From contig NZ_CP061800.1 of assembly GCF_017377395.1 (NCBI RefSeq), forward strand, positions 248,001 through 312,000: a stretch of 64,000 nt of DNA, read 5' to 3'. Shown piece by piece: positions 1 through 64,000 of this stretch. This stretch comes from Desulfonema magnum (GTDB taxonomy: Bacteria > Desulfobacterota > Desulfobacteria > Desulfobacterales > 4be13). Under the pieces are notes generated by a model. That model was not told where the DNA came from. It ran no database searches and saw nothing but the letters and a program-made list of their open reading frames with translations. Each line of letters starts with the position of its first letter. Within the stretch, counting starts at the first letter, position 1. The translations under genes and the position numbers were made by a program.

Positions 1-693
1 TGAAAAATAGTATAACAAGTCTCGAAGATCGAGCACGCCTCTTTCTATGGAAATAAGGTGGGACAGAAACCCCATCTCGGAAATCAGATTCAGAAGCCAA
101 ATCGGCGCCCATCCGGACAGCACATTGGTAACTGGCGGATAACCGGCCAGGATGAAAAACAGGCAGATGACAACCGAAACGATAAAGCTGATCACCTGGC
201 TCCGTGTGAGGGATGAGGTCATAATTCCCACACTCAGAAATGCCCCGGCAGATAAAAAGCTTCCTATGTATGCACATAATATGGGGCCGATATCCGGTTC
301 ACCAAGATATGAAACTGTTATCACCATGGGAAATGTGAAAAACAGGGCAATGCCGATAAATATCCACGCGGCCAGAAATTTGCCCACGATCACCTCTGTG
401 ACAGTGACAGGAAAAGTCAGAATCAGTTCCATGGTTCCCATCCGTCTTTCCTCTGCCCAGAGCTTCATGGCGACAGCAGGGACAAGAAACAGAAATATCC
501 AGGGATGCCATTCAAAAAAAGTCCTGAGATCTGCCTGGCCCATCTCAAAAAAACGACTGATATAAAATGTGAAAAAGCCCAGCAAAAGCAAAAATATTAC
601 AATAAAGACATACGCGACCGGGGAGTCAAAATAACCGGAAAGCTCCCTTTTGAATATCGCCATAATATTGTTTGCAGTTTCTTTTGTTTTCAT
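1..693 (-). CDS. ABC-2 type transporter permease (GldF-like), 3' end outside window
   Basis: Reading the minus strand from ATG at 693 gives 231 open codons running off the left edge, so the C-terminus is missing. The product opens MKTKETANNIMAIFKRELSG and shows hydrophobic segments typical of an ABC-2 permease: VAYVFIVIFLLLLGFFTFYI near residue 27, a conserved KLWAEERRMGTMELILTFPV stretch near 77, then AAWIFIGIALFFTF and further helices. The AEERRxGTxELLLTxPV-type motif is characteristic of GldF/NosY-like permeases. The gene lies downstream of the ATPase gene at 854-1810 on the same strand, so the two probably form one exporter. Substrate unknown; gliding is not implied. The gap to the ATPase gene holds a TTAAGTGTTA-type repeat. 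Confidence 0.85.
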   Translation of the reverse strand, partial: MKTKETANNIMAIFKRELSGYFDSPVAYVFIVIFLLLLGFFTFYISRFFEMGQADLRTFFEWHPWIFLFLVPAVAMKLWAEERRMGTMELILTFPVTVTEVIVGKFLAAWIFIGIALFFTFPMVITVSYLGEPDIGPILCAYIGSFLSAGAFLSVGIMTSSLTRSQVISFIVSVVICLFFILAGYPPVTNVLSGWAPIWLLNLISEMGFLSHLISIERGVLDLRDLLYYFS

Positions 694-720
694 GTCTGTG
701 TTCCGTTGTTGAAAAGGTGT

Positions 721-790
721 TAGGTATTAAGTGTTAAGTGTTAGGAACAAATAACAAAATTTTATGAAAGTATTAAGTGTTATGTTAAAA
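721..790. repeat. TTAAGTGTTA-type short tandem repeat
   Basis: Degenerate units such as TTAGGTATTAAGTGTTA recur between the two ABC transporter genes. Read on the minus strand they give CCTAACAC/CTTAACAC units, the same word as the tract at 41701-41760. Relative to the upstream minus-strand ATPase gene the units carry TAA codons. Confidence 0.6.
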
Positions 791-853
791 AAACTGTAAG
801 ACTTTCATTGTTCGTTGTCACTGGCAGGTCATAACCGTTATTTGGTTATCTGA

Positions 854-1810
854 CTACTTGGCTGATAACGGATGGCCGGTTCCGGTGATGGTCCGGAAAA
901 CTTCGTCCAGCCGTCCTTGTTCCACGGATATGGATTTCACTTCATAATTATTTGCAAACATGGCAGATATGACTTTGTCTGCAACCGGTTCGTCATTGTT
1001 TTCAGGAAAAATCCGAGCCTTAAAATCATTTCCGTTCTTCTCAAGAATTTTAACGGAACTCACCCAGTCCTGCTCCTGAATACAGGATACAAATCCTTCG
1101 GGATCATGATTGTGAAGACTGAGCGTGACTGCTCCGTGAACAGCGGATTTTTTTCTGAGATTGGACGGAGTGTCGTCAATGACAAGCTGACCGTTTGCAA
1201 TGATGATGGCCCGGGTGCAGACCGCATCCATTTCTTCCAGAATATGAGTTGAAAGGATAATGGCCTTTTCCATGCTCATTCTCTGTATCATAAGCCTGAC
1301 TTCATGCTTTTGGTTGGGATCAAGTCCGTCCGTGGGTTCGTCAAGAATCAGGTATTCCGGATCATGAATAATGCTCTGGGCAAAACAGACCCGTTGTTTG
1401 AATCCCTTTGAAAGTGTGTTGACTGTCTGAAATTTCACCTCTGACAGAAAACATTTTTCAATGGTCTCTTCCACCCTCTTTTTCCGGTTTGTTCCGGAAA
1501 AGCCTCTGATCTGGGCGCAGAAATCAAGATAGCCCCAGACTGTCATATCCGGATATACGGGCGCATTTTCAGGCAGATATCCGATTTTTTTTCTGGCTGA
1601 GATTGAATCTTCAAGAATATCTGAGCCGCCGATGACAGCAGTTCCGGCCGACGGTGCGAAAAAACCGGTAATCATCCGCATGGTGGTTGATTTGCCTGCG
1701 CCATTGGGTCCTAAAAAGCCCAGTATTTCCCCTTTGTTCACCTTAAAGGAGATATCATCTACCACTTTTTTGACACCAAAATATTTCGTAAGGTTTTTTA
1801 CTTCAATCAT
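854..1810 (-). CDS. ABC transporter ATP-binding protein (GldA-like)
   Basis: Cytoplasmic ATPase subunit of an ABC-2 type exporter, paired with the permease encoded just downstream at 1-693. The 318-residue product has Walker A GPNGAGKST (about 34-42), the Q-loop region GYLPENAPVYPDMTV (about 78-92), signature LSKGF (133-137), Walker B LILDEPT (154-160) and the H-loop in ILSTHILEE. The C-terminal 100 residues form the accessory domain usual in GldA/CcmA-type ATPases and end SVEQGRLDEVFRTIT. Length and motif order are normal for the family. Substrate cannot be inferred. Confidence 0.9.
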   Translation of the reverse strand: MIEVKNLTKYFGVKKVVDDISFKVNKGEILGFLGPNGAGKSTTMRMITGFFAPSAGTAVIGGSDILEDSISARKKIGYLPENAPVYPDMTVWGYLDFCAQIRGFSGTNRKKRVEETIEKCFLSEVKFQTVNTLSKGFKQRVCFAQSIIHDPEYLILDEPTDGLDPNQKHEVRLMIQRMSMEKAIILSTHILEEMDAVCTRAIIIANGQLVIDDTPSNLRKKSAVHGAVTLSLHNHDPEGFVSCIQEQDWVSSVKILEKNGNDFKARIFPENNDEPVADKVISAMFANNYEVKSISVEQGRLDEVFRTITGTGHPLSAK

Positions 1811-2162
1811 ACATAGAAAAAAGCCTTTGGAAATTCCCGACTTTCACTGGCAAGCCGGAAAAGGCTTACCCTCCTTCCTTTTTTATTAGAAGATTTAGGG
1901 GGATTGGCAATTACCTCCCGACTCTCCTGAGCCATTCAATATACACCTGTAAAGTTTCCCTCACCAAAGTTATCCGCAGGTTTTATGGGCGGACGCTCTG
2001 AAACCTCCGCGACTGAGACGCATAATCCATAAACCCGAGCAGATAAAAACCACATAAAATAATTGTTACGTTTTTATTATTGTCAAGAGCATTTTTTTAT
2101 TTTATTTATCAAAATATTCTGATACACAAAAAGGCTTAAAATTTATCAGGAAAGGAAAAAGG
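1811..2162. other. intergenic, divergent promoter region
   Basis: Gap between the minus-strand ATPase gene and the plus-strand resB. No protein-like reading frame. It should hold both divergent promoters; the stretch 2060-2150 is very AT-rich, and GAAAGGAAAAAGG just before 2163 looks like the resB ribosome binding site. Confidence 0.4.
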
Positions 2163-3563
2163 ATGGAAAGAGAAGATATATCTTCTAATTATTTTGAAAA
2201 ATTATGGAAATTTTTTACATCGGTCAGGCTTACGGTAGTTCTTTTGTTGTCACTCGCAGCCACATCTGTTATTGGAACAGTTATCCCCCAGAATGAAAGC
2301 AACAGCGCATATTTTCAGGAATATGGGGAAGTTCTTTACCGAATTTTTTACGGATTTGGCTTTTTTGATATGTACCATTCGTGGTGGTTTCAGGCGATGC
2401 TTATTATATTAACCGTGAATATTGTTGTGTGTTCACTGGATCGGCTTTCCGCAACATGGAAGATCATTTTTAGCAATCCCCCGAAATTTAATGTTTCAAG
2501 ATTCAGAAAGCTTTCCAACAAAGAAGAATTTACTGCTGATTATTCCCCCGAACAGTTGAAGGATAGTTATAAACCCGTTATTTCCAAAGCCTTCGGATAT
2601 AGCAGGGTTGAAGAGACAGATGAGGGGGTCTGCATTTTTGCTGAAAAAGGACGCTGGACACGACTGGGGGTTTATATTGTCCATATCAGTGTGATTTTGC
2701 TTTTGGTGGGCGGTCTGTTCGGTTCAATTTTCGGGTTTGAGGGATTTGTCAATATCCCGGAGGGCAGTGCCACGGATCATATACGTTTAAGAAAAACCAG
2801 CCAGATAAAGGCGTTGGATTTTACAATCCAATGTGATAAATTTAATGTGAGCTTTTATGATTCGGGTGCGCCGCGGGAATATCGCTCCGGTCTGACGATT
2901 CTTGAAGGGGACAAGCCTGTTCTGACACGGGATATTATTGTAAATGATCCCCTGCGATACAAAGGAATAAATATATTCCAATCCAGTTACGGAACAATGC
3001 CGGAGAATGCTGACAGCATGAAAGGCAGGGCGATCACGCTGAGTTTTACAAGCAATGCAACCGGGATGGTTTATATCAAAAAGGCAGTTTTCGGTAAAAA
3101 GACTGATCTGCCTGAGAATATGGGAAAATTTATTATAAAAGACTTTGATAACGATTATAATTTCAGAGGCCATAAGATCGGAAAGGTCTTTATCGGAACT
3201 GTGCTGCCGACCGAAGGGGAACCGCTGGATATTGTTATTCCGCCATTTTCAAATTTTGACAGAATGAGGGGCGGAGATTTTGCTGTTTCTGTCACAGCGT
3301 ATGAACAGCATTATTATACCGGACTTCAGATAACAAAAGACCCGGGCGTCCTGATTGTTTATTCGGGATTTATTATGATGATCATTGGTTTTTTAATCAC
3401 TTTTTTCATGTCTCATCGGCGTGTCTGTGTTGAGATGACAGCAGCCGGGGAAAAAACCACGGTTATGGTGGCAGGCATGGCCACCAAAAACAAGATGGGT
3501 ATGGAAATCAGGACAAAAAAATTATCACAACGTCTTGCCGGAATACACCCTTCACCCTATTGA
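2163..3563 (+). CDS. resB: Cytochrome c biogenesis protein ResB (system II)
   Basis: Membrane component of the system II (Ccs) haem lyase that exports haem and attaches it to apocytochromes c on the outer face of the membrane. The 466-residue product has early helices TVVLLLSLAATSVIGTVIPQ (about 25) and SWWFQAMLIILTVNIVVCSL (about 74), a third at VYIVHISVILLLVGGLFGSI (about 171), a long periplasmic domain, and a final helix LIVYSGFIMMIIGFLITFFM near 400. IGTVIPQ, FDMYHSWWF and KGINIFQSSYG are typical ResB stretches. Its partner ccsA is 10 kb away (13501), beside the multihaem QrcA gene, a likely client. Start chosen at ATG 2163 with a good upstream GGAAAAAGG. Confidence 0.9.
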   Translation: MEREDISSNYFEKLWKFFTSVRLTVVLLLSLAATSVIGTVIPQNESNSAYFQEYGEVLYRIFYGFGFFDMYHSWWFQAMLIILTVNIVVCSLDRLSATWKIIFSNPPKFNVSRFRKLSNKEEFTADYSPEQLKDSYKPVISKAFGYSRVEETDEGVCIFAEKGRWTRLGVYIVHISVILLLVGGLFGSIFGFEGFVNIPEGSATDHIRLRKTSQIKALDFTIQCDKFNVSFYDSGAPREYRSGLTILEGDKPVLTRDIIVNDPLRYKGINIFQSSYGTMPENADSMKGRAITLSFTSNATGMVYIKKAVFGKKTDLPENMGKFIIKDFDNDYNFRGHKIGKVFIGTVLPTEGEPLDIVIPPFSNFDRMRGGDFAVSVTAYEQHYYTGLQITKDPGVLIVYSGFIMMIIGFLITFFMSHRRVCVEMTAAGEKTTVMVAGMATKNKMGMEIRTKKLSQRLAGIHPSPY

Positions 3564-3837
3564 TTTATCTTTTTTTTTGTGACAAAGGGCAGATACGAGG
3601 TGAGTCTGTGTGTTTAAAACAAATAGGAGTTGAAGTGTTATAGGGAAAAATGATGCGCTTAGGTAAGCAGAGCTATATATGTTGCTGTGATGATACAATT
3701 AAGAATAAATTCGGCAGGCAGCAGTCCCTGAGATCACAAGAGTTCCGGATTTCGTTCCTTTGCCTAACTTGTATCTCTGTGTGATCTGTATGCTTTGCAT
3801 ATAATGGTTCCCGGGAGACAGAGGAAATGCTCGGAAT

Positions 3838-4110
3838 ATGAAACAGAAAATAATTTCGTCGGCAAATAAAAAAATACTTTTCCTGCCTCATGCAATTAAG
3901 CAGATGTCTCGTCCGGACAGAATGATTACCGCTGATGAGATAAGAGAGGCAGTGTTGTCTGGTGAAATAATTGAGGAATACATGGAAGATCAGAGAGGCG
4001 AGAGTTGTCTGATTCTTCATACAAAACAAAATCGTATCATACATGTTGTCTGTACGCCAAAAAGCGAATATCTGGCTATAATCACAGCATACTTGCCGGC
4101 ACCGGATTAA
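3838..4110 (+). CDS. DUF4258 domain protein, possible toxin of a toxin-antitoxin pair
   Basis: A 90-residue protein with the DUF4258 pattern: HAIKQMSRPDRMITADEIRE near residue 20, a central IIEEYMEDQRGESCLIL, and a C-terminal IIHVVCTPKSEYLAIITAY. DUF4258 proteins are commonly encoded just upstream of a YgiT-type zinc-finger protein, and that gene follows here after 32 bases with its own GAGGAGG site. Family knowledge suggests a type II toxin-antitoxin-like pair with the zinc-finger protein as antitoxin or regulator; toxicity is inferred only from this arrangement. Start ATG at 3838, preceded by CTCGGAAT. Confidence 0.75.
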   Translation: MKQKIISSANKKILFLPHAIKQMSRPDRMITADEIREAVLSGEIIEEYMEDQRGESCLILHTKQNRIIHVVCTPKSEYLAIITAYLPAPD

Positions 4111-4142
4111 TGGTCGTCAGACTTTAAAATGAGGAGGTAGAT

Positions 4143-4358
4143 ATGGAATGTTTTCATTGCAGAGGCAAGATGATCAGAGGAAATGCCCCGTTCAGCGCAG
4201 ACCGGAACGGATACCATATTTTATGGGAATCAGTACCCGCATGGGTATGCACACAATGCGGAGAGGCTCTTTTTGAGGAAAATGAGGTGAATCATATTCA
4301 GAAAGCACTGCGGCAAATTGATCAGGAAACAATAGCGATGATGTCAGATGTCGCCTGA
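4143..4358 (+). CDS. YgiT-type zinc-finger protein (MqsA N-domain-like)
   Basis: A 71-residue protein with two CxxC knuckles, CFHC near residue 3 and CTQC near residue 37, and the WESVPAWVCTQCGEALF core typical of the YgiT/MqsA N-terminal zinc-binding domain. It lacks the DNA-binding helix-turn-helix half of full MqsA antitoxins, as is usual for DUF4258-associated partners. It starts at ATG 4143 behind GAGGAGGTAGAT and sits 32 bases after the DUF4258 gene, so the two are almost certainly cotranscribed. Probable antitoxin; experimental role unknown. Confidence 0.75.
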   Translation: MECFHCRGKMIRGNAPFSADRNGYHILWESVPAWVCTQCGEALFEENEVNHIQKALRQIDQETIAMMSDVA

Positions 4359-4381
4359 CAAGGCGGTGTATTCGGACACAA

Positions 4382-4669
4382 ATGAGGGAGCTTGGCATTT
4401 ATAAAATTGCACCGATTACAAGCCCTGATGACTTCATCAAAAATACTTTTTCAGCAAGATTAAAGGTTGTCTGGAATTTTTACCTTGAAGAACTTAATTC
4501 AAATCAGATCAGGTTAAGCACTGAAACAAGGGTATTATGTATGAGTCCGTTTACCAAACTTACTTTTGGTTTGTACTGGATGATTATCAAGCCTTTCAGT
4601 GGTGTAACACATAAAAAAATGCTTCAGATTATAAAACAGGATTCAGAAACCCATGCAGAGATTGGATAA
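4382..4669 (+). pseudogene. C-terminal remnant of an SRPBCC-like protein
   Basis: The 95-residue frame looks like the end of a longer protein. RLSTETRVLCMSPFTKLTFG followed by LYWMIIKPFSGVTHKKML resembles the C-terminal motif (TETRV...YW.lI.PFSGlir..ML) of START/SRPBCC-like hypothetical proteins of about 180 residues, and roughly the first 90 residues of that family are missing. No convincing ribosome binding site precedes ATG 4382. I read it as a 5'-truncated gene remnant between the DUF4258 pair and the restriction gene; family assignment is from memory of the motif and is moderate. Confidence 0.45.
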
Positions 4670-4905
4670 CAAATTGACAAACCGAAACTTACCCTCCTGA
4701 GTCTCATGGCCATAATGTTAGCCGCTTATCGGTTTGTCAGATAGGTTTGCGGCAACAAACAGTTTTTCAACACCTGGCTAACCCGGCAATAAACTCAGGC
4801 GCAAAAGGGTTCCGGTCGCCAGCGATCCCTCCGCCCTTCCGCACCAGTCAATTTTTGTATTAACCATTTTATTTTATAAAAAATATAAGAAAACATAAAC
4901 AGAAT

Positions 4906-7900
4906 ATGCCAAAGCTCACAAGATATATTTTTAACAGAAAAAAACTCGGTTCAGTCCTGAACAATATGTCTCTCGAATCTCTGGCAGACCATACAACTCC
5001 TTCTGATATAAGACAAAGAGCAGATAAGTGGCGCAGCCTGACTGAGCAGAAAATAGTGGAGGGGAAAAATGAGATTTCCCTTCAGGATTCTTTTTTAAGC
5101 GATATCTTCGGAAAAATACTTGATTACAAATCCATACATGAATGCCCTGAAGAATGGCATCTGTACCGAGAAAAGAAAACAATGACCGATGCGACAAGAA
5201 GTGACGGTGCCCTGGGTTTCTTTTCCTCGGCAAATGAGGATGTCAGAGTTGTCATCGAATTAAAAGATGCAAAAACAAGTCTTGACGCGAGACAGAAAAG
5301 AAAAGGCGCAAATTATACGCCAGTCGAGCAGGCGTTTTTATATGCAAGCAAATTCGGTAAAAAATGCAGATGGGTGATCGTCAGCAATTACAAGGAAATC
5401 AGGCTGTACAACCGCAACGCCTCCATGAACGAATATGAATCCTTTGTAATTGAGAAACTGAACCATGACGCGGAGTTGAAAAGGTTTCTTTATCTGCTCT
5501 CAAGAAAAAATCTTATTGAGAAAGAAAAACAGAGCATCATTGACAATCTTTATAATTCCAATGAGGCTGAACAGGAGAAAATATCAAAGGAATTTTATAA
5601 CAAATATAAAGCATTAAGACTTCACCTTTTTGAACATCTGAAAGAAAAAAACAGCGACACTGACGAACTGATCCTGCTGGAGAAGGCTCAGAAAATATTG
5701 GATCGGTTTATCTTCATCTGCTACTGCGAGGACTTCGGACTGTTGCCGGAACGGATTTTCAGAAAAATGATGGAAGCTGTGAAAAATCCGCTGATATTTG
5801 CAAATGTGACCCAGTGGGATCAGCTGAAAAACCTTTTCAGTGCCATTGATCAGGGAAGCCCGCGGCATCATATAAACAAGTTCAATGGCGGACTTTTTGA
5901 ATTTGATGAGATTCTTGACGGAAAGCTGATGCTCGGTGATGAGATTTTTGATGCGCTTGCGGAGATAACAGACTATGATTTTGACTCGGACCTGAATGTC
6001 AACATACTCGGTCATATCTTTGAGCAGAGCATTACCGACATCGAGGAAATAAAAGCCTCTTTGGCGGGTGAGTCATTTGACAGGAAAAAGGGCAAAAGGA
6101 AAAAACACGGCATTTATTATACGCCTGAATATATTACCCGCTATATTGTGGCGCAGGCTGTGGGCGGGTGGCTTGAGGAGAGAAAAAAAGAACTTGGTTT
6201 TGAAAAACTTGCAGAACTTACTGAAAAAGATTTTGCATCTGTAAAATATTACAAGAAAACCGGCGGCATCAGATCATCAAACAAAAACATAAAGGCGCAT
6301 CTCGAATTCTGGCAGGCATACAAGGAGAAACTGTCCGATATCAAAGTGCTTGATCCTGCCTGCGGCAGCGGGGCTTTTTTAAATCAGGCATTTGATTTTT
6401 TGTACAAAGAGGGACAGCATGTTAATGAGGAGATCGCAAAGCTGCAAAAGGGACAGACCGAGGTTTTCAGGCTTGATGAGCATATTTTGAAAAACAATCT
6501 TTTTGGGGTTGACCTGAATCCCGAATCTGTTGAAATTACAAAATTAAGTTTATGGCTGAAAACAGCCGACAGAAATTCGGAGCTGACCGCACTTGATGAT
6601 AACATAAAATGCGGGAATTCGCTGATTGATGATCCCCAAGTCGCGGGAGAGCGGGCATTTAAGTGGGAACATGAGTTTTCGGAGGTTATGGAAAGCGGAG
6701 GCTTTGATGTGGTGATTGGGAATCCGCCGTATGGGGCTTCTTTCATTATAAAAGAAAAAGAATTCATCACCAAAAATTATAAAAGCTGTCAATATAAATT
6801 CGAAAGCTATATATTTTTTTATGAAAAAGGAATTTCCTTAATAAAAGAAAAAGGTTATCTTTCTTTTATTACACCTGAACTTTTTTTAAGATTGGAAAAA
6901 TCTGAAAACATAAGACAATTTCTATATTTACAAGCTCAAATTATTGAACTAAAATTTGTTGGCGAAAATGTATTTCAGGATGTGAAAATTAATTCAGTCA
7001 TTGCCACTATAACCAAAGCAAAAAATACGTCTTATAAAACAATAAAAATAATAAACCAAGACAAGCCAGTTTGGTATTACAGCTATGAAAGATGGAAAAA
7101 AACACCGTACTTAAAAATAAACTATGAAATTTCTCCTCAAATAGAAAAGATTATCTATAAAATTGAGAGTGCTTCATCTTTTTTAGAAAATTATGGTGAA
7201 GTCATACAGGGAATAACGCCATATGATAGTTATAAAGGTCATTCAAAGGAACTAATTAAGCAAAGAGCGTTTCATTTTAAAGAAAAAATAGATGAGAGTT
7301 GTGGAAAATGGTTAGATGGCAAACATATCAGCAGATATAGTTTAATTGAAGGAGAAGAATGGTTACGTTATGGTAGCTGGTTGGCGGCACCACGAGAAAG
7401 ACACTTTTTTGAAAACCCGAGGTTATTGTTCAGAGAAATTCCGGGACAAAATAAACGAATACAGGCAACTTATACGGAAGATGTTTATTATCACGGACAT
7501 AGCATCGCCCCTTTCATTTTAAAAGAAAAATTAAAAGAAAAATTGTTTGTAATTTTATGTATCGTAAATAGCAGATTGTTAAGTTGGTATATAAAGTATA
7601 AATCTTCAAACTTTTCAAAAGATACTTTCCCAAAAATTAATCCAAGAGATATAAAACAGTTACCTGTGAGAATTGTTTTAAAAAAATCCCAACAGCCCTT
7701 CATTGAAAAAGCCGATTTAATGCTCTCCAAAAACAGAGAACTTCAGGAATTTAAAACTGATTTTTTAAACTTTCTTAAAAGCGAGCTGACACCTCAGAAA
7801 ATCAGCAAAAAATTAGAAAACTGGCCTGAATCGGACTGGGATCAGTTCAAAAAGGAACTGGCAAAAGGCAAAGTCAGAATGAAAGAGTTAAGTTTGAAAG

Positions 7901-8058
7901 AACGTAAGGAATGGCAGGCGTATTTTGCAGAACAAAAGGAAAAAGCCGCTGAAATCATATCCGTCATAGACAAAACCGACAGAGAAATTGATCAGATGGT
8001 TTATGCGCTTTACAGACTCACGGAACAAGAGATAACCATCGTGGAAAACGCAATATAA
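4906..8058 (+). CDS. Type IIG restriction-modification enzyme (Eco57I/PglX-like)
   Basis: A single 1050-residue polypeptide that should both cut and methylate DNA. N-terminal nuclease domain: RSDGALGFF near residue 98 and VVIELKDA near 113 give the D...ExK pattern of a PD-(D/E)XK fold. Middle: adenine methyltransferase with SAM motif I VLDPACGSGAFL (about 481) and catalytic NPPYG (about 606). The 700-940 region is the target-recognition part (TaqI-like C-terminal specificity domain), followed by a helical tail. HGIYYTPEYITRYIV near 400 is the usual lead-in to the methylase. No separate R, M or S gene is adjacent. Roughly 6740-7740, encoding the target-recognition half, is visibly richer in A and T than the rest. 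Confidence 0.88.
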   Translation: MPKLTRYIFNRKKLGSVLNNMSLESLADHTTPSDIRQRADKWRSLTEQKIVEGKNEISLQDSFLSDIFGKILDYKSIHECPEEWHLYREKKTMTDATRSDGALGFFSSANEDVRVVIELKDAKTSLDARQKRKGANYTPVEQAFLYASKFGKKCRWVIVSNYKEIRLYNRNASMNEYESFVIEKLNHDAELKRFLYLLSRKNLIEKEKQSIIDNLYNSNEAEQEKISKEFYNKYKALRLHLFEHLKEKNSDTDELILLEKAQKILDRFIFICYCEDFGLLPERIFRKMMEAVKNPLIFANVTQWDQLKNLFSAIDQGSPRHHINKFNGGLFEFDEILDGKLMLGDEIFDALAEITDYDFDSDLNVNILGHIFEQSITDIEEIKASLAGESFDRKKGKRKKHGIYYTPEYITRYIVAQAVGGWLEERKKELGFEKLAELTEKDFASVKYYKKTGGIRSSNKNIKAHLEFWQAYKEKLSDIKVLDPACGSGAFLNQAFDFLYKEGQHVNEEIAKLQKGQTEVFRLDEHILKNNLFGVDLNPESVEITKLSLWLKTADRNSELTALDDNIKCGNSLIDDPQVAGERAFKWEHEFSEVMESGGFDVVIGNPPYGASFIIKEKEFITKNYKSCQYKFESYIFFYEKGISLIKEKGYLSFITPELFLRLEKSENIRQFLYLQAQIIELKFVGENVFQDVKINSVIATITKAKNTSYKTIKIINQDKPVWYYSYERWKKTPYLKINYEISPQIEKIIYKIESASSFLENYGEVIQGITPYDSYKGHSKELIKQRAFHFKEKIDESCGKWLDGKHISRYSLIEGEEWLRYGSWLAAPRERHFFENPRLLFREIPGQNKRIQATYTEDVYYHGHSIAPFILKEKLKEKLFVILCIVNSRLLSWYIKYKSSNFSKDTFPKINPRDIKQLPVRIVLKKSQQPFIEKADLMLSKNRELQEFKTDFLNFLKSELTPQKISKKLENWPESDWDQFKKELAKGKVRMKELSLKERKEWQAYFAEQKEKAAEIISVIDKTDREIDQMVYALYRLTEQEITIVENAI

Positions 8059-8197
8059 TCGCTAAAACCCGATCATCAAGTTTTTTTCTGTCTTCGCTTG
8101 TCCCTCTTGGACAAAAAAACATATCAAATGAGATGTTGTTCTGCGGGAAAGAAATCCTGAATTCAGAAGCAACAGATAACAAAAAAGGAAAATCAGA

Positions 8198-8473
8198 ATG
8201 AGGATAAAATTCGAAACAGAGGAAATAATCCGGGTTTACAGATTGCTTGAGGCACTGAATGATTTTTTTCACCAGCCTCTGAATTTCGAAGACAAAGACG
8301 CTGTCATGCGCTTTGCACAGAAAAATTATCCTGAAATCAGGGAATTGTATTATGACACGATATGGGAACGGCTGCCGGAGGATATTCGGGATAAAATCAC
8401 AAATGCCGAAGATGAGAGGGACAGCCCTGAGAACCCGGCTCTTATAAAAGAGAACCGGCCATGCCACAGATAG
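8198..8473 (+). CDS. small hypothetical protein
   Basis: A 91-residue, acidic, mostly helical protein (IIRVYRLLEALNDFFHQPLN near the N-terminus, then IRELYYDTIWERLPEDI). ATG 8198 follows AAAAAAGGAAAATCAGA, a plausible ribosome binding site. It lies 139 bases after the restriction-modification gene and may be a passenger or accessory of that locus. I do not recognise the family. Confidence 0.55.
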   Translation: MRIKFETEEIIRVYRLLEALNDFFHQPLNFEDKDAVMRFAQKNYPEIRELYYDTIWERLPEDIRDKITNAEDERDSPENPALIKENRPCHR

Positions 8474-8518
8474 CACTGGCAATACCGGACATCTCCGGAC
8501 GCTCTGCCGGCCGCATGA

Positions 8519-8692
8519 TCATTCGATCATCAAGTTCTTTTCTGTCATTCCGTTCGACTGAGCTCACGCCAAAACCTTCACCTGAGACTTAGGCGTGAAG
8601 CTCAGTCGAACGCTCACGCCGAAGTCTCAGTCGAACGGAATGACGGACTGTTTGTTCAAATCGGGTCAAAAAAACTTGATCATCGAGTATAA
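8519..8692. repeat. palindromic element, GATCATCAAGTTTTT-type ends
   Basis: Bounded by CGATCATCAAGTTCTTTTCT and AAAAAACTTGATCATCG, which are inverted copies. Inside are nested arms TGTCATTCCGTTCGACTGAG and its complement near 8625-8643. Related ends occur at 8069, 21484-21560, 21664-21813, 54640-54662 and 62745, so this is a dispersed non-coding family. Confidence 0.7.
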
Positions 8693-9528
8693 AGGGAATA
8701 AAAGTAATTTACTGCCTGAAAGGGGAACGCTTTAATGAAAGAATAATCAGAACAAGGTTATCTGTCACACGACAAAATGGTTATCTTATTTAAATAACAA
8801 CAACAAGAAAATTAACAAATTATTCCATCTGACCACAAGGGCCGGCATCCGACGTAATCTGAATTTACTGCACTTTTGTGGCAAATGAATTCTGCGTTAT
8901 TTTCCTCGTAAAATGAGATATTGCTTATGCTAATTTCAGGTCTTAAAGTATTGACTGCTGCATACATTGTAGTAAAAATTTTTGAAAAAAATAATAGGAA
9001 CCTAGCGAATCCGGAGTGCAAAAATTTTATTTTTGCAATTGCGAAAAAGCATTTTTCGCACTTCGGATAAAATACCGGAAAACCCGCTTACGCTTAAGTC
9101 AGCAGTATTGGAGCTTGTCGAAAGGGGGGAGAGAAACATCATCATGAAAAAAAACAGCAAAAAGTGATATTTTTAGACGGCCCGGGACAAAATAATGCGA
9201 CATCTGCTATTGTTCACAGCTTTATTTTGTCAGTGAAGCGAGAGATTATATTTTTTTTAAGGGGGATAAAATAAAAAGAAAGTTTAATACCGATTCACTG
9301 TTGCAATTATACAATAAATGTTCCTTATCGAATGAAGTTATGGGACATAATCAATGTATAATTTCATTAGAGAAATGGTATAATGTTTTGTCCGTTGAAG
9401 ATGCGGGTGAGCAGGGCGGGTCAGAACCCAGCGACTCAGTATAACGTTGTGATTCTGACCAGTACGGATGTCCGGAGGGATATGTTGCATCCCGTAACCT
9501 GAACTTTATTACGCAGGGAGAAATTATA
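8693..9528. other. intergenic, no supported gene
   Basis: No frame here looks like a protein. The stretch 9010-9066 contains a hairpin-rich segment (GGAGTGCAAAAATTTT then GCGAAAAAGCATTTTTCGCACT) related to the inner arms of the element at 10407. GCAGGGAGAAATTATA just before 9529 is the ribosome binding site of the next gene. Confidence 0.4.
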
Positions 9529-10401
9529 ATGAAATGTCCAAATTGCGGAAGTGACAAAGTGACCTATTCACACACGCGAGGCGTGGAAAAATTTACCCAA
9601 TATTTATGGCCCAAAGCACCTTACCGTTGTAAGGAATGCTGGACTCGCTTTTGGAAATTCAAAAGCGCTTCGAAAATCATTGTCGGATTAAGTGTGGTGG
9701 TTATCCCCCTGCTTTGTTTGGCAGCAGCAATGTGGTTTTTCTTTCTCCGAGGGGAGCAGAAAACTCCGCCACCTCGTTTTTCTGAAGAAAAGGAAATTTT
9801 CAAAGAAGAAAAACAAGCGACTGAGCCAACTGTCACCGAGGAAGTAAATGCTCTTCTGGCGAAACAAACAGAACAAAGCAGAACCGCGGGTACAAATGAG
9901 ATGCTGTCTGAACAGAATGAAGTTCAAAAAGGACAGGAACAACCTGTAATATCAGACAAAAACCATGAAAAAAATGGGACCGCCGCGAACCCGGAATCAT
10001 CAGATAAGACAGTCCCGACTGAAACTCAGAAAACACTCAGTAAAAAAGCAGAATCAGTAAAAAAAGCCAGGGTATCAAAAAGCCGTAACACACTCAGAAG
10101 CCTCGGACCGAAAGCCTCAGAAGGTGAATTCGGTCTGGTGTTTTCCACTGCTGATCCTATTCGGAACTACAAGCACTTTCCCTTGGATGAGACCCCCCCG
10201 AAAGTGGTGATAGATTTGCTGGGAAAATGGAACTATTCAGGGAGAAAAACATTAAGGGTACAAAGCGATATGGTCAGCCGAGTCAGGATCGGAGAACATG
10301 ACGACAAACTCAGGGTGGTTCTGGATCTGAAAGGCAACAAAACATTCACTCCCAAGTTTGAAGAATCACCCCAAGGACTTGTTATGACGATTAAAAAATG
10401 A
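9529..10401 (+). CDS. Zinc-ribbon, single-pass membrane protein with C-terminal AMIN domain
   Basis: The 290-residue product begins with a zinc ribbon (CPNCGS at 3-8 and CKEC near 35), then one helix IIVGLSVVVIPLLCLAAAMW (about 50-70), a long charged Glu/Lys/Gln-rich linker (75-195) and a C-terminal AMIN domain (about 200-290) with the IDLLGKW, VRIGEHDDKLRVVLDL and GLVMTIK segments. AMIN domains bind peptidoglycan and target envelope proteins; the ribbon would lie in the cytoplasm and AMIN in the periplasm. The next gene has two AMIN domains of the same subtype, suggesting a paired envelope function. No amidase domain is fused. Confidence 0.75.
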   Translation: MKCPNCGSDKVTYSHTRGVEKFTQYLWPKAPYRCKECWTRFWKFKSASKIIVGLSVVVIPLLCLAAAMWFFFLRGEQKTPPPRFSEEKEIFKEEKQATEPTVTEEVNALLAKQTEQSRTAGTNEMLSEQNEVQKGQEQPVISDKNHEKNGTAANPESSDKTVPTETQKTLSKKAESVKKARVSKSRNTLRSLGPKASEGEFGLVFSTADPIRNYKHFPLDETPPKVVIDLLGKWNYSGRKTLRVQSDMVSRVRIGEHDDKLRVVLDLKGNKTFTPKFEESPQGLVMTIKK

Positions 10402-10406
10402 TATTA

Positions 10407-10554
10407 TCAGTAGATCGAAAAGAATTTCCAACATACTGTTTTTAAGGCAACTCCGAGGAGTGCAAAAATGAAGCGAACGCGGAATTTTTGCAAAAATTCC
10501 GCGTTCGCTTCATTTTTGCACTCCTTTTGTCCTGGAAACTTTTCGATCTACTGA
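10407..10554. mobile_element. 148-bp non-autonomous element, TIR TCAGTAGATCGAAAAG, 3-bp duplication
   Basis: Ends are TCAGTAGATCGAAAAG (10407) and CTTTTCGATCTACTGA (10554). It is flanked on both sides by TTA (10404-10406 and 10555-10557), a probable target duplication. The interior is a long hairpin with arms GGAGTGCAAAAATGAAGCGA and its complement. The same termini bound the 764-bp island at 51451-52214, and one such end occurs at 23661-23677. No coding capacity. Confidence 0.75.
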
Positions 10555-10584
10555 TTATAGCTTTTAACAAAAAAATTATCCGGA

Positions 10585-11490
10585 GTGCCAAATATTTTCT
10601 TAAAAACTTTTACAGTATATGAAGCTAATATTTTGATTTACCTGACGTTTTTTACAATAATATGTTGTTTCTTTCTTTATACAGGGAGCCTGCCCGGGGC
10701 TGTTCTGTCCGGTGCGGAAATACCAAGAAAACGGGAAGCCCGTGTTGAAATCGTGAAAGATATTGACATGGAGAACCTGAAAGAAGTATCAAGGGTAATT
10801 ATTTTAGCTGATCAGCCTGTGCAGAACTATCAGGCATCATTTCTGAACAGGCCCCTGAGATTTGTGGTTGATCTGACGGGAAATTGGAAAAATTCGGGAG
10901 ATGCTGTCCTGAACATGAAAGATGACATGATCAGAAGCATCCGGGTCGGAGAGCATCCTGACAAGCTCAGGGTTGTCATGGATCTGAAAAATAACGGCCC
11001 CTTTTCTCCCATCATTGAAGAATACCCCAGAGGATTCAGCATAATCATGGAAAAACAGCCCGCATGCCTGCGTGATTCGGCCAAGGAAGAAGAAAACAGC
11101 ACTGAAAAAACAGGTCGTCAAAGAGGGGCTGATGATGATCGGAAACACAAAAGAATACTGAAGGCTGTTTTACCCCGGTCCCCGGAGAACGGAGAATTCA
11201 GCCTGCTTATTTCAGCAGATGGACCTGTTCAGGATTACACTTCTTTTTTTCTCACGGACGAAACCCCGCCAAAATTCGTGGCTGATCTGGCGGGAAAATG
11301 GAAAAATCCGGGAAAATCCGTGTTTAAGGTGGAAAGTGATATAACAGAGGCTGTCCGGGTGGGAGAACACCCTGATTTTCTCAGAGTGGTTATGGATTTA
11401 AGGCTTAACGAGCCGCTGTCCCCTTTTTTCAGGGAATTACCCGAAGGTCTTATGATAACCGTAAAACGAAAGGTGGTGGTAACAGACTGA
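10585..11490 (+). CDS. Secreted or anchored protein with two AMIN domains
   Basis: The 301-residue product has an N-terminal hydrophobic segment (ILIYLTFFTIICCFFLYTGS, about 16-35) that is a signal peptide or anchor, then two AMIN domains: one about 60-155 (FVVDLTGNW, IRVGEHPDKLRVVMDL) and one about 205-298 (FVADLAGKW, VRVGEHPDFLRVVMDL), joined by a basic, charged linker. Both match the single domain of the preceding gene, so they are internal and neighbour duplications. Likely periplasmic and peptidoglycan-associated. The start is GTG at 10585 behind ATCCGGA; that CGGAGTGC context resembles the inner sequence of the adjacent palindromic element. Confidence 0.75.
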   Translation: MPNIFLKTFTVYEANILIYLTFFTIICCFFLYTGSLPGAVLSGAEIPRKREARVEIVKDIDMENLKEVSRVIILADQPVQNYQASFLNRPLRFVVDLTGNWKNSGDAVLNMKDDMIRSIRVGEHPDKLRVVMDLKNNGPFSPIIEEYPRGFSIIMEKQPACLRDSAKEEENSTEKTGRQRGADDDRKHKRILKAVLPRSPENGEFSLLISADGPVQDYTSFFLTDETPPKFVADLAGKWKNPGKSVFKVESDITEAVRVGEHPDFLRVVMDLRLNEPLSPFFRELPEGLMITVKRKVVVTD

Positions 11491-11534
11491 AAACATAATT
11501 TTTTTGTTTAATCGTATGGATTCTGATTTTAACA

Positions 11535-12491
11535 ATGAAAAATAACGGAGGTATAAAAGTGGAAACTAAAAAAACAATGGCAGCATTCTTTGTAATGCTG
11601 ATGCTGGCAATTCCGGGTTTTGCCCTGGCAGGAGCGGTTCCTGACACCGGGCAGACGACTTGTTATGATGATCAGGGGAATACCATTACCTGTCCCACGG
11701 AATGTGATGACGTGAATGGCTGTCTCCGCACATTTATCCGTCCTGACACTGGCAAGACGATCAGTTCTTTTTATGATAGTGACGGCGTTCAATTCAGTTA
11801 CTACGGATTCCGCAGCTGCTATAATGACGATGGCACTGAAAAGACATGCCCTGAGTTCGAATGCCGTAACAAGAGCGGAGATGTCATCCCCTGTCCTACG
11901 GGCAAATGTTATGACAAAGCCTCAGGCGGCGTTGAATTCGCAGTTTGTCCACCCAGTGCTGAGAGTACAGGAACCGATGACTTTTACGGTCAAGACGGCA
12001 ATTACGAGGTCAACCCTCCCTCCTATACAAAATTAGGTGACGGAGGCGTGGCGACAGATACGGATTGGATAATGGTCAAAGATGAATCCAGCGGATTAAT
12101 CTGGCTGATGAAAGAAGCCGGATCTGCGAGTTCCTCACAGCCCAACAGAGCAGCGAACACATATACTTTCTCCGATGCCACGGGAGAATTTATTAGTCTG
12201 GTAAATACACTTGGGTTCGGAGGTTATAGTGACTGGCGGCTTCCGACCGTCAAGGAACTGGCTTTTATTGTCCACTCTGACAAATCCGGACCTGCCATAG
12301 ATATTGAGAGCAAATCAGGTTATTTTCTTAATATGCAAGCAGGAGATTATTGGTCTGCCACCTCATGCACTGGTACTGAAGACGGAACGGATCTCAGCAC
12401 CCAGGCTTTCTATGTCAATTTTGATGACGGAAGCGTGGGACGTGCGGAACAGACTGAGAGCAAGTATGTCATTGCTGTACGGAATCCGTAG
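11535..12491 (+). CDS. Exported DUF1566 (Lcl C-terminal) domain protein, Cys-rich
   Basis: 318 residues. A signal peptide (MAAFFVMLMLAIPGFALAGA within the first 35) is followed by a Cys-rich segment with repeats of the type CYDDQGNTITCP and CYNDDGTEKTCP (about 40-145), then a DUF1566 domain (about 155-318) with the hallmark SGLIWL, SDWRLPTVKELAFIV, YWSATS and FYVNFDDGSV motifs. DUF1566 has a C-type-lectin-like fold and is common in surface and secreted proteins of Desulfobacterota; ligand unknown. ATG 11535 follows TTAACA, while ATG 11577 is an alternative. Forms a probable operon with the next DUF1566 gene. Confidence 0.75.
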   Translation: MKNNGGIKVETKKTMAAFFVMLMLAIPGFALAGAVPDTGQTTCYDDQGNTITCPTECDDVNGCLRTFIRPDTGKTISSFYDSDGVQFSYYGFRSCYNDDGTEKTCPEFECRNKSGDVIPCPTGKCYDKASGGVEFAVCPPSAESTGTDDFYGQDGNYEVNPPSYTKLGDGGVATDTDWIMVKDESSGLIWLMKEAGSASSSQPNRAANTYTFSDATGEFISLVNTLGFGGYSDWRLPTVKELAFIVHSDKSGPAIDIESKSGYFLNMQAGDYWSATSCTGTEDGTDLSTQAFYVNFDDGSVGRAEQTESKYVIAVRNP

Positions 12492-12557
12492 CAGCCGTGT
12501 TTTGATACATTTCGGTTTTTAATATTTAAACCCGAATTACTTAAAAGGGAGACTGTC

Positions 12558-13400
12558 ATGGTAAAGAAACTGATATTCTTTTGTTTCATAATATTCATCA
12601 GCCCGGGACTGGTTATGGGCGAACTGATTGATAACGGAGACGGCACGATTACAGACACGGACACAGGGCTGATGTGGTCTCAGACAACACATTCGGCTCA
12701 ACACGATTGGGAAGGTGCCATACTTTCCTGTGAGGCCATTGCTTCTTCGACCGGGTTTGATGACTGGCGATTGCCGAGCAAAAATGAACTTCTCTCCATC
12801 GTGGATTACACCAAATACAACCCTGCGGCAAGTGATAAATTCGCAACCAATGCAGGCTATTACTGGACATCTACAAGTTATGTCAAAGTATCTGATCCAC
12901 CTGAAGCCAAAGCGTGGTGCATCAATTTTAAAAATGGCATGGTCGAAGGGAAAGCCAAGACCGAAGAAGAATATTATGTCCGAGCGGTCCGCGGGGGTCA
13001 GAATCAGCTGACAGGCATGGTGATTTCAGAACCTGCCCAGACATCGGACTGGATGATAGGACGTCTGATGCCGATTATATGGGAAGGGGCTGGTAAGGCA
13101 AATGTTAATATAATCCTGTCTGATGACGGCGGCAGCAGTTTTGACAAGGTCATTGTCGAAAACACACCGGATGACGGAAGCTATGTCTGGCGGAAAATCG
13201 GGACAGCGGACAACGGAGAGGCAATGAATCTTGGTGAGTCTGATAATTATGTATTAAAAGTCGAACTTACAGACGGATCCGCAGGGAACATCCAGGGCAT
13301 GTTTTCAATAAAGGAAGAAACCGGAGGCTTTGGCAGTAAGACGGAGCTGTCGGATATTATCCGCGGGCTTCAAATTTTAGCCGGTATTCTTGTTGAGTAA
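12558..13400 (+). CDS. Exported DUF1566 domain protein
   Basis: 280 residues with signal peptide LIFFCFIIFISPGLVMG, then a DUF1566 domain from residue 21 to about 150 (DNGDGTITDTDTGLMWSQ, FDDWRLPSKNELLSIVD, YYWTSTSY, WCINFKNGMVEG, YYVRAVRGG) and a C-terminal beta-rich region (about 155-255) resembling Ser-Thr-rich or Ig-like cell-wall modules, ending in a short helical tail. ATG 12558 follows AAAAGGGAGACTGTC. Paralogue of the upstream gene, without its Cys-rich part. Followed by a strong hairpin terminator. Confidence 0.75.
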   Translation: MVKKLIFFCFIIFISPGLVMGELIDNGDGTITDTDTGLMWSQTTHSAQHDWEGAILSCEAIASSTGFDDWRLPSKNELLSIVDYTKYNPAASDKFATNAGYYWTSTSYVKVSDPPEAKAWCINFKNGMVEGKAKTEEEYYVRAVRGGQNQLTGMVISEPAQTSDWMIGRLMPIIWEGAGKANVNIILSDDGGSSFDKVIVENTPDDGSYVWRKIGTADNGEAMNLGESDNYVLKVELTDGSAGNIQGMFSIKEETGGFGSKTELSDIIRGLQILAGILVE

Positions 13401-13411
13401 TTTATACCGTT

Positions 13412-13469
13412 AAAATTGAAGATTGAAGCGATCTTGCTCTGAACGCTTCAATCTTCAATTTTTTTTTAA
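13412..13469 (+). terminator. Rho-independent terminator after the DUF1566 genes
   Basis: AAATTGAAGATTGAAGCG and CGCTTCAATCTTCAATTT form an 18-bp perfect stem around a 13-base loop, followed by a T tract. The stem is built from the ATTGAAG heptamer that also occurs as tandem repeats at 17401-17465. Confidence 0.8.
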
Positions 13470-13500
13470 AACTTTTTAATTTTCAATTCAGAAATAGTTT

Positions 13501-14337
13501 ATGAACAGCTCAGTTTTGTTGTCCATTGTGACATTTGTTTATTGTCTGGCAGCGGTATTGTATATCATTGCCTGGGTCTTTAAAAAAAAACTCCCGGGAA
13601 AAGTGGCAACAGGGGTGACGATGATCGCTGTTGCCGGGAACCTGGCAGGATTTATTTGGCGATGGTCGGAATCACACAAAATGGGATTCGGTTATGTCCC
13701 ACTTTCAAATCTGTATGAGTCCCTGGTCTTTTTTTCCCTGACCATCGCAGTCGTTTACCTTGTGGTGGAACACACATATAAAAATCGGGTCATCGGGGCA
13801 TTTGCCACACCGCTCGCATTTCTGGCAATGGCATATGCATCTTTGTCCCCGAACATGAACAACCAAATCAGGCCGCTGATCCCCGCATTGAAAAGCGACT
13901 GGCTCACTGCCCATGTCATCACCTGTTTCCTGGGATACTCAGGCTTTGCCATTGCCTTTGGTATCAGCCTGATGTATCTTTTCAAGCAAAGAGACACACA
14001 AGGCAAAAGCCGGCTGCTCCTTCATTTCCCCGAGGCGAATCTCCTGGATGAATTAACCCACCAAATGATCATGTTCGGTTTTCTCTTCCTGTCTGTGGGA
14101 ATTATCACAGGAGCCGTCTGGGCAAACTCTGCCTGGGGAACCTACTGGTCCTGGGACCCCAAAGAAACATGGTCCCTGATTACCTGGTTCATCTATGCGA
14201 CATTTTTACATGCCCGGCTCATGCGGGGCTGGCATGGCAATCGTCTTGCATATCTTTCTGTTATCGGGTTCGCAGCTGTTCTTTTTACATATTTCGGGGT
14301 AAATCTGCTGCCGGGTCTGCATAGCTATGGCAAATGA
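13501..14337 (+). CDS. ccsA: Cytochrome c biogenesis protein CcsA/CcsB (system II haem lyase)
   Basis: 278-residue polytopic membrane protein of the HemeHandling (CcmC/CcmF/CcsA) family, the catalytic partner of ResB (2163). It carries the tryptophan-rich signature WGTYWSWDPKETWSLITW near residue 215, conserved membrane histidines (LTAHVITCFLGYSGFA near 137; ATFLHARLMRGWHGNRLA near 240) and about eight helices. It sits directly upstream of the qrc operon, where QrcA needs covalent haem. ATG 13501 lies 100 bases after the upstream terminator, so it may start its own transcript. Confidence 0.92.
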   Translation: MNSSVLLSIVTFVYCLAAVLYIIAWVFKKKLPGKVATGVTMIAVAGNLAGFIWRWSESHKMGFGYVPLSNLYESLVFFSLTIAVVYLVVEHTYKNRVIGAFATPLAFLAMAYASLSPNMNNQIRPLIPALKSDWLTAHVITCFLGYSGFAIAFGISLMYLFKQRDTQGKSRLLLHFPEANLLDELTHQMIMFGFLFLSVGIITGAVWANSAWGTYWSWDPKETWSLITWFIYATFLHARLMRGWHGNRLAYLSVIGFAAVLFTYFGVNLLPGLHSYGK

Positions 14338-14458
14338 TTTTAACTTGACAAAAATAATATTTGTATGTACACACTCCTAAATTATTTTTTTGTCAAGGGT
14401 CGGATTTTATTAAGTTTTCTTTTTATAATCTATTGAAATTATTAGAGATGGAGTTTGA

Positions 14459-15124
14459 ATGAGTACATCAGATGATCTCAAAACAAAAAAGGATTCTGTG
14501 GAAGCGGGCGATGGTTCAGGAGGCTTCATTATCCTGTTCTTTATTATCGGGCTTGTGGCAAGTCTGATTTCGGGATGGCTGCTCTTTCCCAAGCTTCTCT
14601 ATTCCGAGAAAAAACAGCCCATAGATTTTAATCACGCGCTTCACATGGAGCTGGTTGACGAGGGATGTGAAAGCTGTCATTTCTTTCGTGAAGACGGAAC
14701 CTACGCCGGCGTTCCCAAACTTGCGCAGTGCATTGACTGCCATGAGGAAGTTCAGGGGGAAAGTCCTGATGAGGCGACATTTGTAGAAGAATATGTGACA
14801 AAAGGGAGAGAAGTCCCGTGGCTGATCTATTCACAGCAGCCAGACTGCGTATTCTTTTCTCATGTGGCGCATGTCAAAGGTGCGGGAATGGATTGTGCGA
14901 CATGTCACGGACCGATTGGTGAATCCACAAGTCTGAAGGTTTATGAAGAGAACAGGATCACCGGTTACAGTCGGGATATATGGGGAAAAAATATTTCAGG
15001 TATTAAAAAACATACCTGGGATCGCATGAAAATGGACGACTGTGCCGAATGTCATGTGAAAAATGGTGTGAATCAGTCAAGTGTCCAGACAGGCAAAGGT
15101 GCCTGTTTCGTTTGTCACAAATAA
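14459..15124 (+). CDS. qrcA: QrcA, membrane-anchored multihaem cytochrome c of menaquinone reductase
   Basis: Electron-entry subunit of Qrc, which passes electrons from periplasmic cytochrome c3 to menaquinone in sulfate reducers. The 221-residue protein has one N-terminal helix (FIILFFIIGLVASLISGWLL, about 22-42) and a periplasmic domain. I count five CxxCH haem sites: CESCH, CIDCH, CATCH, CAECH and CFVCH at the very end. A sixth haem is expected from described Qrc complexes; CVFFSH near residue 131 is the only obvious unusual candidate. First gene of qrcABCD. ATG 14459 follows TAGAGATGGAGTTTGA. Confidence 0.92.
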   Translation: MSTSDDLKTKKDSVEAGDGSGGFIILFFIIGLVASLISGWLLFPKLLYSEKKQPIDFNHALHMELVDEGCESCHFFREDGTYAGVPKLAQCIDCHEEVQGESPDEATFVEEYVTKGREVPWLIYSQQPDCVFFSHVAHVKGAGMDCATCHGPIGESTSLKVYEENRITGYSRDIWGKNISGIKKHTWDRMKMDDCAECHVKNGVNQSSVQTGKGACFVCHK

Positions 15125-15157
15125 ATGAAGGGTGATTTTCTTTAAAAGGGATAAATT

Positions 15158-17395
15158 ATGAAAATAGACAGAAGAAGTTTTTTGTCATTTGTGATTGGCG
15201 GCGCGGCGGGTACGGCCCTTACCCCATTGCCGTGGAAGCTTACGGATGACCTTTCTATATGGACACAGATGTGGCCGTGGACGCCTGTACCGCAAGATGG
15301 TGAAGTTAGCTATGTAAATTCTGTCTGCACGCTCTGCCCCGCGGGCTGCGGCATTTCTGTCCGTAAGGTTGATGACCGGGCGGTTAAAATAGAAGGAATG
15401 GCAGGCTATCCCGGAAGCAATGGAAACGCATGTATTCTGGGAATGGCAGGACTTCAGTTGCTTTACAGTCCCACACGCGTCAAAACACCGCTGAAACGGG
15501 TGGGAAACAGAGGCGAGGGAAAATGGAAGGCCATTTCCTGGGATGACGCGATTTCAGAAGTGGCGGGAAAACTTGGTGAATTAAGAAAAGACCAGTCTTC
15601 CGCAGTGGCCGGTATTGTCGGTTCAGATCGCGGAACAGTGCCTCAGTTGCTTAAACGACTCCTGACCGCTTATGGCTCGCCCAATTTTATGTGTTCACCA
15701 TCCATGGATGATTCTTATGCGCTCACACTGAAGCTTATGCACGGTGTTTCCGCTTCAGCCGGTTTTGATATTGAAAACGCCAACTTTGTGTTAAGCTTCG
15801 GAAGCGGCATCATAGAAGGCTGGGGATCATCTGTGCGCATGTTCAAAGCCAACAGCGCGCTGAAAGATAAAAAAGGGAAAATGGTTCAGATTGAGCCGCG
15901 CCTGTCAAACACAGCCGCAAAAGCGGATCAGTGGGTCCCTGTCAGACCCGGCACGGAAACAGTTTTCGCGTTGGGGCTGGCCTATGTAATTATTCAGGAA
16001 TCTCTCTATAACAAAGATTTTGTTGAAAATTATACGGCTGAATTTGACGCGTTCAGACAAATGCTTGATGCCTACAGCCCGGATAAGGTTGCTGAAATAA
16101 CAGGCATTGACGCTGAAGCCATCACAACGCTGGCAAAAGCGTTTGCCGGGGCTTCCAATCCGCTGGCGGTTTGCGGCAGAGGACAGGGAACAACACCGGG
16201 CAGCCTTCATGAATTCATGGCTGTGCATGCCTTAAACGCGCTGGTGGGCAACATCAATAAAAAGGGCGGCGTATGGGCAGTTCCTGCCCCGGATTATATC
16301 CAGTGGCCGGATCCGGAACTGGATGACATTGCTCAGAAGGGAATTCAGACAGCACGGGCTGACGGTGCGGGAAGTGAAAAATATCCACACACCGCCTCTC
16401 TGCTAAACCGGCTTCCGGAGGTTATCAATTCAGCAGCGCAAAGCCCTGTTCAGGCCCTGCTTGTTTCAGGAGCGAATCCGCTTTACGCATTGCCTGACAG
16501 CAAAGCTGTGAAAAAGGCATTTGACAAAATACCTTTTATCGTGAGTTTTTCCTCTCAGATGGATGAGACTGCTCAATACGCTGATATTATCCTCCCGAAC
16601 CATGCCTATCTTGAACGCTATCAGGATGTTCCCACCCCGACAGGTCTTCAGACACCCCTTACCGGGCTGTCAAAACCTGTGCTGGATCCCCTGTTTGACA
16701 CAAAACACACAGGAGACGCGATCATTATGATCGCAAAAGCATTGGAAGGCAACATCGCGGCAGCTTTCCCGTGGGACAATTATGAAGTCTGTCTGAGTGA
16801 GACTTTGGGAGATAAATGGGATGCCCTGGTTGAAAACGGATTTGTGGCTCAGGATTTTCAGGAGCCAGGATGGGAAGGCGCGTTTACGACCCCCTCGGGA
16901 AAATTTGAGTTCGTTTCCAAGGCTTGCGCGGCAGAATCAGATAAGCCCGTTTTCAGTTCAGTGACACCTGAAGGAGATGAAAAAACATATCCCCTTATAC
17001 TTATACCTTATGATTCCATGAGACTGTCAAACGGTTTTATCGGCAACCCCCCGTTCCTCACCAAAACGGTTGAGGATACGGTTCTTAAAGGCAATGATAT
17101 TGTTGTTGAAATTAATCCTGCGACCGCCAAAGACCGTTTATTTTCGCTGAATGACGGTGCCCCTGCGATGCTGAGTACGCCCAGAGGAGAGGTAAGAGTC
17201 AGGGTGCATCTGTCTGATGGCATTATGCCGGGATTTATGGCAATGGCCAGAGGATTGGGACATACCGCGTATGATGATTATCTGGCAGGAAAAGGCGCTA
17301 ATTTCAATGAGCTTATCGGCCCGGCGGAAGACCCTGTTTCCGGTTTGGACTCAGCCTGGGGAATCAGGGCAAAGCTGACCAATGTTCCAATATGA
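15158..17395 (+). CDS. qrcB: QrcB, molybdopterin-oxidoreductase-family subunit of Qrc
   Basis: 745 residues with a twin-arginine signal (DRRSFLSFVIGGAAGTA at 4-20), so exported folded to the periplasm. A CxxCxxxC cluster motif, CTLCPAGC near 58, plus a fourth Cys in NACILGMAG would bind one Fe-S cluster. The rest matches the large subunit of the DMSO-reductase superfamily (AISWDDAISEVAGKL, VCGRGQGTTPGSLHEFM, LPNHAYLERYQDVPTPTG). From published Qrc work the family lacks molybdenum and acts as a structural or electron-relay subunit. Lies 33 bases after qrcA. Confidence 0.92.
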   Translation: MKIDRRSFLSFVIGGAAGTALTPLPWKLTDDLSIWTQMWPWTPVPQDGEVSYVNSVCTLCPAGCGISVRKVDDRAVKIEGMAGYPGSNGNACILGMAGLQLLYSPTRVKTPLKRVGNRGEGKWKAISWDDAISEVAGKLGELRKDQSSAVAGIVGSDRGTVPQLLKRLLTAYGSPNFMCSPSMDDSYALTLKLMHGVSASAGFDIENANFVLSFGSGIIEGWGSSVRMFKANSALKDKKGKMVQIEPRLSNTAAKADQWVPVRPGTETVFALGLAYVIIQESLYNKDFVENYTAEFDAFRQMLDAYSPDKVAEITGIDAEAITTLAKAFAGASNPLAVCGRGQGTTPGSLHEFMAVHALNALVGNINKKGGVWAVPAPDYIQWPDPELDDIAQKGIQTARADGAGSEKYPHTASLLNRLPEVINSAAQSPVQALLVSGANPLYALPDSKAVKKAFDKIPFIVSFSSQMDETAQYADIILPNHAYLERYQDVPTPTGLQTPLTGLSKPVLDPLFDTKHTGDAIIMIAKALEGNIAAAFPWDNYEVCLSETLGDKWDALVENGFVAQDFQEPGWEGAFTTPSGKFEFVSKACAAESDKPVFSSVTPEGDEKTYPLILIPYDSMRLSNGFIGNPPFLTKTVEDTVLKGNDIVVEINPATAKDRLFSLNDGAPAMLSTPRGEVRVRVHLSDGIMPGFMAMARGLGHTAYDDYLAGKGANFNELIGPAEDPVSGLDSAWGIRAKLTNVPI

Positions 17396-17399
17396 CAAT

Positions 17400-17472
17400 T
17401 ATTGAAAATTGAAGATTGAAGATTGAAAACCTCAATATTCAATACTCAGTACTCAATATTCAATCCAAAGAG
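17400..17472 (+). repeat. ATTGAAGATTGAAGA / CAATACTCAATATTCA heptamer repeat between qrcB and qrcC
   Basis: Units of ATTGAAG are followed by CAATATTCAATACTCAGTACTCAATATTCAATC-type units (broken here for length), the approximate inverse. An in-frame ATG at 17416 inside the repeat would add 21 repeat-encoded residues to QrcC, but AAAGAGGTTTTG before ATG 17479 marks the real start. Confidence 0.6.
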
Positions 17473-17478
17473 GTTTTG

Positions 17479-18270
17479 ATGAAGAAAGAACATAGTAAAG
17501 CCAAAAAATATGGAATGGTCATAGACCTGGATAAATGTACCGGGTGCGGGGCCTGCATGGTGGCTTGTATGGCAGAAAACAATGTTCCCTTTAAGAAAGA
17601 TGAATCAAACAAGCTGGACAGCATCACATGGCTGCGGGTTTTCAAACTGACAAACGGCAAATCTTTCCCGGACGCGGACACATGTTATCTGCCCAGGCCC
17701 TGTATGCACTGTGAGGGGGAACATGGCCATGCGCCGTGTGTGTCGGTTTGTCCGGCAACTGCCACGGACTATAGCCATGAAACAGGAATTGTCAGCCAGA
17801 TTTACACCCGCTGTTTCGGATGCCGGTATTGTATGGCCGCGTGTCCGTATCATGCCCGGTATTTTAACTGGTGGGATCCGGTCTGGCCCGAAGGTATGGA
17901 AAAACTCCTGAATCCGAACGTGTCTGTCCGCATGAGAGGTGTGGTGGAAAAATGCAGTTTCTGCTTTCACAGGTACCAGGCCGCAAAGGAAAAGGCCTAT
18001 TATGAAGGTCGGCAGGAGCTTGAAGAAGACGAATATCAGACAGCCTGTACACAGGCATGCCCCGCGGGTGCCATTACTTTTGGCGATCTGAACAACCCGA
18101 AGCATGCGGTATATGAACTGAAGAAAGACAAAAACGCATTTCGCCTGCTTGAAAGACTGGGAACCAATCCCAAAGTCTATTACATTTCAACTCGGAAATG
18201 GGTAAGACAGGCCGGAGATAATTACCTTGAAGGCTATGAAACAGAAGGTAAGGTAAAAAAACATCGTTAA
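17479..18270 (+). CDS. qrcC: QrcC, four-cluster iron-sulfur subunit of Qrc
   Basis: 263 residues from ATG 17479, chosen because AAAGAGG precedes it and the longer in-frame start at 17416 would translate heptamer repeat. Ferredoxin-like Cys motifs occur in order: CTGCGACMVAC (about 22), CMHCEGEHGHAPCVSVCP (about 76), CFGCRYCMAACP (about 116), with further Cys at CSFC and CTQACPAGAI. This is the NrfC/PsrB-like pattern that carries electrons between QrcA/B and the quinone-binding QrcD. Periplasmic, peripheral; exported by association with the Tat substrate QrcB. Confidence 0.92.
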   Translation: MKKEHSKAKKYGMVIDLDKCTGCGACMVACMAENNVPFKKDESNKLDSITWLRVFKLTNGKSFPDADTCYLPRPCMHCEGEHGHAPCVSVCPATATDYSHETGIVSQIYTRCFGCRYCMAACPYHARYFNWWDPVWPEGMEKLLNPNVSVRMRGVVEKCSFCFHRYQAAKEKAYYEGRQELEEDEYQTACTQACPAGAITFGDLNNPKHAVYELKKDKNAFRLLERLGTNPKVYYISTRKWVRQAGDNYLEGYETEGKVKKHR

Positions 18271-18274
18271 GCCG

Positions 18275-18332
18275 ATTGAAGCGTGAAGACTGAAGATTTC
18301 CGCATACAATCTTCAATCGAAAATCTTCAATC
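18275..18332 (+). repeat. ATTGAAG inverted heptamer tract between qrcC and qrcD
   Basis: GATTGAAGCGTGAAGACTGAAG is opposed by CAATCTTCAATC and AATCTTCAATCC, giving a loose hairpin just after the qrcC stop and upstream of the qrcD ribosome binding site (AAATAAGGAGTACATGAATT). Confidence 0.55.
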
Positions 18333-18355
18333 CTAAAATAAGGAGTACATGAATT

Positions 18356-19597
18356 ATGGATTCTGCATTAATTCCCAAGGGAGTCAGACGCTGCTCCATA
18401 GGGCAATTTGCCCTGTTTGTCGGTGTGGTCGGTGTTGTCCTGCTGTGGGGCGTTTTTGCCATGCTGCTTTGCTGGATAAAGGGCCTTAATCAGACCAACA
18501 TGAATGACTACTACGGGTTTGCATTATGGATATGGGCGGACCTTGCGGTGATTGCGCTGGGCGGGGGTGCGTTCTTTACCGGCTTTCTAAGATATATCAT
18601 TGGGAAGGATGAGTTGAAAAACATCATCAACTATGCGGTGCTGATCGGCTTTATCTGCTACAGTTCGGCATTGCTGATTCTTGCCATTGATATCGGACAG
18701 CCGTTAAGGGGATGGTTTATTTTCTGGCATGCAAATGTTCATTCCATGCTTACTGAGGTGGCATTCTGTCTTTCCTGTTACTTTGGTGTGCTGACCATTG
18801 AGTATCTGCCCCTTATTCTTGAAAACCGCCAGTTGGATAAGGTTCCGTTTTTTCATAACCTGAGTCACAACCTGCATGAAGTCATGGCTGTTTTTGCAGC
18901 GACCGGCGCATTTCTGTCCTTTTTCCATCAGGGATCTCTGGGTGGTGTCGCAGGTGTCCTTTTCGGGCGTCCGTTTGCCTACAGGGAAGGGATTTTTATA
19001 TGGCCCTGGACATTCTTTCTTTTCACATGGTCAGCAGCGGCCTGTGGCCCGTGCTTTACGATCATGATCACCCGACTGACTGAAAAAATTACCAGAAAAA
19101 CACTGGTTAAACAGAATGTGGTTGAGCTTCTCGCGAAGATTTCAGGGTGGATGCTCTTAACCTACACGATTGCCAAAATTATTGATACATGGTACTGGGC
19201 CGCAGTGTCAGCCCCTGCCGGCGGTTTCTGGCTCATGGATTTTTATTCCAACAATCCGTTGTACGGGCCGTGGATACTGATTACCGAAGTTCTGATTTGC
19301 GGTGCGCTTCCTGCGTGTATTCTTATCACCAAGAGCGGACGTAAAAATCCTTTTACGCTTATGATAGCTGCTGTTCTGGCGGTCATAGGGGTTTCCCTGA
19401 ATCGCTGGGTAATGGTTCTGCAAGTCATGGCTGTGCCGGTAATGTCATTTGATAAATGGGTGATGTATTCCCCCAGTTGGCAGGAGGTTGCCACAACCAT
19501 TCTTCCGGTTGCCTATGGCGTTATCCTGATCGCCATTTCACACCGTTATCTGCCGATATTTCCGCAGGAACGGGAGTTAAATCCAATTGAGAATTGA
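18356..19597 (+). CDS. qrcD: QrcD, NrfD-family quinone-binding membrane subunit
   Basis: 413-residue NrfD/PsrC-type integral membrane protein, with about ten helices beginning IGQFALFVGVVGVVLLWGVF (about 15). It is the menaquinone site of Qrc and completes the periplasmic electron path QrcA-B-C-D. Conserved stretches include YYGFALWIWADLAVIALGGG and HNLHEVMAVFAATGAFLSFF. The last residues PIEN and the TGA stop are encoded by the first units of a GAATTGA heptamer repeat, so the natural C-terminus has been replaced or trimmed by the repeat. Confidence 0.92.
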   Translation: MDSALIPKGVRRCSIGQFALFVGVVGVVLLWGVFAMLLCWIKGLNQTNMNDYYGFALWIWADLAVIALGGGAFFTGFLRYIIGKDELKNIINYAVLIGFICYSSALLILAIDIGQPLRGWFIFWHANVHSMLTEVAFCLSCYFGVLTIEYLPLILENRQLDKVPFFHNLSHNLHEVMAVFAATGAFLSFFHQGSLGGVAGVLFGRPFAYREGIFIWPWTFFLFTWSAAACGPCFTIMITRLTEKITRKTLVKQNVVELLAKISGWMLLTYTIAKIIDTWYWAAVSAPAGGFWLMDFYSNNPLYGPWILITEVLICGALPACILITKSGRKNPFTLMIAAVLAVIGVSLNRWVMVLQVMAVPVMSFDKWVMYSPSWQEVATTILPVAYGVILIAISHRYLPIFPQERELNPIEN

Positions 19598-19640
19598 GAA
19601 TTGAGAATTGAGAATTGAAAATTGAGAATTGAGAATTGAA
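19585..19640 (+). repeat. GAATTGA heptamer tandem repeat at the qrcD 3' end
   Basis: About seven units of GAATTGA, with one GAAAATT variant. The first units overlap the qrcD coding region and supply its stop codon. Confidence 0.85.
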
Positions 19641-19706
19641 AAAAAATTGATGGGTTGCTTCATCTTAGTTGTTCAATTCTCAATGTTCAATTCCAAGGAG
19701 GATACT

Positions 19707-19868
19707 ATGTTTCCGTTTATATTTGAGTGGATGTGGGATATGTCACATGTCGTTTTCATGGGCGGTCTTTGGTACGCACTGACGATCATAGGACTCGGGA
19801 TGACATACTGCATTCTGAAAGCTGCTGTTGATACTGCTCAGGGTAAAGGCAGCCATCACCACGAATAG
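19707..19868 (+). CDS. small membrane protein of the qrc operon
   Basis: 53-residue protein with one central helix (WYALTIIGLGMTYCILKAAV, about 22-41) and a His-rich tail ending GSHHHE. The ATG at 19707 follows AAGGAGGATACT, an excellent ribosome binding site, so I prefer it over a longer frame from 19629 that begins in repeat-derived sequence. Small single-helix proteins of this kind sit at the end of respiratory-complex operons; a role as an accessory Qrc subunit is inference. It is followed by a terminator. Confidence 0.7.
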   Translation: MFPFIFEWMWDMSHVVFMGGLWYALTIIGLGMTYCILKAAVDTAQGKGSHHHE

Positions 19869-19898
19869 CATCAGGGAATTAAAAAAGAATTAAAATAA

Positions 19899-19939
19899 AA
19901 AACGCTTGCTCCGTTATACGGGGGAAGCGTTTTTTTTTT
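19899..19939 (+). terminator. Rho-independent terminator of the qrc operon
   Basis: AAAACGCTT and AAGCGTTTT form a stem around a 14-base loop, followed by a run of T. Confidence 0.85.
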
Positions 19940-19989
19940 CAGAAAAAATCCCGTCAATTTTCCGAATTTCCTGGAGACGGCATATTTGT

Positions 19990-20109
19990 AGTACACCACT
20001 TTTTAAGTCCGTACCCCCTTTCTGCTCCCGCCGGATTGGTAAATCCGGCGGCTCGGATTTGTCAGTCCGAGCCGAGCAAGGGGGGGACGGACTTAAAAAG
20101 TGGTGTACT
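19990..20109. mobile_element. 120-bp palindrome folding as a three-way junction
   Basis: Outer arms AGTACACCACTTTTTAAGTC (19990) and GACTTAAAAAGTGGTGTACT (20109) enclose two side-by-side hairpins: CGCCGGATT-loop-AATCCGGCG and GCTCGGA-loop-TCCGAGC. The layout is a long stem with two inner stems. The sequence GAACACCACTTTTTTTAAA at about 21644 looks like a decayed copy of one end. Confidence 0.65.
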
Positions 20110-20190
20110 CATGAAAAAGCCGGGTTTTTCGCCCTCGCTCATAAAAATATTTTCAGATAAAAAACCCGGCTTTTCAACATTTATTGCTGA
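20110..20190. repeat. palindromic repeat, AAACCCGG core
   Basis: AAAAAGCCGGGTTTTTCG faces AAAAAACCCGGCTTTT around a CATAAAAATATTTTCAG centre. Further members lie at 28946, 35174, 42678 and 62501 (the last interrupted). Non-coding, dispersed. Confidence 0.7.
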
Positions 20191-20220
20191 AATCGTTCGG
20201 ATCACAAAGCACATGATTTT

Positions 20221-20943
20221 ATGATAAAACATAATAAAATAATTTGCTATTTTCTCTTATCATTTTGTATGAACATATCTTTGGCAGATGACATCAGAAA
20301 CAGAGATTATGTTGTATTGCTTCACGGACTGGGAAGAACATCCAACTCATTTGATAAAATGAAAAATTATTTGGAAAGTAAGGGATATGATGTTCTGAAC
20401 ATTGATTATCCGTCGAGAAAATATAATATCCAGACATTAAGTGATAACTATGTAAAACAGGCCATTGAAAATCATTGTTCGGATAAAAAAAGGAAAATAC
20501 ATTTTGTGACCCATTCCATGGGCGGGATTATTCTGAGATATTATCTGAAAAAACATAAACCTGAAAATATCGGAAGAGCCGTCATGTTATCCCCGCCAAA
20601 CCAGGGAAGTGAAGTTGTTGATGCTTTAAAAAACAGTTCTGCTGTAAAAAAAATATTCGGTCCCGCTTTTTTACAACTCAGCACAGATTCATCCAGTTTT
20701 GTAAATCAGCTGGGCAGGGCCAATTTTGAAGTGGGCATTATAACAGGAAACAAATCCGTCAATTGGATCAATTCATTGATAATACCCGGAGAAGACGATG
20801 GAAAAGTATCTGTTAATCGGTCTCAGTTAGAAAATATGAAAGATTTTCTTGTCGTGAAAAGGACGCATCCCTTTATAATGAAAGCCAATGAAGTCATGAA
20901 AGCCGCAGCTTGTTTTTTAGAAACAGGGAAGTTTGATAAATGA
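20221..20943 (+). CDS. Exported alpha/beta hydrolase, lipase-like
   Basis: 240 residues with an N-terminal signal peptide (about 1-22, FLLSFCMNISLA), then an alpha/beta-hydrolase core: oxyanion segment VVLLHGLGRTS (31-41), nucleophile elbow THSMGG with Ser99, a likely acid at Asp192/Asp193 in PGEDDGKVS, and His216 in KRTHPFI. The arrangement fits small PGAP1/LipA-type esterases acting on lipids in the periplasm or outside. It overlaps the following pseudopilin gene by ATGA, suggesting cotranscription, and type II secretion systems commonly export lipases. Substrate unknown. Confidence 0.78.
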   Translation: MIKHNKIICYFLLSFCMNISLADDIRNRDYVVLLHGLGRTSNSFDKMKNYLESKGYDVLNIDYPSRKYNIQTLSDNYVKQAIENHCSDKKRKIHFVTHSMGGIILRYYLKKHKPENIGRAVMLSPPNQGSEVVDALKNSSAVKKIFGPAFLQLSTDSSSFVNQLGRANFEVGIITGNKSVNWINSLIIPGEDDGKVSVNRSQLENMKDFLVVKRTHPFIMKANEVMKAAACFLETGKFDK

Positions 20944-21482
20944 AAACAGAGGGTGGGAAAATGGGCCGTAAGGGAATAGTATCTTCAAATTTCAAGTTTC
21001 AAGTTTCAAATTTCAAGTTTCAAGTTTCAAGTTTCAAGTTTCAAGTTTCAAGTTTCAAGTTTCAAGTTTCCAAAGGCTTTACGCTCATTGAAACCCTTGT
21101 TGCAATGATGATTCTGTCCATTTCCCTGGTGATAATTCTTCAATTATTTTCCGGGGGGTTAAGGTCGGGCAAGCTGTCGGAAAATTATACCCGTGCCATA
21201 TTTCATGCAAGAGAAAAGATGGAAGAAACATTGCTTGCCAAAGCATTGGAAGATGAGGTGACTGAGGGAAATTTTGAGGATGGGTTCAAATGGAAATCAG
21301 AAATCGTTTATCTTGCGCCTGAAGAGAAGGACGGGGAGAAAAAAAAAGAACCTGTGGATATGTTTAATATAACCATAGAAATAAGCTGGAATGAGGGAAG
21401 GAATAAAAAGCATTTTCAAATAAGTACCTTAAAAATTGCAAAAAAGTTAACATCTGAAGATGACAGGAATATTTCCCTGTAA
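20940..21482 (+). CDS. Prepilin-type pseudopilin (GspI-like) with repeat-encoded leader
   Basis: 180 residues. The type IV prepilin signature KGFTLIETLVAMMILSISLV begins at Lys45; cleavage would fall between Gly46 and Phe47, and the following helix plus GGLRSGKLSENYTRAIFHAR fit minor pseudopilins of type II secretion. The leader is abnormally long: residues 15-44 are encoded by TTTCAAG heptamers and read as repeated SxFKFQV units. No start codon lies between the repeat and the cleavage site. ATG 20940 overlaps the lipase stop; ATG 20961 behind GAGGGTGGGAAA is an equally good start. No other pilus genes are adjacent. Confidence 0.72.
   Translation: MKTEGGKMGRKGIVSSNFKFQVSNFKFQVSSFKFQVSSFKFQVSKGFTLIETLVAMMILSISLVIILQLFSGGLRSGKLSENYTRAIFHAREKMEETLLAKALEDEVTEGNFEDGFKWKSEIVYLAPEEKDGEKKKEPVDMFNITIEISWNEGRNKKHFQISTLKIAKKLTSEDDRNISL
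20985..21071 (+). repeat. TTTCAAG heptamer tract inside a coding region
   Basis: About twelve units of TTTCAAG or TTTCAAA run in the orientation that lacks stop codons in the gene's direction, unlike the tracts at gene 3' ends. Confidence 0.85.
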
Positions 21483-21483
21483 A

Positions 21484-21560
21484 CTCGATGATCAGGTTTT
21501 CTGACCTGGTTCGGACAAAAACCCGGGTCAGACCAGAAAGCTTGATTATCGGGTGTAAAG
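21484..21560. repeat. palindromic element, GATGATCAGGTTTT-type ends
   Basis: ACTCGATGATCAGGTTTTCTG faces CTTGATTATCGGGT around inverted arms GACCTGGTTCGGAC and GTCAGACC. Short member of the GATCATC family, right after the pseudopilin stop. Confidence 0.55.
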
Positions 21561-21663
21561 AAACACGGTCGTGTTCCAAAACCGGAGCTAAAATTTACAA
21601 CCCTTTGAATCAATTTGGCAAATATCGGATCAGGTACAGTTTTAGAACACCACTTTTTTTAAA

Positions 21664-21813
21664 ACTCGATGATCAAGTTTTTTTCTGTCATTCCTGCAAA
21701 AGCCGGAACCCACTGCTCCCGGAATCGCGGCAGCTGCCAAAAACAGATTCCTGCTTTCGCAGGAATGACAAATTGTCCGGCCGGACCGGATCAAAAAATT
21801 TGATCATCGAATA
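21664..21813. repeat. palindromic element, GATGATCAAGTTTTT-type ends
   Basis: CTCGATGATCAAGTTTTTTT (21664) and AATTTGATCATCGA (21812) are inverted ends; inner arms TGTCATTCCTGCAAAAGC and GCTTTCGCAGGAATGACA pair. The same inner and outer sequence recurs at 54620-54662. Confidence 0.7.
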
Positions 21814-21820
21814 AAGGAAC

Positions 21821-21921
21821 TCGAAATAAATAACATACCCAATACAAAAACGTAGGGTGGGCGGAGCGAAGCGCAACCCACCCTACACCGGGTATTTTAT
21901 TTTTGGGGAAATCCCTAAAAG
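21821..21921. mobile_element. palindromic element, AAATAAATAACATACCC ends with GTAGGGTGGG hairpin
   Basis: Ends AAATAAATAACATACCC and GGGTATTTTATTTTTGGGGA are inverted copies, with the outer words GGAAC and TCCCTAA. The core GTAGGGTGGGCGGAGCG folds on CGCAACCCACCCTAC. Relatives at 37027-37104 (same core) and 59377-59460 (different core) share the ends. Confidence 0.7.
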
Positions 21922-21986
21922 GAACTGAAAATAGCATGAAGGGATCTGCGCCCAATTTAACTATGAAAGGTTAATCATAAAAAAAT

Positions 21987-23330
21987 ATGGACAAAAAATT
22001 ATTCCCCAAACATTGGCTGACCCATATTCAGGGAAAACTGATTCTGATACTGATTTTGACAGTTACGGTCATATTCTCATTTTTTGCTGTTTTCTACTAT
22101 TTCAAAACCAAATCCGACATGAACACGGAATTGTATAAGCTGGCAGATTTTTTTGCTAAAAATTTATCAGAAAGTATAAAAGAGCCTTTATGGAATGAGG
22201 ATGACGTAACTGTTGAGAAAATTATAAATTCCGCAATGCTTGAAAAACAGATTGTTTCGATTCTTATAATGTATGAAAATGACATCTCTTATGGTAAAAT
22301 AAGAGATGACAGTTGGAATATTATCAAAGCTCATAAAAAAATTTCCAAAAATTATTATATGCGAAGTGAAAATATTTCAAAGGGCGATAACAAAATAGGT
22401 AGCGTCGAAGTTTATCTGACTTCCGAATTTATTCAGAAAAAACTTAATGATTCAATAATCAGTATGTTTGTATCATTTTTAATTTTAATCAGTTCATTAT
22501 GTCTGATCTTTTTTTTCAGCATCAGGAAATGGGTGGTTTTTCCTGTGAGCTATGTTATCAGAGGCGTGGAGAAGGGGACAGAACAAATATTTTTTTCTTC
22601 CGGCCAGGTCGCATCCGCCAGCCAGTCTCTGGCTGAGGGAACTTCCGAGCAGGCCGCTTCAAGTCAGGAAATATCTTCATCTCTGGAAGAAGTGTCTTCC
22701 ATGATAAGACAAAATGCGGACAGCGCAGGTCAGGCAAACAACTTTATAACAGATGCCGGACAGATTATTCAAAACGCCAGCAATTCAGTGAACAAACTGA
22801 CAAATTCGATGGAAGAAATCATCAGCACGAGCAGGGAAACATCAGGGCTGATAAAAGTGATTGATGAAATTGCTTTCCAGACAAATCTTCTGGCACTGAA
22901 TGCTTCTATTGAAGCAGCCAGAGCAGGGGAAGCCGGCGGCGGATTTGCAATCGTCGCGGATGAGGTAAAAAATCTGGCAATGAGATCTGCTCAGGCAGCC
23001 GGCGATACATCCGACCTGATTGAAGAATCATTGAAAAAGATACAAATTGGCGGACAAACAGCGTCAGAAACTCATAAAATTTTTGGTGAAGTTGTCGGCT
23101 ATGCTGAACGTGTAAGAAAACTGATAACTGAAATCGCCAAAACATCTGATGAACAGGCGATCAGAATTGAGCAGTTGAATGATGCAGTTACAGAAACAGA
23201 CAAGGTAACTCAGAACAATGCAGCGAACGCGGAGGAGACAGCTTCTGCTTCCGAAGAAATGAAGATGCAGGTGAACAAAATAAGAATGCTTGTCAATAAA
23301 CTGACAATTCTGATAGGTAAAAAAGCATAA
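21987..23330 (+). CDS. Methyl-accepting chemotaxis protein
   Basis: 447-residue transmembrane chemoreceptor. Helix 1 about 18-38 ([20 protein letters not shown]), a periplasmic sensor domain to about 157, helix 2 about 158-180 ([20 protein letters not shown]), a short linker rather than a clear HAMP domain, then the coiled-coil signalling domain. The kinase-control tip [20 protein letters not shown] (about 291-310) and [19 protein letters not shown] are standard. It would control a CheA/CheW complex; none is in this window. Ligand unknown. The stop is followed after 3 bases by an ATTGATA heptamer tract. Confidence 0.92.
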
Positions 23331-23442
23331 ATTGATAATTGATAATTGATAATTGATAATTGATAATTGATAATTGATAATTGATGATTGATAATTGATA
23401 ATTGATAATTGATAATTGATGATTGATAATTGATAATTGATA
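23331..23442 (+). repeat. ATTGATA heptamer tandem repeat
   Basis: About fifteen units of AATTGAT with two GATGATTG variants, starting at the chemoreceptor stop. In the gene's direction the tract contains TGA and TAA in all frames. Confidence 0.9.
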
Positions 23443-23524
23443 ATTATTTTTTCCGGTATTTCTATCCGGACACTTAAATTCGTCCGAAACGGATGTGTCT
23501 GTTACCACAGAGAAATATTTCAGA

Positions 23525-23677
23525 TAAGTACCTAACCATAACTTTCCGATATTCGAACAGAAAAGAAACCCGGCTTTTTTTCCGGACAGAAGACTCCCCT
23601 CGCCGCAAAAAGCCGGGTTTCTCCCCCCCTTCGCCGTGTCTGTCCCGCTACAGCCCGAAAACTTTTCGATCTACTGA
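23525..23677. mobile_element. chimeric palindromic element
   Basis: The left end TAAGTACCTAACCATAAC matches the TA-type family (50211, 62547) while the right end AACTTTTCGATCTACTGA matches the 3-bp-duplication family (10407, 51451). The shared core is GAAACCCGGCTTTTT...AAAAAGCCGGGTTTC. This looks like a recombinant joined through the common core. Confidence 0.6.
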
Positions 23678-23756
23678 GTATAAAAATGTCCGCCTCTGCC
23701 CGAGTCCCATAGGGACGACATATTTACAGGATATGCCGTCCCTACGGGACTTTTCA

Positions 23757-23795
23757 GTTTCAAGTTTCGAGTTTCAAGTTTCGAATTTCAAGTTC
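23757..23795 (-). repeat. GAAACTT heptamer tract at glycosyltransferase 3' end
   Basis: Units read GAAACTTGAAACTCG on the minus strand; they encode the last residues and stop of the glycosyltransferase gene at 23760-24524. Confidence 0.75.
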
Positions 23796-24524
23796 TCGGA
23801 GTTTAGCATATTTCATAAAAGAGCCCTGGGCATTCATCATGGAAATCATGAAACCGTCAAAGCCTTCTGATATTCCCAATTCAAGGAAGTACGAGCGAAC
23901 AAACATCCAGAGGCCGTGTGAAAAAGGGGTCCACCATCCTGCACGTCTGCCATCCTGAAGCATTTCCTCGGCCGCCAGCGTGGAATAAATCTGCATCTTA
24001 TGGATCAGATCCGCATAATTTCGAAAACTGTAATGTTCAAGAACTATATCCAGTTCTTTGACATCTCCGTCAGCAATCCAGCTTTCATGCACGAGATGGT
24101 CATTAAATCTGCCCTGACGACGGTCAACCAGCCTCAGTACCCGATTCGGCCACCATCCGCAGCAACGTATCCAGCGATCATGGAAAAAGCTTTTTCTGAG
24201 AAAGCTGTAAGCCACATAAGATGGCTCTCCGAGTATTTTTTTAATCTCGTCTGCGGTTTCTTTGGGAACCCGTTCATCAGCATCCAAGATTAAAACCCAG
24301 TCATTCTGGCAATGGTCAACTGCATATTGCTTCTGACGGGCATAGCCCAGCCACGGTTGAAAAAGAACATTGCATCCGAAGGACCCGGCAATATCAACAG
24401 TATCATCCTGGCTGCCAGAATCAACAACCAGTACTTCATCAGCAAAAAAGAGGCTTTCAAGGCAACGGGGAAGCCGATCTTCTTCATCCTGTGCAACAAT
24501 GGCAACTGAGAGTTTCGTATTCAT
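23760..24524 (-). CDS. Glycosyltransferase family 2, LPS core type (WaaE-like)
   Basis: 254 residues, GT-A fold. N-terminal LSVAIVAQDEEDRLPRCLES, the nucleotide-sugar DSGSQDDT segment (about 36-43) and the metal-binding ILDADERVP (about 79-87) place it in the WaaE/KdtX-like GT2 branch that adds sugars to the LPS inner core. The family-typical GWWPNRVLRLVDRRQGRF and HESW follow. Cytoplasmic or membrane-associated. Its C-terminal tail (after residue about 242, KLRELEIRNLKLET) is encoded by GAAACTT-type repeats, so the native end has been replaced. Same strand as the ligase gene upstream. Confidence 0.85.
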   Translation of the reverse strand: MNTKLSVAIVAQDEEDRLPRCLESLFFADEVLVVDSGSQDDTVDIAGSFGCNVLFQPWLGYARQKQYAVDHCQNDWVLILDADERVPKETADEIKKILGEPSYVAYSFLRKSFFHDRWIRCCGWWPNRVLRLVDRRQGRFNDHLVHESWIADGDVKELDIVLEHYSFRNYADLIHKMQIYSTLAAEEMLQDGRRAGWWTPFSHGLWMFVRSYFLELGISEGFDGFMISMMNAQGSFMKYAKLRELEIRNLKLET

Positions 24525-24557
24525 TATGATTGTTCCGGTCTTAATATGTACAGCTTA

Positions 24558-24632
24558 TAATGCCACGAAGGCACCAAGACACGAAGTTCCACGAAGGTTC
24601 TTTGTGTCCCTTTGTGTCTTTGTGGCTTTGAT
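24558..24632. repeat. CACGAAG-type dispersed repeat
   Basis: CACGAAGGCACCAAGACACG followed by CCTTTGTGTCTTTGTGGC; inverse copies of the same words fill 30118-30290. Sits between two LPS genes. Confidence 0.55.
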
Positions 24633-24707
24633 CCGCCATGCTTCCAAAAGTACAAGGAAAAAGGATAAGAACGGGAAGGCAAATTTTCCCTTTCTTATCC
24701 TTTGATT

Positions 24708-25973
24708 TTAAATCATTTTTGACATCCAAGATTTACTGAACTTTGGAAACCCCTGCTGAAGCCCCGCTGAAACCGCCAGAAGGAACGCCATCCTCGCATC
24801 CAGAATCTGGGCATTAAACAATCCGCTCACAAGGATGACATAAGCGGCTGACAGCACAAAATTTCCCGGCAACGTATGACGCTGTTCCCGGGCATTTTTT
24901 ATTATTTCCAGGAAAAGCCAGAAAAAGGCAAAAATTCCGATAATCCCGTAGCTTACTGCCATATACAGCAAATCATTATGCGGATGGGCCATCAGCGGAT
25001 ATTCAGGTTTTCCTCTGTCCCTGAGAACGGTCTGATAACCGCCGGTTCCCACGCCCACAAAAGGATGGTCCAAAAAGATGTGAACCGCACCGTGCCACAT
25101 ATAAAATCTGTCCTGATGCTCGGTGTATTCTCTGCCCCAGGCTGAATCCGAATCCGCATTCAAATGATAATTCAGTTGGTCCACCGAAAGCGCCACACGG
25201 TTTCTGACAATGGGAGAAAGAAACATCATTCCCACGAGCAAGACACAGATCATTAAAATTTTTAATAAGTTAAACTGATTAAAAATATTACGGACCATCA
25301 GCGGAGACAGTAGCAAAAATGTCAGATATCCGGTTCTGCCGTTCAGAATAACCAGATGAAAAAAATAAAATGCCATGAGTAAGGCAAGGTAAAACCGGGT
25401 CTTTTTTTTCTCTGAGTTCCTGAAGCAGAAAGAAACAGTGAGAATTCCCAGCACCAGGTATGCGGACAATGTGCTGTATCCCCGGCCCAGCCCGCTATAC
25501 CATCCCTGTCCTTTGGGAAGAAGAACGCCCATAAGCTGAAGTCCTCCCACAAAGGCGTTCACCGCCAGTCCCGCAAGAAAACCATGGATAAATCTGTGAG
25601 GCAAATAGATTTCAAAAGGAATTGAGGCAATGACCAGACAATACACCCAATAATGAGTTTTTGCAGCGTAGCCAATCCCCATACCTGCCGGGTCAGGTGT
25701 GTATAAAAACCCGATCCAAGGCAATATCATGAGAAACAGAATCGGCCAACACCAGGTATTTTTACAAATATGTTTTAACTGAACAGCCTTGCCTGAAAAA
25801 ATCCAAATCAGTGCTGCCAGTGATCCGAATATAATTGGCGGTGTCGTACCCAGCGGCATTCCGAAAAAAGCTGCGACAAAAGTATAAAAAAGAAGTTTGT
25901 CAGTTGTAATATTCTTGCTGTCGCGCCAGTCACTATCCTTTGCTCTCGGAGGAATTTTTGATTTGCTGATCAT
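24708..25973 (-). CDS. waaL: O-antigen ligase family protein
   Basis: 421-residue polytopic membrane protein of the Wzy_C/O-antigen ligase superfamily. Multiple helices flank a large periplasmic loop, and the family-typical PHNDLLYMAVSYGIIG motif (about 332-347) follows HPFVGVGTGGYQTVLRD. It would join polysaccharide to lipid A-core on the periplasmic face. Its position inside an LPS core cluster favours ligase over polymerase, though the fold alone does not separate them. The first codons overlap the YrbL-like gene by 41 bases, an unusually long overlap that implies coupled translation. Confidence 0.8.
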   Translation of the reverse strand: MISKSKIPPRAKDSDWRDSKNITTDKLLFYTFVAAFFGMPLGTTPPIIFGSLAALIWIFSGKAVQLKHICKNTWCWPILFLMILPWIGFLYTPDPAGMGIGYAAKTHYWVYCLVIASIPFEIYLPHRFIHGFLAGLAVNAFVGGLQLMGVLLPKGQGWYSGLGRGYSTLSAYLVLGILTVSFCFRNSEKKKTRFYLALLMAFYFFHLVILNGRTGYLTFLLLSPLMVRNIFNQFNLLKILMICVLLVGMMFLSPIVRNRVALSVDQLNYHLNADSDSAWGREYTEHQDRFYMWHGAVHIFLDHPFVGVGTGGYQTVLRDRGKPEYPLMAHPHNDLLYMAVSYGIIGIFAFFWLFLEIIKNAREQRHTLPGNFVLSAAYVILVSGLFNAQILDARMAFLLAVSAGLQQGFPKFSKSWMSKMI

Positions 25974-26529
25974 TTGAATATATTTTTTTCTCGAAACGGG
26001 ACCATCTTCTTAACACTTTATTTTTGAAAAAATAATTAAAATAATCAAATGCGTTTATAAAAACAACATCCCCCAGAGCATCTATTAAAACTAATTCGGA
26101 TTCAGATTTATTAATCCTGCGTAAAAGCAAATTATCCGGAGATATATCATAATTGAACATCACTCTCTCATTTATAAAATAGTTCTTTAATGTTTCAAGT
26201 TCCTTACGATAAAAATCAAGCCCGTTTTTTTTTATGTAAAAAGAAAAATTTTCAGAAATTTCTCCGTTAAAATCCCGAATCAGTTCAACAACAAATCCGT
26301 CTCCCTTATTTGTGGATACTTCTCCATAAAATTTTGGGATATGATTCCAATTCATTTTTTTTCTTTTTCGCAATTGTTTGTAATATGAAATCTCACGTTT
26401 TGTTTGTATTTCAGGGGCCAATGAACTAATTTTAATGATCTTGCCGGAGTCGTCAGGGTGAATATAACACTCTCGCTCGATACCTTTGCCAATTGGCGGA
26501 GTTTTAATAATAATCATAAGTTTTGACAT
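25933..26529 (-). CDS. YrbL-type kinase-fold protein
   Basis: 198 residues matching the YrbL (PhoP-regulated) family, which has a protein-kinase-like fold related to lipopolysaccharide core kinases. Visible: IGKGIERECYIHPDDSGKII with the small N-lobe strand (12-31), HIPKFYGEV, FVVELIRDF, the MFNYDISPDNLLLRR segment (about 139-153; catalytic-loop-like, D then N), and VLIDALGDV as the DFG-equivalent (about 163). Located between glycosyltransferase and ligase genes, so phosphorylation of LPS core sugar is plausible; this is inference. Confidence 0.75.
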   Translation of the reverse strand: MSKLMIIIKTPPIGKGIERECYIHPDDSGKIIKISSLAPEIQTKREISYYKQLRKRKKMNWNHIPKFYGEVSTNKGDGFVVELIRDFNGEISENFSFYIKKNGLDFYRKELETLKNYFINERVMFNYDISPDNLLLRRINKSESELVLIDALGDVVFINAFDYFNYFFKNKVLRRWSRFEKKIYSNDQQIKNSSESKG

Positions 26530-26745
26530 CTGATATCACGAACACCTGAACATGGTTTTTTATGAATAAATATTATCTCGACAGGCATAAGTTTTTATAA
26601 CATATTGAAATCACCGACACCCAAAAGACGAACATGGAATGTTCGGAGACAATGACTTCGGACGGCGACTGACAACTGACGGCTGACAACTGACGAGATA
26701 TTATGTGATTAGGCCAAAGCCTGACGAACTATGTCAGGAGGTCTG
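26530..26745. other. intergenic with CTGACAACTGACGG repeat
   Basis: No coding signal. At 26659-26698 short repeated words CTGACAACTGACGG occur. This is the only simple-repeat tract here without stop codons in the direction of the upstream minus-strand genes. Confidence 0.35.
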
Positions 26746-26964
26746 CTAAAACATTTCCAGTGTCAGTTTATATTTTTCAAACTTTCGAATATGCTCCTTC
26801 TTATTTTTAAGGAAAGGTAATGTTAATGACAATGTGAAAACTCTCCAATAAGCCTGAATTCGCTTGAGTCTCCTTATCGTCCTGACGGTTTTGCCACAAT
26901 AATGCTTATTGTAAAAATTAAGCTCTCCTTTGAATTTCCACTGAAATAAAAATAAAAATATACT
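26746..26964 (-). pseudogene. C-terminal remnant of a glycosyltransferase family 2 protein
   Basis: Immediately after the stop of the family 4 glycosyltransferase gene (26965), and in the same frame, 72 open codons follow: they include FKGELNFYNKHYCGKTVRTI and LKRIQAYWRVFTLSLTLPFL and end LTLEMF. Stretches like ELxFYRKHYG followed by a basic amphipathic helix are typical of the last 70 residues of GT2 rhamnosyltransferase-like enzymes. There is no start codon until the penultimate residue, so it cannot be made alone. It is most likely the residue of a deleted gene. Confidence 0.5.
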
Positions 26965-28125
26965 TCATCTTACCAGTTGTACTTCCATAAAATCCTGGAT
27001 TGCTTTTTTTAAAATAAATTCATTATCCAGATGTTTAACGGAGTTCCGAATCTGTTTTGCTGTCATTTTAGGATTTTCAATCAGATATAACAGTTTTTTA
27101 AAGGATTTTTTGATATTTTCATCGTTCACAGGGTCTTGCAATATAACACCATTCTGATTGACTGATAAGCAGTCAACATATCCTGTTTTATTACTGACAA
27201 GCACAGGAAGCCCCATTGCCTGAGCTTCGGCTGCTGCAAGCCCGAAAGGTTCATAGTGGGAGGGCAGGATCAATGCTTTGCAAAGAGAGGCATATTTCCA
27301 TCCGTTTTCCTGCGCCCCCAAAAAATGAATTCTTTCTGACAGACCCAAATCTAAAGCTAATTTTGCATAATTTTGCTGAGATCCTTTGCCAACAACTATT
27401 AAATCATATGAATCCGGCAAAGAATGAAGACCCCTGATCCCTGTATCAAGCCCTTTTCTTGAGAATCCGCTTCCAAGGAAAAGCAGATAATTCTTTTCCA
27501 GGGATATATTATGTTTTACAGAAAGCTCCTGAGCTGTTTCATATCTTTTTTCAAAAATTTCACCTATTTTTTTCCAGTCTATACCTCCCGGAATAATCTG
27601 TATTTTATCTTTGTCAACAGCATAATCTTTACATATATCATCTTTCACGAGATTTGATATACACCAGATTTTTTTTAACCTTGGATTGCTAAAGCCCTGT
27701 TTTTCCAGATACAGAACATATGAATGAAAGAAGCTTGTTTTTCGGAAAATACGTTCAATTGCATTGCTGTTTTCGTTTTTAGTTTTTAAAAAACTTTTGT
27801 GTGTGCCGCCAGCACGAAGATGGGTAAATTGGGACATCTTATCCAATGAAAGAATAATATCAAAATGATTGGCTGAAAGATATTTATTTACCGCACGGTT
27901 AAATAACAAAGCCTGAATGAAACGGTTGCCTCTGCTGATTCCAAGAGATATTATTTTAAGGTTTTTGTGGCTTATGGGCCAATTCTGTCCTGGATATGTC
28001 AACAATGTCAATTTTACCCCTGCTGAGAGCAATCCCTCCATACAGTTGAGAGTCACTTTTTCTATGCCGCCATGAGTGGAATAATTACTGCGTATGATAG
28101 CAACAGTTTGTTTTTTTAAAATCAT
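26965..28125 (-). CDS. Glycosyltransferase family 4 (WaaG-like)
   Basis: 386-residue GT-B retaining glycosyltransferase. N-terminal domain with STHGGIEKVTLNCMEGLLSA (16-35); C-terminal domain with LLFLGSGFSRKGLDTGI (about 214-230), VVGKGSQ, and the donor-binding EPFGLAAAEAQAMGLPVLV (about 299-317) that holds the paired glutamates. Similar to LPS core glucosyltransferase WaaG. Probably adds a hexose to the inner core at the cytoplasmic face. Start ATG 28125; only 3 bases from the downstream end of the next minus-strand gene, so cotranscribed with 28129-28920. Confidence 0.87.
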   Translation of the reverse strand: MILKKQTVAIIRSNYSTHGGIEKVTLNCMEGLLSAGVKLTLLTYPGQNWPISHKNLKIISLGISRGNRFIQALLFNRAVNKYLSANHFDIILSLDKMSQFTHLRAGGTHKSFLKTKNENSNAIERIFRKTSFFHSYVLYLEKQGFSNPRLKKIWCISNLVKDDICKDYAVDKDKIQIIPGGIDWKKIGEIFEKRYETAQELSVKHNISLEKNYLLFLGSGFSRKGLDTGIRGLHSLPDSYDLIVVGKGSQQNYAKLALDLGLSERIHFLGAQENGWKYASLCKALILPSHYEPFGLAAAEAQAMGLPVLVSNKTGYVDCLSVNQNGVILQDPVNDENIKKSFKKLLYLIENPKMTAKQIRNSVKHLDNEFILKKAIQDFMEVQLVR

Positions 28126-28128
28126 GTG

Positions 28129-28920
28129 TCACCTTATCTGTAGCAATCCGTTAAGACATTTATGCTGATCTGAATCAATAGCCTTTTTTAACAACTGATC
28201 ATTTTTGTCAAGCCTTTTTCTATTATTTTCTTCATGCCAGAGGTGGAAACAAACAGCCATGAAAGGATGTTCTTTTCTTTTCAGTCCATACTTATAGAAT
28301 CGGACAGCGAGTTCCGAATCCTCCCGTCCCCAGCCCACAAAAGCCTGATTATATCCGTTAATGGCAAATATGTCTTCTCTGAAAAAGCCCATATTGCAGC
28401 CCCGAATTCCGTTTAAGCGGGTTAAAGAATAAGGCGGCAAAAAAGGAAGTCTTACCAGATGATGGCTGTTTGAAATATTTCCTGAAACAAAATGCTTCAG
28501 CAGCCTCATTTTGGAGTCTGTATCTTTATAAGAAAAAATATGGGTAAGTTTTCTGCTTACCAGTATCCGTTTCCCTTGAAAAAAGAAACCTTTTTCAGCC
28601 AGACAAAGATGATCCTCAATAAAATGCTTTTCCGGGATACAATCTCCGTCAAGCATGATGATATATTCTCCGGATGATTTTCTGATGGCTTTATTTCTGA
28701 TTTCTGACGATCTGAATCCCAGGTCTTCCTGCCATACATGATAAATTGGCAGCAAAGCATCATCCATAAACCTGCGAACAACTTCAAGGGTTTCTGGCCC
28801 GGAACCGTCATCAGCAATAATAACTTCATAAGCTGGCCGGGTCTGATGGCATAATCCTTCCAGTACTTTTCTGAGCATATCCGGACGATTGTAAGTTGTT
28901 ATAATAACGGATAGTTTCAT
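28129..28920 (-). CDS. Glycosyltransferase family 2 with galactosyltransferase-type C-domain
   Basis: 263 residues. GT-A signatures: MKLSVIITTYNRPDMLRKVL (1-20), VIIADDGSG (34-42) and metal-binding MLDGDCIP (about 94-101). The second half contains GCNMGFFREDIFAINGYNQ and FVGWGREDSELAVRFYKYG, the Glyco_transf_7C (galactosyltransferase C-terminal) pattern. Typical of LPS core or capsule enzymes. Upstream partner of the family 4 transferase, separated by 3 bases. Confidence 0.85.
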   Translation of the reverse strand: MKLSVIITTYNRPDMLRKVLEGLCHQTRPAYEVIIADDGSGPETLEVVRRFMDDALLPIYHVWQEDLGFRSSEIRNKAIRKSSGEYIIMLDGDCIPEKHFIEDHLCLAEKGFFFQGKRILVSRKLTHIFSYKDTDSKMRLLKHFVSGNISNSHHLVRLPFLPPYSLTRLNGIRGCNMGFFREDIFAINGYNQAFVGWGREDSELAVRFYKYGLKRKEHPFMAVCFHLWHEENNRKRLDKNDQLLKKAIDSDQHKCLNGLLQIR

Positions 28921-28945
28921 TGTAAAACATGCCTTTTTCTTTTTT

Positions 28946-29016
28946 TAACGCCGGGTTTTTATTTGAAAATATTTTCATAACCAGCGGTGAAAAACCCGGG
29001 TTTTTTATGAGCGTTT
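28946..29016. repeat. palindromic repeat, AAACCCGG core
   Basis: CGCCGGGTTTTTATTTGAAA and CGGTGAAAAACCCGGGTTTT around GAAAATATTTTCATAACC. This uninterrupted copy is a reference for the insertion seen at 62547. Confidence 0.7.
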
Positions 29017-29037
29017 ATTTAAAAGGTCCGCCATAGC

Positions 29038-29925
29038 TCATTGTCTGGGCCACAATGAATACGGCCGGATTTTCCACCGGCGATGAACCCAGAACCACTG
29101 CTCAGGATATTCACGCACAACAGACTCAATGACTTTGTTATATTTTTCAGTGTTGATTTCCACATCTTTGGTTTTGTCTCCGGTTTTTGTCAGCGGAATT
29201 TCAGGCAAAAATTTCCCTGTAAAACCGAATTCCTCACGAATCAGAAACACAGGAACCACAGGGGCTTCTGTTTTCATCGCCAGCAAAGCCATTCCTTTGT
29301 TTGTGCAGGTCCGATGTCCGAAAAAATCCACAAAAACCCCCTCATACCAATCCACACTCTGATCCATGAGCATGGCAACCATTTCGCCCCTGTTCAGGCA
29401 TCTGAGAATTTTACGGAGGGCTTTTCTCCTGTGAATCAGTTTTGCGCCAAAACGGCTTCTGGAATTTACAATAAACTGATCCAGAGGCTTGAAGTCAAGA
29501 GGTCTGTAAACAATACTGATGGGATATCCCAACATGGCCGCGATAACAGCCAAAAGCTCCCAGTTTCCAAAGTGGGCGGTAAGTATTAAAACCCCCCTGC
29601 CTTTCTCATATGCGTCTCGGACATGAGAAAGTCCTTCGATCTTAAAATATTTGAAAAATCTTTCTTGTTTCAGCCTCACTGACCATGCAGCTTCAAAAAG
29701 AATCTTTCCCAAATTTTCAAAAACTTTTAAAGAAAGTTCTCTGGTCTGAGACGGATTTTTACCAAAAACATAGGCCAAATTTTGCATGGCTATTTTTCTG
29801 TGTTTTGCATCAGCAATAAAAAAGAGTCGTCCCAACAAACACCCCATCCGGTCTCCCCATTGCTTTGGAATAAGACCCAAAAGGTTAATACATAAGACAA
29901 TAATTTTAAATACTATTTTTTCCAA
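29038..29925 (-). CDS. Lipid A biosynthesis acyltransferase (LpxL/HtrB family)
   Basis: 295-residue membrane-anchored acyltransferase that adds a secondary fatty acid to Kdo-lipid A. N-terminal helix (IIVLCINLLGLIPKQWGDRM), then the catalytic HX4E motif in ILTAHFGNWELLAVI (His about 118), PISIVYRPLD, an RRKALRKILRCLNRGEMVAM segment and VDFFGHRTCTNKGMALLA. The ending PEQWFWVHRRWK is a family hallmark. The specific acyl chain and position cannot be told. Confidence 0.9.
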   Translation of the reverse strand: MEKIVFKIIVLCINLLGLIPKQWGDRMGCLLGRLFFIADAKHRKIAMQNLAYVFGKNPSQTRELSLKVFENLGKILFEAAWSVRLKQERFFKYFKIEGLSHVRDAYEKGRGVLILTAHFGNWELLAVIAAMLGYPISIVYRPLDFKPLDQFIVNSRSRFGAKLIHRRKALRKILRCLNRGEMVAMLMDQSVDWYEGVFVDFFGHRTCTNKGMALLAMKTEAPVVPVFLIREEFGFTGKFLPEIPLTKTGDKTKDVEINTEKYNKVIESVVREYPEQWFWVHRRWKIRPYSLWPRQ

Positions 29926-30090
29926 GTTTTTTGCCTACCTAAAAAATTTTATACATTTTTAAATCATTATTTGTTTCTGTCGGACAGATTTATGATATAA
30001 TTATTTGTTATCATATACATTATTCCGTAAAATATCGAATACTCACCCTTCCCAAAAAGGACTGTTCTCCGTCATCAAAGCAGCATGACG

Positions 30091-30341
30091 GGAGTGTCCC
30101 ACCTTTTACACACCGAAAAAAATTAGCCACAAAGCCACAGAGAGACTTCGTGAAAATTTGTGTCTTCGTGCCTTCGTGGCAAAAAAAATGGCCGGTTCCG
30201 CTTTTCACACATCCGAAAAAACCAGCCACAAAGACGAGACTTCGTGAAACTTCGTGTCTTCGTGCCTTTGTGGCAAAAAAAACGGATGTGTCCCGCCTTT
30301 CACACATAAACCTGTCCTTGTGTAAAAGGTGGGACATACCT
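30091..30341. mobile_element. palindrome-bounded element with 9-bp flanking direct repeat
   Basis: Inverted arms TGTCCCACCTTTTACACA (30095) and TGTGTAAAAGGTGGGACA (30336) enclose two copies of a CACAAAG...TTCGTGTCTTCGTGCC repeat (30118-30184 and 30225-30282). AGCATGACG occurs just outside both ends (30082-30090 and 30342-30350), compatible with a 9-bp target duplication. No open frame. Confidence 0.5.
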
Positions 30342-30387
30342 AGCATGACGCCACTTTGTTGCTATTGGATAACAACTTAACAACCTT

Positions 30388-31467
30388 TCACTGCTCATTA
30401 TTCAGCAAGTTAAAAACGCCAAAGCATAAAAAGACAAAGTCCGCGGTCCATGCGGCAATTCCGGGAGGAAGCATTTCTCCGTATCCGAGAGAGAGACAAA
30501 AACTGTAAAACACCCAGTAAAGAAACGCAGTCCCGATGCCGTATGCAATACCGACTGGCAGGCCGTCCTTTGTCTTTCCGCTGATCGCAATGCCTGTTCC
30601 TATGATACATAAAATAATACAGACAAAAGGAAATGCGATTTTAGCGTAAAGATCAGTCCTGTAGATTGTAGCGTCATATCCCTCGGCTTCAACTTTTTTT
30701 ACATAATCGAGGAGTTCTTTAAAGTTCATCTCTTCTGATTTTTTTACGACGGTTTCCAAATTCTCCGGTAACAAACTGAGCTGCTCGGCCCGTTCCTCAT
30801 GAAATGTTATCTTATATTCTCCGGTTTCCTTATCGAGAATTTGCTCCATAAATTCATATAAAAACCACTTATCCCGACTGAACACCCCTTTTTTGGCGTC
30901 AATCCTTCTCTTCAATCTGAAATCCTTATCAAAATAATTAAGCGTGAGGCCAAAAACAGCTCGTTCCTTTTTATTATAATATCTTATATGTATGATAATG
31001 TGGTTATCCTTGAGCCAAATATTCTTCTCTCTTGATATGACAGCGGCCTTATGTCTCACATCTTTTAACCATATTTTATTTGCCTTTCCGACGGTTATCG
31101 GAACAATGACTTCGGAAAAAAGAAAAAGAACAAGACTGAAAAACAATCCCATGCCGAGAACCGGCTTTAAAAGCTGCCAAATGCTTACACCGCTGCTTTT
31201 TAACGCATTGATTTCATTATGTCTGTTCATCAGGCCAAAAACAATAAGAACAGCCAGCAGCACACACAGCGGAAGTATCTGCGCAACGATAAAAGGAATC
31301 TTGAATATAAAAAAAACAATCGCCTTTGAAAAAGGAACCCCTGCCTCTATAAAATTATCTATTTTTTCAAAAAAATCAACAGCAACATAAATACCGACAA
31401 CCATCGCCAGCACAATACCGACATATTTGAAAATCTCCCGGATCAGATATTTTGAAATTATTAGCAT
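30388..31467 (-). CDS. lptG: LPS export permease LptG (LptF/LptG family)
   Basis: 359-residue inner-membrane permease of the Lpt bridge that extracts LPS from the inner membrane. It has N-terminal helices (YVGIVLAMVVGIYVAVDFFE about 16, PFIVAQILPLCVLLAVLIVF about 54), the family EINALKSSGVSIWQLLKPVL segment (about 79), a periplasmic beta-jellyroll (about 135-270) and C-terminal helices. The start ISKYLIREIFK is typical of LptF/LptG; assignment to LptG rather than LptF is tentative because no second permease gene is present. Located beside msbA and lipid A genes. Confidence 0.85.
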   Translation of the reverse strand: MLIISKYLIREIFKYVGIVLAMVVGIYVAVDFFEKIDNFIEAGVPFSKAIVFFIFKIPFIVAQILPLCVLLAVLIVFGLMNRHNEINALKSSGVSIWQLLKPVLGMGLFFSLVLFLFSEVIVPITVGKANKIWLKDVRHKAAVISREKNIWLKDNHIIIHIRYYNKKERAVFGLTLNYFDKDFRLKRRIDAKKGVFSRDKWFLYEFMEQILDKETGEYKITFHEERAEQLSLLPENLETVVKKSEEMNFKELLDYVKKVEAEGYDATIYRTDLYAKIAFPFVCIILCIIGTGIAISGKTKDGLPVGIAYGIGTAFLYWVFYSFCLSLGYGEMLPPGIAAWTADFVFLCFGVFNLLNNEQ

Positions 31468-31506
31468 GAATTTTTAGTTCTCAGGCGATTTCCAAGAATA
31501 AACCCG

Positions 31507-31565
31507 TTTGCAATTCCGCGTTCAGGCGGTATGAAACCGCCACCGCCTGAACGCGGAACTGCAAA
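31507..31565. repeat. long perfect hairpin between lptG and msbA
   Basis: TTTGCAATTCCGCGTTCAGG is opposed by CCTGAACGCGGAACTGCAAA around GCGGTATGAAACCGCCACCG-type loop sequence. Probably a mobile palindrome rather than a terminator, since no T run follows in the minus direction. Confidence 0.6.
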
Positions 31566-31618
31566 CTGAAAACCAGCCAGTATGTTCTTTTTCGGAAATC
31601 GCCCCAGTTTCCGGCTAT

Positions 31619-33343
31619 TCACTGCATTCTGTATAATTTTGAATACTCTCCTTTTAAAGCAAGAAGCGCTTCGTGGTTTCCCTGCTCCACGATCTGACCA
31701 TCTACGATCACGATGATTCTGCGGGCATAGCTGATGGTTGAAAGTCTGTGGGCAATAACAAAGGTGGTGCGCCCTTTCATCAGATTTTCAAGCGCCTTCT
31801 GAACGAGCATTTCAGATTCCGTGTCCAATGCAGATGTGGCCTCATCAAGAATCAGTATGGGAGCATCTTTTAATAACGCACGTGCGATACAGATTCGCTG
31901 TTTTTCTCCGCCTGAAAGACGTCCGCCTAATTCTCCGATCATTGTGTCAAACTTGTCTGGAAAACTTTGGATAAAATCATAAGCATAAGCAGCTTTTGCA
32001 GCCTTCTCAATTTCTTTGTCCGTTGCGTTCTGCTTACCATAAGCAATATTGTTCCGAACCGTGTCATTAAAAAGTATGGTGTCCTGTGTGACAATGGCGA
32101 TCTGCTCCCGAAGAGAAGACACGGAAGCGTTCCGTATATCTGTTCCGTCAATCAGAATCTCACCTTCGCTGACATCGTAAAATCTCGGTATCAGATTCAC
32201 CAGCGATGTTTTCCCGCCGCCGCTCATTCCCACCAGTGCCAAAATTTCTCCGGGTTCAACATGAAGATGAATATTCCTTAACGCTGTTGTTTCTCCATAT
32301 CTTAAAGAGACATCCTTGAATGTCACGCTATGGGGTCCGAGTTCAAACCGGACAGGGTTCTGCGGCTCTTTGATATCAGATTCCCGCTCGATAATATCAA
32401 AAACCCTCTCAGCAGCGGCAAGCCCCTGCTGAATTGCATTATTGAGTTTGCTGAGTTTCTTCACCGGATCATACAGCATAATCACAGCAGTTGTAAAAGA
32501 GAAAAACGTTCCGGCCGTGGAAGTGCCGTCAATGACTCTGGAACCGCCGTACCATATGACAAAAGCAATGCCAAGCCCGCCTAGAAATTCCATGACAGGC
32601 GAGGACAGGGATTTTGCAATGACAGCTTTCATCTCCAATTTGAAAAGATGCTCTGTTTTTTCAAAAAAACGGTTTTTCTCATAGCCCTCCATTCCGAATG
32701 CCTTGACAATTTTATTCCCCACAAAGGTCTCATGCAGAAAAGAACTCATATCAGCCATAGATTCCTGACATCCTGTACTCACTCGCCGGACCCGTCTTCC
32801 GAATTCAACAATGGGAAAAAAGGCTATGGGCAGGACAACCAATGCGAATAATGCCATTTTCCAGTCTCTGTAAAAAATCACAAAGGTTAAGCCCACGATG
32901 GTGAAAACATCTCTCAGGGATCCGGTGACCGCCGTGGAAACCATGGTTTTGATGATATTGACATCATTGGTTATCCGTGACATCAGCCCCCCTGTTTTTT
33001 CGTCCTGAAAAAAAGAAAGCGGAAGGTCCTGGATGCGGTCATAAAGTGCGTTTCTCAGCTGCCTGATGATGCTTTCGCCCACATAATTCATAAGATATTC
33101 CTGGCCGTAATACCCGAAACCTCGTAAGAAGTATATCAGGATAACAGCGAGCGGAATGAGTCTCAGCATCGCCATATCTTTTTTGAAAAAAATATCATCC
33201 AGCATGGGTTTTACCAGAAAGGCAGTTGCCGACGTGCAAGCCGCAATCACCAGCATACATCCCATTGCGAGGAAAAGCCTCAGCCAATTGTTTTGTATAA
33301 GCGATATCAGTCGCTTGTGACGTTCCCTTATCTCAATTATCAC
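31619..33343 (-). CDS. msbA: Lipid A export ATP-binding/permease MsbA
   Basis: 574-residue half-transporter: six helices (1-310) and an ATPase domain with Walker A GMSGGGKTS (about 372), Q-loop IVTQDTILFNDTVRNNIAYG, signature LSGGEKQR (about 473), Walker B PILILDEATSALD (about 491) and H-loop AHRLST. It flips lipid A-core across the inner membrane; FFQDEKTGGLMSRITNDVNI is a typical MsbA coupling stretch. The operon context with the adjacent acyltransferase genes supports MsbA over a drug exporter. A heptamer tract separates its start from the upstream gene. Confidence 0.9.
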   Translation of the reverse strand: MIIEIRERHKRLISLIQNNWLRLFLAMGCMLVIAACTSATAFLVKPMLDDIFFKKDMAMLRLIPLAVILIYFLRGFGYYGQEYLMNYVGESIIRQLRNALYDRIQDLPLSFFQDEKTGGLMSRITNDVNIIKTMVSTAVTGSLRDVFTIVGLTFVIFYRDWKMALFALVVLPIAFFPIVEFGRRVRRVSTGCQESMADMSSFLHETFVGNKIVKAFGMEGYEKNRFFEKTEHLFKLEMKAVIAKSLSSPVMEFLGGLGIAFVIWYGGSRVIDGTSTAGTFFSFTTAVIMLYDPVKKLSKLNNAIQQGLAAAERVFDIIERESDIKEPQNPVRFELGPHSVTFKDVSLRYGETTALRNIHLHVEPGEILALVGMSGGGKTSLVNLIPRFYDVSEGEILIDGTDIRNASVSSLREQIAIVTQDTILFNDTVRNNIAYGKQNATDKEIEKAAKAAYAYDFIQSFPDKFDTMIGELGGRLSGGEKQRICIARALLKDAPILILDEATSALDTESEMLVQKALENLMKGRTTFVIAHRLSTISYARRIIVIVDGQIVEQGNHEALLALKGEYSKLYRMQ

Positions 33344-33352
33344 TTCTCATTT

Positions 33353-33422
33353 CCCAATTATCAATTATCAATCATCAATTATCAATTATCAATTATCAAT
33401 TATCAATCATCAATTATCAATT
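33353..33422 (-). repeat. ATTGATA heptamer tandem repeat
   Basis: About ten units of ATTGATA/ATTGATG (minus strand), same word as 23331-23442. It supplies the last codons and stop of the acyltransferase gene at 33410-34099 and lies just before msbA. Confidence 0.88.
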
Positions 33423-34099
33423 CCAATCTTATGACCGAATTTGCGATCAGCGTCAAACGTAATTTTGCAAAGTTCTTGTTCAAGGCGAATCCGGCACATT
33501 TCTTCTTTGTTTTTATCCGCGTCCTTTGGAACATATATCGGATCACCATAAACAAAGCGGCATTTTGTAAAAGGATAGGGAAGGATAAACCGGTCCCAGC
33601 TTGCAAAAATTTTCATTTTTTCTGCGCTATAAGCAATGGGGAGGATCGGAACGCCTGTTTTTTTTGCCAGCATAATCACCCCGGGCTGGGCTTTGAATCT
33701 TGGTCCCCGGGGGCCGTCCGGCACAACCACACCAGGTCTTTGTTTTTCTTTCAGCCGTCGGATCAGTGTGGTGAGTGCCCGGAGTCCTCCTCTTGAACTC
33801 GATCCCCGGATTGTCTCATGTCCCTGTTTTTGGAGTATCCTTGCAATAATCTCGCCGTCTTCTGACTGGCTTACAAGAATGACCGTATTCCACCCTTTGT
33901 GAATGTAGCTCAGAAGCAAAATCCTCGAATGCCAGAATGCGAATATGAACTTTCCGGAGTCGAGAACAGGTTTCACTTTTTCAACGCCAACAATTTCTAT
34001 TTTTGTTGTGCTGAAAAGAAGGTCAATAAAAAGCTTGCCGAGAATGCCGACAAGGTTCCATTTGATTTCATAGAGCATATTTTTTTTCTGTGTTTTCAT
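33410..34099 (-). CDS. DUF374 lysophospholipid acyltransferase-like protein
   Basis: 229 residues of the DUF374 branch of glycerolipid acyltransferases. Visible motifs: IFAFWHSRILLLSYIHKGWN (HxxR variant of the HX4D motif, about 53-72), SQSEDGEIIARIL, RGSSSRGGLRAL (about 97-108) and VVPDGPRGPRFKAQPGVIML (about 124-143). Members sit in LPS clusters and are thought to acylate lipid A or related lipids. The final IGIDN and the stop come from the ATTGATA heptamers, so the C-terminus is repeat-defined. Confidence 0.8.
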   Translation of the reverse strand: MKTQKKNMLYEIKWNLVGILGKLFIDLLFSTTKIEIVGVEKVKPVLDSGKFIFAFWHSRILLLSYIHKGWNTVILVSQSEDGEIIARILQKQGHETIRGSSSRGGLRALTTLIRRLKEKQRPGVVVPDGPRGPRFKAQPGVIMLAKKTGVPILPIAYSAEKMKIFASWDRFILPYPFTKCRFVYGDPIYVPKDADKNKEEMCRIRLEQELCKITFDADRKFGHKIGIDN

Positions 34100-34141
34100 G
34101 ACAATAAATTCATCAGTCTTTAGGATTTGAGATAAAAATAT

Positions 34142-35002
34142 CTAATCTTCCGGGATAAGTGATGGCGGAACAAGTTGCAGTTTATATCGTTTCAAATTCC
34201 GAAAAGGTTTCCCTGTTGTTATGATATAATCTCCGAACTGACGGCTGCATATCGCTGTCAGTTTTCTGCCAAGTCTGATTCTCCGAGTTCGCTCCGTGCC
34301 TCCGCCAAGTTCCAAGGGAATTTCATATTTTTTTATCATCGGGTATAAATGGGACACACCGACATTATCATCACCGTATTCATTCCACCAAGTAATGATG
34401 AAATCATTCAGAATCTCATCTTCTTCATTGGTTGCAGAGCGGGATTTCATGGGTCTGGCTTTTGAAGGTGCTGCCCCTTTTGCAATCAGGCTGTCGTGAA
34501 CTGCCAGCAGCTTTTGGCGAAGATCGTTTCTTTCCTCCCGGACATATTCCAGTTCATTGCAGACAATATCAAGAAGACGCATTGCATCTTTTAAAAGGGA
34601 TTGCGAATTTTGCTCATCAGCCGGAGTTGTGTGCAATGTTTCTTTTGCAACAAAATAGCTTTTTACAAGATCACGCTGAACTTGCCAAGCCCGGTCATCA
34701 CCAAATGGTTTCACAATCATCAGATAACCGGATTCGGTAAGAAAAACTATAGAATTTCGCTGGTTGCTTGAGCCGTATGTCTCACATACGGCTGGAATTT
34801 CGGACCACTCACCATAAGGAACTTCAAAAAAATCCTCTTCTTCAATCAGTTTGTCCTTATTGCGGTTGAATGATTGTCTTGCCGTACTTATCGGCCGCTC
34901 ATGCAATTCATCTACCATCCTGAAAGTAATAACAGGCTGTCCTTTATACTCAATCCGTTCCACATCTTTGCCCATGATATTAACAATTCTTTTATTATCC
35001 AT
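34142..35002 (-). CDS. ORF6N domain protein, variant 1
   Basis: 286 residues. Residues 1-105 form an ORF6N/BRO-like DNA-binding domain (IEYKGQPVITFRMVDELHER, FFEVPYGEWSEIPAV, FLTESGYLMIVKPFGDDRAW), followed by a coiled segment (about 130-170) and a C-terminal domain (about 195-280, ILNDFIITWWNEYGDDNVGV, RIRLGRKLTAICSRQFGDYI) resembling domains at the ends of phage primase/helicase-like proteins. ORF6N proteins are phage-associated regulators. The N-terminal half and about 125 bases upstream are near-identical to the neighbouring gene at 35379-36074, while the C-terminal halves are unrelated. Confidence 0.75.
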   Translation of the reverse strand: MDNKRIVNIMGKDVERIEYKGQPVITFRMVDELHERPISTARQSFNRNKDKLIEEEDFFEVPYGEWSEIPAVCETYGSSNQRNSIVFLTESGYLMIVKPFGDDRAWQVQRDLVKSYFVAKETLHTTPADEQNSQSLLKDAMRLLDIVCNELEYVREERNDLRQKLLAVHDSLIAKGAAPSKARPMKSRSATNEEDEILNDFIITWWNEYGDDNVGVSHLYPMIKKYEIPLELGGGTERTRRIRLGRKLTAICSRQFGDYIITTGKPFRNLKRYKLQLVPPSLIPED

Positions 35003-35091
35003 TCGTTATCTCCTTTGATGAATATCAAACTCGTGTTCAACAATGGCCGTTATATAAACCATAACCTTATTATACAATCATTAACCCATTG

Positions 35092-35109
35092 GATATTAAA
35101 GTTAATATC
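35092..35109. promoter_or_regulatory. candidate operator, GATATTAA-AG-TTAATATC
   Basis: Perfect 8-bp inverted repeat with a 2-base spacer, upstream of ORF6N variant 1. A TATAAT-like -10 lies at 35069-35074 on the minus strand, so the operator overlaps the expected -35 region. The identical site precedes variant 2. Confidence 0.5.
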
Positions 35110-35173
35110 AATGTCTATTTCATAGCAAAGTTGAACTTGTCACGCCTGATCATCATCAACTTGCCTGATTCTG

Positions 35174-35245
35174 CTCATGAAAAACCCGGGTTTTTCGCCC
35201 CCCGGTCATAAAAATACTTTCAGATAAAAAACCCGGGTTTTCTAA
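35174..35245. repeat. palindromic repeat, AAACCCGGG core
   Basis: AAAAACCCGGGTTTTTCGCC faces AAAAAACCCGGGTTTT around a CATAAAAATACTTTCAG centre, followed by TATTTTCACGG. Member of the family at 20110, 28946 and 42678. Confidence 0.7.
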
Positions 35246-35378
35246 ATCTATTTTCACGGTAACAACCCACAGAATTTACGGGATTCTTTAGCCGTATGTT
35301 TAAAATACACCGCGGAATTTCGGATATCTCAGTAAAGGAAATTTAAAAAAGATATCCGGCGCAAAAATTTCGCTGTGA

Positions 35379-36074
35379 TCATTTTTGCACTCTGGGAAAA
35401 ACTTTCGATCTGTCAGAAATGGCCAACAAAATTCTGTTCAAAGCTCTGCCAATCGGTTCACGCTTCCTGACCCGAATTACTGTGTAACCAAGAGACATTA
35501 AAATTTTATCACGCTGTTTGTCAGAATTTTTAGTCTTCAGATAGCGATGATACTCTTCATCATATTCAACAATAATATCATATTCAGATAAAAGAAAGTC
35601 CGCACGATATTTATTGATCCGTACCTGAGTTTTTACTGTTGCAAGCCCTTTTAGTGTTTCGGTAAGAGTTTTGCCGAATTCGATTTCAGCTGCATTACTT
35701 AACAGAAAGTTAAGAGAATTATCTTCAAAATATTTATTGCATATTTCTGAAATTTTTTCAGTACTTGATCTGTAAGAAGTTACAACCAAAAGATATCCCG
35801 CTTGAGTTAGGAAAATCATATGGTTACGTTGACAAACAATACTGCCGTAAGCTTCATATATGGTAGGTATCTGAGACCATTCTTTATAAGCAACCTCAAA
35901 AAAATTCTCCTTTTTAACAAATTTATTCTTATGATAATTAAATGCCCGTCTGGCTGTACCCTCAGGCCGTTCATGCAATTCATCCATCATCCTGAAAGTG
36001 ATAACAGGCTGACCTTTATACTCAATCCGTTCTATGTCCCTGCCCATGATATTAACAATTCTTTTATTATCCAT
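35379..36074 (-). CDS. ORF6N domain fused to a PD-(D/E)XK (Vsr/DUF559-like) nuclease domain
   Basis: 231 residues. The N-terminal 105 match the ORF6N domain of the neighbouring gene (IEYKGQPVITFRMMDELHER, FFEVAYKEW, IFLTQAGYLLVV). The C-terminal 105 form a Vsr/DUF559-like fold: RINKYRADFLLSEYDIIVEY (about 153-172) gives the D...E/D metal-binding strand, then DEEYHRYLKTKNSDKQRDKI and SLGYTVIRVRKREP. Such domains nick or cleave DNA; a catalytic D-ExD-like set is present but activity is unproven. The last residues (SDRSKVFPRVQK) come from the degenerate end of a palindromic element. Shares its promoter region with variant 1. Confidence 0.72.
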   Translation of the reverse strand: MDNKRIVNIMGRDIERIEYKGQPVITFRMMDELHERPEGTARRAFNYHKNKFVKKENFFEVAYKEWSQIPTIYEAYGSIVCQRNHMIFLTQAGYLLVVTSYRSSTEKISEICNKYFEDNSLNFLLSNAAEIEFGKTLTETLKGLATVKTQVRINKYRADFLLSEYDIIVEYDEEYHRYLKTKNSDKQRDKILMSLGYTVIRVRKREPIGRALNRILLAISDRSKVFPRVQK

Positions 36075-36163
36075 GTGTTATCTCCTTTGATGAATATCAA
36101 ACCCGTGTTCAACAATGGCCATTATATAAACCATAACCTTATTATACAATCATTAACCCATTG

Positions 36164-36181
36164 GATATTAAAGTTAATATC
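36164..36181. promoter_or_regulatory. candidate operator, second copy
   Basis: Same GATATTAA-AG-TTAATATC palindrome, positioned as at 35092 relative to the start of ORF6N variant 2. The surrounding 125 bases are duplicated with few changes. Confidence 0.5.
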
Positions 36182-36227
36182 AATGTTTATTTCATAGTCC
36201 TGTTGAAAAATAAGAACAGTTATTGAA

Positions 36228-36312
36228 CTTATCACACCTGATCATCACCAAATGGTCTGACAATCATCAAGATGATGTTCTTCATCATATTCAACAACGA
36301 TATTTGTTTATT
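36228..36312 (-). pseudogene. mosaic remnant of further ORF6N genes
   Basis: On the minus strand one frame reads IVVEYDEEHHLDD, matching IIVEYDEEYHRY of the nuclease-type gene. Another frame, immediately after, reads MIVRPFGDDQ, matching MIVKPFGDDRAW of the other variant. The sequence is too short and frame-broken to be functional, so both variants have existed in earlier copies here. Confidence 0.6.
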
Positions 36313-37026
36313 GAAAAATACCTAAAAAATCATAGAATTCCGGGTAATATCCAAGTTTCGGGCATGAAGCCTGTAACATCCTGAATTTATAAAATTTAAA
36401 CAGCTTTACCTCCCGAATTAAGACACTACCTAATATCATAAGTCACCTCAAAACACAATCGCATTGCGAAACAAAAATGGTAACAATTTTCTGTGTTCAG
36501 AATAAAAAATTCTCAGATAACTTTTAATACCAAATAGTTAAGCGATTTTATCCGAAACAGTCACATTTAATAATATCAATAGGTTATCAATTTTCGGGCA
36601 TCCTTTCATTTGTCACTTCGCACTTTTCAGCTTTTATGAAGGATGCTTCAGAATGTCCGTTTTTTTCGTTTAACACGGCACAGGAAAAAATCGTGCCAGG
36701 AAAAATTTGAATTGGATCATAATAATACAATGAGTCTTATTTTTTAAATGCCGGTTATCTGATCTGTATTCTCTAATTTCACAGCCAAAAGCCAAAATCA
36801 GTAATTCTTTTTAAACGTTTTGAAATTATATTTTTATAAAAATAATGTCTCACAAACAGAATATCATCTGCGTACTCTGTTATTATTTCCAATTCCTTTT
36901 CTAACTTTACATCTTTGTCAACTTGTTGTAACATCCCTTTTGCTTCCTGTTTTTTTATGGCTCATAACCCTGCAACGACACTCAGAAACTAAGTACTTGA
37001 AAATTTCGATAACGCATTAAAACTGT
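36313..37026. other. AT-rich intergenic region, no supported gene
   Basis: No frame with protein-like composition. It lies between the ORF6N remnants and the element at 37027. Nothing else recognised. Confidence 0.4.
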
Positions 37027-37104
37027 TAGGGAGTTCCAAATAAATAACATACCCGATTCAAAAAAACGTAGGGTGGGTGGAGCGAAGCGTAACCCACCCT
37101 ACGT
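37027..37104. mobile_element. truncated palindromic element, TTAGGGAGTTCCAAATAAAT end
   Basis: Begins TTAGGGAGTTCCAAATAAAT and ACATACCC, then the GTAGGGTGGGTGGAGCG hairpin also seen at 21853-21887. The right terminal repeat is missing. Confidence 0.6.
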
Positions 37105-37302
37105 TCCTAAGTTTCATTTGTACGCGTCAGTTGCAGGATCAGGATTCTTTGAATTTGTCCATAGTATAAAAATTGCTTTATTCGGCTGACTATTTCGATA
37201 ACAACCTGGAATCCATGATAAGCCAGGAAATAAAAACCAATAGTTCTCATCCTCAACAGGGCAGAGACTGGAAATTTTTTAACATTATTAAAGGAGAGAA
37301 GT

Positions 37303-38493
37303 ATGAAAAGAATTCAGGACGTGGCGATTTCAGGAAAGCGGGTTTTTTTCAGAGTTGATTTTAATGTTCCTTTTGATGAGTACCAGAATATCGCGGATGA
37401 TACCCGGATACGGGCTGTCTTGCCCACCTTGAAATATGCGCTGGACCATAACGCAAAACTGATTATCGCTTCCCATATGGGAAGACCCAAGGGAGCAGTT
37501 GTTCCGGAATTCCGTCTTTCTCCTGTAGCCAAACGACTGGGCAGACTTCTTGAAAAAGAAGTGAAAATGGCAACAGACTGTGTCGGGCCCCAGGTAAAAG
37601 AACTTATATCAGGGATGAAACCCGGAGATATTGTTCTGCTTGAGAATCTGCGCTTCCATCCTGAAGAGCAGAAAAATAACGATGTCTTTGCAAAAGAACT
37701 TGCGGCTCTCTGTGATATATATGTAAACGATGCTTTTGCCGTATCCCACCGTGTGAACGCGTCTGTGGGGGCAATTACAAAATACGTTCCTTTGTCAGTG
37801 GGAGGCTTTTTACTGCAAAAGGAACTGGACTATTTTGAAAAAGCAATGGCAGACCCTCAGCGTCCCTTAGTTGCCATTGTCGGCGGCGCAAAGGTTTCCA
37901 GCAAGCTGGGTGCGCTGGAAAATATGCTCAAGCACGTTGACAAGTTCATTATTGGCGGTGCCATGGCAAATACATTTTTGAAAAGTATGGGATACACACT
38001 CGGGAAATCAAAGATCGAAGACGATCTTGTGGAAGTGGCTGCCTCTGTGATGAAAAAAGCGGCTGACAGAGGGATAAAGCTGTATCTTCCCATAGATGCG
38101 GTCGCTGCAAGTCGTTTTGATCCGAAAGCTGAGGTAAAAAAAGTCCCCATACAGGAAATTCCTCCGGATTGGATGGTCATGGATATCGGTCCTGCCACGT
38201 CCCTGCTTTATGCAGAGGCCCTGTATGACGCTAAAACCATCATCTGGAACGGGCCCCTGGGCGTATTTGAAATGGATGCCTTCAGCGGGGGAACCATTGC
38301 CATGGTGCGCAATGTGGCGGATTCTTATGCGCTTACCATTGTCGGCGGCGGTGATACGGATGTTGCCGTACACAAGGCAGGTGAAAGCGACAGAATCACA
38401 TATATATCAACAGGCGGAGGGGCTTTTCTCGCGCTGTTGGAAGGTAAGTCACTGCCAGGGGTTGCCGCGTTGGACGAGACTGACAGAAAATAG
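37303..38493 (+). CDS. pgk: Phosphoglycerate kinase
   Basis: 396-residue glycolytic and gluconeogenic enzyme converting 1,3-bisphosphoglycerate and ADP to 3-phosphoglycerate and ATP in the cytosol. N-domain substrate residues are visible in [12 protein letters not shown] (about 15-26), ASHMGRPKG (about 60-68) and [14 protein letters not shown] (about 146-159). C-domain nucleotide site: [10 protein letters not shown] (about 193), [16 protein letters not shown] (about 313) and [13 protein letters not shown] (about 349). Full normal length. ATG 37303 is preceded by AAAGGAGAGAAGT. Stands alone, no other glycolytic gene next to it. Confidence 0.97.
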
Positions 38494-38683
38494 CTGTTTT
38501 ATCAGCACATACAGAAATAATCTGTGCAAAAAGCATCCGATCTGCATATTAAATACTGTTTTCACCCTATTGATTTATCCTTTTATTTCATGTAATCAGA
38601 ATTTGCACAGAAAATAAGTGTGAATTCATGCTTTAAATGAGAAGTCAGGGGGTTTTTCCGGATAATGCCTGTTCAGTGAAAAC
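38494..38683. other. intergenic after pgk
   Basis: No gene seen. The stretch ends with GTGAAAAC at 38676-38683, the left copy of the direct repeat that flanks the next element. Confidence 0.4.
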
Positions 38684-38821
38684 AGCACTGGTTCAGTTCA
38701 ATGGGATTTTTTAGAAAAATCAGCCCATATTCCGTTTGAAAACCGACGGTTATCAGCCTTTTTTGTGTGTTTTGATAACCACCTGATTTTAATATGATTC
38801 CCATTCAACTGAACCAGTGCC
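38684..38821. mobile_element. 138-bp non-autonomous element with 8-bp target duplication
   Basis: Inverted ends GCACTGGTTCAGTTCAATGG (38685) and CCATTCAACTGAACCAGTGC (38820). GTGAAAAC flanks it on both sides (38676-38683 and 38822-38829), a good 8-bp target duplication. Termini starting GGCACTG and 8-bp duplications recall IS6-family ends, but no transposase is here and that link is tentative. Confidence 0.7.
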
Positions 38822-38974
38822 GTGAAAACGCCCTGGCCTCTTATAACGGTTTAAGTAAACGGACAACAATTTTCGGTAGTTGAAAATTTCTGTAGTCAGA
38901 TCCGGCCCATGCCAGAAAACAGATAGCCGAGTACTTAACTTTCACAAATAAATCAGAAAAGGTGGAATAGGAAA

Positions 38975-40039
38975 TTGACATCATACTGGAATATAAGAGA
39001 AGTACTCAGTCAGAAAGACCGATTAAAACGTTCTTATTATGAGCTTCTGAGGGATGAACTGGATGAATTTATGATTCAGTACGGACTGATAGATTCTTAT
39101 AATAACTTTTGCAACAAGGAAATCTCTTACCCCTTTGTGGAAAAGCGTGAGTTAAAACCCCGTGCGCTCCTTCCTGATGTGGAATATGAATGCCAGAATG
39201 CTTTTTTGGTGATTTTCATTGAGGATACCATTCCTGACACGCATAAAAAATATATACGGTTTTTTGATGTGAACAAAACCACCAAAACAAATCTTCTTCG
39301 TTCCAAAACACTTCCGCTTTCAGATGAATTTGAGAGATACCAGAAATATCTGGAATCAGCCCATTTTTTTAATTTTTTAAAGACTCTGCTTCCGGTTGAT
39401 TATGCTCTTCTCATTCAAAGAGATCCTGCCACCCAGACAAGAGACCGCTACTGTCTTTCCCATTTCCATGTGCGAATAGACTGGCCCATTGCAGATGCGG
39501 CCGAAGACCTGGCCAGAAATCTTCGTTACATATCAAAAGATCTTTATGAAAAAGGGGACAAATATGCAGAAGATGTTCAGAAAAAATTTTTTGAATATTA
39601 CGGACTCCCTTTTATGATCGGGGGAAGGCGGACAGCCGCCACAGTGGCGGCGCAGTATCTGAAACGTATTCCGTGCATCACAACGGTATACGCGGGAAGC
39701 AGTGAATCCAGAGCGTTGATACGGCTCTCTGAAAGAGGGGTTTCAAAACTGGTGCTTATGAAATTCACTCCCGAGGAAGTTTTTCAGATATCAGAAGCAA
39801 ACCATATCGGCGTGCGTGCTTTCAAAAAAAACTATGTGGCAGCCCATGAGGAGAATGATTATATCTGTATTTTTCAGGTAACGTATTTCTATACAGACCA
39901 GGCCAGGCCGCCTGATGACAGCAAGCTGCGGGAAATTAAGCCGGACCTTTACTGGCTGACTGTTGACGGGCAATATATTGTTCCCCTGCCAGGTGTGTGG
40001 GAATATCCTCCGCTTCCGTTAAATGTAATTTATTCCTGA
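38975..40039 (+). CDS. hypothetical protein, conserved-looking
   Basis: 354 residues, soluble, no signal peptide or membrane helix. Visible features: a helical N-terminus (SQKDRLKRSYYELLRDELDE), a central beta-rich region (YECQNAFLVIFIEDTIPDTH), HFHVRIDWPIADAAEDLARN near 168, and GGRRTAATVAAQYLKRIPCI near 215. I do not recognise the family. The start is TTG at 38975 behind AAGGTGGAATAGGAAA; no ATG lies near. Codon use matches its neighbours, so it is a real gene. Confidence 0.7.
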   Translation: MTSYWNIREVLSQKDRLKRSYYELLRDELDEFMIQYGLIDSYNNFCNKEISYPFVEKRELKPRALLPDVEYECQNAFLVIFIEDTIPDTHKKYIRFFDVNKTTKTNLLRSKTLPLSDEFERYQKYLESAHFFNFLKTLLPVDYALLIQRDPATQTRDRYCLSHFHVRIDWPIADAAEDLARNLRYISKDLYEKGDKYAEDVQKKFFEYYGLPFMIGGRRTAATVAAQYLKRIPCITTVYAGSSESRALIRLSERGVSKLVLMKFTPEEVFQISEANHIGVRAFKKNYVAAHEENDYICIFQVTYFYTDQARPPDDSKLREIKPDLYWLTVDGQYIVPLPGVWEYPPLPLNVIYS

Positions 40040-40321
40040 GATATTATTTTCGTGTCATTTGTTAATCCCGTCTGTGAAAATCCTGCCTTTATTCTGTGAT
40101 CAAATTTGACCCTTTTTTACATACAGTTTGACAAACTGAACCTGCTATTTTATAAAATAATTTTTTTGCCTTTGTTCCTTATTCCTCATTCCCACGCAAC
40201 CCCTTGGAATGAGATCAACGAGATCAGGTGTAGGTAGAATACCAAACAGGGAAATTCAGGATAAAATTATCAGATTTTACAGCTTATCTCATTAATATAC
40301 TTAATATTTCAGGAGGAAATT
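40040..40321. other. intergenic, promoter of the lipoprotein-epmA unit
   Basis: AT-rich, no coding frame. It ends with TTCAGGAGGAAATT, a strong ribosome binding site for the gene at 40322. Confidence 0.4.
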
Positions 40322-40711
40322 ATGCAACAAAAGCACAGTTCAATAAGCGTCAGCATTTTTTTCATCTTTTGTCTGACATTCTTTGTCATCGGGTGTTCTG
40401 CCCCGGCGACCTTTCTTTTGCCTGAAAGCAGTATGAAAATGGAAAGAGGTCAGGCCATTATTGAAGAAGGAGAGGACATTACAGAACAGGCTGAGGACAT
40501 GATAGAAGACGGAGAAGACATGATCAGCGAGGGGGAGAGGCTGAAGCGAAAAGGAGATGATCTTATTGAAGAGGGCAGAGATCTTCGGAAAGAGGGAAAA
40601 GAAAGAGTTGCCGAGGGAAAAAAGATCATAAAATCGGTTGAAACGCTTGAAGAGGAAGAGAAACTTCGCAGACAGCAACCAAAAGTTCAGGGCGGTACAA
40701 CAGCACCGTGA
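40322..40711 (+). CDS. Lipoprotein with acidic heptad repeats
   Basis: 129 residues. Signal peptide with lipobox VIGC (Cys25), so lipid-anchored. Residues about 43-105 are eight near-tandem heptads: IIEEGED, ITEQAED, MIEDGED, MISEGER, LKRKGDD, LIEEGRD, LRKEGKE, RVAEGKK. The hydrophobic pair at positions 1-2 and Gly at 5 in each unit suggest a long amphipathic helix or coiled coil, changing from acidic to basic along its length. The TGA overlaps the GTG start of epmA (GTGA). Role unknown. Confidence 0.8.
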   Translation: MQQKHSSISVSIFFIFCLTFFVIGCSAPATFLLPESSMKMERGQAIIEEGEDITEQAEDMIEDGEDMISEGERLKRKGDDLIEEGRDLRKEGKERVAEGKKIIKSVETLEEEEKLRRQQPKVQGGTTAP

Positions 40712-41628
40712 AAGATTACAGACAGACTTCCGTAAAAAAAAACCTGTGGTTAAGAGCCAGGATTTTTCAGGCGATCCGCAGGTTTTTCATTGATAAAGAT
40801 TACCTTGAAGTGGAAACCCCCTGCCGGATTCCTGCCCCCGCGCCCGAGGCTCATATTGACGCGGTTCCTTCTGACCGGTGGTTTTTGCAGACCTCTCCGG
40901 AATTGTGTATGAAAAGACTTCTTGCAGCGGGATATCCCCGTATTTTTCAGATTTGCAAATGCTTTCGGCAACAGGAAAGAGGACGCAGACATCTTCCTGA
41001 ATTTACAATGCTTGAATGGTACCACGAGGGCATAAATTATTTTGATATGATGACTCAGTGTGAAGACCTGATATGGTTTGTTGCCCAGAATTCCGGGTTC
41101 GGGGACGCGATTGTTTATCAGGGGAAAAGAATTGATCTGAAAACGCCATGGAACAGAATGTCAGTGTGTGAGGCATTTGATAATTTTGCTTCCATATCAA
41201 TGGAAACAGCAATATCGCGAGACCGGTTTGACGAAGTGATCGCCTGTGAAATTGAGCCTCATCTCGGACAAAACAAACCGCTTTTTCTTTATGATTACCC
41301 GATGTCATCCGGCGCGCTTGCGAGGATGAAGCCTGATAACCCTTTGTTCGCAGAACGTTTTGAGCTTTACATATGCGGTCTTGAGCTGTGCAACGCATTT
41401 ACCGAACTGACCGATCCCACCGAGCAAAGAATGCGGTTTGAAAAGGAACAAACGTACCGTCATCTGTCGGGAAAACAAGTCACTCCGATGCCTGAAAAGT
41501 TCCTGAACGCCCTGAAATTTATGCCAGAAGCATCGGGAAATGCCCTGGGCATTGACAGACTTGTGATGCTCCTCGCAGATTCAGGCCAAATTGATGATGT
41601 GACGGCTTTTACACCAGAAGAGTTATGA
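40708..41628 (+). CDS. epmA: Elongation factor P beta-lysine ligase EpmA (GenX/PoxA)
   Basis: 306-residue class II lysyl-tRNA synthetase-like enzyme lacking the anticodon-binding domain. It ligates (R)-beta-lysine to a conserved lysine of EF-P. Motif 1 region RARIFQAIRRFFIDKDYLEV with ETPCRIPAPAPEAHIDAV; motif 2 FRQQERGRRHLPEFTMLEWY (about 86-105); motif 3 GNALGIDRLVMLLA (about 281-294). Length about 300-325 is normal for EpmA. GTG start overlaps the preceding stop. EpmB and efp are not in this window. Confidence 0.93.
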   Translation: MKDYRQTSVKKNLWLRARIFQAIRRFFIDKDYLEVETPCRIPAPAPEAHIDAVPSDRWFLQTSPELCMKRLLAAGYPRIFQICKCFRQQERGRRHLPEFTMLEWYHEGINYFDMMTQCEDLIWFVAQNSGFGDAIVYQGKRIDLKTPWNRMSVCEAFDNFASISMETAISRDRFDEVIACEIEPHLGQNKPLFLYDYPMSSGALARMKPDNPLFAERFELYICGLELCNAFTELTDPTEQRMRFEKEQTYRHLSGKQVTPMPEKFLNALKFMPEASGNALGIDRLVMLLADSGQIDDVTAFTPEEL

Positions 41629-41698
41629 TTTTCAAAAACAGAACAACAAGAATTTCTGATAAAAAAAAGGACACTTTCCGGTTGAAAATCCCTTTTTT

Positions 41699-41760
41699 AT
41701 AACACCTAACACCCTAACACCTAACACCTAACACCCTAACACCTAACACCCTAACACCTT
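41699..41760 (+). repeat. CCTAACA-type tandem repeat after epmA
   Basis: About eight units alternating CCTAACA and CCCTAACA. TAA occurs in every frame in the epmA direction. Confidence 0.85.
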
Positions 41761-41764
41761 AATA

Positions 41765-41801
41765 TTTTCAGAGACGTTACACAACGTCTCTGAAAAAAAA
41801 T
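41765..41801. other. 14-bp perfect hairpin between convergent genes
   Basis: TTTTCAGAGACGTT and AACGTCTCTGAAAA pair around ACAC. It sits between epmA (plus) and the aldolase gene (minus), but neither strand has a T run after the stem, so a classic terminator is doubtful. Confidence 0.55.
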
Positions 41802-41809
41802 ATCCGATC

Positions 41810-42598
41810 TTATTTTTTCTTTTCATCCTCAAAAATGCCTCGGGCATCCTTAACCGAAGCATTTTCATGGATAATGGCCCGCAGGGCCTTCATCATGGCA
41901 ACCGGATAATCATGCTGCCAGACATTTCTCCCGAGGTTCAGACCGATAGCGCCTTTCTGCATCCCGTCATGAACAAATTCAAAAACTTCAAGCGCTGTTT
42001 CGCACTTGGGTCCCCCTGCCATCACAATGGGTACAGGACAGCCATGGGTCACTTTGTCGAAATTTTCGCACCAGTATGTTTTTACCACTTTGGCACCGAA
42101 TTCCGCGGCAACGCGGCAGCACAGGCTTAGGTATCTGGCGTCCCTTTTTTCAAGCTCTTTGCCCACAGCCGTGACAGCCATGACAGGAATGCCGTTATTT
42201 TCGCACTCATCCACGAGTTTCCCCAGGTTGACAAGGGAGTCATACTCATATTCGCTTCCCACAAAAATTGACATTCCCACTGCAGCAGCATTGAGCCGGA
42301 TGACTTCCTGAACAGATGTGGTAATGGCTTCATGGGAAAGGTCCTTTCCGATGATGCTGGTTCCTCCTGACACTCTCAGAATAATGGGGGGGCTGTTTTG
42401 CGGATCCACACACGCCCGAAGTATCCCCCGGGTGACAAAAAGTCCGTCAGCATAAGGAATCAGAGGGGCTATGGTTTCCCCGGGTTTTTCAAGCTTTCTC
42501 GTCGGCCCCTGAAAGTATCCATGATCAACAGGCAGAAACATACAGTGGCCATCTGCCTGGATGAGCCGTGACAAACGATTTTTCATTCCCCAATCCAT
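41810..42598 (-). CDS. Class I aldolase/thiolase of the DeoC/LacD superfamily (LsrF-like)
   Basis: 262 residues closely resembling E. coli LsrF, the phospho-AI-2-derived thiolase: LDWGMKNRLSRLI-like start, FLPVDHGYFQGPTRKLEKPG (about 21-40), TRGILRACVDP, RVSGGTSIIGKDLSHEA, GMSIFVGSEYEYDSLVNLGK, VKTYWCENFDKVTHGCPVPI (catalytic Schiff-base Lys about 171), VMAGGPKCE and GLNLGRNVWQHDYPVAMM. No other lsr genes are adjacent, so its role here may differ: related enzymes act as fructose-bisphosphate aldolase or ADH synthase. Function within the family is uncertain. Confidence 0.85.
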   Translation of the reverse strand: MDWGMKNRLSRLIQADGHCMFLPVDHGYFQGPTRKLEKPGETIAPLIPYADGLFVTRGILRACVDPQNSPPIILRVSGGTSIIGKDLSHEAITTSVQEVIRLNAAAVGMSIFVGSEYEYDSLVNLGKLVDECENNGIPVMAVTAVGKELEKRDARYLSLCCRVAAEFGAKVVKTYWCENFDKVTHGCPVPIVMAGGPKCETALEVFEFVHDGMQKGAIGLNLGRNVWQHDYPVAMMKALRAIIHENASVKDARGIFEDEKKK

Positions 42599-42677
42599 AA
42601 TAAAATTCTCCTTATTTCAGTTTGGTCTTATTTGTATCAAAACTGAATAAAATAAGGCCAGATATTTAATTTTACCG

Positions 42678-42765
42678 TGAAGATACATTTTAAAAACCCG
42701 GGTTTTTTATCTGAAGATATTTTCATAACCGGGGGCGAAAAACCCGGGTTTTTTATGAACATTTA
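42678..42765. repeat. palindromic repeat, AAACCCGGG core (complete reference copy)
   Basis: CCGTGAAGATACATTTTAAA then AAACCCGGGTTTTTTATCTG, GAAGATATTTTCATAACC and CGAAAAACCCGGGTTTTTTA. The intact centre GATATTTTCATAA shows what sequence preceded the insertion in the copy at 62501-62725. Confidence 0.7.
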
Positions 42766-43219
42766 TAATTAAAAAGTAAGACCTGGCCCTGTATGTTCTG
42801 CACAACTGACGCCTTACCAGCGCATTCTGACTTTCAAATAGTTACAAATTTTTTTAATAAAATGTCAAGAGCCGTTTTTCATAAACCGAGATTGAAGCAG
42901 AACAGGACGGGTATTGTTTGCTGATTTGCCCTCTGAGTGTGAGTATTTTTCGGAAGCCAGAGGACGGAAGTCGGAAACTATAATTCAACAATCTGAATTC
43001 ATTATAATAATAAGATATTTTATCTGCTCTGAGACAGCATCCTGTTTTTAATTTGACATACAGATGAGTTTTAGGTAAAGTCCATATAATTACCACAGAC
43101 TATGTGCTTTTACAGTTTGAAAAAACGGATAAGGATGGTTTTTCAGTCTGAAATTTCCAAAATGTGACGGGACTAATCCGAGTTATTGACGGAACGGATT
43201 TAATACGCAGGGACTTGAT
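42766..43219. other. intergenic, promoter region of the kinase gene
   Basis: No gene supported. A weak 80-residue minus-strand frame (42854-43096) has no protein-like features. Holds the promoter for the plus-strand kinase gene. Confidence 0.35.
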
Positions 43220-45766
43220 ATGGGTACTCTGAAAAAACATCTGGCAATTTACTGGGGGATATGTATCACTGTCCTCTTTTTGCTGTTCGGATACGCGGAG
43301 ACAGATTTTTTAGACACATTGGAGCGTAAGTTCTATGATATCAGAATGTCGCTGAGGAGCAATCCGGAAAGCGAAAGCAAGATCATTCTGGTTGATATTG
43401 ACGATGAATCCATAGAAAAAATCGGCAGATGGCCATGGCCTCGGTCACATATTGCCAAATGTCTTGAAATAATAAATCAGGCATCACCAAAAGTCATAGG
43501 ACTCAACATTATTTACAGCGAACCCGAGGACACCCGTGCCTTAAAAGAAATCGGACACTTGGCAGACTATCTGACGCAGATCGATCCGGAACAAACAGAT
43601 AAAAAAATATCCAAGGCGCTTCAGGCTATCAATGACGCGTATTCAAGGCTGGATAACGACAAAAAACTTTCACAGGCCCTTGAACAGGCTGAGAATGTTG
43701 TGCTTCCGGTTTTTTTCAAAGAATCAGAGATATCAAAAGAATTAAAAGATGATAATATCAGAGCCATCCTGGAACATCAGTCTGTTCGAAAGATTGAAAA
43801 TTCCGGTAATCTGACATGCCCCCGGGGGAATGAGATTCTCACGCCCATTCCGGATTTTTTTAAAATTTCAAAGGGAATCGGCCATGTCAATCTTGACTAC
43901 GACATAGACGGAAAGGTAAGATGGGAGCAGCTGTTATATGAATATCAGGGCTTTTATATTCCTTCTTTCACATTGAGACTGGCTGCGATTTCCCTGGATG
44001 TTCCCAGTGATGAGATACATATGTCGCCAGATGCCTCCATTGTCCTTAACTTACTTGAAATCCCTACGGATTCAAGCGCCAGGCTTCTGGTCAGTTTTAA
44101 AGGACCTCAGAATTCTTTTAAACGTTATCCGTTTTACGATGTTGAAAACAATAAAATTCCCCCGAATGTATTCAGAGACAAAATTGTTTTAATCACCCCT
44201 TCTGCCGCAGGTGTATTGAACCCGATCAGCACACCGGCCGCTCAGGTTATGTCTGTGGGAGAGTTCAGCGCCAATGTCATATGGGCAATGCTGAACAGAA
44301 AATTTGTCCTGCGCCCCTCATGGGACAACAGCGCCAGATTTCTGATGATCATCATGCTGGGATTGCTGATTACCTTTATTTTACCCAGATTAAAGGCAGT
44401 CATAGCGGCCATGTCTTTTGTTTTGTTCCTCGTATTTCTCATCACGACATCAACTTATCTTTTTGTATCCCGGGACCTTTGGATTCAGATAACCTACCCG
44501 CTTTTGCAATGGATTGTGGGTTATATCGGCGTTGTCACCATAAAATATTTTGTCACTGAAACCCGTAAGGAAAAAATCGAAACAGAGTCTGCTGAAACCA
44601 ATCGGATGCTGGGGCTTTCTTTTCAGAACCAGGGACAGCTGGACCTGGCTTTTGACAAGTTCCGCAAAGTTCCGGTGGACAATGAGATGAAAAGAATTCT
44701 TTACAACCTGGGACTGGATTATGAAAGAAAACGACAGCTCAACAAAGCAGCCTCGGTTTATGAATATATAGAAGAATATGACAGCGATTACAAAGATGTC
44801 AGCACGAGAAAAAGGAAGCTGGTTCAGGCCAGTGAAACCATGGTATTTGGTGACGGATTTCTGACTGGCGGGACAGGCGGAAATGATTTTCTTACCAGCA
44901 GCAGCGACACCCGCCCCACGCTGGGCAGATACGAAGTCATCAAACAACTGGGAAAAGGGGCCATGGGCGTTGTTTATCTGGGTCAGGACCCGCGCATTAA
45001 CCGAACCACGGCGATTAAGACTTTCCGGTTCAGCGATGACTTTGATCCCAAAGAGGCAGAGGCCATGAAGCAGAAATTCTTTCGGGAGGCAGAAAGCGCC
45101 GGAACCCTTTCCCATCCGAATATTGTCACCATTTATGACGCGGGGGACGAGCATGATCTGGCTTATATTGCCATGGAATTTTTGGAAGGGGAGGATCTCC
45201 AAAAATACACGAAAAAAAAGACGCTGCTGCCCATGCGAAGGGTACTTGATTATGTGGCTGATATTGCAGAAGCTCTGGATTACGCACATGAGAAAGGTAT
45301 TATTCACCGCGATATCAAACCTGCGAACATCATGCTCTTGAAAAATGGCATTGTGAAAATTACCGATTTCGGCATCGCCAGGATCACAGCCAGCTCTCAG
45401 ACGCAGACCGGTGTGGTAAAAGGCACACCTCATTATATGTCCCCGGAACAGATCTCCGGTGAAAAGGTTGACGGACGATCAGATATTTTTTCACTGGGCG
45501 CGATGCTGTTCCAATTGCTCACCGGTGATGTTCCTTTCCACGGCGACAGCCCGGCAGCCCTTTTGCACCAGATAATGAACGTGCCTCATCCGGATCCGAG
45601 AAAACTGAATCCGAAATTATTAAAACCTCATGTGGAAATAATCAATAAAGCTATGGAAAAAAATCGGGAAAAGCGTTATCAGCGGGCCTCCCAGATGGCC
45701 GCTCATCTGAGAACACTGGGGAAAAAAATTGATACGCTTATTATGCAAAAGAAAAAAACAGGGTGA
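43220..45766 (+). CDS. CHASE2-domain transmembrane Ser/Thr protein kinase
   Basis: 848 residues. A first helix (5-25), an extracytoplasmic CHASE2 sensor domain (about 28-365; LERKFYDIRMSLRS, IILVDIDDESIEKIGRWPWP), then three helices (about 370-445; FLMIIMLGLLITFILP, VLFLVFLITTSTYLFV, LLQWIVGYIGVVTIK). A TPR-like segment (about 460-535) leads to a Hanks-type kinase (about 567-840): LGKGAMGVVYLGQD, Lys in TAIKTFRF, HRDIKPANIML (about 695), DFGIA and SPEQISGEKVDGRSDIFSLG. All catalytic residues are present. Heads a signalling cluster with a PP2C phosphatase and an FHA protein. Signal sensed unknown. Confidence 0.93.
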   Translation: MGTLKKHLAIYWGICITVLFLLFGYAETDFLDTLERKFYDIRMSLRSNPESESKIILVDIDDESIEKIGRWPWPRSHIAKCLEIINQASPKVIGLNIIYSEPEDTRALKEIGHLADYLTQIDPEQTDKKISKALQAINDAYSRLDNDKKLSQALEQAENVVLPVFFKESEISKELKDDNIRAILEHQSVRKIENSGNLTCPRGNEILTPIPDFFKISKGIGHVNLDYDIDGKVRWEQLLYEYQGFYIPSFTLRLAAISLDVPSDEIHMSPDASIVLNLLEIPTDSSARLLVSFKGPQNSFKRYPFYDVENNKIPPNVFRDKIVLITPSAAGVLNPISTPAAQVMSVGEFSANVIWAMLNRKFVLRPSWDNSARFLMIIMLGLLITFILPRLKAVIAAMSFVLFLVFLITTSTYLFVSRDLWIQITYPLLQWIVGYIGVVTIKYFVTETRKEKIETESAETNRMLGLSFQNQGQLDLAFDKFRKVPVDNEMKRILYNLGLDYERKRQLNKAASVYEYIEEYDSDYKDVSTRKRKLVQASETMVFGDGFLTGGTGGNDFLTSSSDTRPTLGRYEVIKQLGKGAMGVVYLGQDPRINRTTAIKTFRFSDDFDPKEAEAMKQKFFREAESAGTLSHPNIVTIYDAGDEHDLAYIAMEFLEGEDLQKYTKKKTLLPMRRVLDYVADIAEALDYAHEKGIIHRDIKPANIMLLKNGIVKITDFGIARITASSQTQTGVVKGTPHYMSPEQISGEKVDGRSDIFSLGAMLFQLLTGDVPFHGDSPAALLHQIMNVPHPDPRKLNPKLLKPHVEIINKAMEKNREKRYQRASQMAAHLRTLGKKIDTLIMQKKKTG

Positions 45767-46156
45767 CATTCTGATTTAACCGGCCCGCTTTTAAGAATGA
45801 ATTTGGAGATTGGAAGGTTGGGAATGAAAAATAAATAATATTTATGCCCCTCATGGTCAGCTTCTGTGAATATCCGTGACCAGCAAGTCATAATGATCTT
45901 TGCGAGCTTTAAATGCTATTCCCGTGAAAGCAGGAATCCATGATAGCCTTTATATAAAACCATGAGCCTGTGTGACATTGAAAAGTTCGGGCTACGACAG
46001 GAATATTTTAATTTCCTTGCGATCAAAACATCATACGAGAGGCATGAAATACAGGCTCTCGTCAGAATGGCAGAACTGGTTAAGTGACTCAGATATTAAT
46101 CCTTAGAAATTATAAACCGATTTCTAATTTCCGATTTCAAGAAAGAAGGGATTTCA
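45767..46156. other. intergenic, one tiny doubtful frame
   Basis: Contains decayed palindromic words (ATTCCCGTGAAAGCAGGAAT near 45922). A 41-codon frame at 45962-46087 (starts MSLCDIEKFGLRQEYF, ends MAELVK) has reasonable composition but no ribosome binding site. AAAGAAGGGATTTCA before 46157 serves the phosphatase gene. Confidence 0.3.
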
Positions 46157-46981
46157 ATGGTAATTGTTGAATCGGCAGGTATTACCGATGTAGGCAGAAA
46201 GCGGAAGGGCAACGAAGATTCCTTGTTTATGGACGACGAACTGGCACTTTATGTGGTAGCCGACGGTATGGGAGGACACCAGGCCGGAGAAGTCGCCAGC
46301 AGTCTGGTGGTAGAAACCATGGGAGATTACATGAGGCAGTTCAGGGAAAATCCGGATACGGAAGAACCGGCCAGTGGTGACAATACGTTTTCCAAGGAGG
46401 CCAATCGGCTCATTTCCGGTATCTGTCTGTCAAATGAAGTGGTCCACGACCTTTCCAACAGCAAATCTTCCTATCGGGGCATGGGATCTACGGTTTCGGC
46501 AGTTTGTTTCACCGTTGATGATACTTTCATCGCAAGTAATGTGGGGGACAGCCCGATTTACCTGATTCGAAACGGCGCGATAAAAACCTTATCTGTACCG
46601 CACACTGTTATTGCGGAACATATGGCGCTTCATCCCAACGGACCCAGGCGGTTTGGAAAAGCCTTCAGCCATATGCTCACCCGGGCCATGGGGATTGAAA
46701 AAATAGTAAGGCCTGATACATGTGAGGATCAGTGCTTTAAAAATGATATGCTGGTGATCGCTTCTGACGGCTTAAGCGATAAGGTCAAACCCAAAGAGGT
46801 TCTCTATGTGGTAAAAGACAGATCTCCGGACAAATGCTGTCAGATGCTTGTAGACATGGCCAACGAACGCGGAGGGGAAGATAATATAACCGTTATTGTG
46901 CTAAAGGTGAAAGCAATTAAACATGAAAAAACCGGAATTGCGGGGTTTTTCTCGCGGTTTGTGGACGGAATGAAGGACTGA
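46157..46981 (+). CDS. PP2C-type protein phosphatase (Stp-like)
   Basis: 274-residue cytoplasmic metal-dependent Ser/Thr phosphatase. Motifs in order: RKRKGNEDSLFMDDE (about 14-28), VVADGMGGHQAGEVAS (about 33-48), GMGSTVSAVCF (about 112), NVGDSPIYLIRNG (about 128), ASDGLSDKV (about 202) and GGEDNITVIVLKV (about 237-249). The metal-binding aspartates are all present. It should reverse phosphorylation by the adjacent CHASE2 kinase. Same strand, 390 bases downstream of it, followed by the FHA gene. Confidence 0.93.
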   Translation: MVIVESAGITDVGRKRKGNEDSLFMDDELALYVVADGMGGHQAGEVASSLVVETMGDYMRQFRENPDTEEPASGDNTFSKEANRLISGICLSNEVVHDLSNSKSSYRGMGSTVSAVCFTVDDTFIASNVGDSPIYLIRNGAIKTLSVPHTVIAEHMALHPNGPRRFGKAFSHMLTRAMGIEKIVRPDTCEDQCFKNDMLVIASDGLSDKVKPKEVLYVVKDRSPDKCCQMLVDMANERGGEDNITVIVLKVKAIKHEKTGIAGFFSRFVDGMKD

Positions 46982-47308
46982 TATCTGAATAACATTCCGA
47001 TTTTGATAAATAATTTATCCCATATGGAAATATAGGAACGCCCGGAAGGATAACTTGTTTATACCTCAGTCCTGAGTGCTGACCCCCGTAAACACACCGC
47101 TGGTTATGCTGAGAAGGCGTGCTGAAATGAAAGTGGCACACTTGTATTCAAATGCCGGATGCCTGGTTATAGCGGTCTGTACGGAGTAATCTTAGTATTG
47201 CGTACTACGAGTAAGGAATGATGTGCGCCAGAAGAGGTGCCGCGTGTTGAAGAAACCGTAAACCGCAGCTCGTAACGTGTAACTTGATAAAGAGAGGGAT
47301 TTTTTGCG
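46982..47308. other. intergenic, nothing recognised
   Basis: No frame, hairpin or repeat of note apart from short words like GTATTGCGTACTACG near 47196. GATAAAGAGAGGGA at 47286 is the ribosome binding site for the FHA gene. Confidence 0.35.
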
Positions 47309-48022
47309 ATGCCAACTTTGACACTTAAATTTAAAAAGGATTCAACAAAAATCAGGGAATATAAACTTGAAAGGGGACAGTCTGTCAGCATCGGACGGCT
47401 GGACAGTAACGATATCGTCATTGAAAACCTTGCAGTTTCGGGACACCATGCAAAAATTGACTGGGCAGGCAATGGCTTTTTGCTGACTGATCTGAAAAGC
47501 AAAAATGGTACATTTGTAAATGATCAGCTTGCCATTTCTCATTGGCTCAAGGGTAAGGATGTCATCACCATTGGCAAACATGTCCTTATTTTCGAATATG
47601 CTCAGGGAGAAGTTCAGCCGGATATGGGAGATAAGGCAATGAGCGAAACCATGGTGATGGATACTGGCAAATACCGGTCCATGCTGGCCAAAAATGTTTC
47701 AAATATAGCGGCCCAGGCTGGTGAGACAGAGAAATTAGGGATTTTGTCTTTCCTGTCCGGAGGTGACGGTGAGGTGGAACTCAGCAAGAAGCTGACCAAG
47801 CTGGGAAAAAACGCTTCTTCGGATATTGTGCTGAAAGGCTTTATGGTGGGGCAGACGGCCGCGACCATCAGCAAACGTCCTGACGGCTATTATCTCAGCT
47901 ATGTGGGAGGAATTTCAAAACCAAAGGTGAACGGCAAAGCCGTAAAAGAGTCCGTCAGCCTGAAACAGTTTGATGTCATTGAGATCGGGTCAGCCAAGAT
48001 GCAGTTTATTCATAAAAGCTGA
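47309..48022 (+). CDS. Double FHA-domain protein
   Basis: 237 residues with two forkhead-associated domains, which bind phosphothreonine. FHA 1 (about 20-95): VSIGRLDSNDIVIENLAVSG with the phosphate-contacting Arg, SGHHAKID and SKNGTFVNDQ. Residues 108-145 form a linker containing SETMVMDTGKYR, a possible kinase target. FHA 2 (about 160-235) is divergent: KLGKNASSDIVLKG, TAATISKRPDGYYLSYVGG, PKVNGKAV; the usual RxS...H is altered. Lies between PP2C and VWA-like genes, so it probably reads the kinase's output. Confidence 0.9.
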   Translation: MPTLTLKFKKDSTKIREYKLERGQSVSIGRLDSNDIVIENLAVSGHHAKIDWAGNGFLLTDLKSKNGTFVNDQLAISHWLKGKDVITIGKHVLIFEYAQGEVQPDMGDKAMSETMVMDTGKYRSMLAKNVSNIAAQAGETEKLGILSFLSGGDGEVELSKKLTKLGKNASSDIVLKGFMVGQTAATISKRPDGYYLSYVGGISKPKVNGKAVKESVSLKQFDVIEIGSAKMQFIHKS

Positions 48023-48080
48023 AGCCCGAAATATATTCGAAATCTGATGATTCAATTTCAATATTTCCAGGAAGGGAGAT

Positions 48081-48917
48081 ATGATGGGAGCTTTGTTCAG
48101 GTCAAAAATCTTTTATGTATGCTGTGTTGTCTTTATTACAATTGTCGGTGTCACCACTTTTTTCTATTTTACCGACGAGAGAGTCGCAACAGAGCTGAGA
48201 CAGATCAGGCAGCCGAATCCGAATCTTTTCTATGTGGGAATTGATGTTTCTGCAACGATTGACTCAGACACACTCGCTGATTTTAAGAATAATGTTGTTG
48301 CCCGGCTAAAGAATTTCATCGGAGATGAGGCCGTATCTTACCATGTTTCCAGCTTTGGAAATCCGGGATGCGGAAAAGCATCTTTCATGCGTGTGGTTTC
48401 CACAAAGTCACCTGCGGATGAGACAACTTTCAAATATGATGTTGAGGATAGGATTCAGGCGGTGTCTCCTGCATTGAACCCCCGACCGGGAAGGCCCCTG
48501 ACAACGCCGTTATACTGTCTCCTGAAACAGGTCCTACGAGAAAGGAGCGGAGGAAAGATCATTATTTTTTCAGACTTGCTGAATGAAGAAAGTGACTGTC
48601 CCACAATACCATGCCCCTTTCCTGAAAAAGAAATAACAAAATTCGGAGCAGATAAAAAAGGTCAGATTCTTTTTCTTTATCCGACGCCTCACCCGCAAAA
48701 AGTGGACGAACAGCAGGATTTTATAACAAAAATGCAGAAACTGAGCAACCAAGGCAAAATCAGAGCATTTTTTTACCATATTCCGGATAATCCTGAGAAA
48801 AGATCAAAATTTATGAAATCTCAGTTGCAAAGCGCCATACCCGCGACCACTTTTGAAGTTGTATGGGAAAGAGCCTCCAAAATGATGGACACAATTGTTT
48901 CGGCCGTAAGGGGATGA
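48081..48917 (+). CDS. Membrane-anchored VWA-like protein
   Basis: 278 residues. One N-terminal helix (about 9-29, FYVCCVVFITIVGVTTFFYF), then an alpha/beta domain with a von Willebrand A layout: FYVGIDVSATIDSDTLADFK (about 50-69; DxSxT in place of the MIDAS DxSxS), VSYHVSSFG, RPLTTPLYCLLKQVL, and GGKIIIFSDLLNEESDCP (about 156-173). The Cys pairs (CPTIPCPFP) are unusual. Downstream of the FHA gene in the same run, so a possible effector or scaffold of the phospho-signalling module. Its stop is followed at once by a heptamer tract. Confidence 0.65.
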   Translation: MMGALFRSKIFYVCCVVFITIVGVTTFFYFTDERVATELRQIRQPNPNLFYVGIDVSATIDSDTLADFKNNVVARLKNFIGDEAVSYHVSSFGNPGCGKASFMRVVSTKSPADETTFKYDVEDRIQAVSPALNPRPGRPLTTPLYCLLKQVLRERSGGKIIIFSDLLNEESDCPTIPCPFPEKEITKFGADKKGQILFLYPTPHPQKVDEQQDFITKMQKLSNQGKIRAFFYHIPDNPEKRSKFMKSQLQSAIPATTFEVVWERASKMMDTIVSAVRG

Positions 48918-49078
48918 GACTTGAAACTTGAAACTTGAAACTTGAAACTTGAAACTTGAAACTCGAAACTTGAAACTCGAAACTTGAAACTCGAAACTTG
49001 AAACTTGAAACTCGAAACTTGAAACTCGAAACTCGAAACTGATAGCTGAAAACTGAAGGCTGGAAACTTGAAACTTGT
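48918..49078 (+). repeat. GAAACTT heptamer tandem repeat before alr
   Basis: About eighteen units of GAAACTT or GAAACTC, starting at the VWA-like gene stop and running to the alr start codon. The last GAAACTTGAAACTTG unit supplies the TTG start of alr. TGA occurs repeatedly in the plus direction. Confidence 0.9.
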
Positions 49079-50210
49079 ATGGGCAGAAATTGATTTAAAT
49101 GCCATTGCACATAATGTGCGTGAACTAAAACGTATCATTCGCCCTGAAGTCCGTTTCATGGCAGTTGTAAAAGCAAATGCTTACGGACATGGCGATGTGG
49201 AAGTGACCCGGGAGGTTCTGAAAAACGGCGCGGATTTCCTGGCTGTTGCAAGATTAGATGAAGGTATTCAGCTTAGAAAAGCCGGCTTTGATGCTCCCAT
49301 CCTGATTTTTGGCTATACCCCTCCGACCCACGCCAAAGACCTCATCGAATTCAACCTGATTCAGACCGTTTATTCTTATGAAACAGCAGAAATCCTTTCC
49401 AGGAGTGCGGCTGCACTCGGTAAAAAAATCACGGTTCATCTTAAAATTGATACTGGCATGGGAAGGCTCGGTATGGTGGTCAGTCAGCCTGGAAGAACTT
49501 ATGCAAATCAACAACTGATAACTGAAATCAGGGCTATCTTATCGCTTCGGGGGCTGAAGACGGAAGGAATCTTTACCCATTTTGTGGCTTCTGACAGTTC
49601 GGACAAGTCTTTTTCAGAAAAACAGTTTGAAATATTTAGTTCTTTTTTAAATGAATTACGTCTTGCCGGTATGGATATTCCAATAAAACACGCGGCCAAC
49701 AGCGGCGCTATTATTGATATGCCTGAAACGCATCTGGACATGGTACGCCCCGGGATATCTCTTTACGGCCTGTATCCGTCTCATGAAGTGGATAAAACCC
49801 GTATTGCGCTTAAACCTGCCATGATGCTGAAAGCCAAAGTGGTTCATCTGAAAAAAGTTCCCGCGGGTTTCAATGTCAGTTATGGCATGACTTATGAAAC
49901 CAAAAGACCCACAACCATTGCCACGGTTCCCATCGGATATGCGGACGGCCTCAGCCGTCTGCTCTCTTCTCAGGGGGATATGCTGGTCCGCGGATGCCGT
50001 GCGCCAATTGCGGGCCGGGTATGTATGGATATGACGATGCTTGATGTGGGGCATATTCCGGAGGTCGGGATGGAAGACGAAGTGGTTATTTTCGGAAAAC
50101 AGGGTCATTCATCCATAATGGCTGATGATATTGCGTCAGTTCTTAACACCATCAATTATGAAATTGTGTCAGCGATATCGGAGCGTGTGCCAAGGATTTA
50201 TCTGAGATGA
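49068..50210 (+). CDS. alr: Alanine racemase
   Basis: 380-residue PLP enzyme making D-alanine for peptidoglycan. PLP lysine Lys35 lies in AVVKANAYGHG; the substrate-side Tyr is in NVSYGMTYETKRP (about 271); family stretches WAEIDLNAIAHNV, HLKIDTGMGRLG, RPGISLYGLYP and AGRVCMDMTMLDVG are intact and the length is normal. The only in-frame start before WAEID is TTG at 49068, which belongs to the GAAACTT heptamer tract, with GAAGGCTGGAAAC as the possible ribosome binding site. Its stop directly abuts a palindromic element. Confidence 0.93.
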   Translation: MKLVWAEIDLNAIAHNVRELKRIIRPEVRFMAVVKANAYGHGDVEVTREVLKNGADFLAVARLDEGIQLRKAGFDAPILIFGYTPPTHAKDLIEFNLIQTVYSYETAEILSRSAAALGKKITVHLKIDTGMGRLGMVVSQPGRTYANQQLITEIRAILSLRGLKTEGIFTHFVASDSSDKSFSEKQFEIFSSFLNELRLAGMDIPIKHAANSGAIIDMPETHLDMVRPGISLYGLYPSHEVDKTRIALKPAMMLKAKVVHLKKVPAGFNVSYGMTYETKRPTTIATVPIGYADGLSRLLSSQGDMLVRGCRAPIAGRVCMDMTMLDVGHIPEVGMEDEVVIFGKQGHSSIMADDIASVLNTINYEIVSAISERVPRIYLR

Positions 50211-50360
50211 TAAGTACCTGATCAAAAGTTTTTTATACATCTTGTTTTCCGCGAACCTCGGAGAAACCCGGCTTTTTCCTTCAGGGTCGGCGGATCATTC
50301 CGGGAAAAAAGCCGGGTTTCTTCCCCGGGCGAATATCGAAAACTTATGGTCAGGTACTTA
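50211..50360. mobile_element. 150-bp palindromic element with TA-flanked ends (AGTACC type)
   Basis: Outer TAAGTACCTGATCAAAAG and TTATGGTCAGGTACTTA (inverse ends, including flanking TA), inner arms GAAACCCGGCTTTTTCC and GGAAAAAAGCCGGGTTTC. It begins on the base after the alr stop. Close copy at 62547-62693. Confidence 0.75.
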
Positions 50361-50563
50361 CAACTGAAGCCTTCTCTATCACATACTGAGATGATTTTTG
50401 GAAAAAAATAATCCGGTTCGCAGTTCATTCCTGAATCATCCGAGGTCCTTATTTGCTTAAATGCTGACTGCCATAAATATGCCTCTGGTTTATCCGATTA
50501 TTCGTTTTTTTATTATACGGGTAAGTCATAAAATACCTGACAGATACGACAGGTTATGACAAG

Positions 50564-50605
50564 AAAAGGGATTTTCATGTGAAAGAGTTGAAAATCCTTT
50601 TTTTT
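50564..50605 (+). terminator. hairpin followed by T run
   Basis: GGATTTTCA and TGAAAATCC pair around TGTGAAAGAGT, then eight T. Ends transcription from alr or the element ahead of the binding-protein gene. Confidence 0.75.
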
Positions 50606-50642
50606 ATCATAAATTACGAACCACTGAGATCAGGAGGTTGAT

Positions 50643-51378
50643 ATGAAAAAAAAAATTGAATTTTATTTTTATCTGTCTCATAGCTGGGTTGTTTGCCTTA
50701 TCTGCCCAGGCCCAAAATCAGACTCCGAAGAAAAGTAAAATAATTCTTACGACCCAGAACGTATCGCCGTATGTGATTGTCGATAAAAACGGTACGTTCA
50801 AAGGTTATGCAGCAAACTCTGTACAATATGCATTGAAAAAAATGAAGCGCCCCTATGAAATCAAAATATTTCCATGGAACCGGGCCCAGATGATGGTAAA
50901 GCGAGATATGGCAGATGGTTTTTTTCCAGCTTCACAAAATAATATTCGGGATGAATATGCGGTCATATCAGAGACAATAGCTGAACAAAAATGGAATTGG
51001 TATATGCTGAAATCAAATCCCTCAGACCCTGCGGACCCTCTTTTCAAAGAAAAGGCTACTGTGGGGGGATTTATGGGAACAAACATGTTACAATGGCTAA
51101 AAAAAAATAATTACAATATCAAAGGGAATCCTAACAATTCTGAATCATTACTTAAAATGCTTTTAAACAAACGAATTGACGCAATATTGGCCAACAATAT
51201 GGAAACAGACGAAATCATAAAAAACGAAAAAATAGAGGACAGATTCAAGGTGATCACCTTAAAAGACAAACCAATGGGAATATATTTTTCAAAAATATTT
51301 TTGAAAAAAAATCCCTGTTTTTTAAAAAAATTTAACAAATATGTCCATGAATACAGATCAGGTTTGCTCAAGAAATAA
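50643..51378 (+). CDS. Periplasmic solute-binding protein (SBP family 3), start region shifted by an A10 tract
   Basis: The well-formed frame runs 50656-51378 from TTG (240 residues): hydrophobic signal core NFIFICLIAGLFALSAQAQN, then IILTTQNVSPYVIVDKNGTF, a SBP_bac_3 N-terminal pattern, GYAANSVQYALKKM and ATVGGFMGTNMLQWLKK. A strong start, AGGAGGTTGATATG at 50643, lies one base out of frame, separated by ten A. With nine A it would read MKKKLNFIFICLIAGLFAL, a perfect signal peptide. So the gene is frameshifted, phase-variable, or expressed through slippage. No ABC transporter genes adjoin it. Confidence 0.7.
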
Positions 51379-51450
51379 GCAACATCAGCACATCAAAAAA
51401 ATTCGGGGACTGAGAAGGATTTTCCGACACAGATTTCTGCTTTTCCAAGG

Positions 51451-52214
51451 TCAGTAGATCGAAAAGTTTCCGGACTGTGCGCGGGATAGCAAAGAAACCC
51501 GGCTTTTTCCCGGACGGGGGTACCTCCCATATGCATCAGGCTAAGAATGAGGGACGGCTGCCGGACGGGGTTTGCAACCCATATGCATCAGGCTAAGAAT
51601 GCGGGACGGCTGCCGGACGGGGTTTGCAACCCCGTCCGAAACGTTTGCGGGCGGCGATCCGGAAAATATTCCGGACGGGGTTGCAAACCCCGTCCTGCAA
51701 AATCAGAGTTAATAAAAACAGTAGGTTGTAATCTTAGCCTGATGCATATGGGTTTGCAACCCCGTCCGAAACGTTTGCGGGCGGCGATCCGGAAAATATT
51801 CCGGACGGGGTTGCAAACCCCGTCCTGCAAAATCAGAGTTAATAAAAACAGTAGGTTGTAATCTTAGCCTGATGCATATGGGTTTGCAACCCCGTCCGAA
51901 ACGTTTGCGGGCGGCGATCCGGAAAATATTCCGGACGGGGTTGCAAACCCCGTCCTGCAAAAAAAGGGGCACCTCCCCGCCGGAAAAAGCCGGGTTTCTC
52001 CCCATATGCATCAGGCTAAGATCGTAACTCATTGTTTTTATTAATCCGTGATCTGCCGGACGGGGTTTGCAACCCCGTCCGAAATATTTTCCGACCCCCG
52101 AAAACAAACGTTTCGGACGGGGTTGCAAACCCCGTCCGGCATTCTTAGCCTGATGCATATGGGGTTTCTCCCCCGTCCGTCCTGTGACGGCCCGAAAACT
52201 TTTCGATCTACTGA
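51451..52214. mobile_element. 764-bp composite palindromic island with 130-bp tandem repeats
   Basis: Bounded by TCAGTAGATCGAAAAGTTTC (51451) and AACTTTTCGATCTACTGA (52214), with AGG on both sides (51448-51450, 52215-52217). Inside: a 130-bp unit repeated at 51621, 51751 and, for 80 bases, 51881, each with the stem GGTTTGCAACCCCGTCCG / CGGACGGGGTTGCAAACC; an inverted variant at 52054-52140; ATATGCATCAGGCTAAGA in both orientations; and the GAAACCCGG core near 51494 and 51985. Repeat-derived frames are not real genes. Confidence 0.8.
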
Positions 52215-52265
52215 AGGTGTCCCGGAAGTGCCTGAACGCTTTGATTCAAAAAAAGAGAAACTGAG

Positions 52266-52313
52266 ATGTTCGTAAAAAAAGCGATTGCAAAGGAGAAACA
52301 GAGATGTTCGTAA
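52266..52313 (+). other. 15-codon upstream frame from duplicated start region
   Basis: The block GAGAAAC.GAGATGTTCGTA followed by AAAAAAGCGATTGC occurs twice, 38 bases apart, at ATG 52266 and at the true ATG 52304. The first copy encodes MFVKKAIAKEKQRCS and stops (TAA 52311) just past the real start. Confidence 0.6.
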
Positions 52314-54292
52314 AAAAAGAAGCGATTGCCTTGGCCGGCATTGTTTATTTGTCTTTAATTTTTTATAGTTCAGCCTGCTTCGCGGGCGATATTATACCGA
52401 CAGACCTTAATAAACCTGTTCCTGAAACTTCAAGTATCATTCGCTCAGAAGGCGGCCGTATCTGCACCCGTTCAAACGCGAAAATCATTGCAGGGTCTCA
52501 GCATCTGAATCACCCTGCGGAGATAATCATTCAGGATTATTTCAGAACACTGGAAAAAATTTATTTAAATGCGTCAGATACGCGGCCTTCGGTCTTAGCT
52601 GCTGTCAGAATTATCTTTTACGAAAAAGAACTTTTTCTTCAGGTGACCGTTCCGCTTATAAAATATGTTCAGCCTGCTGCTGAACTGGATGTCGTAAAAC
52701 CAAATCTTACAGGCACATCATGGGCAAAAACAGATATGACCGCCATTGTCGGAGCAGATGGTTTTTCTGCGACATTTGAAGTAAGAAAACAAGGCGCGTA
52801 TGCGGTTTATAATCCTGAACGCAAAGCCTGTCTCAGAGAAAAATTAAGCCAGAAAACTGTCCCGTCAGCTAAAAGCGGAACTTCCCGGGAAGGCGGAGAC
52901 TGGGGGCTGATTTCTGAAAACGAAAAATCTGAAGATAAGATTCCGCTAATCCTCGTACATGGGGATAACAGTTATAAGGTAAAAAACGACAGATGGGGCG
53001 ATTTTTTGAACTGGGTCTCTGACAATTCGGACGTTGATAACACTTATGAAATTTGGCGGTTTCATCATGACACGAGGAAGCGGATCGGTTTTGACGGAAA
53101 CTCAGGCAATGCCAAAGAACTCGGAGACGCCATTACCCGAGAGTTCGGAACAGACAGACACATTCTGCTGTTAGCCCACAGCAGAGGCGGGCTGGTTTCC
53201 AGGGCTTATATGTGCAAATACGGAGACGGAAACCACGGAGACCGGGTTCTCGGACTGGTCACGCTAGCCACTCCTCATCATGGTTCCCCGGGGGCAGTCC
53301 CGGACTGGGGATTGCATACGATTGAAGGAAAATTCAGAGATACAAGCTTGGCGAATATTTTCTACGGATACGATGATGATGCTGTTGTGAATGTCACGGA
53401 TTTCGGAACCATGGAACTGGCATGGGACAATTTTGACGGACCCGAGAATGGAATTCCATATGTTGAATTTTCATTGGAATCACATCTGGGAAATGACCAC
53501 ATCCTTTCCGTCATGGACGCCAATGTGGAAAATCCGAGTCTGGGCGAATCTGAGACAGATGAAACCATTTATATTCCTGATCGTTCATTTGGAACATTGG
53601 AAGAATTAAACCAGGATCAGCGGTATTTCGGTAAAATTATAGCTTATGCCGGTTATGATACTGAACTGGGTGGCTGGGAGGGATCCGTGAATTGGCTGAG
53701 TTTCTCTTTCACAGATCACGTGGGACTTGAGATCGCCACGCATGTGATGGCAGATATGGTGTCAAAAGGAGACATTCAATATTATTTTGTGGCAAATGAC
53801 GGAATGGTTCCGTTACAAAGTGCCTTGTTCTTGAAAAAGGATGCTGCAAACGAACCCGTATATGAAACAGAAAAAGATAATAACTGGTTTGCACCGGATT
53901 CTTATGAAGTCAGACTGAAGGATTTTTCCGCGAGGATGAATTTCAGAAAAGCGGTTCTGTGTCCTGATTACGACCATCTTCATATGATTGAAGGCAAGGG
54001 CGGTTTGTTGTATGACAAGACAGATTACTGGGATCATGTCGCATCCAGTTTGGATGAACTGGCTAAACCATCAGAAACATCTTATGACGGGTTTACTCCT
54101 GAAGTTGTGACCATTTCCGACTCACTGCCTGCATTTTCATCCATCGTTTCTGGTGACAACTGTTTTATTCAAACGGCAAGCAATACATCTCCCATAAAAA
54201 CCGGAAGGCGTTTCAGTCTTCTCGCTATGCCTATATTGCTCATTCTTGCCTTGCAGGGGTTAAGAATTAAAAAATTGAGAATTGGGAATTGA
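52304..54292 (+). CDS. Exported lipase/esterase (PGAP1-like alpha/beta hydrolase)
   Basis: 662 residues. Signal peptide (about 1-28, IVYLSLIFYSSACFAGD), a 180-residue N-terminal region without a known domain, then an alpha/beta hydrolase (about 210-575): IPLILVHGDNSYKV oxyanion region (about 217), nucleophile elbow LLAHSRGGLVS (Ser293), VTLATPHHGSPGAVPDWGLH, and a C-terminal CPDYDHLHMIEGKG (about 552) with a likely catalytic His. A C-terminal helix (FSLLAMPILLILALQGL) and basic tail end in repeat-encoded residues (KKLRIGN). Probably envelope-anchored or surface-exposed. Substrate unknown. Confidence 0.75.
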   Translation: MFVKKEAIALAGIVYLSLIFYSSACFAGDIIPTDLNKPVPETSSIIRSEGGRICTRSNAKIIAGSQHLNHPAEIIIQDYFRTLEKIYLNASDTRPSVLAAVRIIFYEKELFLQVTVPLIKYVQPAAELDVVKPNLTGTSWAKTDMTAIVGADGFSATFEVRKQGAYAVYNPERKACLREKLSQKTVPSAKSGTSREGGDWGLISENEKSEDKIPLILVHGDNSYKVKNDRWGDFLNWVSDNSDVDNTYEIWRFHHDTRKRIGFDGNSGNAKELGDAITREFGTDRHILLLAHSRGGLVSRAYMCKYGDGNHGDRVLGLVTLATPHHGSPGAVPDWGLHTIEGKFRDTSLANIFYGYDDDAVVNVTDFGTMELAWDNFDGPENGIPYVEFSLESHLGNDHILSVMDANVENPSLGESETDETIYIPDRSFGTLEELNQDQRYFGKIIAYAGYDTELGGWEGSVNWLSFSFTDHVGLEIATHVMADMVSKGDIQYYFVANDGMVPLQSALFLKKDAANEPVYETEKDNNWFAPDSYEVRLKDFSARMNFRKAVLCPDYDHLHMIEGKGGLLYDKTDYWDHVASSLDELAKPSETSYDGFTPEVVTISDSLPAFSSIVSGDNCFIQTASNTSPIKTGRRFSLLAMPILLILALQGLRIKKLRIGN

Positions 54293-54364
54293 GAATTGAG
54301 AATTGAGAATTGGGAATTGGGAATTGAGAATTGAGAATTGAGAATTGAGAATTGAGAATTGAGA
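54276..54364 (+). repeat. GAATTGA heptamer tandem repeat at lipase 3' end
   Basis: About twelve units of GAATTGA/GAATTGG. The first supply the last residues and TGA of the lipase gene, as at qrcD (19585). Confidence 0.88.
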
Positions 54365-54662
54365 AAAATCTCATTCCCACGCTTCGCGTGGGAATGCAGT
54401 GCGGACGCTTCGCGTCCTGAACTTCGTCCTTGCGGCCGGAACCTTTGATATCAAAGCATTCCCATACGAAGCGTGGAAACGAAAAACAGGATACACAACT
54501 TCTCTGACCCGGTTCGACCAAAACAGCCTGTCATTCCGTTCGGCTGAGTTCGCCGAACGAAGCCTGGGAAATCAGAAATTCGTTTTTTGGCGATGCCAGG
54601 GTTCCGGGAGCAGTGGATTCCTGTTTTCGCAGGAATGACAGAAAAAAACTTGATCATCGAAA
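54365..54662. repeat. cluster of decayed palindromes
   Basis: Contains CATTCCCACGCTTCGCGTGG hairpin (54374), TTCGGCTGAGTTCGCCGAAC (54539) and the right half of a GATCATC element ending AAACTTGATCATCGA (54660), with the inner CAGGAATGACA also seen at 21764. No coding frame. Confidence 0.5.
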
Positions 54663-54800
54663 TACAGGAACCAAACAACAGAATTATCACATAAAAAAGG
54701 TCTTTTATCCTTATCTGACTGTTCTCAGCCGCTCGAAAATGATTAAAAATGCATGCCCTGTCGTAGTTCCGATTTACTGAATCTTGGCATTACAGAATAT

Positions 54801-54891
54801 GGTAGTCCTGCACAAGTAGTGATGAATGAGATTCAGTGTCCTGACAACCGGGGAACTGAACGGGATTCATCACTACCTTTGCAGGACTACC
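54801..54891. repeat. inverted repeat upstream of the first channel gene
   Basis: GGTAGTCCTGCACAAGTAGT and GATGAAT (54801-54826) face ATTCATCACTACCTTTGCAG and GACTACC (54866-54891). It lies immediately before the channel gene start at 54916, could form a strong hairpin in the leader, and overlaps an in-frame upstream ATG at 54826. Confidence 0.6.
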
Positions 54892-54915
54892 CAGAATATT
54901 ATAAATTCCCATCTG

Positions 54916-57051
54916 ATGAAAAAAACATTACTGATCATTCTTTCATCCTTTATTATATCTGGTCTGATTATTATTTTTTTCTTATGGTTCTCAGATTCCG
55001 CTTTCAGAAAAGAAGAAATTTATATTGCCGCGGCCGTCCCTCTGAGCGGAAATCACCGTTCAGAAGGTCGTGCAATGCTGAACGGGATTAAGCTGTATCT
55101 GGACAAAGTAAATCACACAGGGGGAATCAACGGAAGAAAGATAAAATTACTTATTTTTAATGATAAAAATCAGATCAGCGCCGCCATAGACGCTGCTTCA
55201 GATATTACAGAGAATGATAAGATACTGCTTGTGCTGGGACATTTTAGCAGTCCCACCTGTCTTGCAGTGGGAAGAATTTATAAAAAAAGCGGCATACCTG
55301 CCATAACCGCATCAGCCACAGCCGAAGATGTTACATTGGCAAACGGTTTATATTTCAGAATAATATCAGGCAACCGCTTTCAGGGAAATTTTATTGCCAC
55401 CTATATCAGCAAATCTTTATATAAAAAATCCGCATGCATTATATTCAGCAAGGACAGATATGGAACTGAACTTGCTGAATATTTTGAAAAAAAAGCCTGT
55501 GATTTGGGAATCAGGATAAAAGGGAAATGGGGCTTTGACGCGAAAAACGGTCATCTGAATAAGGGACTGAATAAAATTATTAACAGCTTAAGAGCCATAA
55601 AAAATCCGGGAATAATCTTTGTCGCGGCCCAGGGTGACGAAGGAGCCAGGATTGTCACCACATTAAAACATGCAGGAGCGAATTACGCCATTATCGGTTC
55701 GGATGCGTTTGCGACAGATGCGTTTACTCAGCGAATCCTTAAATATCCCCAGGAACAGGCGGTCCCCGGACATTTTTCAGATGGCATTTATACGGTATCT
55801 CCGTTCTTAGCTGATATTGCCAACAAAGAAGCTCAGGTTTTCAGACAGGAATTTCTGGATAAATACAATGAGGAACCTTCATGGGTGGCAGCCTGCTATT
55901 ATGATGCCGCACATGTTGCTGTTGAAGCTGTCAGACAATCCAAAAATCGGGAAAATGAGAATATACGAAAGTACCGGAGACAAATCAGAGAACACCTGGA
56001 AAATATGTCTGATCCTGAATATAACTCGGTAAAAGGCATAACCGGAAATATATTTTTTGATAAAAACAGAAATGCTAAGAATTCGCTGTCTGTGGGAATC
56101 TATAAAAAGAATAAGCTGCTTCCGGCATTTTCACAATATCGGCAACTCTTATCTGATGACAGCTCAGATCATAATATTCCCAAAGGTCCTGGTGATGAGA
56201 GCGCAATGATTGTCATTGACGAAAAAGTGATGGTAAAAACCCAGATCGTTTACACGGGAATTGATATTAACGAAATCAGCAAGTTAGATATGAAACGATT
56301 TCGTTGTACCATAGATTTCTACCTCTGGTTTCGTTTTCAGAAGGACTTTGATGATTCCAATATCGTTTTTGTGAATGCAGTGAATCCCATTAAACTGGGT
56401 AAGCCTGTCATGGAGGAGATAATAAGAAATGTCACGATTCGGACATATCGTGTGAAAGCTGATTTTAAAAGTAATTTTAATTTTTATACTTATCCTTTTG
56501 AATGTCAGGTGATACCTGTCAGGTTCCGCCATATTTCCCGGGTCGGAAGCACCCTGTGTTACGTTGCCGATGTTCCGGGATTGCCGTATCTGTACAAAAA
56601 AAATGTCAGAAAAAAAGAGATAAATGCGCTGACTGGCTGGAATATCAGCGAAATATGGGTTTATCAGAATATGATTACCCCTTCTGTTGATGACTCAGAT
56701 GCTTATGATCCTCAGAATCCGATTTCTTATTCTCAGTTCAATGCTGCCATCCGAATAAAAAAACAGGGCATGGATGCTGCTTTAAAAATTTGTTTTCCTT
56801 TTTTTATTATCACTGTGATATTATTTTTAGTTTACTTTGTGCCATCCGACAGAATTGAAATTAAGATATCAATGCTCATGGGTGTTCTGACAACAACTGC
56901 CATTTATCACTCGGAGATCAGATCAGATATACCAGCAGAACATATATTAGCGATTGAATATGCTTTTTTTACAATATACGGAGCAGCAGCAATATTTACC
57001 ATAATATCCCTGATGACTTACAAGCAGCAAAAACAGAGAACCGCTTTATGA
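54916..57051 (+). CDS. Periplasmic binding protein fused to a pentameric ligand-gated ion channel, copy 1 (no M4)
   Basis: 711 residues from ATG 54916 (an in-frame ATG at 54826 lies inside an inverted repeat). Signal/anchor helix (3-22), a LivK-type binding domain (about 33-410; IYIAAAVPLSGNHRSEGRAM, GGINGRKIKLLIFNDKNQ, GHFSSPTCLAVGRIYKKSGI, ITASATAEDVTLANGLYFRI), then a Cys-loop-receptor-like module: beta-sandwich (about 435-605) with FYLWFRFQKDF and YPFECQ at 526 in place of the FPFDxQ loop, pre-M1 SQFNAAIRIKK, M1 (620-645), M2 (647-668, IKISMLMGVLTTTAIYHSEI then SDIP) and M3 (674-702). The protein ends nine residues after M3; helix M4 is missing. Predicted ligand-gated channel of the inner membrane. 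Confidence 0.85.
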   Translation: MKKTLLIILSSFIISGLIIIFFLWFSDSAFRKEEIYIAAAVPLSGNHRSEGRAMLNGIKLYLDKVNHTGGINGRKIKLLIFNDKNQISAAIDAASDITENDKILLVLGHFSSPTCLAVGRIYKKSGIPAITASATAEDVTLANGLYFRIISGNRFQGNFIATYISKSLYKKSACIIFSKDRYGTELAEYFEKKACDLGIRIKGKWGFDAKNGHLNKGLNKIINSLRAIKNPGIIFVAAQGDEGARIVTTLKHAGANYAIIGSDAFATDAFTQRILKYPQEQAVPGHFSDGIYTVSPFLADIANKEAQVFRQEFLDKYNEEPSWVAACYYDAAHVAVEAVRQSKNRENENIRKYRRQIREHLENMSDPEYNSVKGITGNIFFDKNRNAKNSLSVGIYKKNKLLPAFSQYRQLLSDDSSDHNIPKGPGDESAMIVIDEKVMVKTQIVYTGIDINEISKLDMKRFRCTIDFYLWFRFQKDFDDSNIVFVNAVNPIKLGKPVMEEIIRNVTIRTYRVKADFKSNFNFYTYPFECQVIPVRFRHISRVGSTLCYVADVPGLPYLYKKNVRKKEINALTGWNISEIWVYQNMITPSVDDSDAYDPQNPISYSQFNAAIRIKKQGMDAALKICFPFFIITVILFLVYFVPSDRIEIKISMLMGVLTTTAIYHSEIRSDIPAEHILAIEYAFFTIYGAAAIFTIISLMTYKQQKQRTAL

Positions 57052-59351
57052 AAAAAAATCTGCTCATACATCTGCTGTTCATATCTGTCTGTCTGATTGT
57101 GTTCTCTCTGTCGTATATCGTCCCCCGTCTGAAAAAAGAAATTATTTATATTGCGCTTGCAGGACCGATGAGCGGCTCTTATAAAAAATGGGGACAGGAA
57201 ATGTTAAAAGGAAGCCTTCTGTATCTCGATAAAATTCGTAACCAAGGCGGAGGGCCTGAAAACAAAAAAATAGAACTGATTATAACAGACGATCATCGAG
57301 ATGAGCGTACCGCGATAAGAGAGGCTGTCAAACTTGTATCTGAAAACAAGGCATTACTCGTACTCGGACATTCAAGCAGTCCCATTTCAGTTGCCGCGGG
57401 AAACATTTATAAAAAAGGCAAAATACCCGCGATCACCGCATCTGCCACTGCTGAAAGCGTCACCCTTGAAAATGAATGGTATTTCAGAATCATACCCAAC
57501 AACACCATTCAGGCGAATTTTATCGCACATTATATTAGCAGGGCATTAAACGCGACATCGGTAAGCCTCATCTTTGATCAGGACAGTTACGGTGCTTCTC
57601 TTGCAAAAAGTTTTGAAACAGCGGCCAGGGAACTGGGAATCAGTATCAGCATAAAACAGGGATTTGATATAAAAGATCCATATTTGAATAAAGAACTGGC
57701 ACATATTGCAAAGAAAATAGCCGCCACAAATGATCCGGGAATGATATTTTTGGCAACCCACGGGGCCGAAGGGGTCAAACTTGTCAAATTATTAAAAGAT
57801 GAAAATCCGGACACAGCATATTCCATTATCGGTCCTGACTCATTTTCTGCCCGGTCGTTTGTCGAAAGATTCAGTAAATATCCCCGGGAACAGTCATCTC
57901 CCGGACACTATTCAGATGGTATCTATGCAGCATCTCCCTATCTGATGGATATCGGCACTGAAAAAACCTATAATTTCAAACAAGAGTATATTGATAAATA
58001 TAATGAAGCGCCTTCATGGATCGCAGCGTGTTATTATGACGCAATGTATGCTGCCGTCGAGGCCATTAAAAAAGCTGACATTCGGAGCAATAAAAATATA
58101 GCAAATAATCGGAAAAAAATAAGAGATGCTTTGGCAAATTTCCGCACCAACAAACATGCCATCAGAGGCATTACCGGGAATATTTGCTTTAATGCGAATG
58201 GCGATATTGAAAGACCTTATGCAATGGGTTTTTATGATAAGCAACAATTTCGGACTTCGTTTTTTCAATATCAGCAGCCAACCACCTCAAAACCTATTGA
58301 TAAAATTATCAAAAAAATGCTGACAGGTGAATTGATCTCAATTAACGGAAAAATTATGAACAGGGTCCGTGTGGTATATACAGGTATTCACATTAATGAG
58401 GTGAGCAACATACGCGTGAAAAACTCCGGTTATACCATAGATTTTTACCTCTGGTTCCGTTTTCAGGACGATTTTAATGATGCTGATATTGAATTTATAA
58501 ATCTTGTGATTCCGGATAAAAAGGATTCGGACAGCGAACTTGCGGATCTGCTGGATGATCAGCCGATTGTGGATCAGCCGATTATGGAGGAGGTAAAAAA
58601 CGATGTTATCACCCGGGTATATCGTATAAAGGCTGATTTTAAAGCAGAATTTGATTTTCATGATTATCCCTTTGACCATCATATGATCGGTATCAGATTC
58701 CGTCATACTGACCAGACAAGAGATAAACTTATTTATATTCCGGATGAATGGGGAATGCCTCAGTCCTTGGCTCGTTTCATTCCCCGGTTCCGGAGTGAAG
58801 GCAACAAACGAAAAATACCGGTGAGACCTGTCCCCGGATGGAATATAGGGAATGACATATCATTTTACGAGAACAGCATCAGCACAATGTCCACGCTTGG
58901 CAACCCGATCTTTTTTGATGTGCAAAATATAATTACGTTTTCTCAGTTCAACGCGGCCATCCGAATTGAAAGAAAAGGGCTGAATCTGATAAAAAACTTT
59001 GTCCCAATGATCATCATGGCAGTTGTTTTGTGCCTGACCTGCCTTGTTCCGCCGAACCGGCTCGGAACCCGTGTACTGTCCTTTATGCTTATACTGATAT
59101 CAAATGCCGTCTGCCATCGGATACTTTTATCAGGATTACCAGTGGAATATTTACTGACTGTGGAATACGGACTTTTTGCCATGTATTTATTCGTGACGTT
59201 CTCCGTGGGAATATCAATCTTCCTTTATATTCGACACAAACAAGGGCGGGCAATAACATTCCTCAGTTATGCGGAAAAAGTTTTTCATCCTTTTGTTGTT
59301 CTCATTGTTGCCGCATATTTTTATTTTAAATATTTTTCTTTAAAATTATGA
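57048..59351 (+). CDS. Periplasmic binding protein fused to a pentameric ligand-gated ion channel, copy 2 (complete)
   Basis: 767 residues, ATGA overlap with copy 1. N-terminal anchor (3-22, no clear cleavage site), LivK-type domain (about 33-415; IYIALAGPMSGSYKKWGQEM, GHSSSPISVAAGNIYKKGKI, SYGASLAKSFETAARELGIS), then the channel: VYTGIHINEV (about 443), FYLWFRFQDDFNDADIEF, YPFDHH at 540-545 (Pro-loop motif), pre-M1 FSQFNAAIRIERKG, M1 (about 648-668), M2 (about 672-693, RVLSFMLILISNAVCHRILL then GLP), M3 (699-725) and M4 (747-765, FHPFVVLIVAAYFYFKYF). Binding of a small ligand by the attached domain may gate or tune the pore; ligand and ion selectivity are unknown. Confidence 0.88.
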   Translation: MKKNLLIHLLFISVCLIVFSLSYIVPRLKKEIIYIALAGPMSGSYKKWGQEMLKGSLLYLDKIRNQGGGPENKKIELIITDDHRDERTAIREAVKLVSENKALLVLGHSSSPISVAAGNIYKKGKIPAITASATAESVTLENEWYFRIIPNNTIQANFIAHYISRALNATSVSLIFDQDSYGASLAKSFETAARELGISISIKQGFDIKDPYLNKELAHIAKKIAATNDPGMIFLATHGAEGVKLVKLLKDENPDTAYSIIGPDSFSARSFVERFSKYPREQSSPGHYSDGIYAASPYLMDIGTEKTYNFKQEYIDKYNEAPSWIAACYYDAMYAAVEAIKKADIRSNKNIANNRKKIRDALANFRTNKHAIRGITGNICFNANGDIERPYAMGFYDKQQFRTSFFQYQQPTTSKPIDKIIKKMLTGELISINGKIMNRVRVVYTGIHINEVSNIRVKNSGYTIDFYLWFRFQDDFNDADIEFINLVIPDKKDSDSELADLLDDQPIVDQPIMEEVKNDVITRVYRIKADFKAEFDFHDYPFDHHMIGIRFRHTDQTRDKLIYIPDEWGMPQSLARFIPRFRSEGNKRKIPVRPVPGWNIGNDISFYENSISTMSTLGNPIFFDVQNIITFSQFNAAIRIERKGLNLIKNFVPMIIMAVVLCLTCLVPPNRLGTRVLSFMLILISNAVCHRILLSGLPVEYLLTVEYGLFAMYLFVTFSVGISIFLYIRHKQGRAITFLSYAEKVFHPFVVLIVAAYFYFKYFSLKL

Positions 59352-59376
59352 AATATTTCTTTTAACATCTTTTTTT

Positions 59377-59460
59377 TAAGGGAACTTCCAACAAATAAAA
59401 TACCCTGATTTCCTACATTTTCTACATTTCTGGGTATTTTATTTTTTGGAAAATCCCTAA
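59377..59460. mobile_element. palindromic element, AAATAAAATACCC ends
   Basis: TTCCAACAAATAAAATACCC (59386) and GGGTATTTTATTTTTTGGAA (59432-59451) are inverse ends, with outer TTAAGGGA and TCCCTAA. Core TCCTACATTTTCTACATTT differs from the related elements at 21821 and 37027. Confidence 0.65.
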
Positions 59461-59472
59461 CAGAGGGGAAAA

Positions 59473-60423
59473 ATGGAATTAAAAAATATTTTCATGGTGT
59501 TGTTTTTGGCGCTGACATTGAGCCTCATGGGATATCCTGCCATGGCAAGTGAAAGCATTTATATTATTTCTCACGCCGGAGCAGGTGATCCCTTCTGGAA
59601 GGTCGAATTTAAAGGAGCCAGAGCAGCAGCTAATGAAACAGGAGCGACGCTGACGATCCTGGCACCGGAAACACCCAATGACATTGCACAGGAGGCAGAA
59701 CTGCTTAACTCAGCAATCAGGACCAGACCTGCCGGTATTGCCGTAACCATTCCTGATGCAGACAAGTTTTCAGATGCTCTGAAATCAGCCCGTAACAAAG
59801 GCATTCCCGTTATTGCATTTAATGTCCGCCCTGATGACAATGACCGTGTAAAAAATCCTTATCTTGCTTATATCGGCATGGAGGAATATCTGGCCGGCAA
59901 AGTTGCAGGCCAACATGCGTTTCTTTCAGGTAAGATTAACAAACGAGTTGTGGTTATAAACCATCAGACAGGCCATATGGGACTGGAGGCACGATTTAAA
60001 GGAATCTGTGATATCCTTTCATCAAAGGAAATTATTGTGGATAAACTGGATACAAACACTGATCCCCGGAGACTTTTAAAAGATACGCTTGAATATCTTA
60101 AAAAACATAGCGAGGTCAGCGCTGTTTTTTGTCTGGGCCCTTCCTCTTTGCATTTTATCGGAAAACTAATCAAAAAGAAAAAGCTTGATCTTTATTTGTG
60201 CAGCTTTGATATCTCTTCGGATACTTTGAATTTTATCAAACAAGGCGTGGCGGATTTTACGATTGACCAGCAGCCTTATATGCAGGGCTATTTGTCCGTA
60301 AATTTGCTGATACTGGCAGCCCGCTTCAAGATGAGCCCGCCGGATATCAACACCGGGGTCGGAATTATAGACCGCTCCAATGTTGAGGCTGTTGAAAATT
60401 TTGCAAAACAAAATATTCGGTAA
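59473..60423 (+). CDS. Sugar-type periplasmic binding protein (RbsB family)
   Basis: 316 residues. Signal peptide (LFLALTLSLMGYPAMAS, about 10-26), then a Peripla_BP_4 fold: IYIISHAGAGDPFWKVEFKG (about 29-48), ETPNDIAQEAELLNSAIRTR, GIAVTIPDADKFSDALKSAR, GIPVIAFNVRPDD, GMEEYLAGKVAGQHAF, and the hinge-side FTIDQQPYMQGYLSVNLLIL (about 269-288). It belongs with ribose/AI-2-type binding proteins. No permease or ATPase gene is nearby, so it may feed a receptor or channel rather than an ABC importer. Follows the channel pair after a short palindromic element. Confidence 0.88.
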   Translation: MELKNIFMVLFLALTLSLMGYPAMASESIYIISHAGAGDPFWKVEFKGARAAANETGATLTILAPETPNDIAQEAELLNSAIRTRPAGIAVTIPDADKFSDALKSARNKGIPVIAFNVRPDDNDRVKNPYLAYIGMEEYLAGKVAGQHAFLSGKINKRVVVINHQTGHMGLEARFKGICDILSSKEIIVDKLDTNTDPRRLLKDTLEYLKKHSEVSAVFCLGPSSLHFIGKLIKKKKLDLYLCSFDISSDTLNFIKQGVADFTIDQQPYMQGYLSVNLLILAARFKMSPPDINTGVGIIDRSNVEAVENFAKQNIR

Positions 60424-60532
60424 CAAATCCTGCCTGTAAAAACCAAAATCCGATCAGCACGTCAGTCATTATCTTGACAAACAGTGCTGTTCAGCTTATT
60501 GCTTTTCTGACAGTTGGAGAAAGGGGGGAATA

Positions 60533-60985
60533 ATGTTTATAATTCACCAGACAGAATCCGATGATATTCAACCCCATACGTTATGGGCCTTTCAGAAGTC
60601 AACTGACGGACAAATTGACGAGTTGCAAAAAATTTCAGTCATGGGAGATGAGGAAGAAAAAGAAAAAAAAAATCGGATTCTTTGCAAAAATTGCAAGAAC
60701 CCGGTGACTTCGGCCGAAAATATCATGGTAATTAACGGCATGCACAGGCACACATTCAGCAATCCTCATGGTATTGTCTTTGAAATCGCATGTTTTTCCT
60801 CAGCACATGGGTGTGTTAACGGAGGACTTCCCACCGCGGAATTTACATGGTTTGCAGGTTTCAGTTGGCGTTTTTCTTTCTGTTCAAGATGTCATACGCA
60901 TTTAGGATGGCAGTATTTGTCAAAAAGCGGAGAACATTTTTACGGTCTGATTGTGGATAATATAATAGAAGGCACGACAAAATGA
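60533..60985 (+). CDS. Cereblon-like CULT-domain protein
   Basis: 150 residues, no signal peptide. From residue 49 it matches the CULT domain (thalidomide-binding domain of cereblon): zinc pairs Cys51/Cys54 (CKNC) and Cys117/Cys120 (CSRC), HRHTFSNPHGIVFEIACF (71-88, with the NPHG of the human protein), and the three-tryptophan cage Trp106, Trp112 and Trp126 in FTWFAGFSWRF and HLGWQY, ending HFYGLIVDNI. Residues 1-48 are a charged, possibly flexible extension. ATG 60533 follows GAAAGGGGGGAATA. Bacterial CULT proteins exist as stand-alone domains; natural ligand (cyclic imides, uridine-like compounds) and role are unknown. Confidence 0.88.
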   Translation: MFIIHQTESDDIQPHTLWAFQKSTDGQIDELQKISVMGDEEEKEKKNRILCKNCKNPVTSAENIMVINGMHRHTFSNPHGIVFEIACFSSAHGCVNGGLPTAEFTWFAGFSWRFSFCSRCHTHLGWQYLSKSGEHFYGLIVDNIIEGTTK

Positions 60986-61001
60986 AAAGGAAACAGATGG
61001 A

Positions 61002-61265
61002 GTGGACCTGGCAGTGAGAGAGGCGATTTATCGGGCAGTGGAAAAGGAACCTTTTGCGCGGGCATTGAATATGGAACTGATTGACTTGGAAGATGGCCGT
61101 TCTGTTGTGGAAATGACTTATCATCCTGAAAAAATGGATAACATTTATAGCCGTGCCCATGGCGGAGCCATTTTTGCGTTGATTGACGAAGCTTTTGAGA
61201 CTGTCGGGCAGACAGAAGGGACAATTGCCGTGGCCTTGAATGTAAATGCCCAGAAATCCGTATAG
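61002..61265 (+). pseudogene. PaaI/hotdog thioesterase, C-terminally truncated
   Basis: 87 residues of a hotdog-fold thioesterase: VEKEPFARALNMELIDLEDG (about 14-33), EMTYHPEKMDNIYSRAHGGA (about 37-56) with the characteristic HGGAIFALIDEAFE (53-66), and AVALNVNAQKSV where family members continue with a further 45-55 residues of beta sheet. TAG at 61263 cuts the sheet, and no other frame restores it, so the gene is probably broken. GTG 61002 follows AAGGAAACAGATGGA. Convergent with the riboswitch-linked minus-strand unit. Confidence 0.55.
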
Positions 61266-61414
61266 CAGACGGCACATTGCCGATAAATGCCCGGAAAAGA
61301 GTTCCAAAGACCCGGGCACCTTCCTGGTCGCTTTGTACCACATTATATCCGACAATCTCTGCCATGCTGACATTTTTTCCTAATATATTGTCATCTTTAT
61401 TTCCGACATAACCA

Positions 61415-61452
61415 TAAAAAAACAGGCCGCTTTTTTTCAGGCAGCCCGTTTT
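61415..61452 (-). terminator. minus-strand terminator overlapping GEMM-like aptamer 4
   Basis: Minus strand CGGGCTGC and GCGGCCTG (two G-U pairs) form a stem around CCTGAAAAAA-type loop, followed by seven T. The 5' arm is also the 3' strand of the aptamer, so the two folds would compete. Confidence 0.55.
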
Positions 61453-61514
61453 TTTTGAGACTCATGGCTTTCCGTCTTCACCTTACGGTGAATCTGACTT
61501 TATAAAGACAAAGC
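61438..61514 (-). ncRNA. GEMM-like aptamer 4, degenerate, downstream of the PEP-CTERM gene
   Basis: Minus strand: CACC-GTAA-GGTG hairpin with a GNRA loop, then ACGGAAAGCC, GTCTC and GGGCTGCC, in the order of a class I (GEMM) aptamer. The 5' AAACC element is poorly kept (AAAGTCAGATTCACC). Confidence 0.4.
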
Positions 61515-61541
61515 CATTATCTGACCCTGCCTCTGAACGGC

Positions 61542-62114
61542 TTACTTCAAAAACTTTCTCCTGATTCCTGCAAGACTGACCAAGCCGGAACCAAGCAGCC
61601 AGACTGCCCCGGGAATGGGAACAGGGGCCACGTTTTTAGCAATGATCACCATATCATTATGATCCGTATCCCAACCCGGCTGAGTCAGGTCTTCTATGTT
61701 CAGCCTGAATTTATATTCATTGTTCTCATTTTGGAAAATTTTGAAATGGTCGTATCCGTCGCCGTTCATAGATTGGTCACTGTAGTATGTCATTCCGCCA
61801 TTTTCGGGTGTTGAAATATAAAAGCCAAAAGCATCATCTGACATAGGCTCCCATTCCACATCTGGCGGATAATCCGGCCCGCTGAACAGCTGAACAGCAT
61901 CCTGCTCCTGCCCTTTATAGTAATAGCCAAAGCTGTTCTCATCGGCAAAAGCGGCATCTTCCAGTATGAGCTTGAATTGCACTTTGTCCGCACCAGGAGC
62001 CATTGTAAAATATCCCGGGTCCTCAATCTCTGTCCACGTTGCTGCCATCACACTCCCGGTCAGCAGAAAAATACCCAAAACAGAAAATACAAATAATGTT
62101 ATAATTTTTTTCAT
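61542..62114 (-). CDS. PEP-CTERM-type exported protein with DUF4114-like domain
   Basis: 190 residues. Signal peptide (FVFSVLGIFLLTGSVMAA, about 8-25), a beta-rich domain with the DUF4114-like ending FRLNIEDLTQPGWDTDHNDM (about 136-155), then a sorting tail VPIPGAVWLLGSGL (about 165-178) plus a basic end IRRKFLK. The VPxPGAxWLLGSGL tail is the Desulfobacterota form of PEP-CTERM, recognised by exosortase and linked to surface or biofilm-matrix proteins. AAAAAAGGAGAAACATATC precedes the ATG. Its leader carries two or three GEMM-like aptamers, so expression is probably set by a cyclic dinucleotide. Confidence 0.85.
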   Translation of the reverse strand: MKKIITLFVFSVLGIFLLTGSVMAATWTEIEDPGYFTMAPGADKVQFKLILEDAAFADENSFGYYYKGQEQDAVQLFSGPDYPPDVEWEPMSDDAFGFYISTPENGGMTYYSDQSMNGDGYDHFKIFQNENNEYKFRLNIEDLTQPGWDTDHNDMVIIAKNVAPVPIPGAVWLLGSGLVSLAGIRRKFLK

Positions 62115-62199
62115 GATATGTTTCTCCTTTTTTTTACCTAAGACTAAAAATCAAAAACCAAACGCCTTTTCATTCCATTTTCAACTTTTCATTTTCATT

Positions 62200-62275
62200 T
62201 TAGGTAACCCGGCTGTCTCTCATTCAAGACCCGTGGCTTTCCGTCCCCACTTCGCAATGGGTTTGGCTTTGTCTG
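62200..62275 (-). ncRNA. GEMM-I-type cyclic dinucleotide riboswitch aptamer 3
   Basis: Minus strand: AAAGCCAAACC, P2 hairpin CCCATT-GCGA-AGTGGG with GNRA loop, GGGGACGGAAAGCC, ACGGGTCTTG, then GAGACAGCCGGGTTACCT. Order and sequence match the GEMM-I consensus. The base equivalent to position 20 of the Vc2 aptamer is A. Lies 86 bases before the PEP-CTERM gene start. Confidence 0.72.
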
Positions 62276-62303
62276 GTTATTTTTCCCCACCTCCTTTCTT
62301 TGT

Positions 62304-62378
62304 CTTAGGCGGCCCGGCTGTCTCACTGAGACCCGCGGCTTTCCGTCCCCGCCTCACGACGGGTTTGGCTCTTTTCTG
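62304..62378 (-). ncRNA. GEMM-I-type cyclic dinucleotide riboswitch aptamer 2
   Basis: Minus strand: AAAAGAGCCAAACC, P2 hairpin CCCGTC-GTGA-GGCGGG with GNRA loop, GGGGACGGAAAGCC, GCGGGTCTCA, then GAGACAGCCGGGCCGCCTAA. The position equivalent to Vc2 residue 20 is A (AGAGC against AGGGC). Arranged in tandem with aptamer 3, 28 bases apart. Confidence 0.72.
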
Positions 62379-62404
62379 ACAGCGTAATTTTCATTCTTAC
62401 TTTT

Positions 62405-62466
62405 CCGTTTCAGGCAAGCCATGATGTCTTCTTTCCTGGAATCACGACAGGCTTGGTTTTGTCGTG
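62405..62466 (-). ncRNA. GEMM-like aptamer 1, degenerate
   Basis: Minus strand: GACAAAACCAAGCC, hairpin CCTG..GTGA..CAGG with GNRA loop, GGAAAG, then GGCTTGCCTGAAAC. Shares the order of elements with aptamers 2 and 3 but lacks the full GACGGAAAGCC word. Confidence 0.35.
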
Positions 62467-62500
62467 AAACCAAAATGACTTATCATATCAAATCATTTTT

Positions 62501-62725
62501 TTTACCGTGAAAATACATTTTGAAAACCCGGGTTTTTCTCTGAAAATAAGTACCTATGCAAAAGTTTTTATATATCTTTTTTCTGAGAACTGCGGAGAAA
62601 CCCGGCTTTTTCCTTCACGGGCGGCGGATCATTCCGGGAAAAAAGCCGGGTTTCTTCCCGGGCAAATATAAAAAACTTTTGCTCTGGTACTTATTTTCAT
62701 AATCGGAGATGAAAAACCGGAAACT
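62501..62725. repeat. AAACCCGG palindrome interrupted by a 147-bp element
   Basis: Left part ACCGTGAAAATACATTTTGA..TCTCTGAAAA and right part TTTTCATAATCGGAGATGAA match the intact repeat at 42678-42765, split at a TA. Confidence 0.75.
62547..62693. mobile_element. 147-bp palindromic element inserted with TA duplication (AGTACC type)
   Basis: TAAGTACCTATGCAAAAG and TTTGCTCTGGTACTTA are inverse ends; inner GAAACCCGGCTTTTTCC and GGAAAAAAGCCGGGTTTC as at 50211. The host repeat has a single TA at this place in its intact copies, and here TA stands on both sides. Confidence 0.78.
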
Positions 62726-63633
62726 TTTCGAGCTGCCGATACCCGATGATCAGGTTTTTCTGTCCGGGCAATCCTTAACTTAATCACCTGATTAAAAATT
62801 ATCTGCTTTTATAACAGAAAAAAGTTACAGACAGATTACAGATTTAAAAAATAAAAAAAATTATACGCATTGTTCAATTTTTTTTCAATTAGCCAAACTT
62901 TTTTCTGGTTATCCGATAATTATTGGCTGTTTTCCCCAACAACCATTCTTTAAATTATAGAAATAAGCACAATACCTAATCTAATATGCAAGTACGATGC
63001 CAATATATCTAAGCTACTGTTATAAAAATAGTTAATTAAACGATAAGATATCCAGACAAAGGATCTGTAAAATTTACCGACACCTTTTTTCGGTTCCAAA
63101 AACTCAATATATTCTTTAATAATTTGAAATTAAAAATAATTCTTTTTTTAAGAGTAAATAGAGACTGAAAAAGCAGCCAAACTTGCGTCGGAAAACTTTA
63201 CAGTTTTTTATCAGGCTATTGCTAAAGAAGCAGAAAAAAACAGCTATAAATTATTTATACACTTTAATTTCAGAATATTATATTCATAACAGCGTTTTTC
63301 CCTGCCTCCTGTTATTGAATTCGTAATTTTTTTAATTTTAACAGGTTATATTTTTTATGTAAAATTTACCGACACATTTCCTTTCAATAAAAAGTTATAC
63401 CCGTATAACTTAATCATATTTAATATCAGATAGTTCATCGGATAAATCTTTTATAATCAGATCATAACACTGCCATATCCAATATGCCTGCGGAAACTTT
63501 TATGATAGTTATATATGTTTATGATCCTAATTCAAATTTGCCAATCTGAATTTTCCCCGCTGTTATGCAGCGTCAAAAAAATGGCCTGCTTCTCTTCAAA
63601 CCAAACCGCCGCATAATTTATGGCGACCAGTGT
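62726..63633. other. AT-rich intergenic region
   Basis: About 900 bases without a convincing gene. ACCCGATGATCAGGTTTTTC at 62740 is one end of the GATCATC repeat family. GTAAAATTTACCGACAC occurs twice (63068 and 63359), a spaced 17-bp direct repeat. Otherwise nothing recognised. Confidence 0.35.
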
Positions 63634-64000
63634 TCAGACCTCAGAACCTGTGGTGTGGTATGCCAGAAAAAGCCCCAGTTCCTTTGCCTGATCCTCCCCA
63701 AGCTCTCCAAAACGAACGCCACATTGCTTTTTGACGATGAGAGACTGGGTGAATATGTATTTTATGATATCATACACCATTATACATGGAATATCAGTCA
63801 GGGAAAATTCACCTCCGACAAGAAAGAGGTTTGCCTGGGAGAATTTTTCGTGTGAGTCTTCCCTGTCCGCTTTATCCGTCGGACAATTAACGAGATACTC
63901 AAAAGCCAGACCATTCAGACTTATGTCTTTAATTTTCCCAATTTTCGGCATACGGATTCCCATAGCAATAAAGGCATTGTCCGATGTCAGAAAACGAGGC
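63634..64000 (-). CDS. PilZ domain protein, 5' end outside window
   Basis: The minus-strand frame is open from the right edge to the stop at 63634 (121 codons plus stop), so the true start lies beyond 64000. Visible: KIGKIKDISLNGLAFEYLVN, the conserved xDxSxxGxxF core of PilZ, then a beta-barrel with IPCIMVYDII and a terminal CGVRFGELGEDQAKELGLFL. PilZ domains bind cyclic di-GMP through an upstream RxxxR that would be in the missing part. Its presence near the GEMM array points to cyclic-dinucleotide signalling. The opposite-strand frame 63565-63855 is a shadow. Confidence 0.82.
   Translation of the reverse strand, partial: PRFLTSDNAFIAMGIRMPKIGKIKDISLNGLAFEYLVNCPTDKADREDSHEKFSQANLFLVGGEFSLTDIPCIMVYDIIKYIFTQSLIVKKQCGVRFGELGEDQAKELGLFLAYHTTGSEV

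What the first reader, a model, noticed from the sequence alone, without database searches (positions are those of the whole stretch)
54916..59351. Tandem genes fusing LivK-type binding proteins to pentameric ligand-gated ion channels
Both proteins have an N-terminal anchor, a complete type I periplasmic binding protein (about 380 residues) and a Cys-loop-type channel module with the YPF(E/D)xx loop, SQFNAAIRI pre-M1 and M1-M3 helices. The combination is analogous in plan to animal glutamate receptors (binding-protein domain on a channel) but uses the pentameric channel fold. Bacterial pentameric channels with extra N-terminal domains are known (for example DeCLIC, from memory). A tandem pair built on full amino-acid-type binding proteins is unusual and could be a chemosensory or nutrient-gated ion channel system.
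Basis: partly seen in the sequence, partly recalled or inferred. Interest (0 to 1): 0.93.

Follow-up and report, generated by a model that had tools for sequence, protein, structure and literature searches.

The report
Paired binding-protein-headed receptor channel genes
Two overlapping bacterial genes encode relatives of animal nerve-receptor channels that carry an amino-acid-type binding protein on top, one of them without the usual fourth membrane helix, and they likely assemble into one mixed ion channel that a small molecule outside the cell would open.

Summary
Genes 54916-57051 and 57048-59351 overlap by ATGA. [quoted passage not shown] A profile of 23 family members matches solved pLGICs (ELIC 5e-15, GLIC 6e-13). 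Binding-protein/pLGIC fusion was published in 2004 (PMC549065), so the architecture is not new.

What seems new: (1) gene 1 ends after M3 without M4; so do 5 of 30 subunits in 15 gene pairs, never both members. (2) Ten of the 15 pairs sit behind an SPFH gene and a double-binding-protein gene; the window pair does not. (3) The same head also occurs, in this genome and elsewhere, on an unrelated pore, MscS, often with a cyclic-nucleotide domain. The heads match at E 5.6e-50, and the Pro-loop proline is kept in 36 of 37 pLGIC-pore rows and 0 of 40 MscS-pore rows.

Best reading: a heteromeric, nutrient-gated pLGIC. Homology is firm; assembly, ligand and conduction are inferred. Verdict: new variant of a known kind, with a striking pore swap in relatives.

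The parts
54916..57051 (+). gene 1 (711 aa): anchor, PBP-I, pLGIC extracellular domain, M1-M3, no M4
54919..55002 (+). gene 1 N-terminal membrane anchor (residues 2-29)
   Evidence: helix in AF2 model; hydropathy
55009..56145 (+). gene 1 LivJ/LivK-type periplasmic binding protein domain (residues 32-410)
56206..56763 (+). gene 1 pLGIC extracellular domain (residues 431-616)
   Evidence: strands; profile matches to solved pLGICs
56491..56502 (+). gene 1 Pro-loop YPFE (residues 526-529)
   Evidence: proline in 36 of 37 rows
56770..56832 (+). gene 1 M1
56854..56928 (+). gene 1 M2, pore helix with E at -2', S at 2', T at 9'
   Evidence: prime numbering assigned by me from recall
56935..57045 (+). 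gene 1 M3, running to the C terminus
57048..57051 (+). ATGA stop/start overlap of the two genes
57048..59351 (+). gene 2 (767 aa): anchor, PBP-I, pLGIC extracellular domain, M1-M4
57144..58226 (+). gene 2 periplasmic binding protein domain (residues 33-393)
   Evidence: Peripla_BP_6 6.8e-36
58320..58967 (+). gene 2 pLGIC extracellular domain (bounds by alignment)
   Evidence: alignments A3 and A5
58974..59336 (+). gene 2 M1-M4 region
   Evidence: hydropathy; alignment
59262..59336 (+). gene 2 M4
59473..60423 (+). stand-alone sugar-type binding protein gene, same strand, 121 bases downstream; possible co-transcribed partner (inference)
   Evidence: Peripla_BP_4 5.8e-40

Best explanation
The two genes encode homologues of pentameric ligand-gated ion channel subunits headed by LivJ/LivK-type binding proteins, and they likely work together as a mixed channel that a periplasmic amino-acid-like nutrient would open. 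Proposed steps (all inferred): five anchored subunits of both kinds form a ring; ligand closes the binding-protein clamshells; the movement passes through the pLGIC extracellular domain and its Pro-loop to the M2-M3 region; the pore opens and changes membrane potential or ion content. Gene 1 would supply a polar pore lining (E-2', S2', G6', T9') and gene 2 a hydrophobic one (L2', L6', I9') plus the M4 helices that gene 1 lacks. Shown here: domains, homology, overlap, missing M4, recurrence of pairs. Not shown: assembly, ligand, conduction, selectivity, biological role.
For: Binding protein. pLGIC homology: nAChR 2.5e-6; ELIC 4.6e-15, GLIC 5.7e-13. Fold order of gene 1. Pro-loop proline in 36 of 37 rows and a basic pre-M1 residue in 36 of 37. 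Pairing: of 50 distinct canonical genes with a complete 3' end, 28 are in same-strand tandem and 2 more form a pair split by one gene. M4 is missing in 5 of those 30 and never in both members of a pair. Amino-acid-pocket-like positions in the family alignment: S112 (35 of 37), A134 (35), Y182 (34), D or E at 263 (30), all four kept in both window proteins; their role in LivJ is recalled. Six first-position genes from all five family genomes group at 91/92 support. All five genomes of the family have canonical matches.
Against: Neither protein alone hits Pfam Neur_chan models. The position tree is mixed: first and second genes need 4 label changes (shuffled mean 7.1, 7 of 500 as low); two pairs look like in-locus duplicates, the window pair is unresolved, and three of the 12 rows I labelled 'first' are lone genes behind the double binding protein. 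M4 loss is not significantly tied to paired genes (5 of 30 against 1 of 20, Fisher p 0.38; the one solo case has a 31-residue hydrophobic-looking tail and may have M4). In this genome's other paralogues the pocket-like positions are not all kept: position 263 is Y or N in two, position 182 is R or F in two others. No expression data were seen. The structure comparison tested only the binding-protein part.
Confidence: 0.55

Rival explanations
1. Each gene makes its own homopentameric ligand-gated channel, and the tandem is only a recent or conserved duplication. The M4-less gene 1 would assemble from M1-M3 alone.
For: 20 of 50 distinct canonical genes are solo in the DNA held, so homomers are probably possible in the family; the members of two tandem pairs group with each other (L022 at 91/87, L083 at 98/100).
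Against: Overlapping start/stop, recurrent pairing in 15 loci, partial old split of first and second subunits, never both members without M4; M4 is reported as important for pLGIC assembly (PMC9116227, abstract passage).
Confidence: 0.25
2. Gene 1 is a decaying or regulatory subunit: it lost M4, no longer conducts by itself, and acts as a dominant modifier or is on the way to becoming a pseudogene.
For: M4 absent; T at 9' where 33 of 37 rows have L, I, M or F.
Against: 711-codon intact frame that keeps the Pro-loop, pre-M1 and pocket-like positions; M4-less subunits recur in four other pairs; the stop overlaps the next start exactly.
Confidence: 0.12
3. A receptor head without channel function: ligand sensing by the binding protein and pLGIC extracellular domain signals through partner proteins such as the SPFH protein or an MscS-type channel.
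For: Related operons carry SPFH, double-binding-protein and some MscS/MscK-like genes; the same head is fused to MscS.
Against: The window pair has no such neighbours among the flanking genes examined; the pLGIC transmembrane region is kept and the family profile aligns to solved channels as far as M4.
Confidence: 0.08

Closest known systems
Prokaryotic pLGICs fused to PBP-I, described by Tasneem et al. 2004 in Magnetospirillum and Bradyrhizobium (PMC549065)
   Same: N-terminal PBP-I followed by the pLGIC extracellular domain and channel; proposed chemoreceptors for small solutes; stand-alone binding-protein neighbours also noted there (passages)
   Different: Those authors inferred homopentamers because most genomes had one gene. 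Here there are eight head-bearing genes in one genome, an overlapping pair, a three-helix subunit, and MscS-pore relatives
GLIC and ELIC
   Same: Extracellular domain plus channel; sequence profile matches
   Different: No binding-protein domain, no N-terminal anchor, homopentamers with M4 (recalled)
DeCLIC (PMC12664993, PMC9897478)
   Same: Bacterial pLGIC with an extra N-terminal domain, from a sulfate-reducing deltaproteobacterium
   Different: Its N-terminal domain is two jelly-roll lobes, not a binding protein; [quoted passage not shown]
LivJ/LivK branched-chain amino acid binding proteins
   Different: Here membrane-anchored (predicted) and fused to a channel; no ABC transporter gene among the flanking ORFs scanned
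Animal ionotropic glutamate receptors
   Same: Binding-protein fold on a ligand-gated channel (analogy only)
   Different: Different pore family; in NMDA-type receptors the pore is inserted into a PBP-II domain (PMC549065, passage); four-fold symmetry (recalled)
MscS superfamily channels with a cyclic-nucleotide domain (bCNG; name recalled)
   Same: The pore-swap relative P0130 carries the MscS beta-domain and cNMP_binding
   Different: P0130 and its kin add a PBP-I domain and a pLGIC extracellular domain upstream; no paper on this was found in search listings 29, 50, 77, 87

Membership tests
pLGIC (Pro-loop receptor) superfamily | sequence homology to solved pLGICs over extracellular and transmembrane domains | tested here: met
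   23-row family profile including both window proteins: ELIC 4.6e-15, GLIC 5.7e-13, GLIC match over positions 56-315 of 317
pLGIC (Pro-loop receptor) superfamily | conserved Pro-loop proline (PMC4795631 abstract: the only absolutely conserved residue of the motif's family) | tested here: met
   YPFE in gene 1, YPFD in gene 2; 36 of 37 rows
pLGIC (Pro-loop receptor) superfamily | beta-sandwich extracellular domain then helical transmembrane domain | tested here: met
   gene 1 model, secondary structure only; gene 2 not modelled, aligned only
pLGIC (Pro-loop receptor) superfamily | fold match of the channel part to solved pLGICs by structure comparison | tested here: inconclusive
   the match lists were filled by the binding-protein domain
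pLGIC (Pro-loop receptor) superfamily | four transmembrane helices M1-M4 | tested here: not met
   gene 1 has M1-M3 only; gene 2 has M4. Gene 2 is filed as a member, gene 1 as a three-helix homologue
pLGIC (Pro-loop receptor) superfamily | five-fold assembly around a conducting pore | not testable with these tools
   no multimer prediction or electrophysiology available
Cys-loop receptors in the strict sense | disulfide cysteine pair flanking the Pro-loop | tested here: not met
   no such pair in either sequence (read)
PBP-I / LivJ-LivK binding proteins | Peripla_BP_6 domain and fold | tested here: met
PBP-I / LivJ-LivK binding proteins | amino-acid binding | not testable with these tools
   pocket-like positions conserved but no binding test
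ionotropic glutamate receptors | inverted potassium-channel-type pore in a PBP-II domain (recalled) | tested here: not met
   pore is pLGIC-type by homology
MscS pore-swap relatives (P0130, P0131; not the window pair) | pLGIC extracellular domain homologous to that of the window pair | tested here: met
   hhalign probability 100, E 5.6e-50 over 222 columns, ending about the end of M1
MscS pore-swap relatives (P0130, P0131; not the window pair) | MscS pore domain | tested here: met
   MS_channel_2nd 4.3e-19 and 2.1e-13

The most novel reading that the evidence does not exclude
One receptor head, a binding-protein clamshell stacked on a pLGIC extracellular domain, is a portable ligand sensor that evolution has set on two unrelated ion pores, the pentameric pLGIC pore and the MscS pore (with a cyclic-nucleotide switch). 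In this window it drives an obligate heteromeric channel in which a natural three-helix subunit borrows stability from a four-helix partner. The loss of the Pro-loop proline exactly where the pLGIC pore is gone marks that loop as the pore-specific coupling part.
Probability: 0.45. Interest if true: 0.88.

Novelty: new variant of a known kind. Interest (0 to 1): 0.7.

Why it matters
pLGICs are textbook drug targets, and how their extracellular domain opens the pore is a long-standing question. A family in which nature removed M4 from one subunit of a pair gives a direct test of whether M4 is needed in every subunit. Relatives in which the same head sits on MscS give a natural domain-swap experiment: residues kept with both pores would serve sensing, residues kept only with the pLGIC pore would serve coupling. 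It also poses a symmetry puzzle, since pLGICs are pentameric and MscS is heptameric (recalled). If ligand gating is shown, it would be a bacterial counterpart of amino-acid receptors built on a pentameric channel.

Tried and rejected
Pfam alone: no Neur_chan hit for either window protein, so family profiles were used instead.

Rejected: 'the fusion is new' (published 2004); 'M4 loss is a database truncation': one relative, P0016, is indeed cut short (its tail continues into an M4 in the full gene), but the window gene, L021, L093, L102 and L103 cases end at real stops inside longer DNA; 'chimeras are common in the phylum': of 395 genomes 63 had a match at 1e-20, but only the own genome had one spanning head and MscS (only about four candidates a genome were scored, so this is a lower bound), though in the family 4 of 5 genomes have one. 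Position-specific ancient subunits: only partly supported. M4 loss as a mark of paired genes: not significant. Ion selectivity from M2: not decided; gene 1 has E at -2' like GLIC (recalled), gene 2 has G.

Rows dropped: 12 rows were duplicates of the same gene from two sources (11 canonical, 1 chimera) and 3 ran off a contig end at their 3' side; genes open only at the 5' side were kept; L131 gave no row. A1 used 37 and A2 used 40 proteins chosen by me from the listed hits plus in-genome genes; both lists are capped samples. One search reports 667 proteins (from 7,992 scored candidates), of which the best 120 were listed; one search reports 139, best 120 listed; one search reports 262 PDB sequences, best 60 shown.

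Full report

Channel module. Single-sequence Pfam gives nothing for the C-terminal halves. A profile from the six canonical modules of this genome matches nAChR beta at 2.5e-6 and GLIC at 5e-4. A profile of 23 modules from the five family genomes matches a GABA-A chimera at 8e-18, ELIC at 4.6e-15 and GLIC at 5.7e-13; 262 distinct PDB sequences pass E 0.01, and the 60 shown are pLGICs or pLGIC chimeras. AlphaFold2 of gene 1 with 37 rows gave pLDDT 83.8, pTM 0.80: anchor helix, clamshell, ten strands, three helices. The Pro-loop proline is kept in 36 of 37 rows and a basic residue before M1 in 36 of 37.

M4. The hydrophobic part of M3 ends at residue 702 and gene 1 stops at 711; gene 2 has M4. 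Among 50 distinct canonical genes with a complete 3' end, 6 lack M4 by the profile cut-off: 5 of 30 in 15 pairs (window gene 1; L021, L093, L102 and L103 second genes) and 1 of 20 solo genes, which still has a hydrophobic-looking tail. No pair lacks it twice. The difference between paired and solo genes is not significant (Fisher p 0.38). P0027 also lacks M4 in the alignment, context unknown.

Family and context. Phylum sample: 13 of 395 genomes match the channel profile at 1e-5, several with open frames too short to hold a binding protein; family: 5 of 5. Named holders include Desulfobacterales, Beggiatoaceae such as Parabeggiatoa, Halobeggiatoa and Thioploca, SAR324, cyanobacteria and Anaerolineae. 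In 14 distinct loci, covering all five family genomes, the order is an SPFH (Band_7) gene, a protein with PBP-I plus SBP_bac_5, then one or two canonical genes; two loci were checked by Pfam and the rest by BLAST to them. Ten of the 15 pairs have both upstream genes, two more (L083, L107) only the double binding protein, one (L088) is cut off by its contig, and the window and the cyanobacterial L113 pairs have neither. Upstream of the window pair is a PGAP1-like lipase gene, downstream a stand-alone Peripla_BP_4 protein. MscS-type genes turn up in some clusters: an MscK-like gene between the two subunits in L021, an SBP_bac_5-MscS fusion in L097, and a head-MscS-cNMP chimera downstream of a single canonical gene in L129.

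Pore swap. Two proteins of the same genome (P0130 and P0131) carry an N-terminal hydrophobic segment, PBP-I and the pLGIC extracellular domain, then an MscS pore; P0130 also has a cNMP-binding domain. The canonical and chimera profiles match with probability 100 and E 5.6e-50 over 222 columns, and the match stops about the end of M1. The predicted strands of P0130's extracellular domain fall at nearly the same residues as in gene 1. A search with P0130 residues 420-960 gave 667 hits; all 120 listed carry the MscS domain, and most also PBP-I and cNMP annotation. At the aligned position the Pro-loop proline is present in 0 of 40 chimeras against 36 of 37 canonical rows. The basic pre-M1 residue is also relaxed in chimeras (K16, P11, E7, R5, S1 of 40, against R31, K5, E1 of 37). 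The simplest reading is that these positions couple the head to the pLGIC pore and are released when that pore is replaced (inference).

Subunit logic. M2 of gene 1 is polar at the pore positions (E-2', S2', G6', T9'), while gene 2 has G-2', L2', L6', I9' (numbering recalled). Thirty-three of 37 rows have L, I, M or F at 9'; only gene 1 has T. Together with the missing M4, the overlap and recurrent pairing, this favours a mixed channel. The tree gives moderate support: six first-position genes group (91/92), label changes 4 against 7.1 shuffled, 7 of 500 as low; but the members of two pairs group with each other, the window pair is unresolved, and three of the 12 rows labelled first are lone genes. 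The pocket-like positions S112, A134, Y182 and D263 are kept in both window proteins but not in all four other paralogues (Y or N at 263, R or F at 182).

Literature. Tasneem et al. 2004 (PMC549065; outline and eleven passages) reported PBP-I fusion, operons with binding proteins and a chemoreceptor proposal, and expected homopentamers. Jaiteh et al. 2016 (PMC4795631; abstract, and a term search without hits). DeCLIC papers PMC12664993 and PMC9897478 (passages). PMC9116227 (three passages). All other papers were seen only as search listings. For the pLGIC-head/MscS fusion I found no paper in listings 29, 50, 77 and 87, and for natural M4-less subunits none in listings 67 and 78; the library is open-access only and omits most subscription journals.

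Verdict. The pore swap in relatives is the most surprising part. Shown: sequence, homology, predicted fold, context. Inferred: assembly, ligand, gating, role.

Noticed in passing
L023:2878-6324 (-), L024:5537-8809 (+): Proteins with PBP-I and pLGIC extracellular domain on an MscS pore, one with a cNMP-binding domain; many relatives in the protein database.
   Followed up: yes
L097:961-3843 (+): SBP_bac_5 binding protein fused to an MscS pore, next to a stand-alone MscS gene and a PBP-pLGIC gene.
   Followed up: partly
window 54801-54891: Strong hairpin (z -7.8) just upstream of gene 1, repeated at 40 or more places in the genome (78 matches counting both strands, 40 of 88 candidates scored); probably a mobile hairpin repeat.
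   Followed up: partly
window 51526-52180: Cluster of direct and inverted repeats with a CCGGACGGGGTTTGCAACCCCGTCCG-like core (nine 37-nt copies, three 130-nt copies); the peptide DGVCNPVRN read from it also appears upstream of a PBP-pLGIC gene in another genome (L085).
   Followed up: partly
window 61437-61508, 62199-62276, 62304-62378 (-): Three c-di-GMP-I riboswitches by Rfam, two in tandem upstream of gene 61542-62114 and one downstream of it; that gene's C terminus looks like a PEP-CTERM-type sorting signal (recalled).
   Followed up: no
window 43220-48022 (+): CHASE2 protein kinase, PP2C phosphatase and FHA genes in a row: likely a Ser/Thr phosphorylation signalling cluster.
   Followed up: no
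loci: Many named holders of the canonical family are filamentous or multicellular bacteria (Beggiatoaceae, Thioploca, cyanobacteria; Magnetomorum); their life-style is recalled, and the pattern may only reflect genome size or sampling.
   Followed up: no
P0052, P0067, L108:7714-11280: pLGIC modules followed by a C-terminal SBP_bac_1 binding protein, so a binding protein at each end of the channel in P0052 and L108; L111 and L115 are of similar length but were not scanned.
   Followed up: partly
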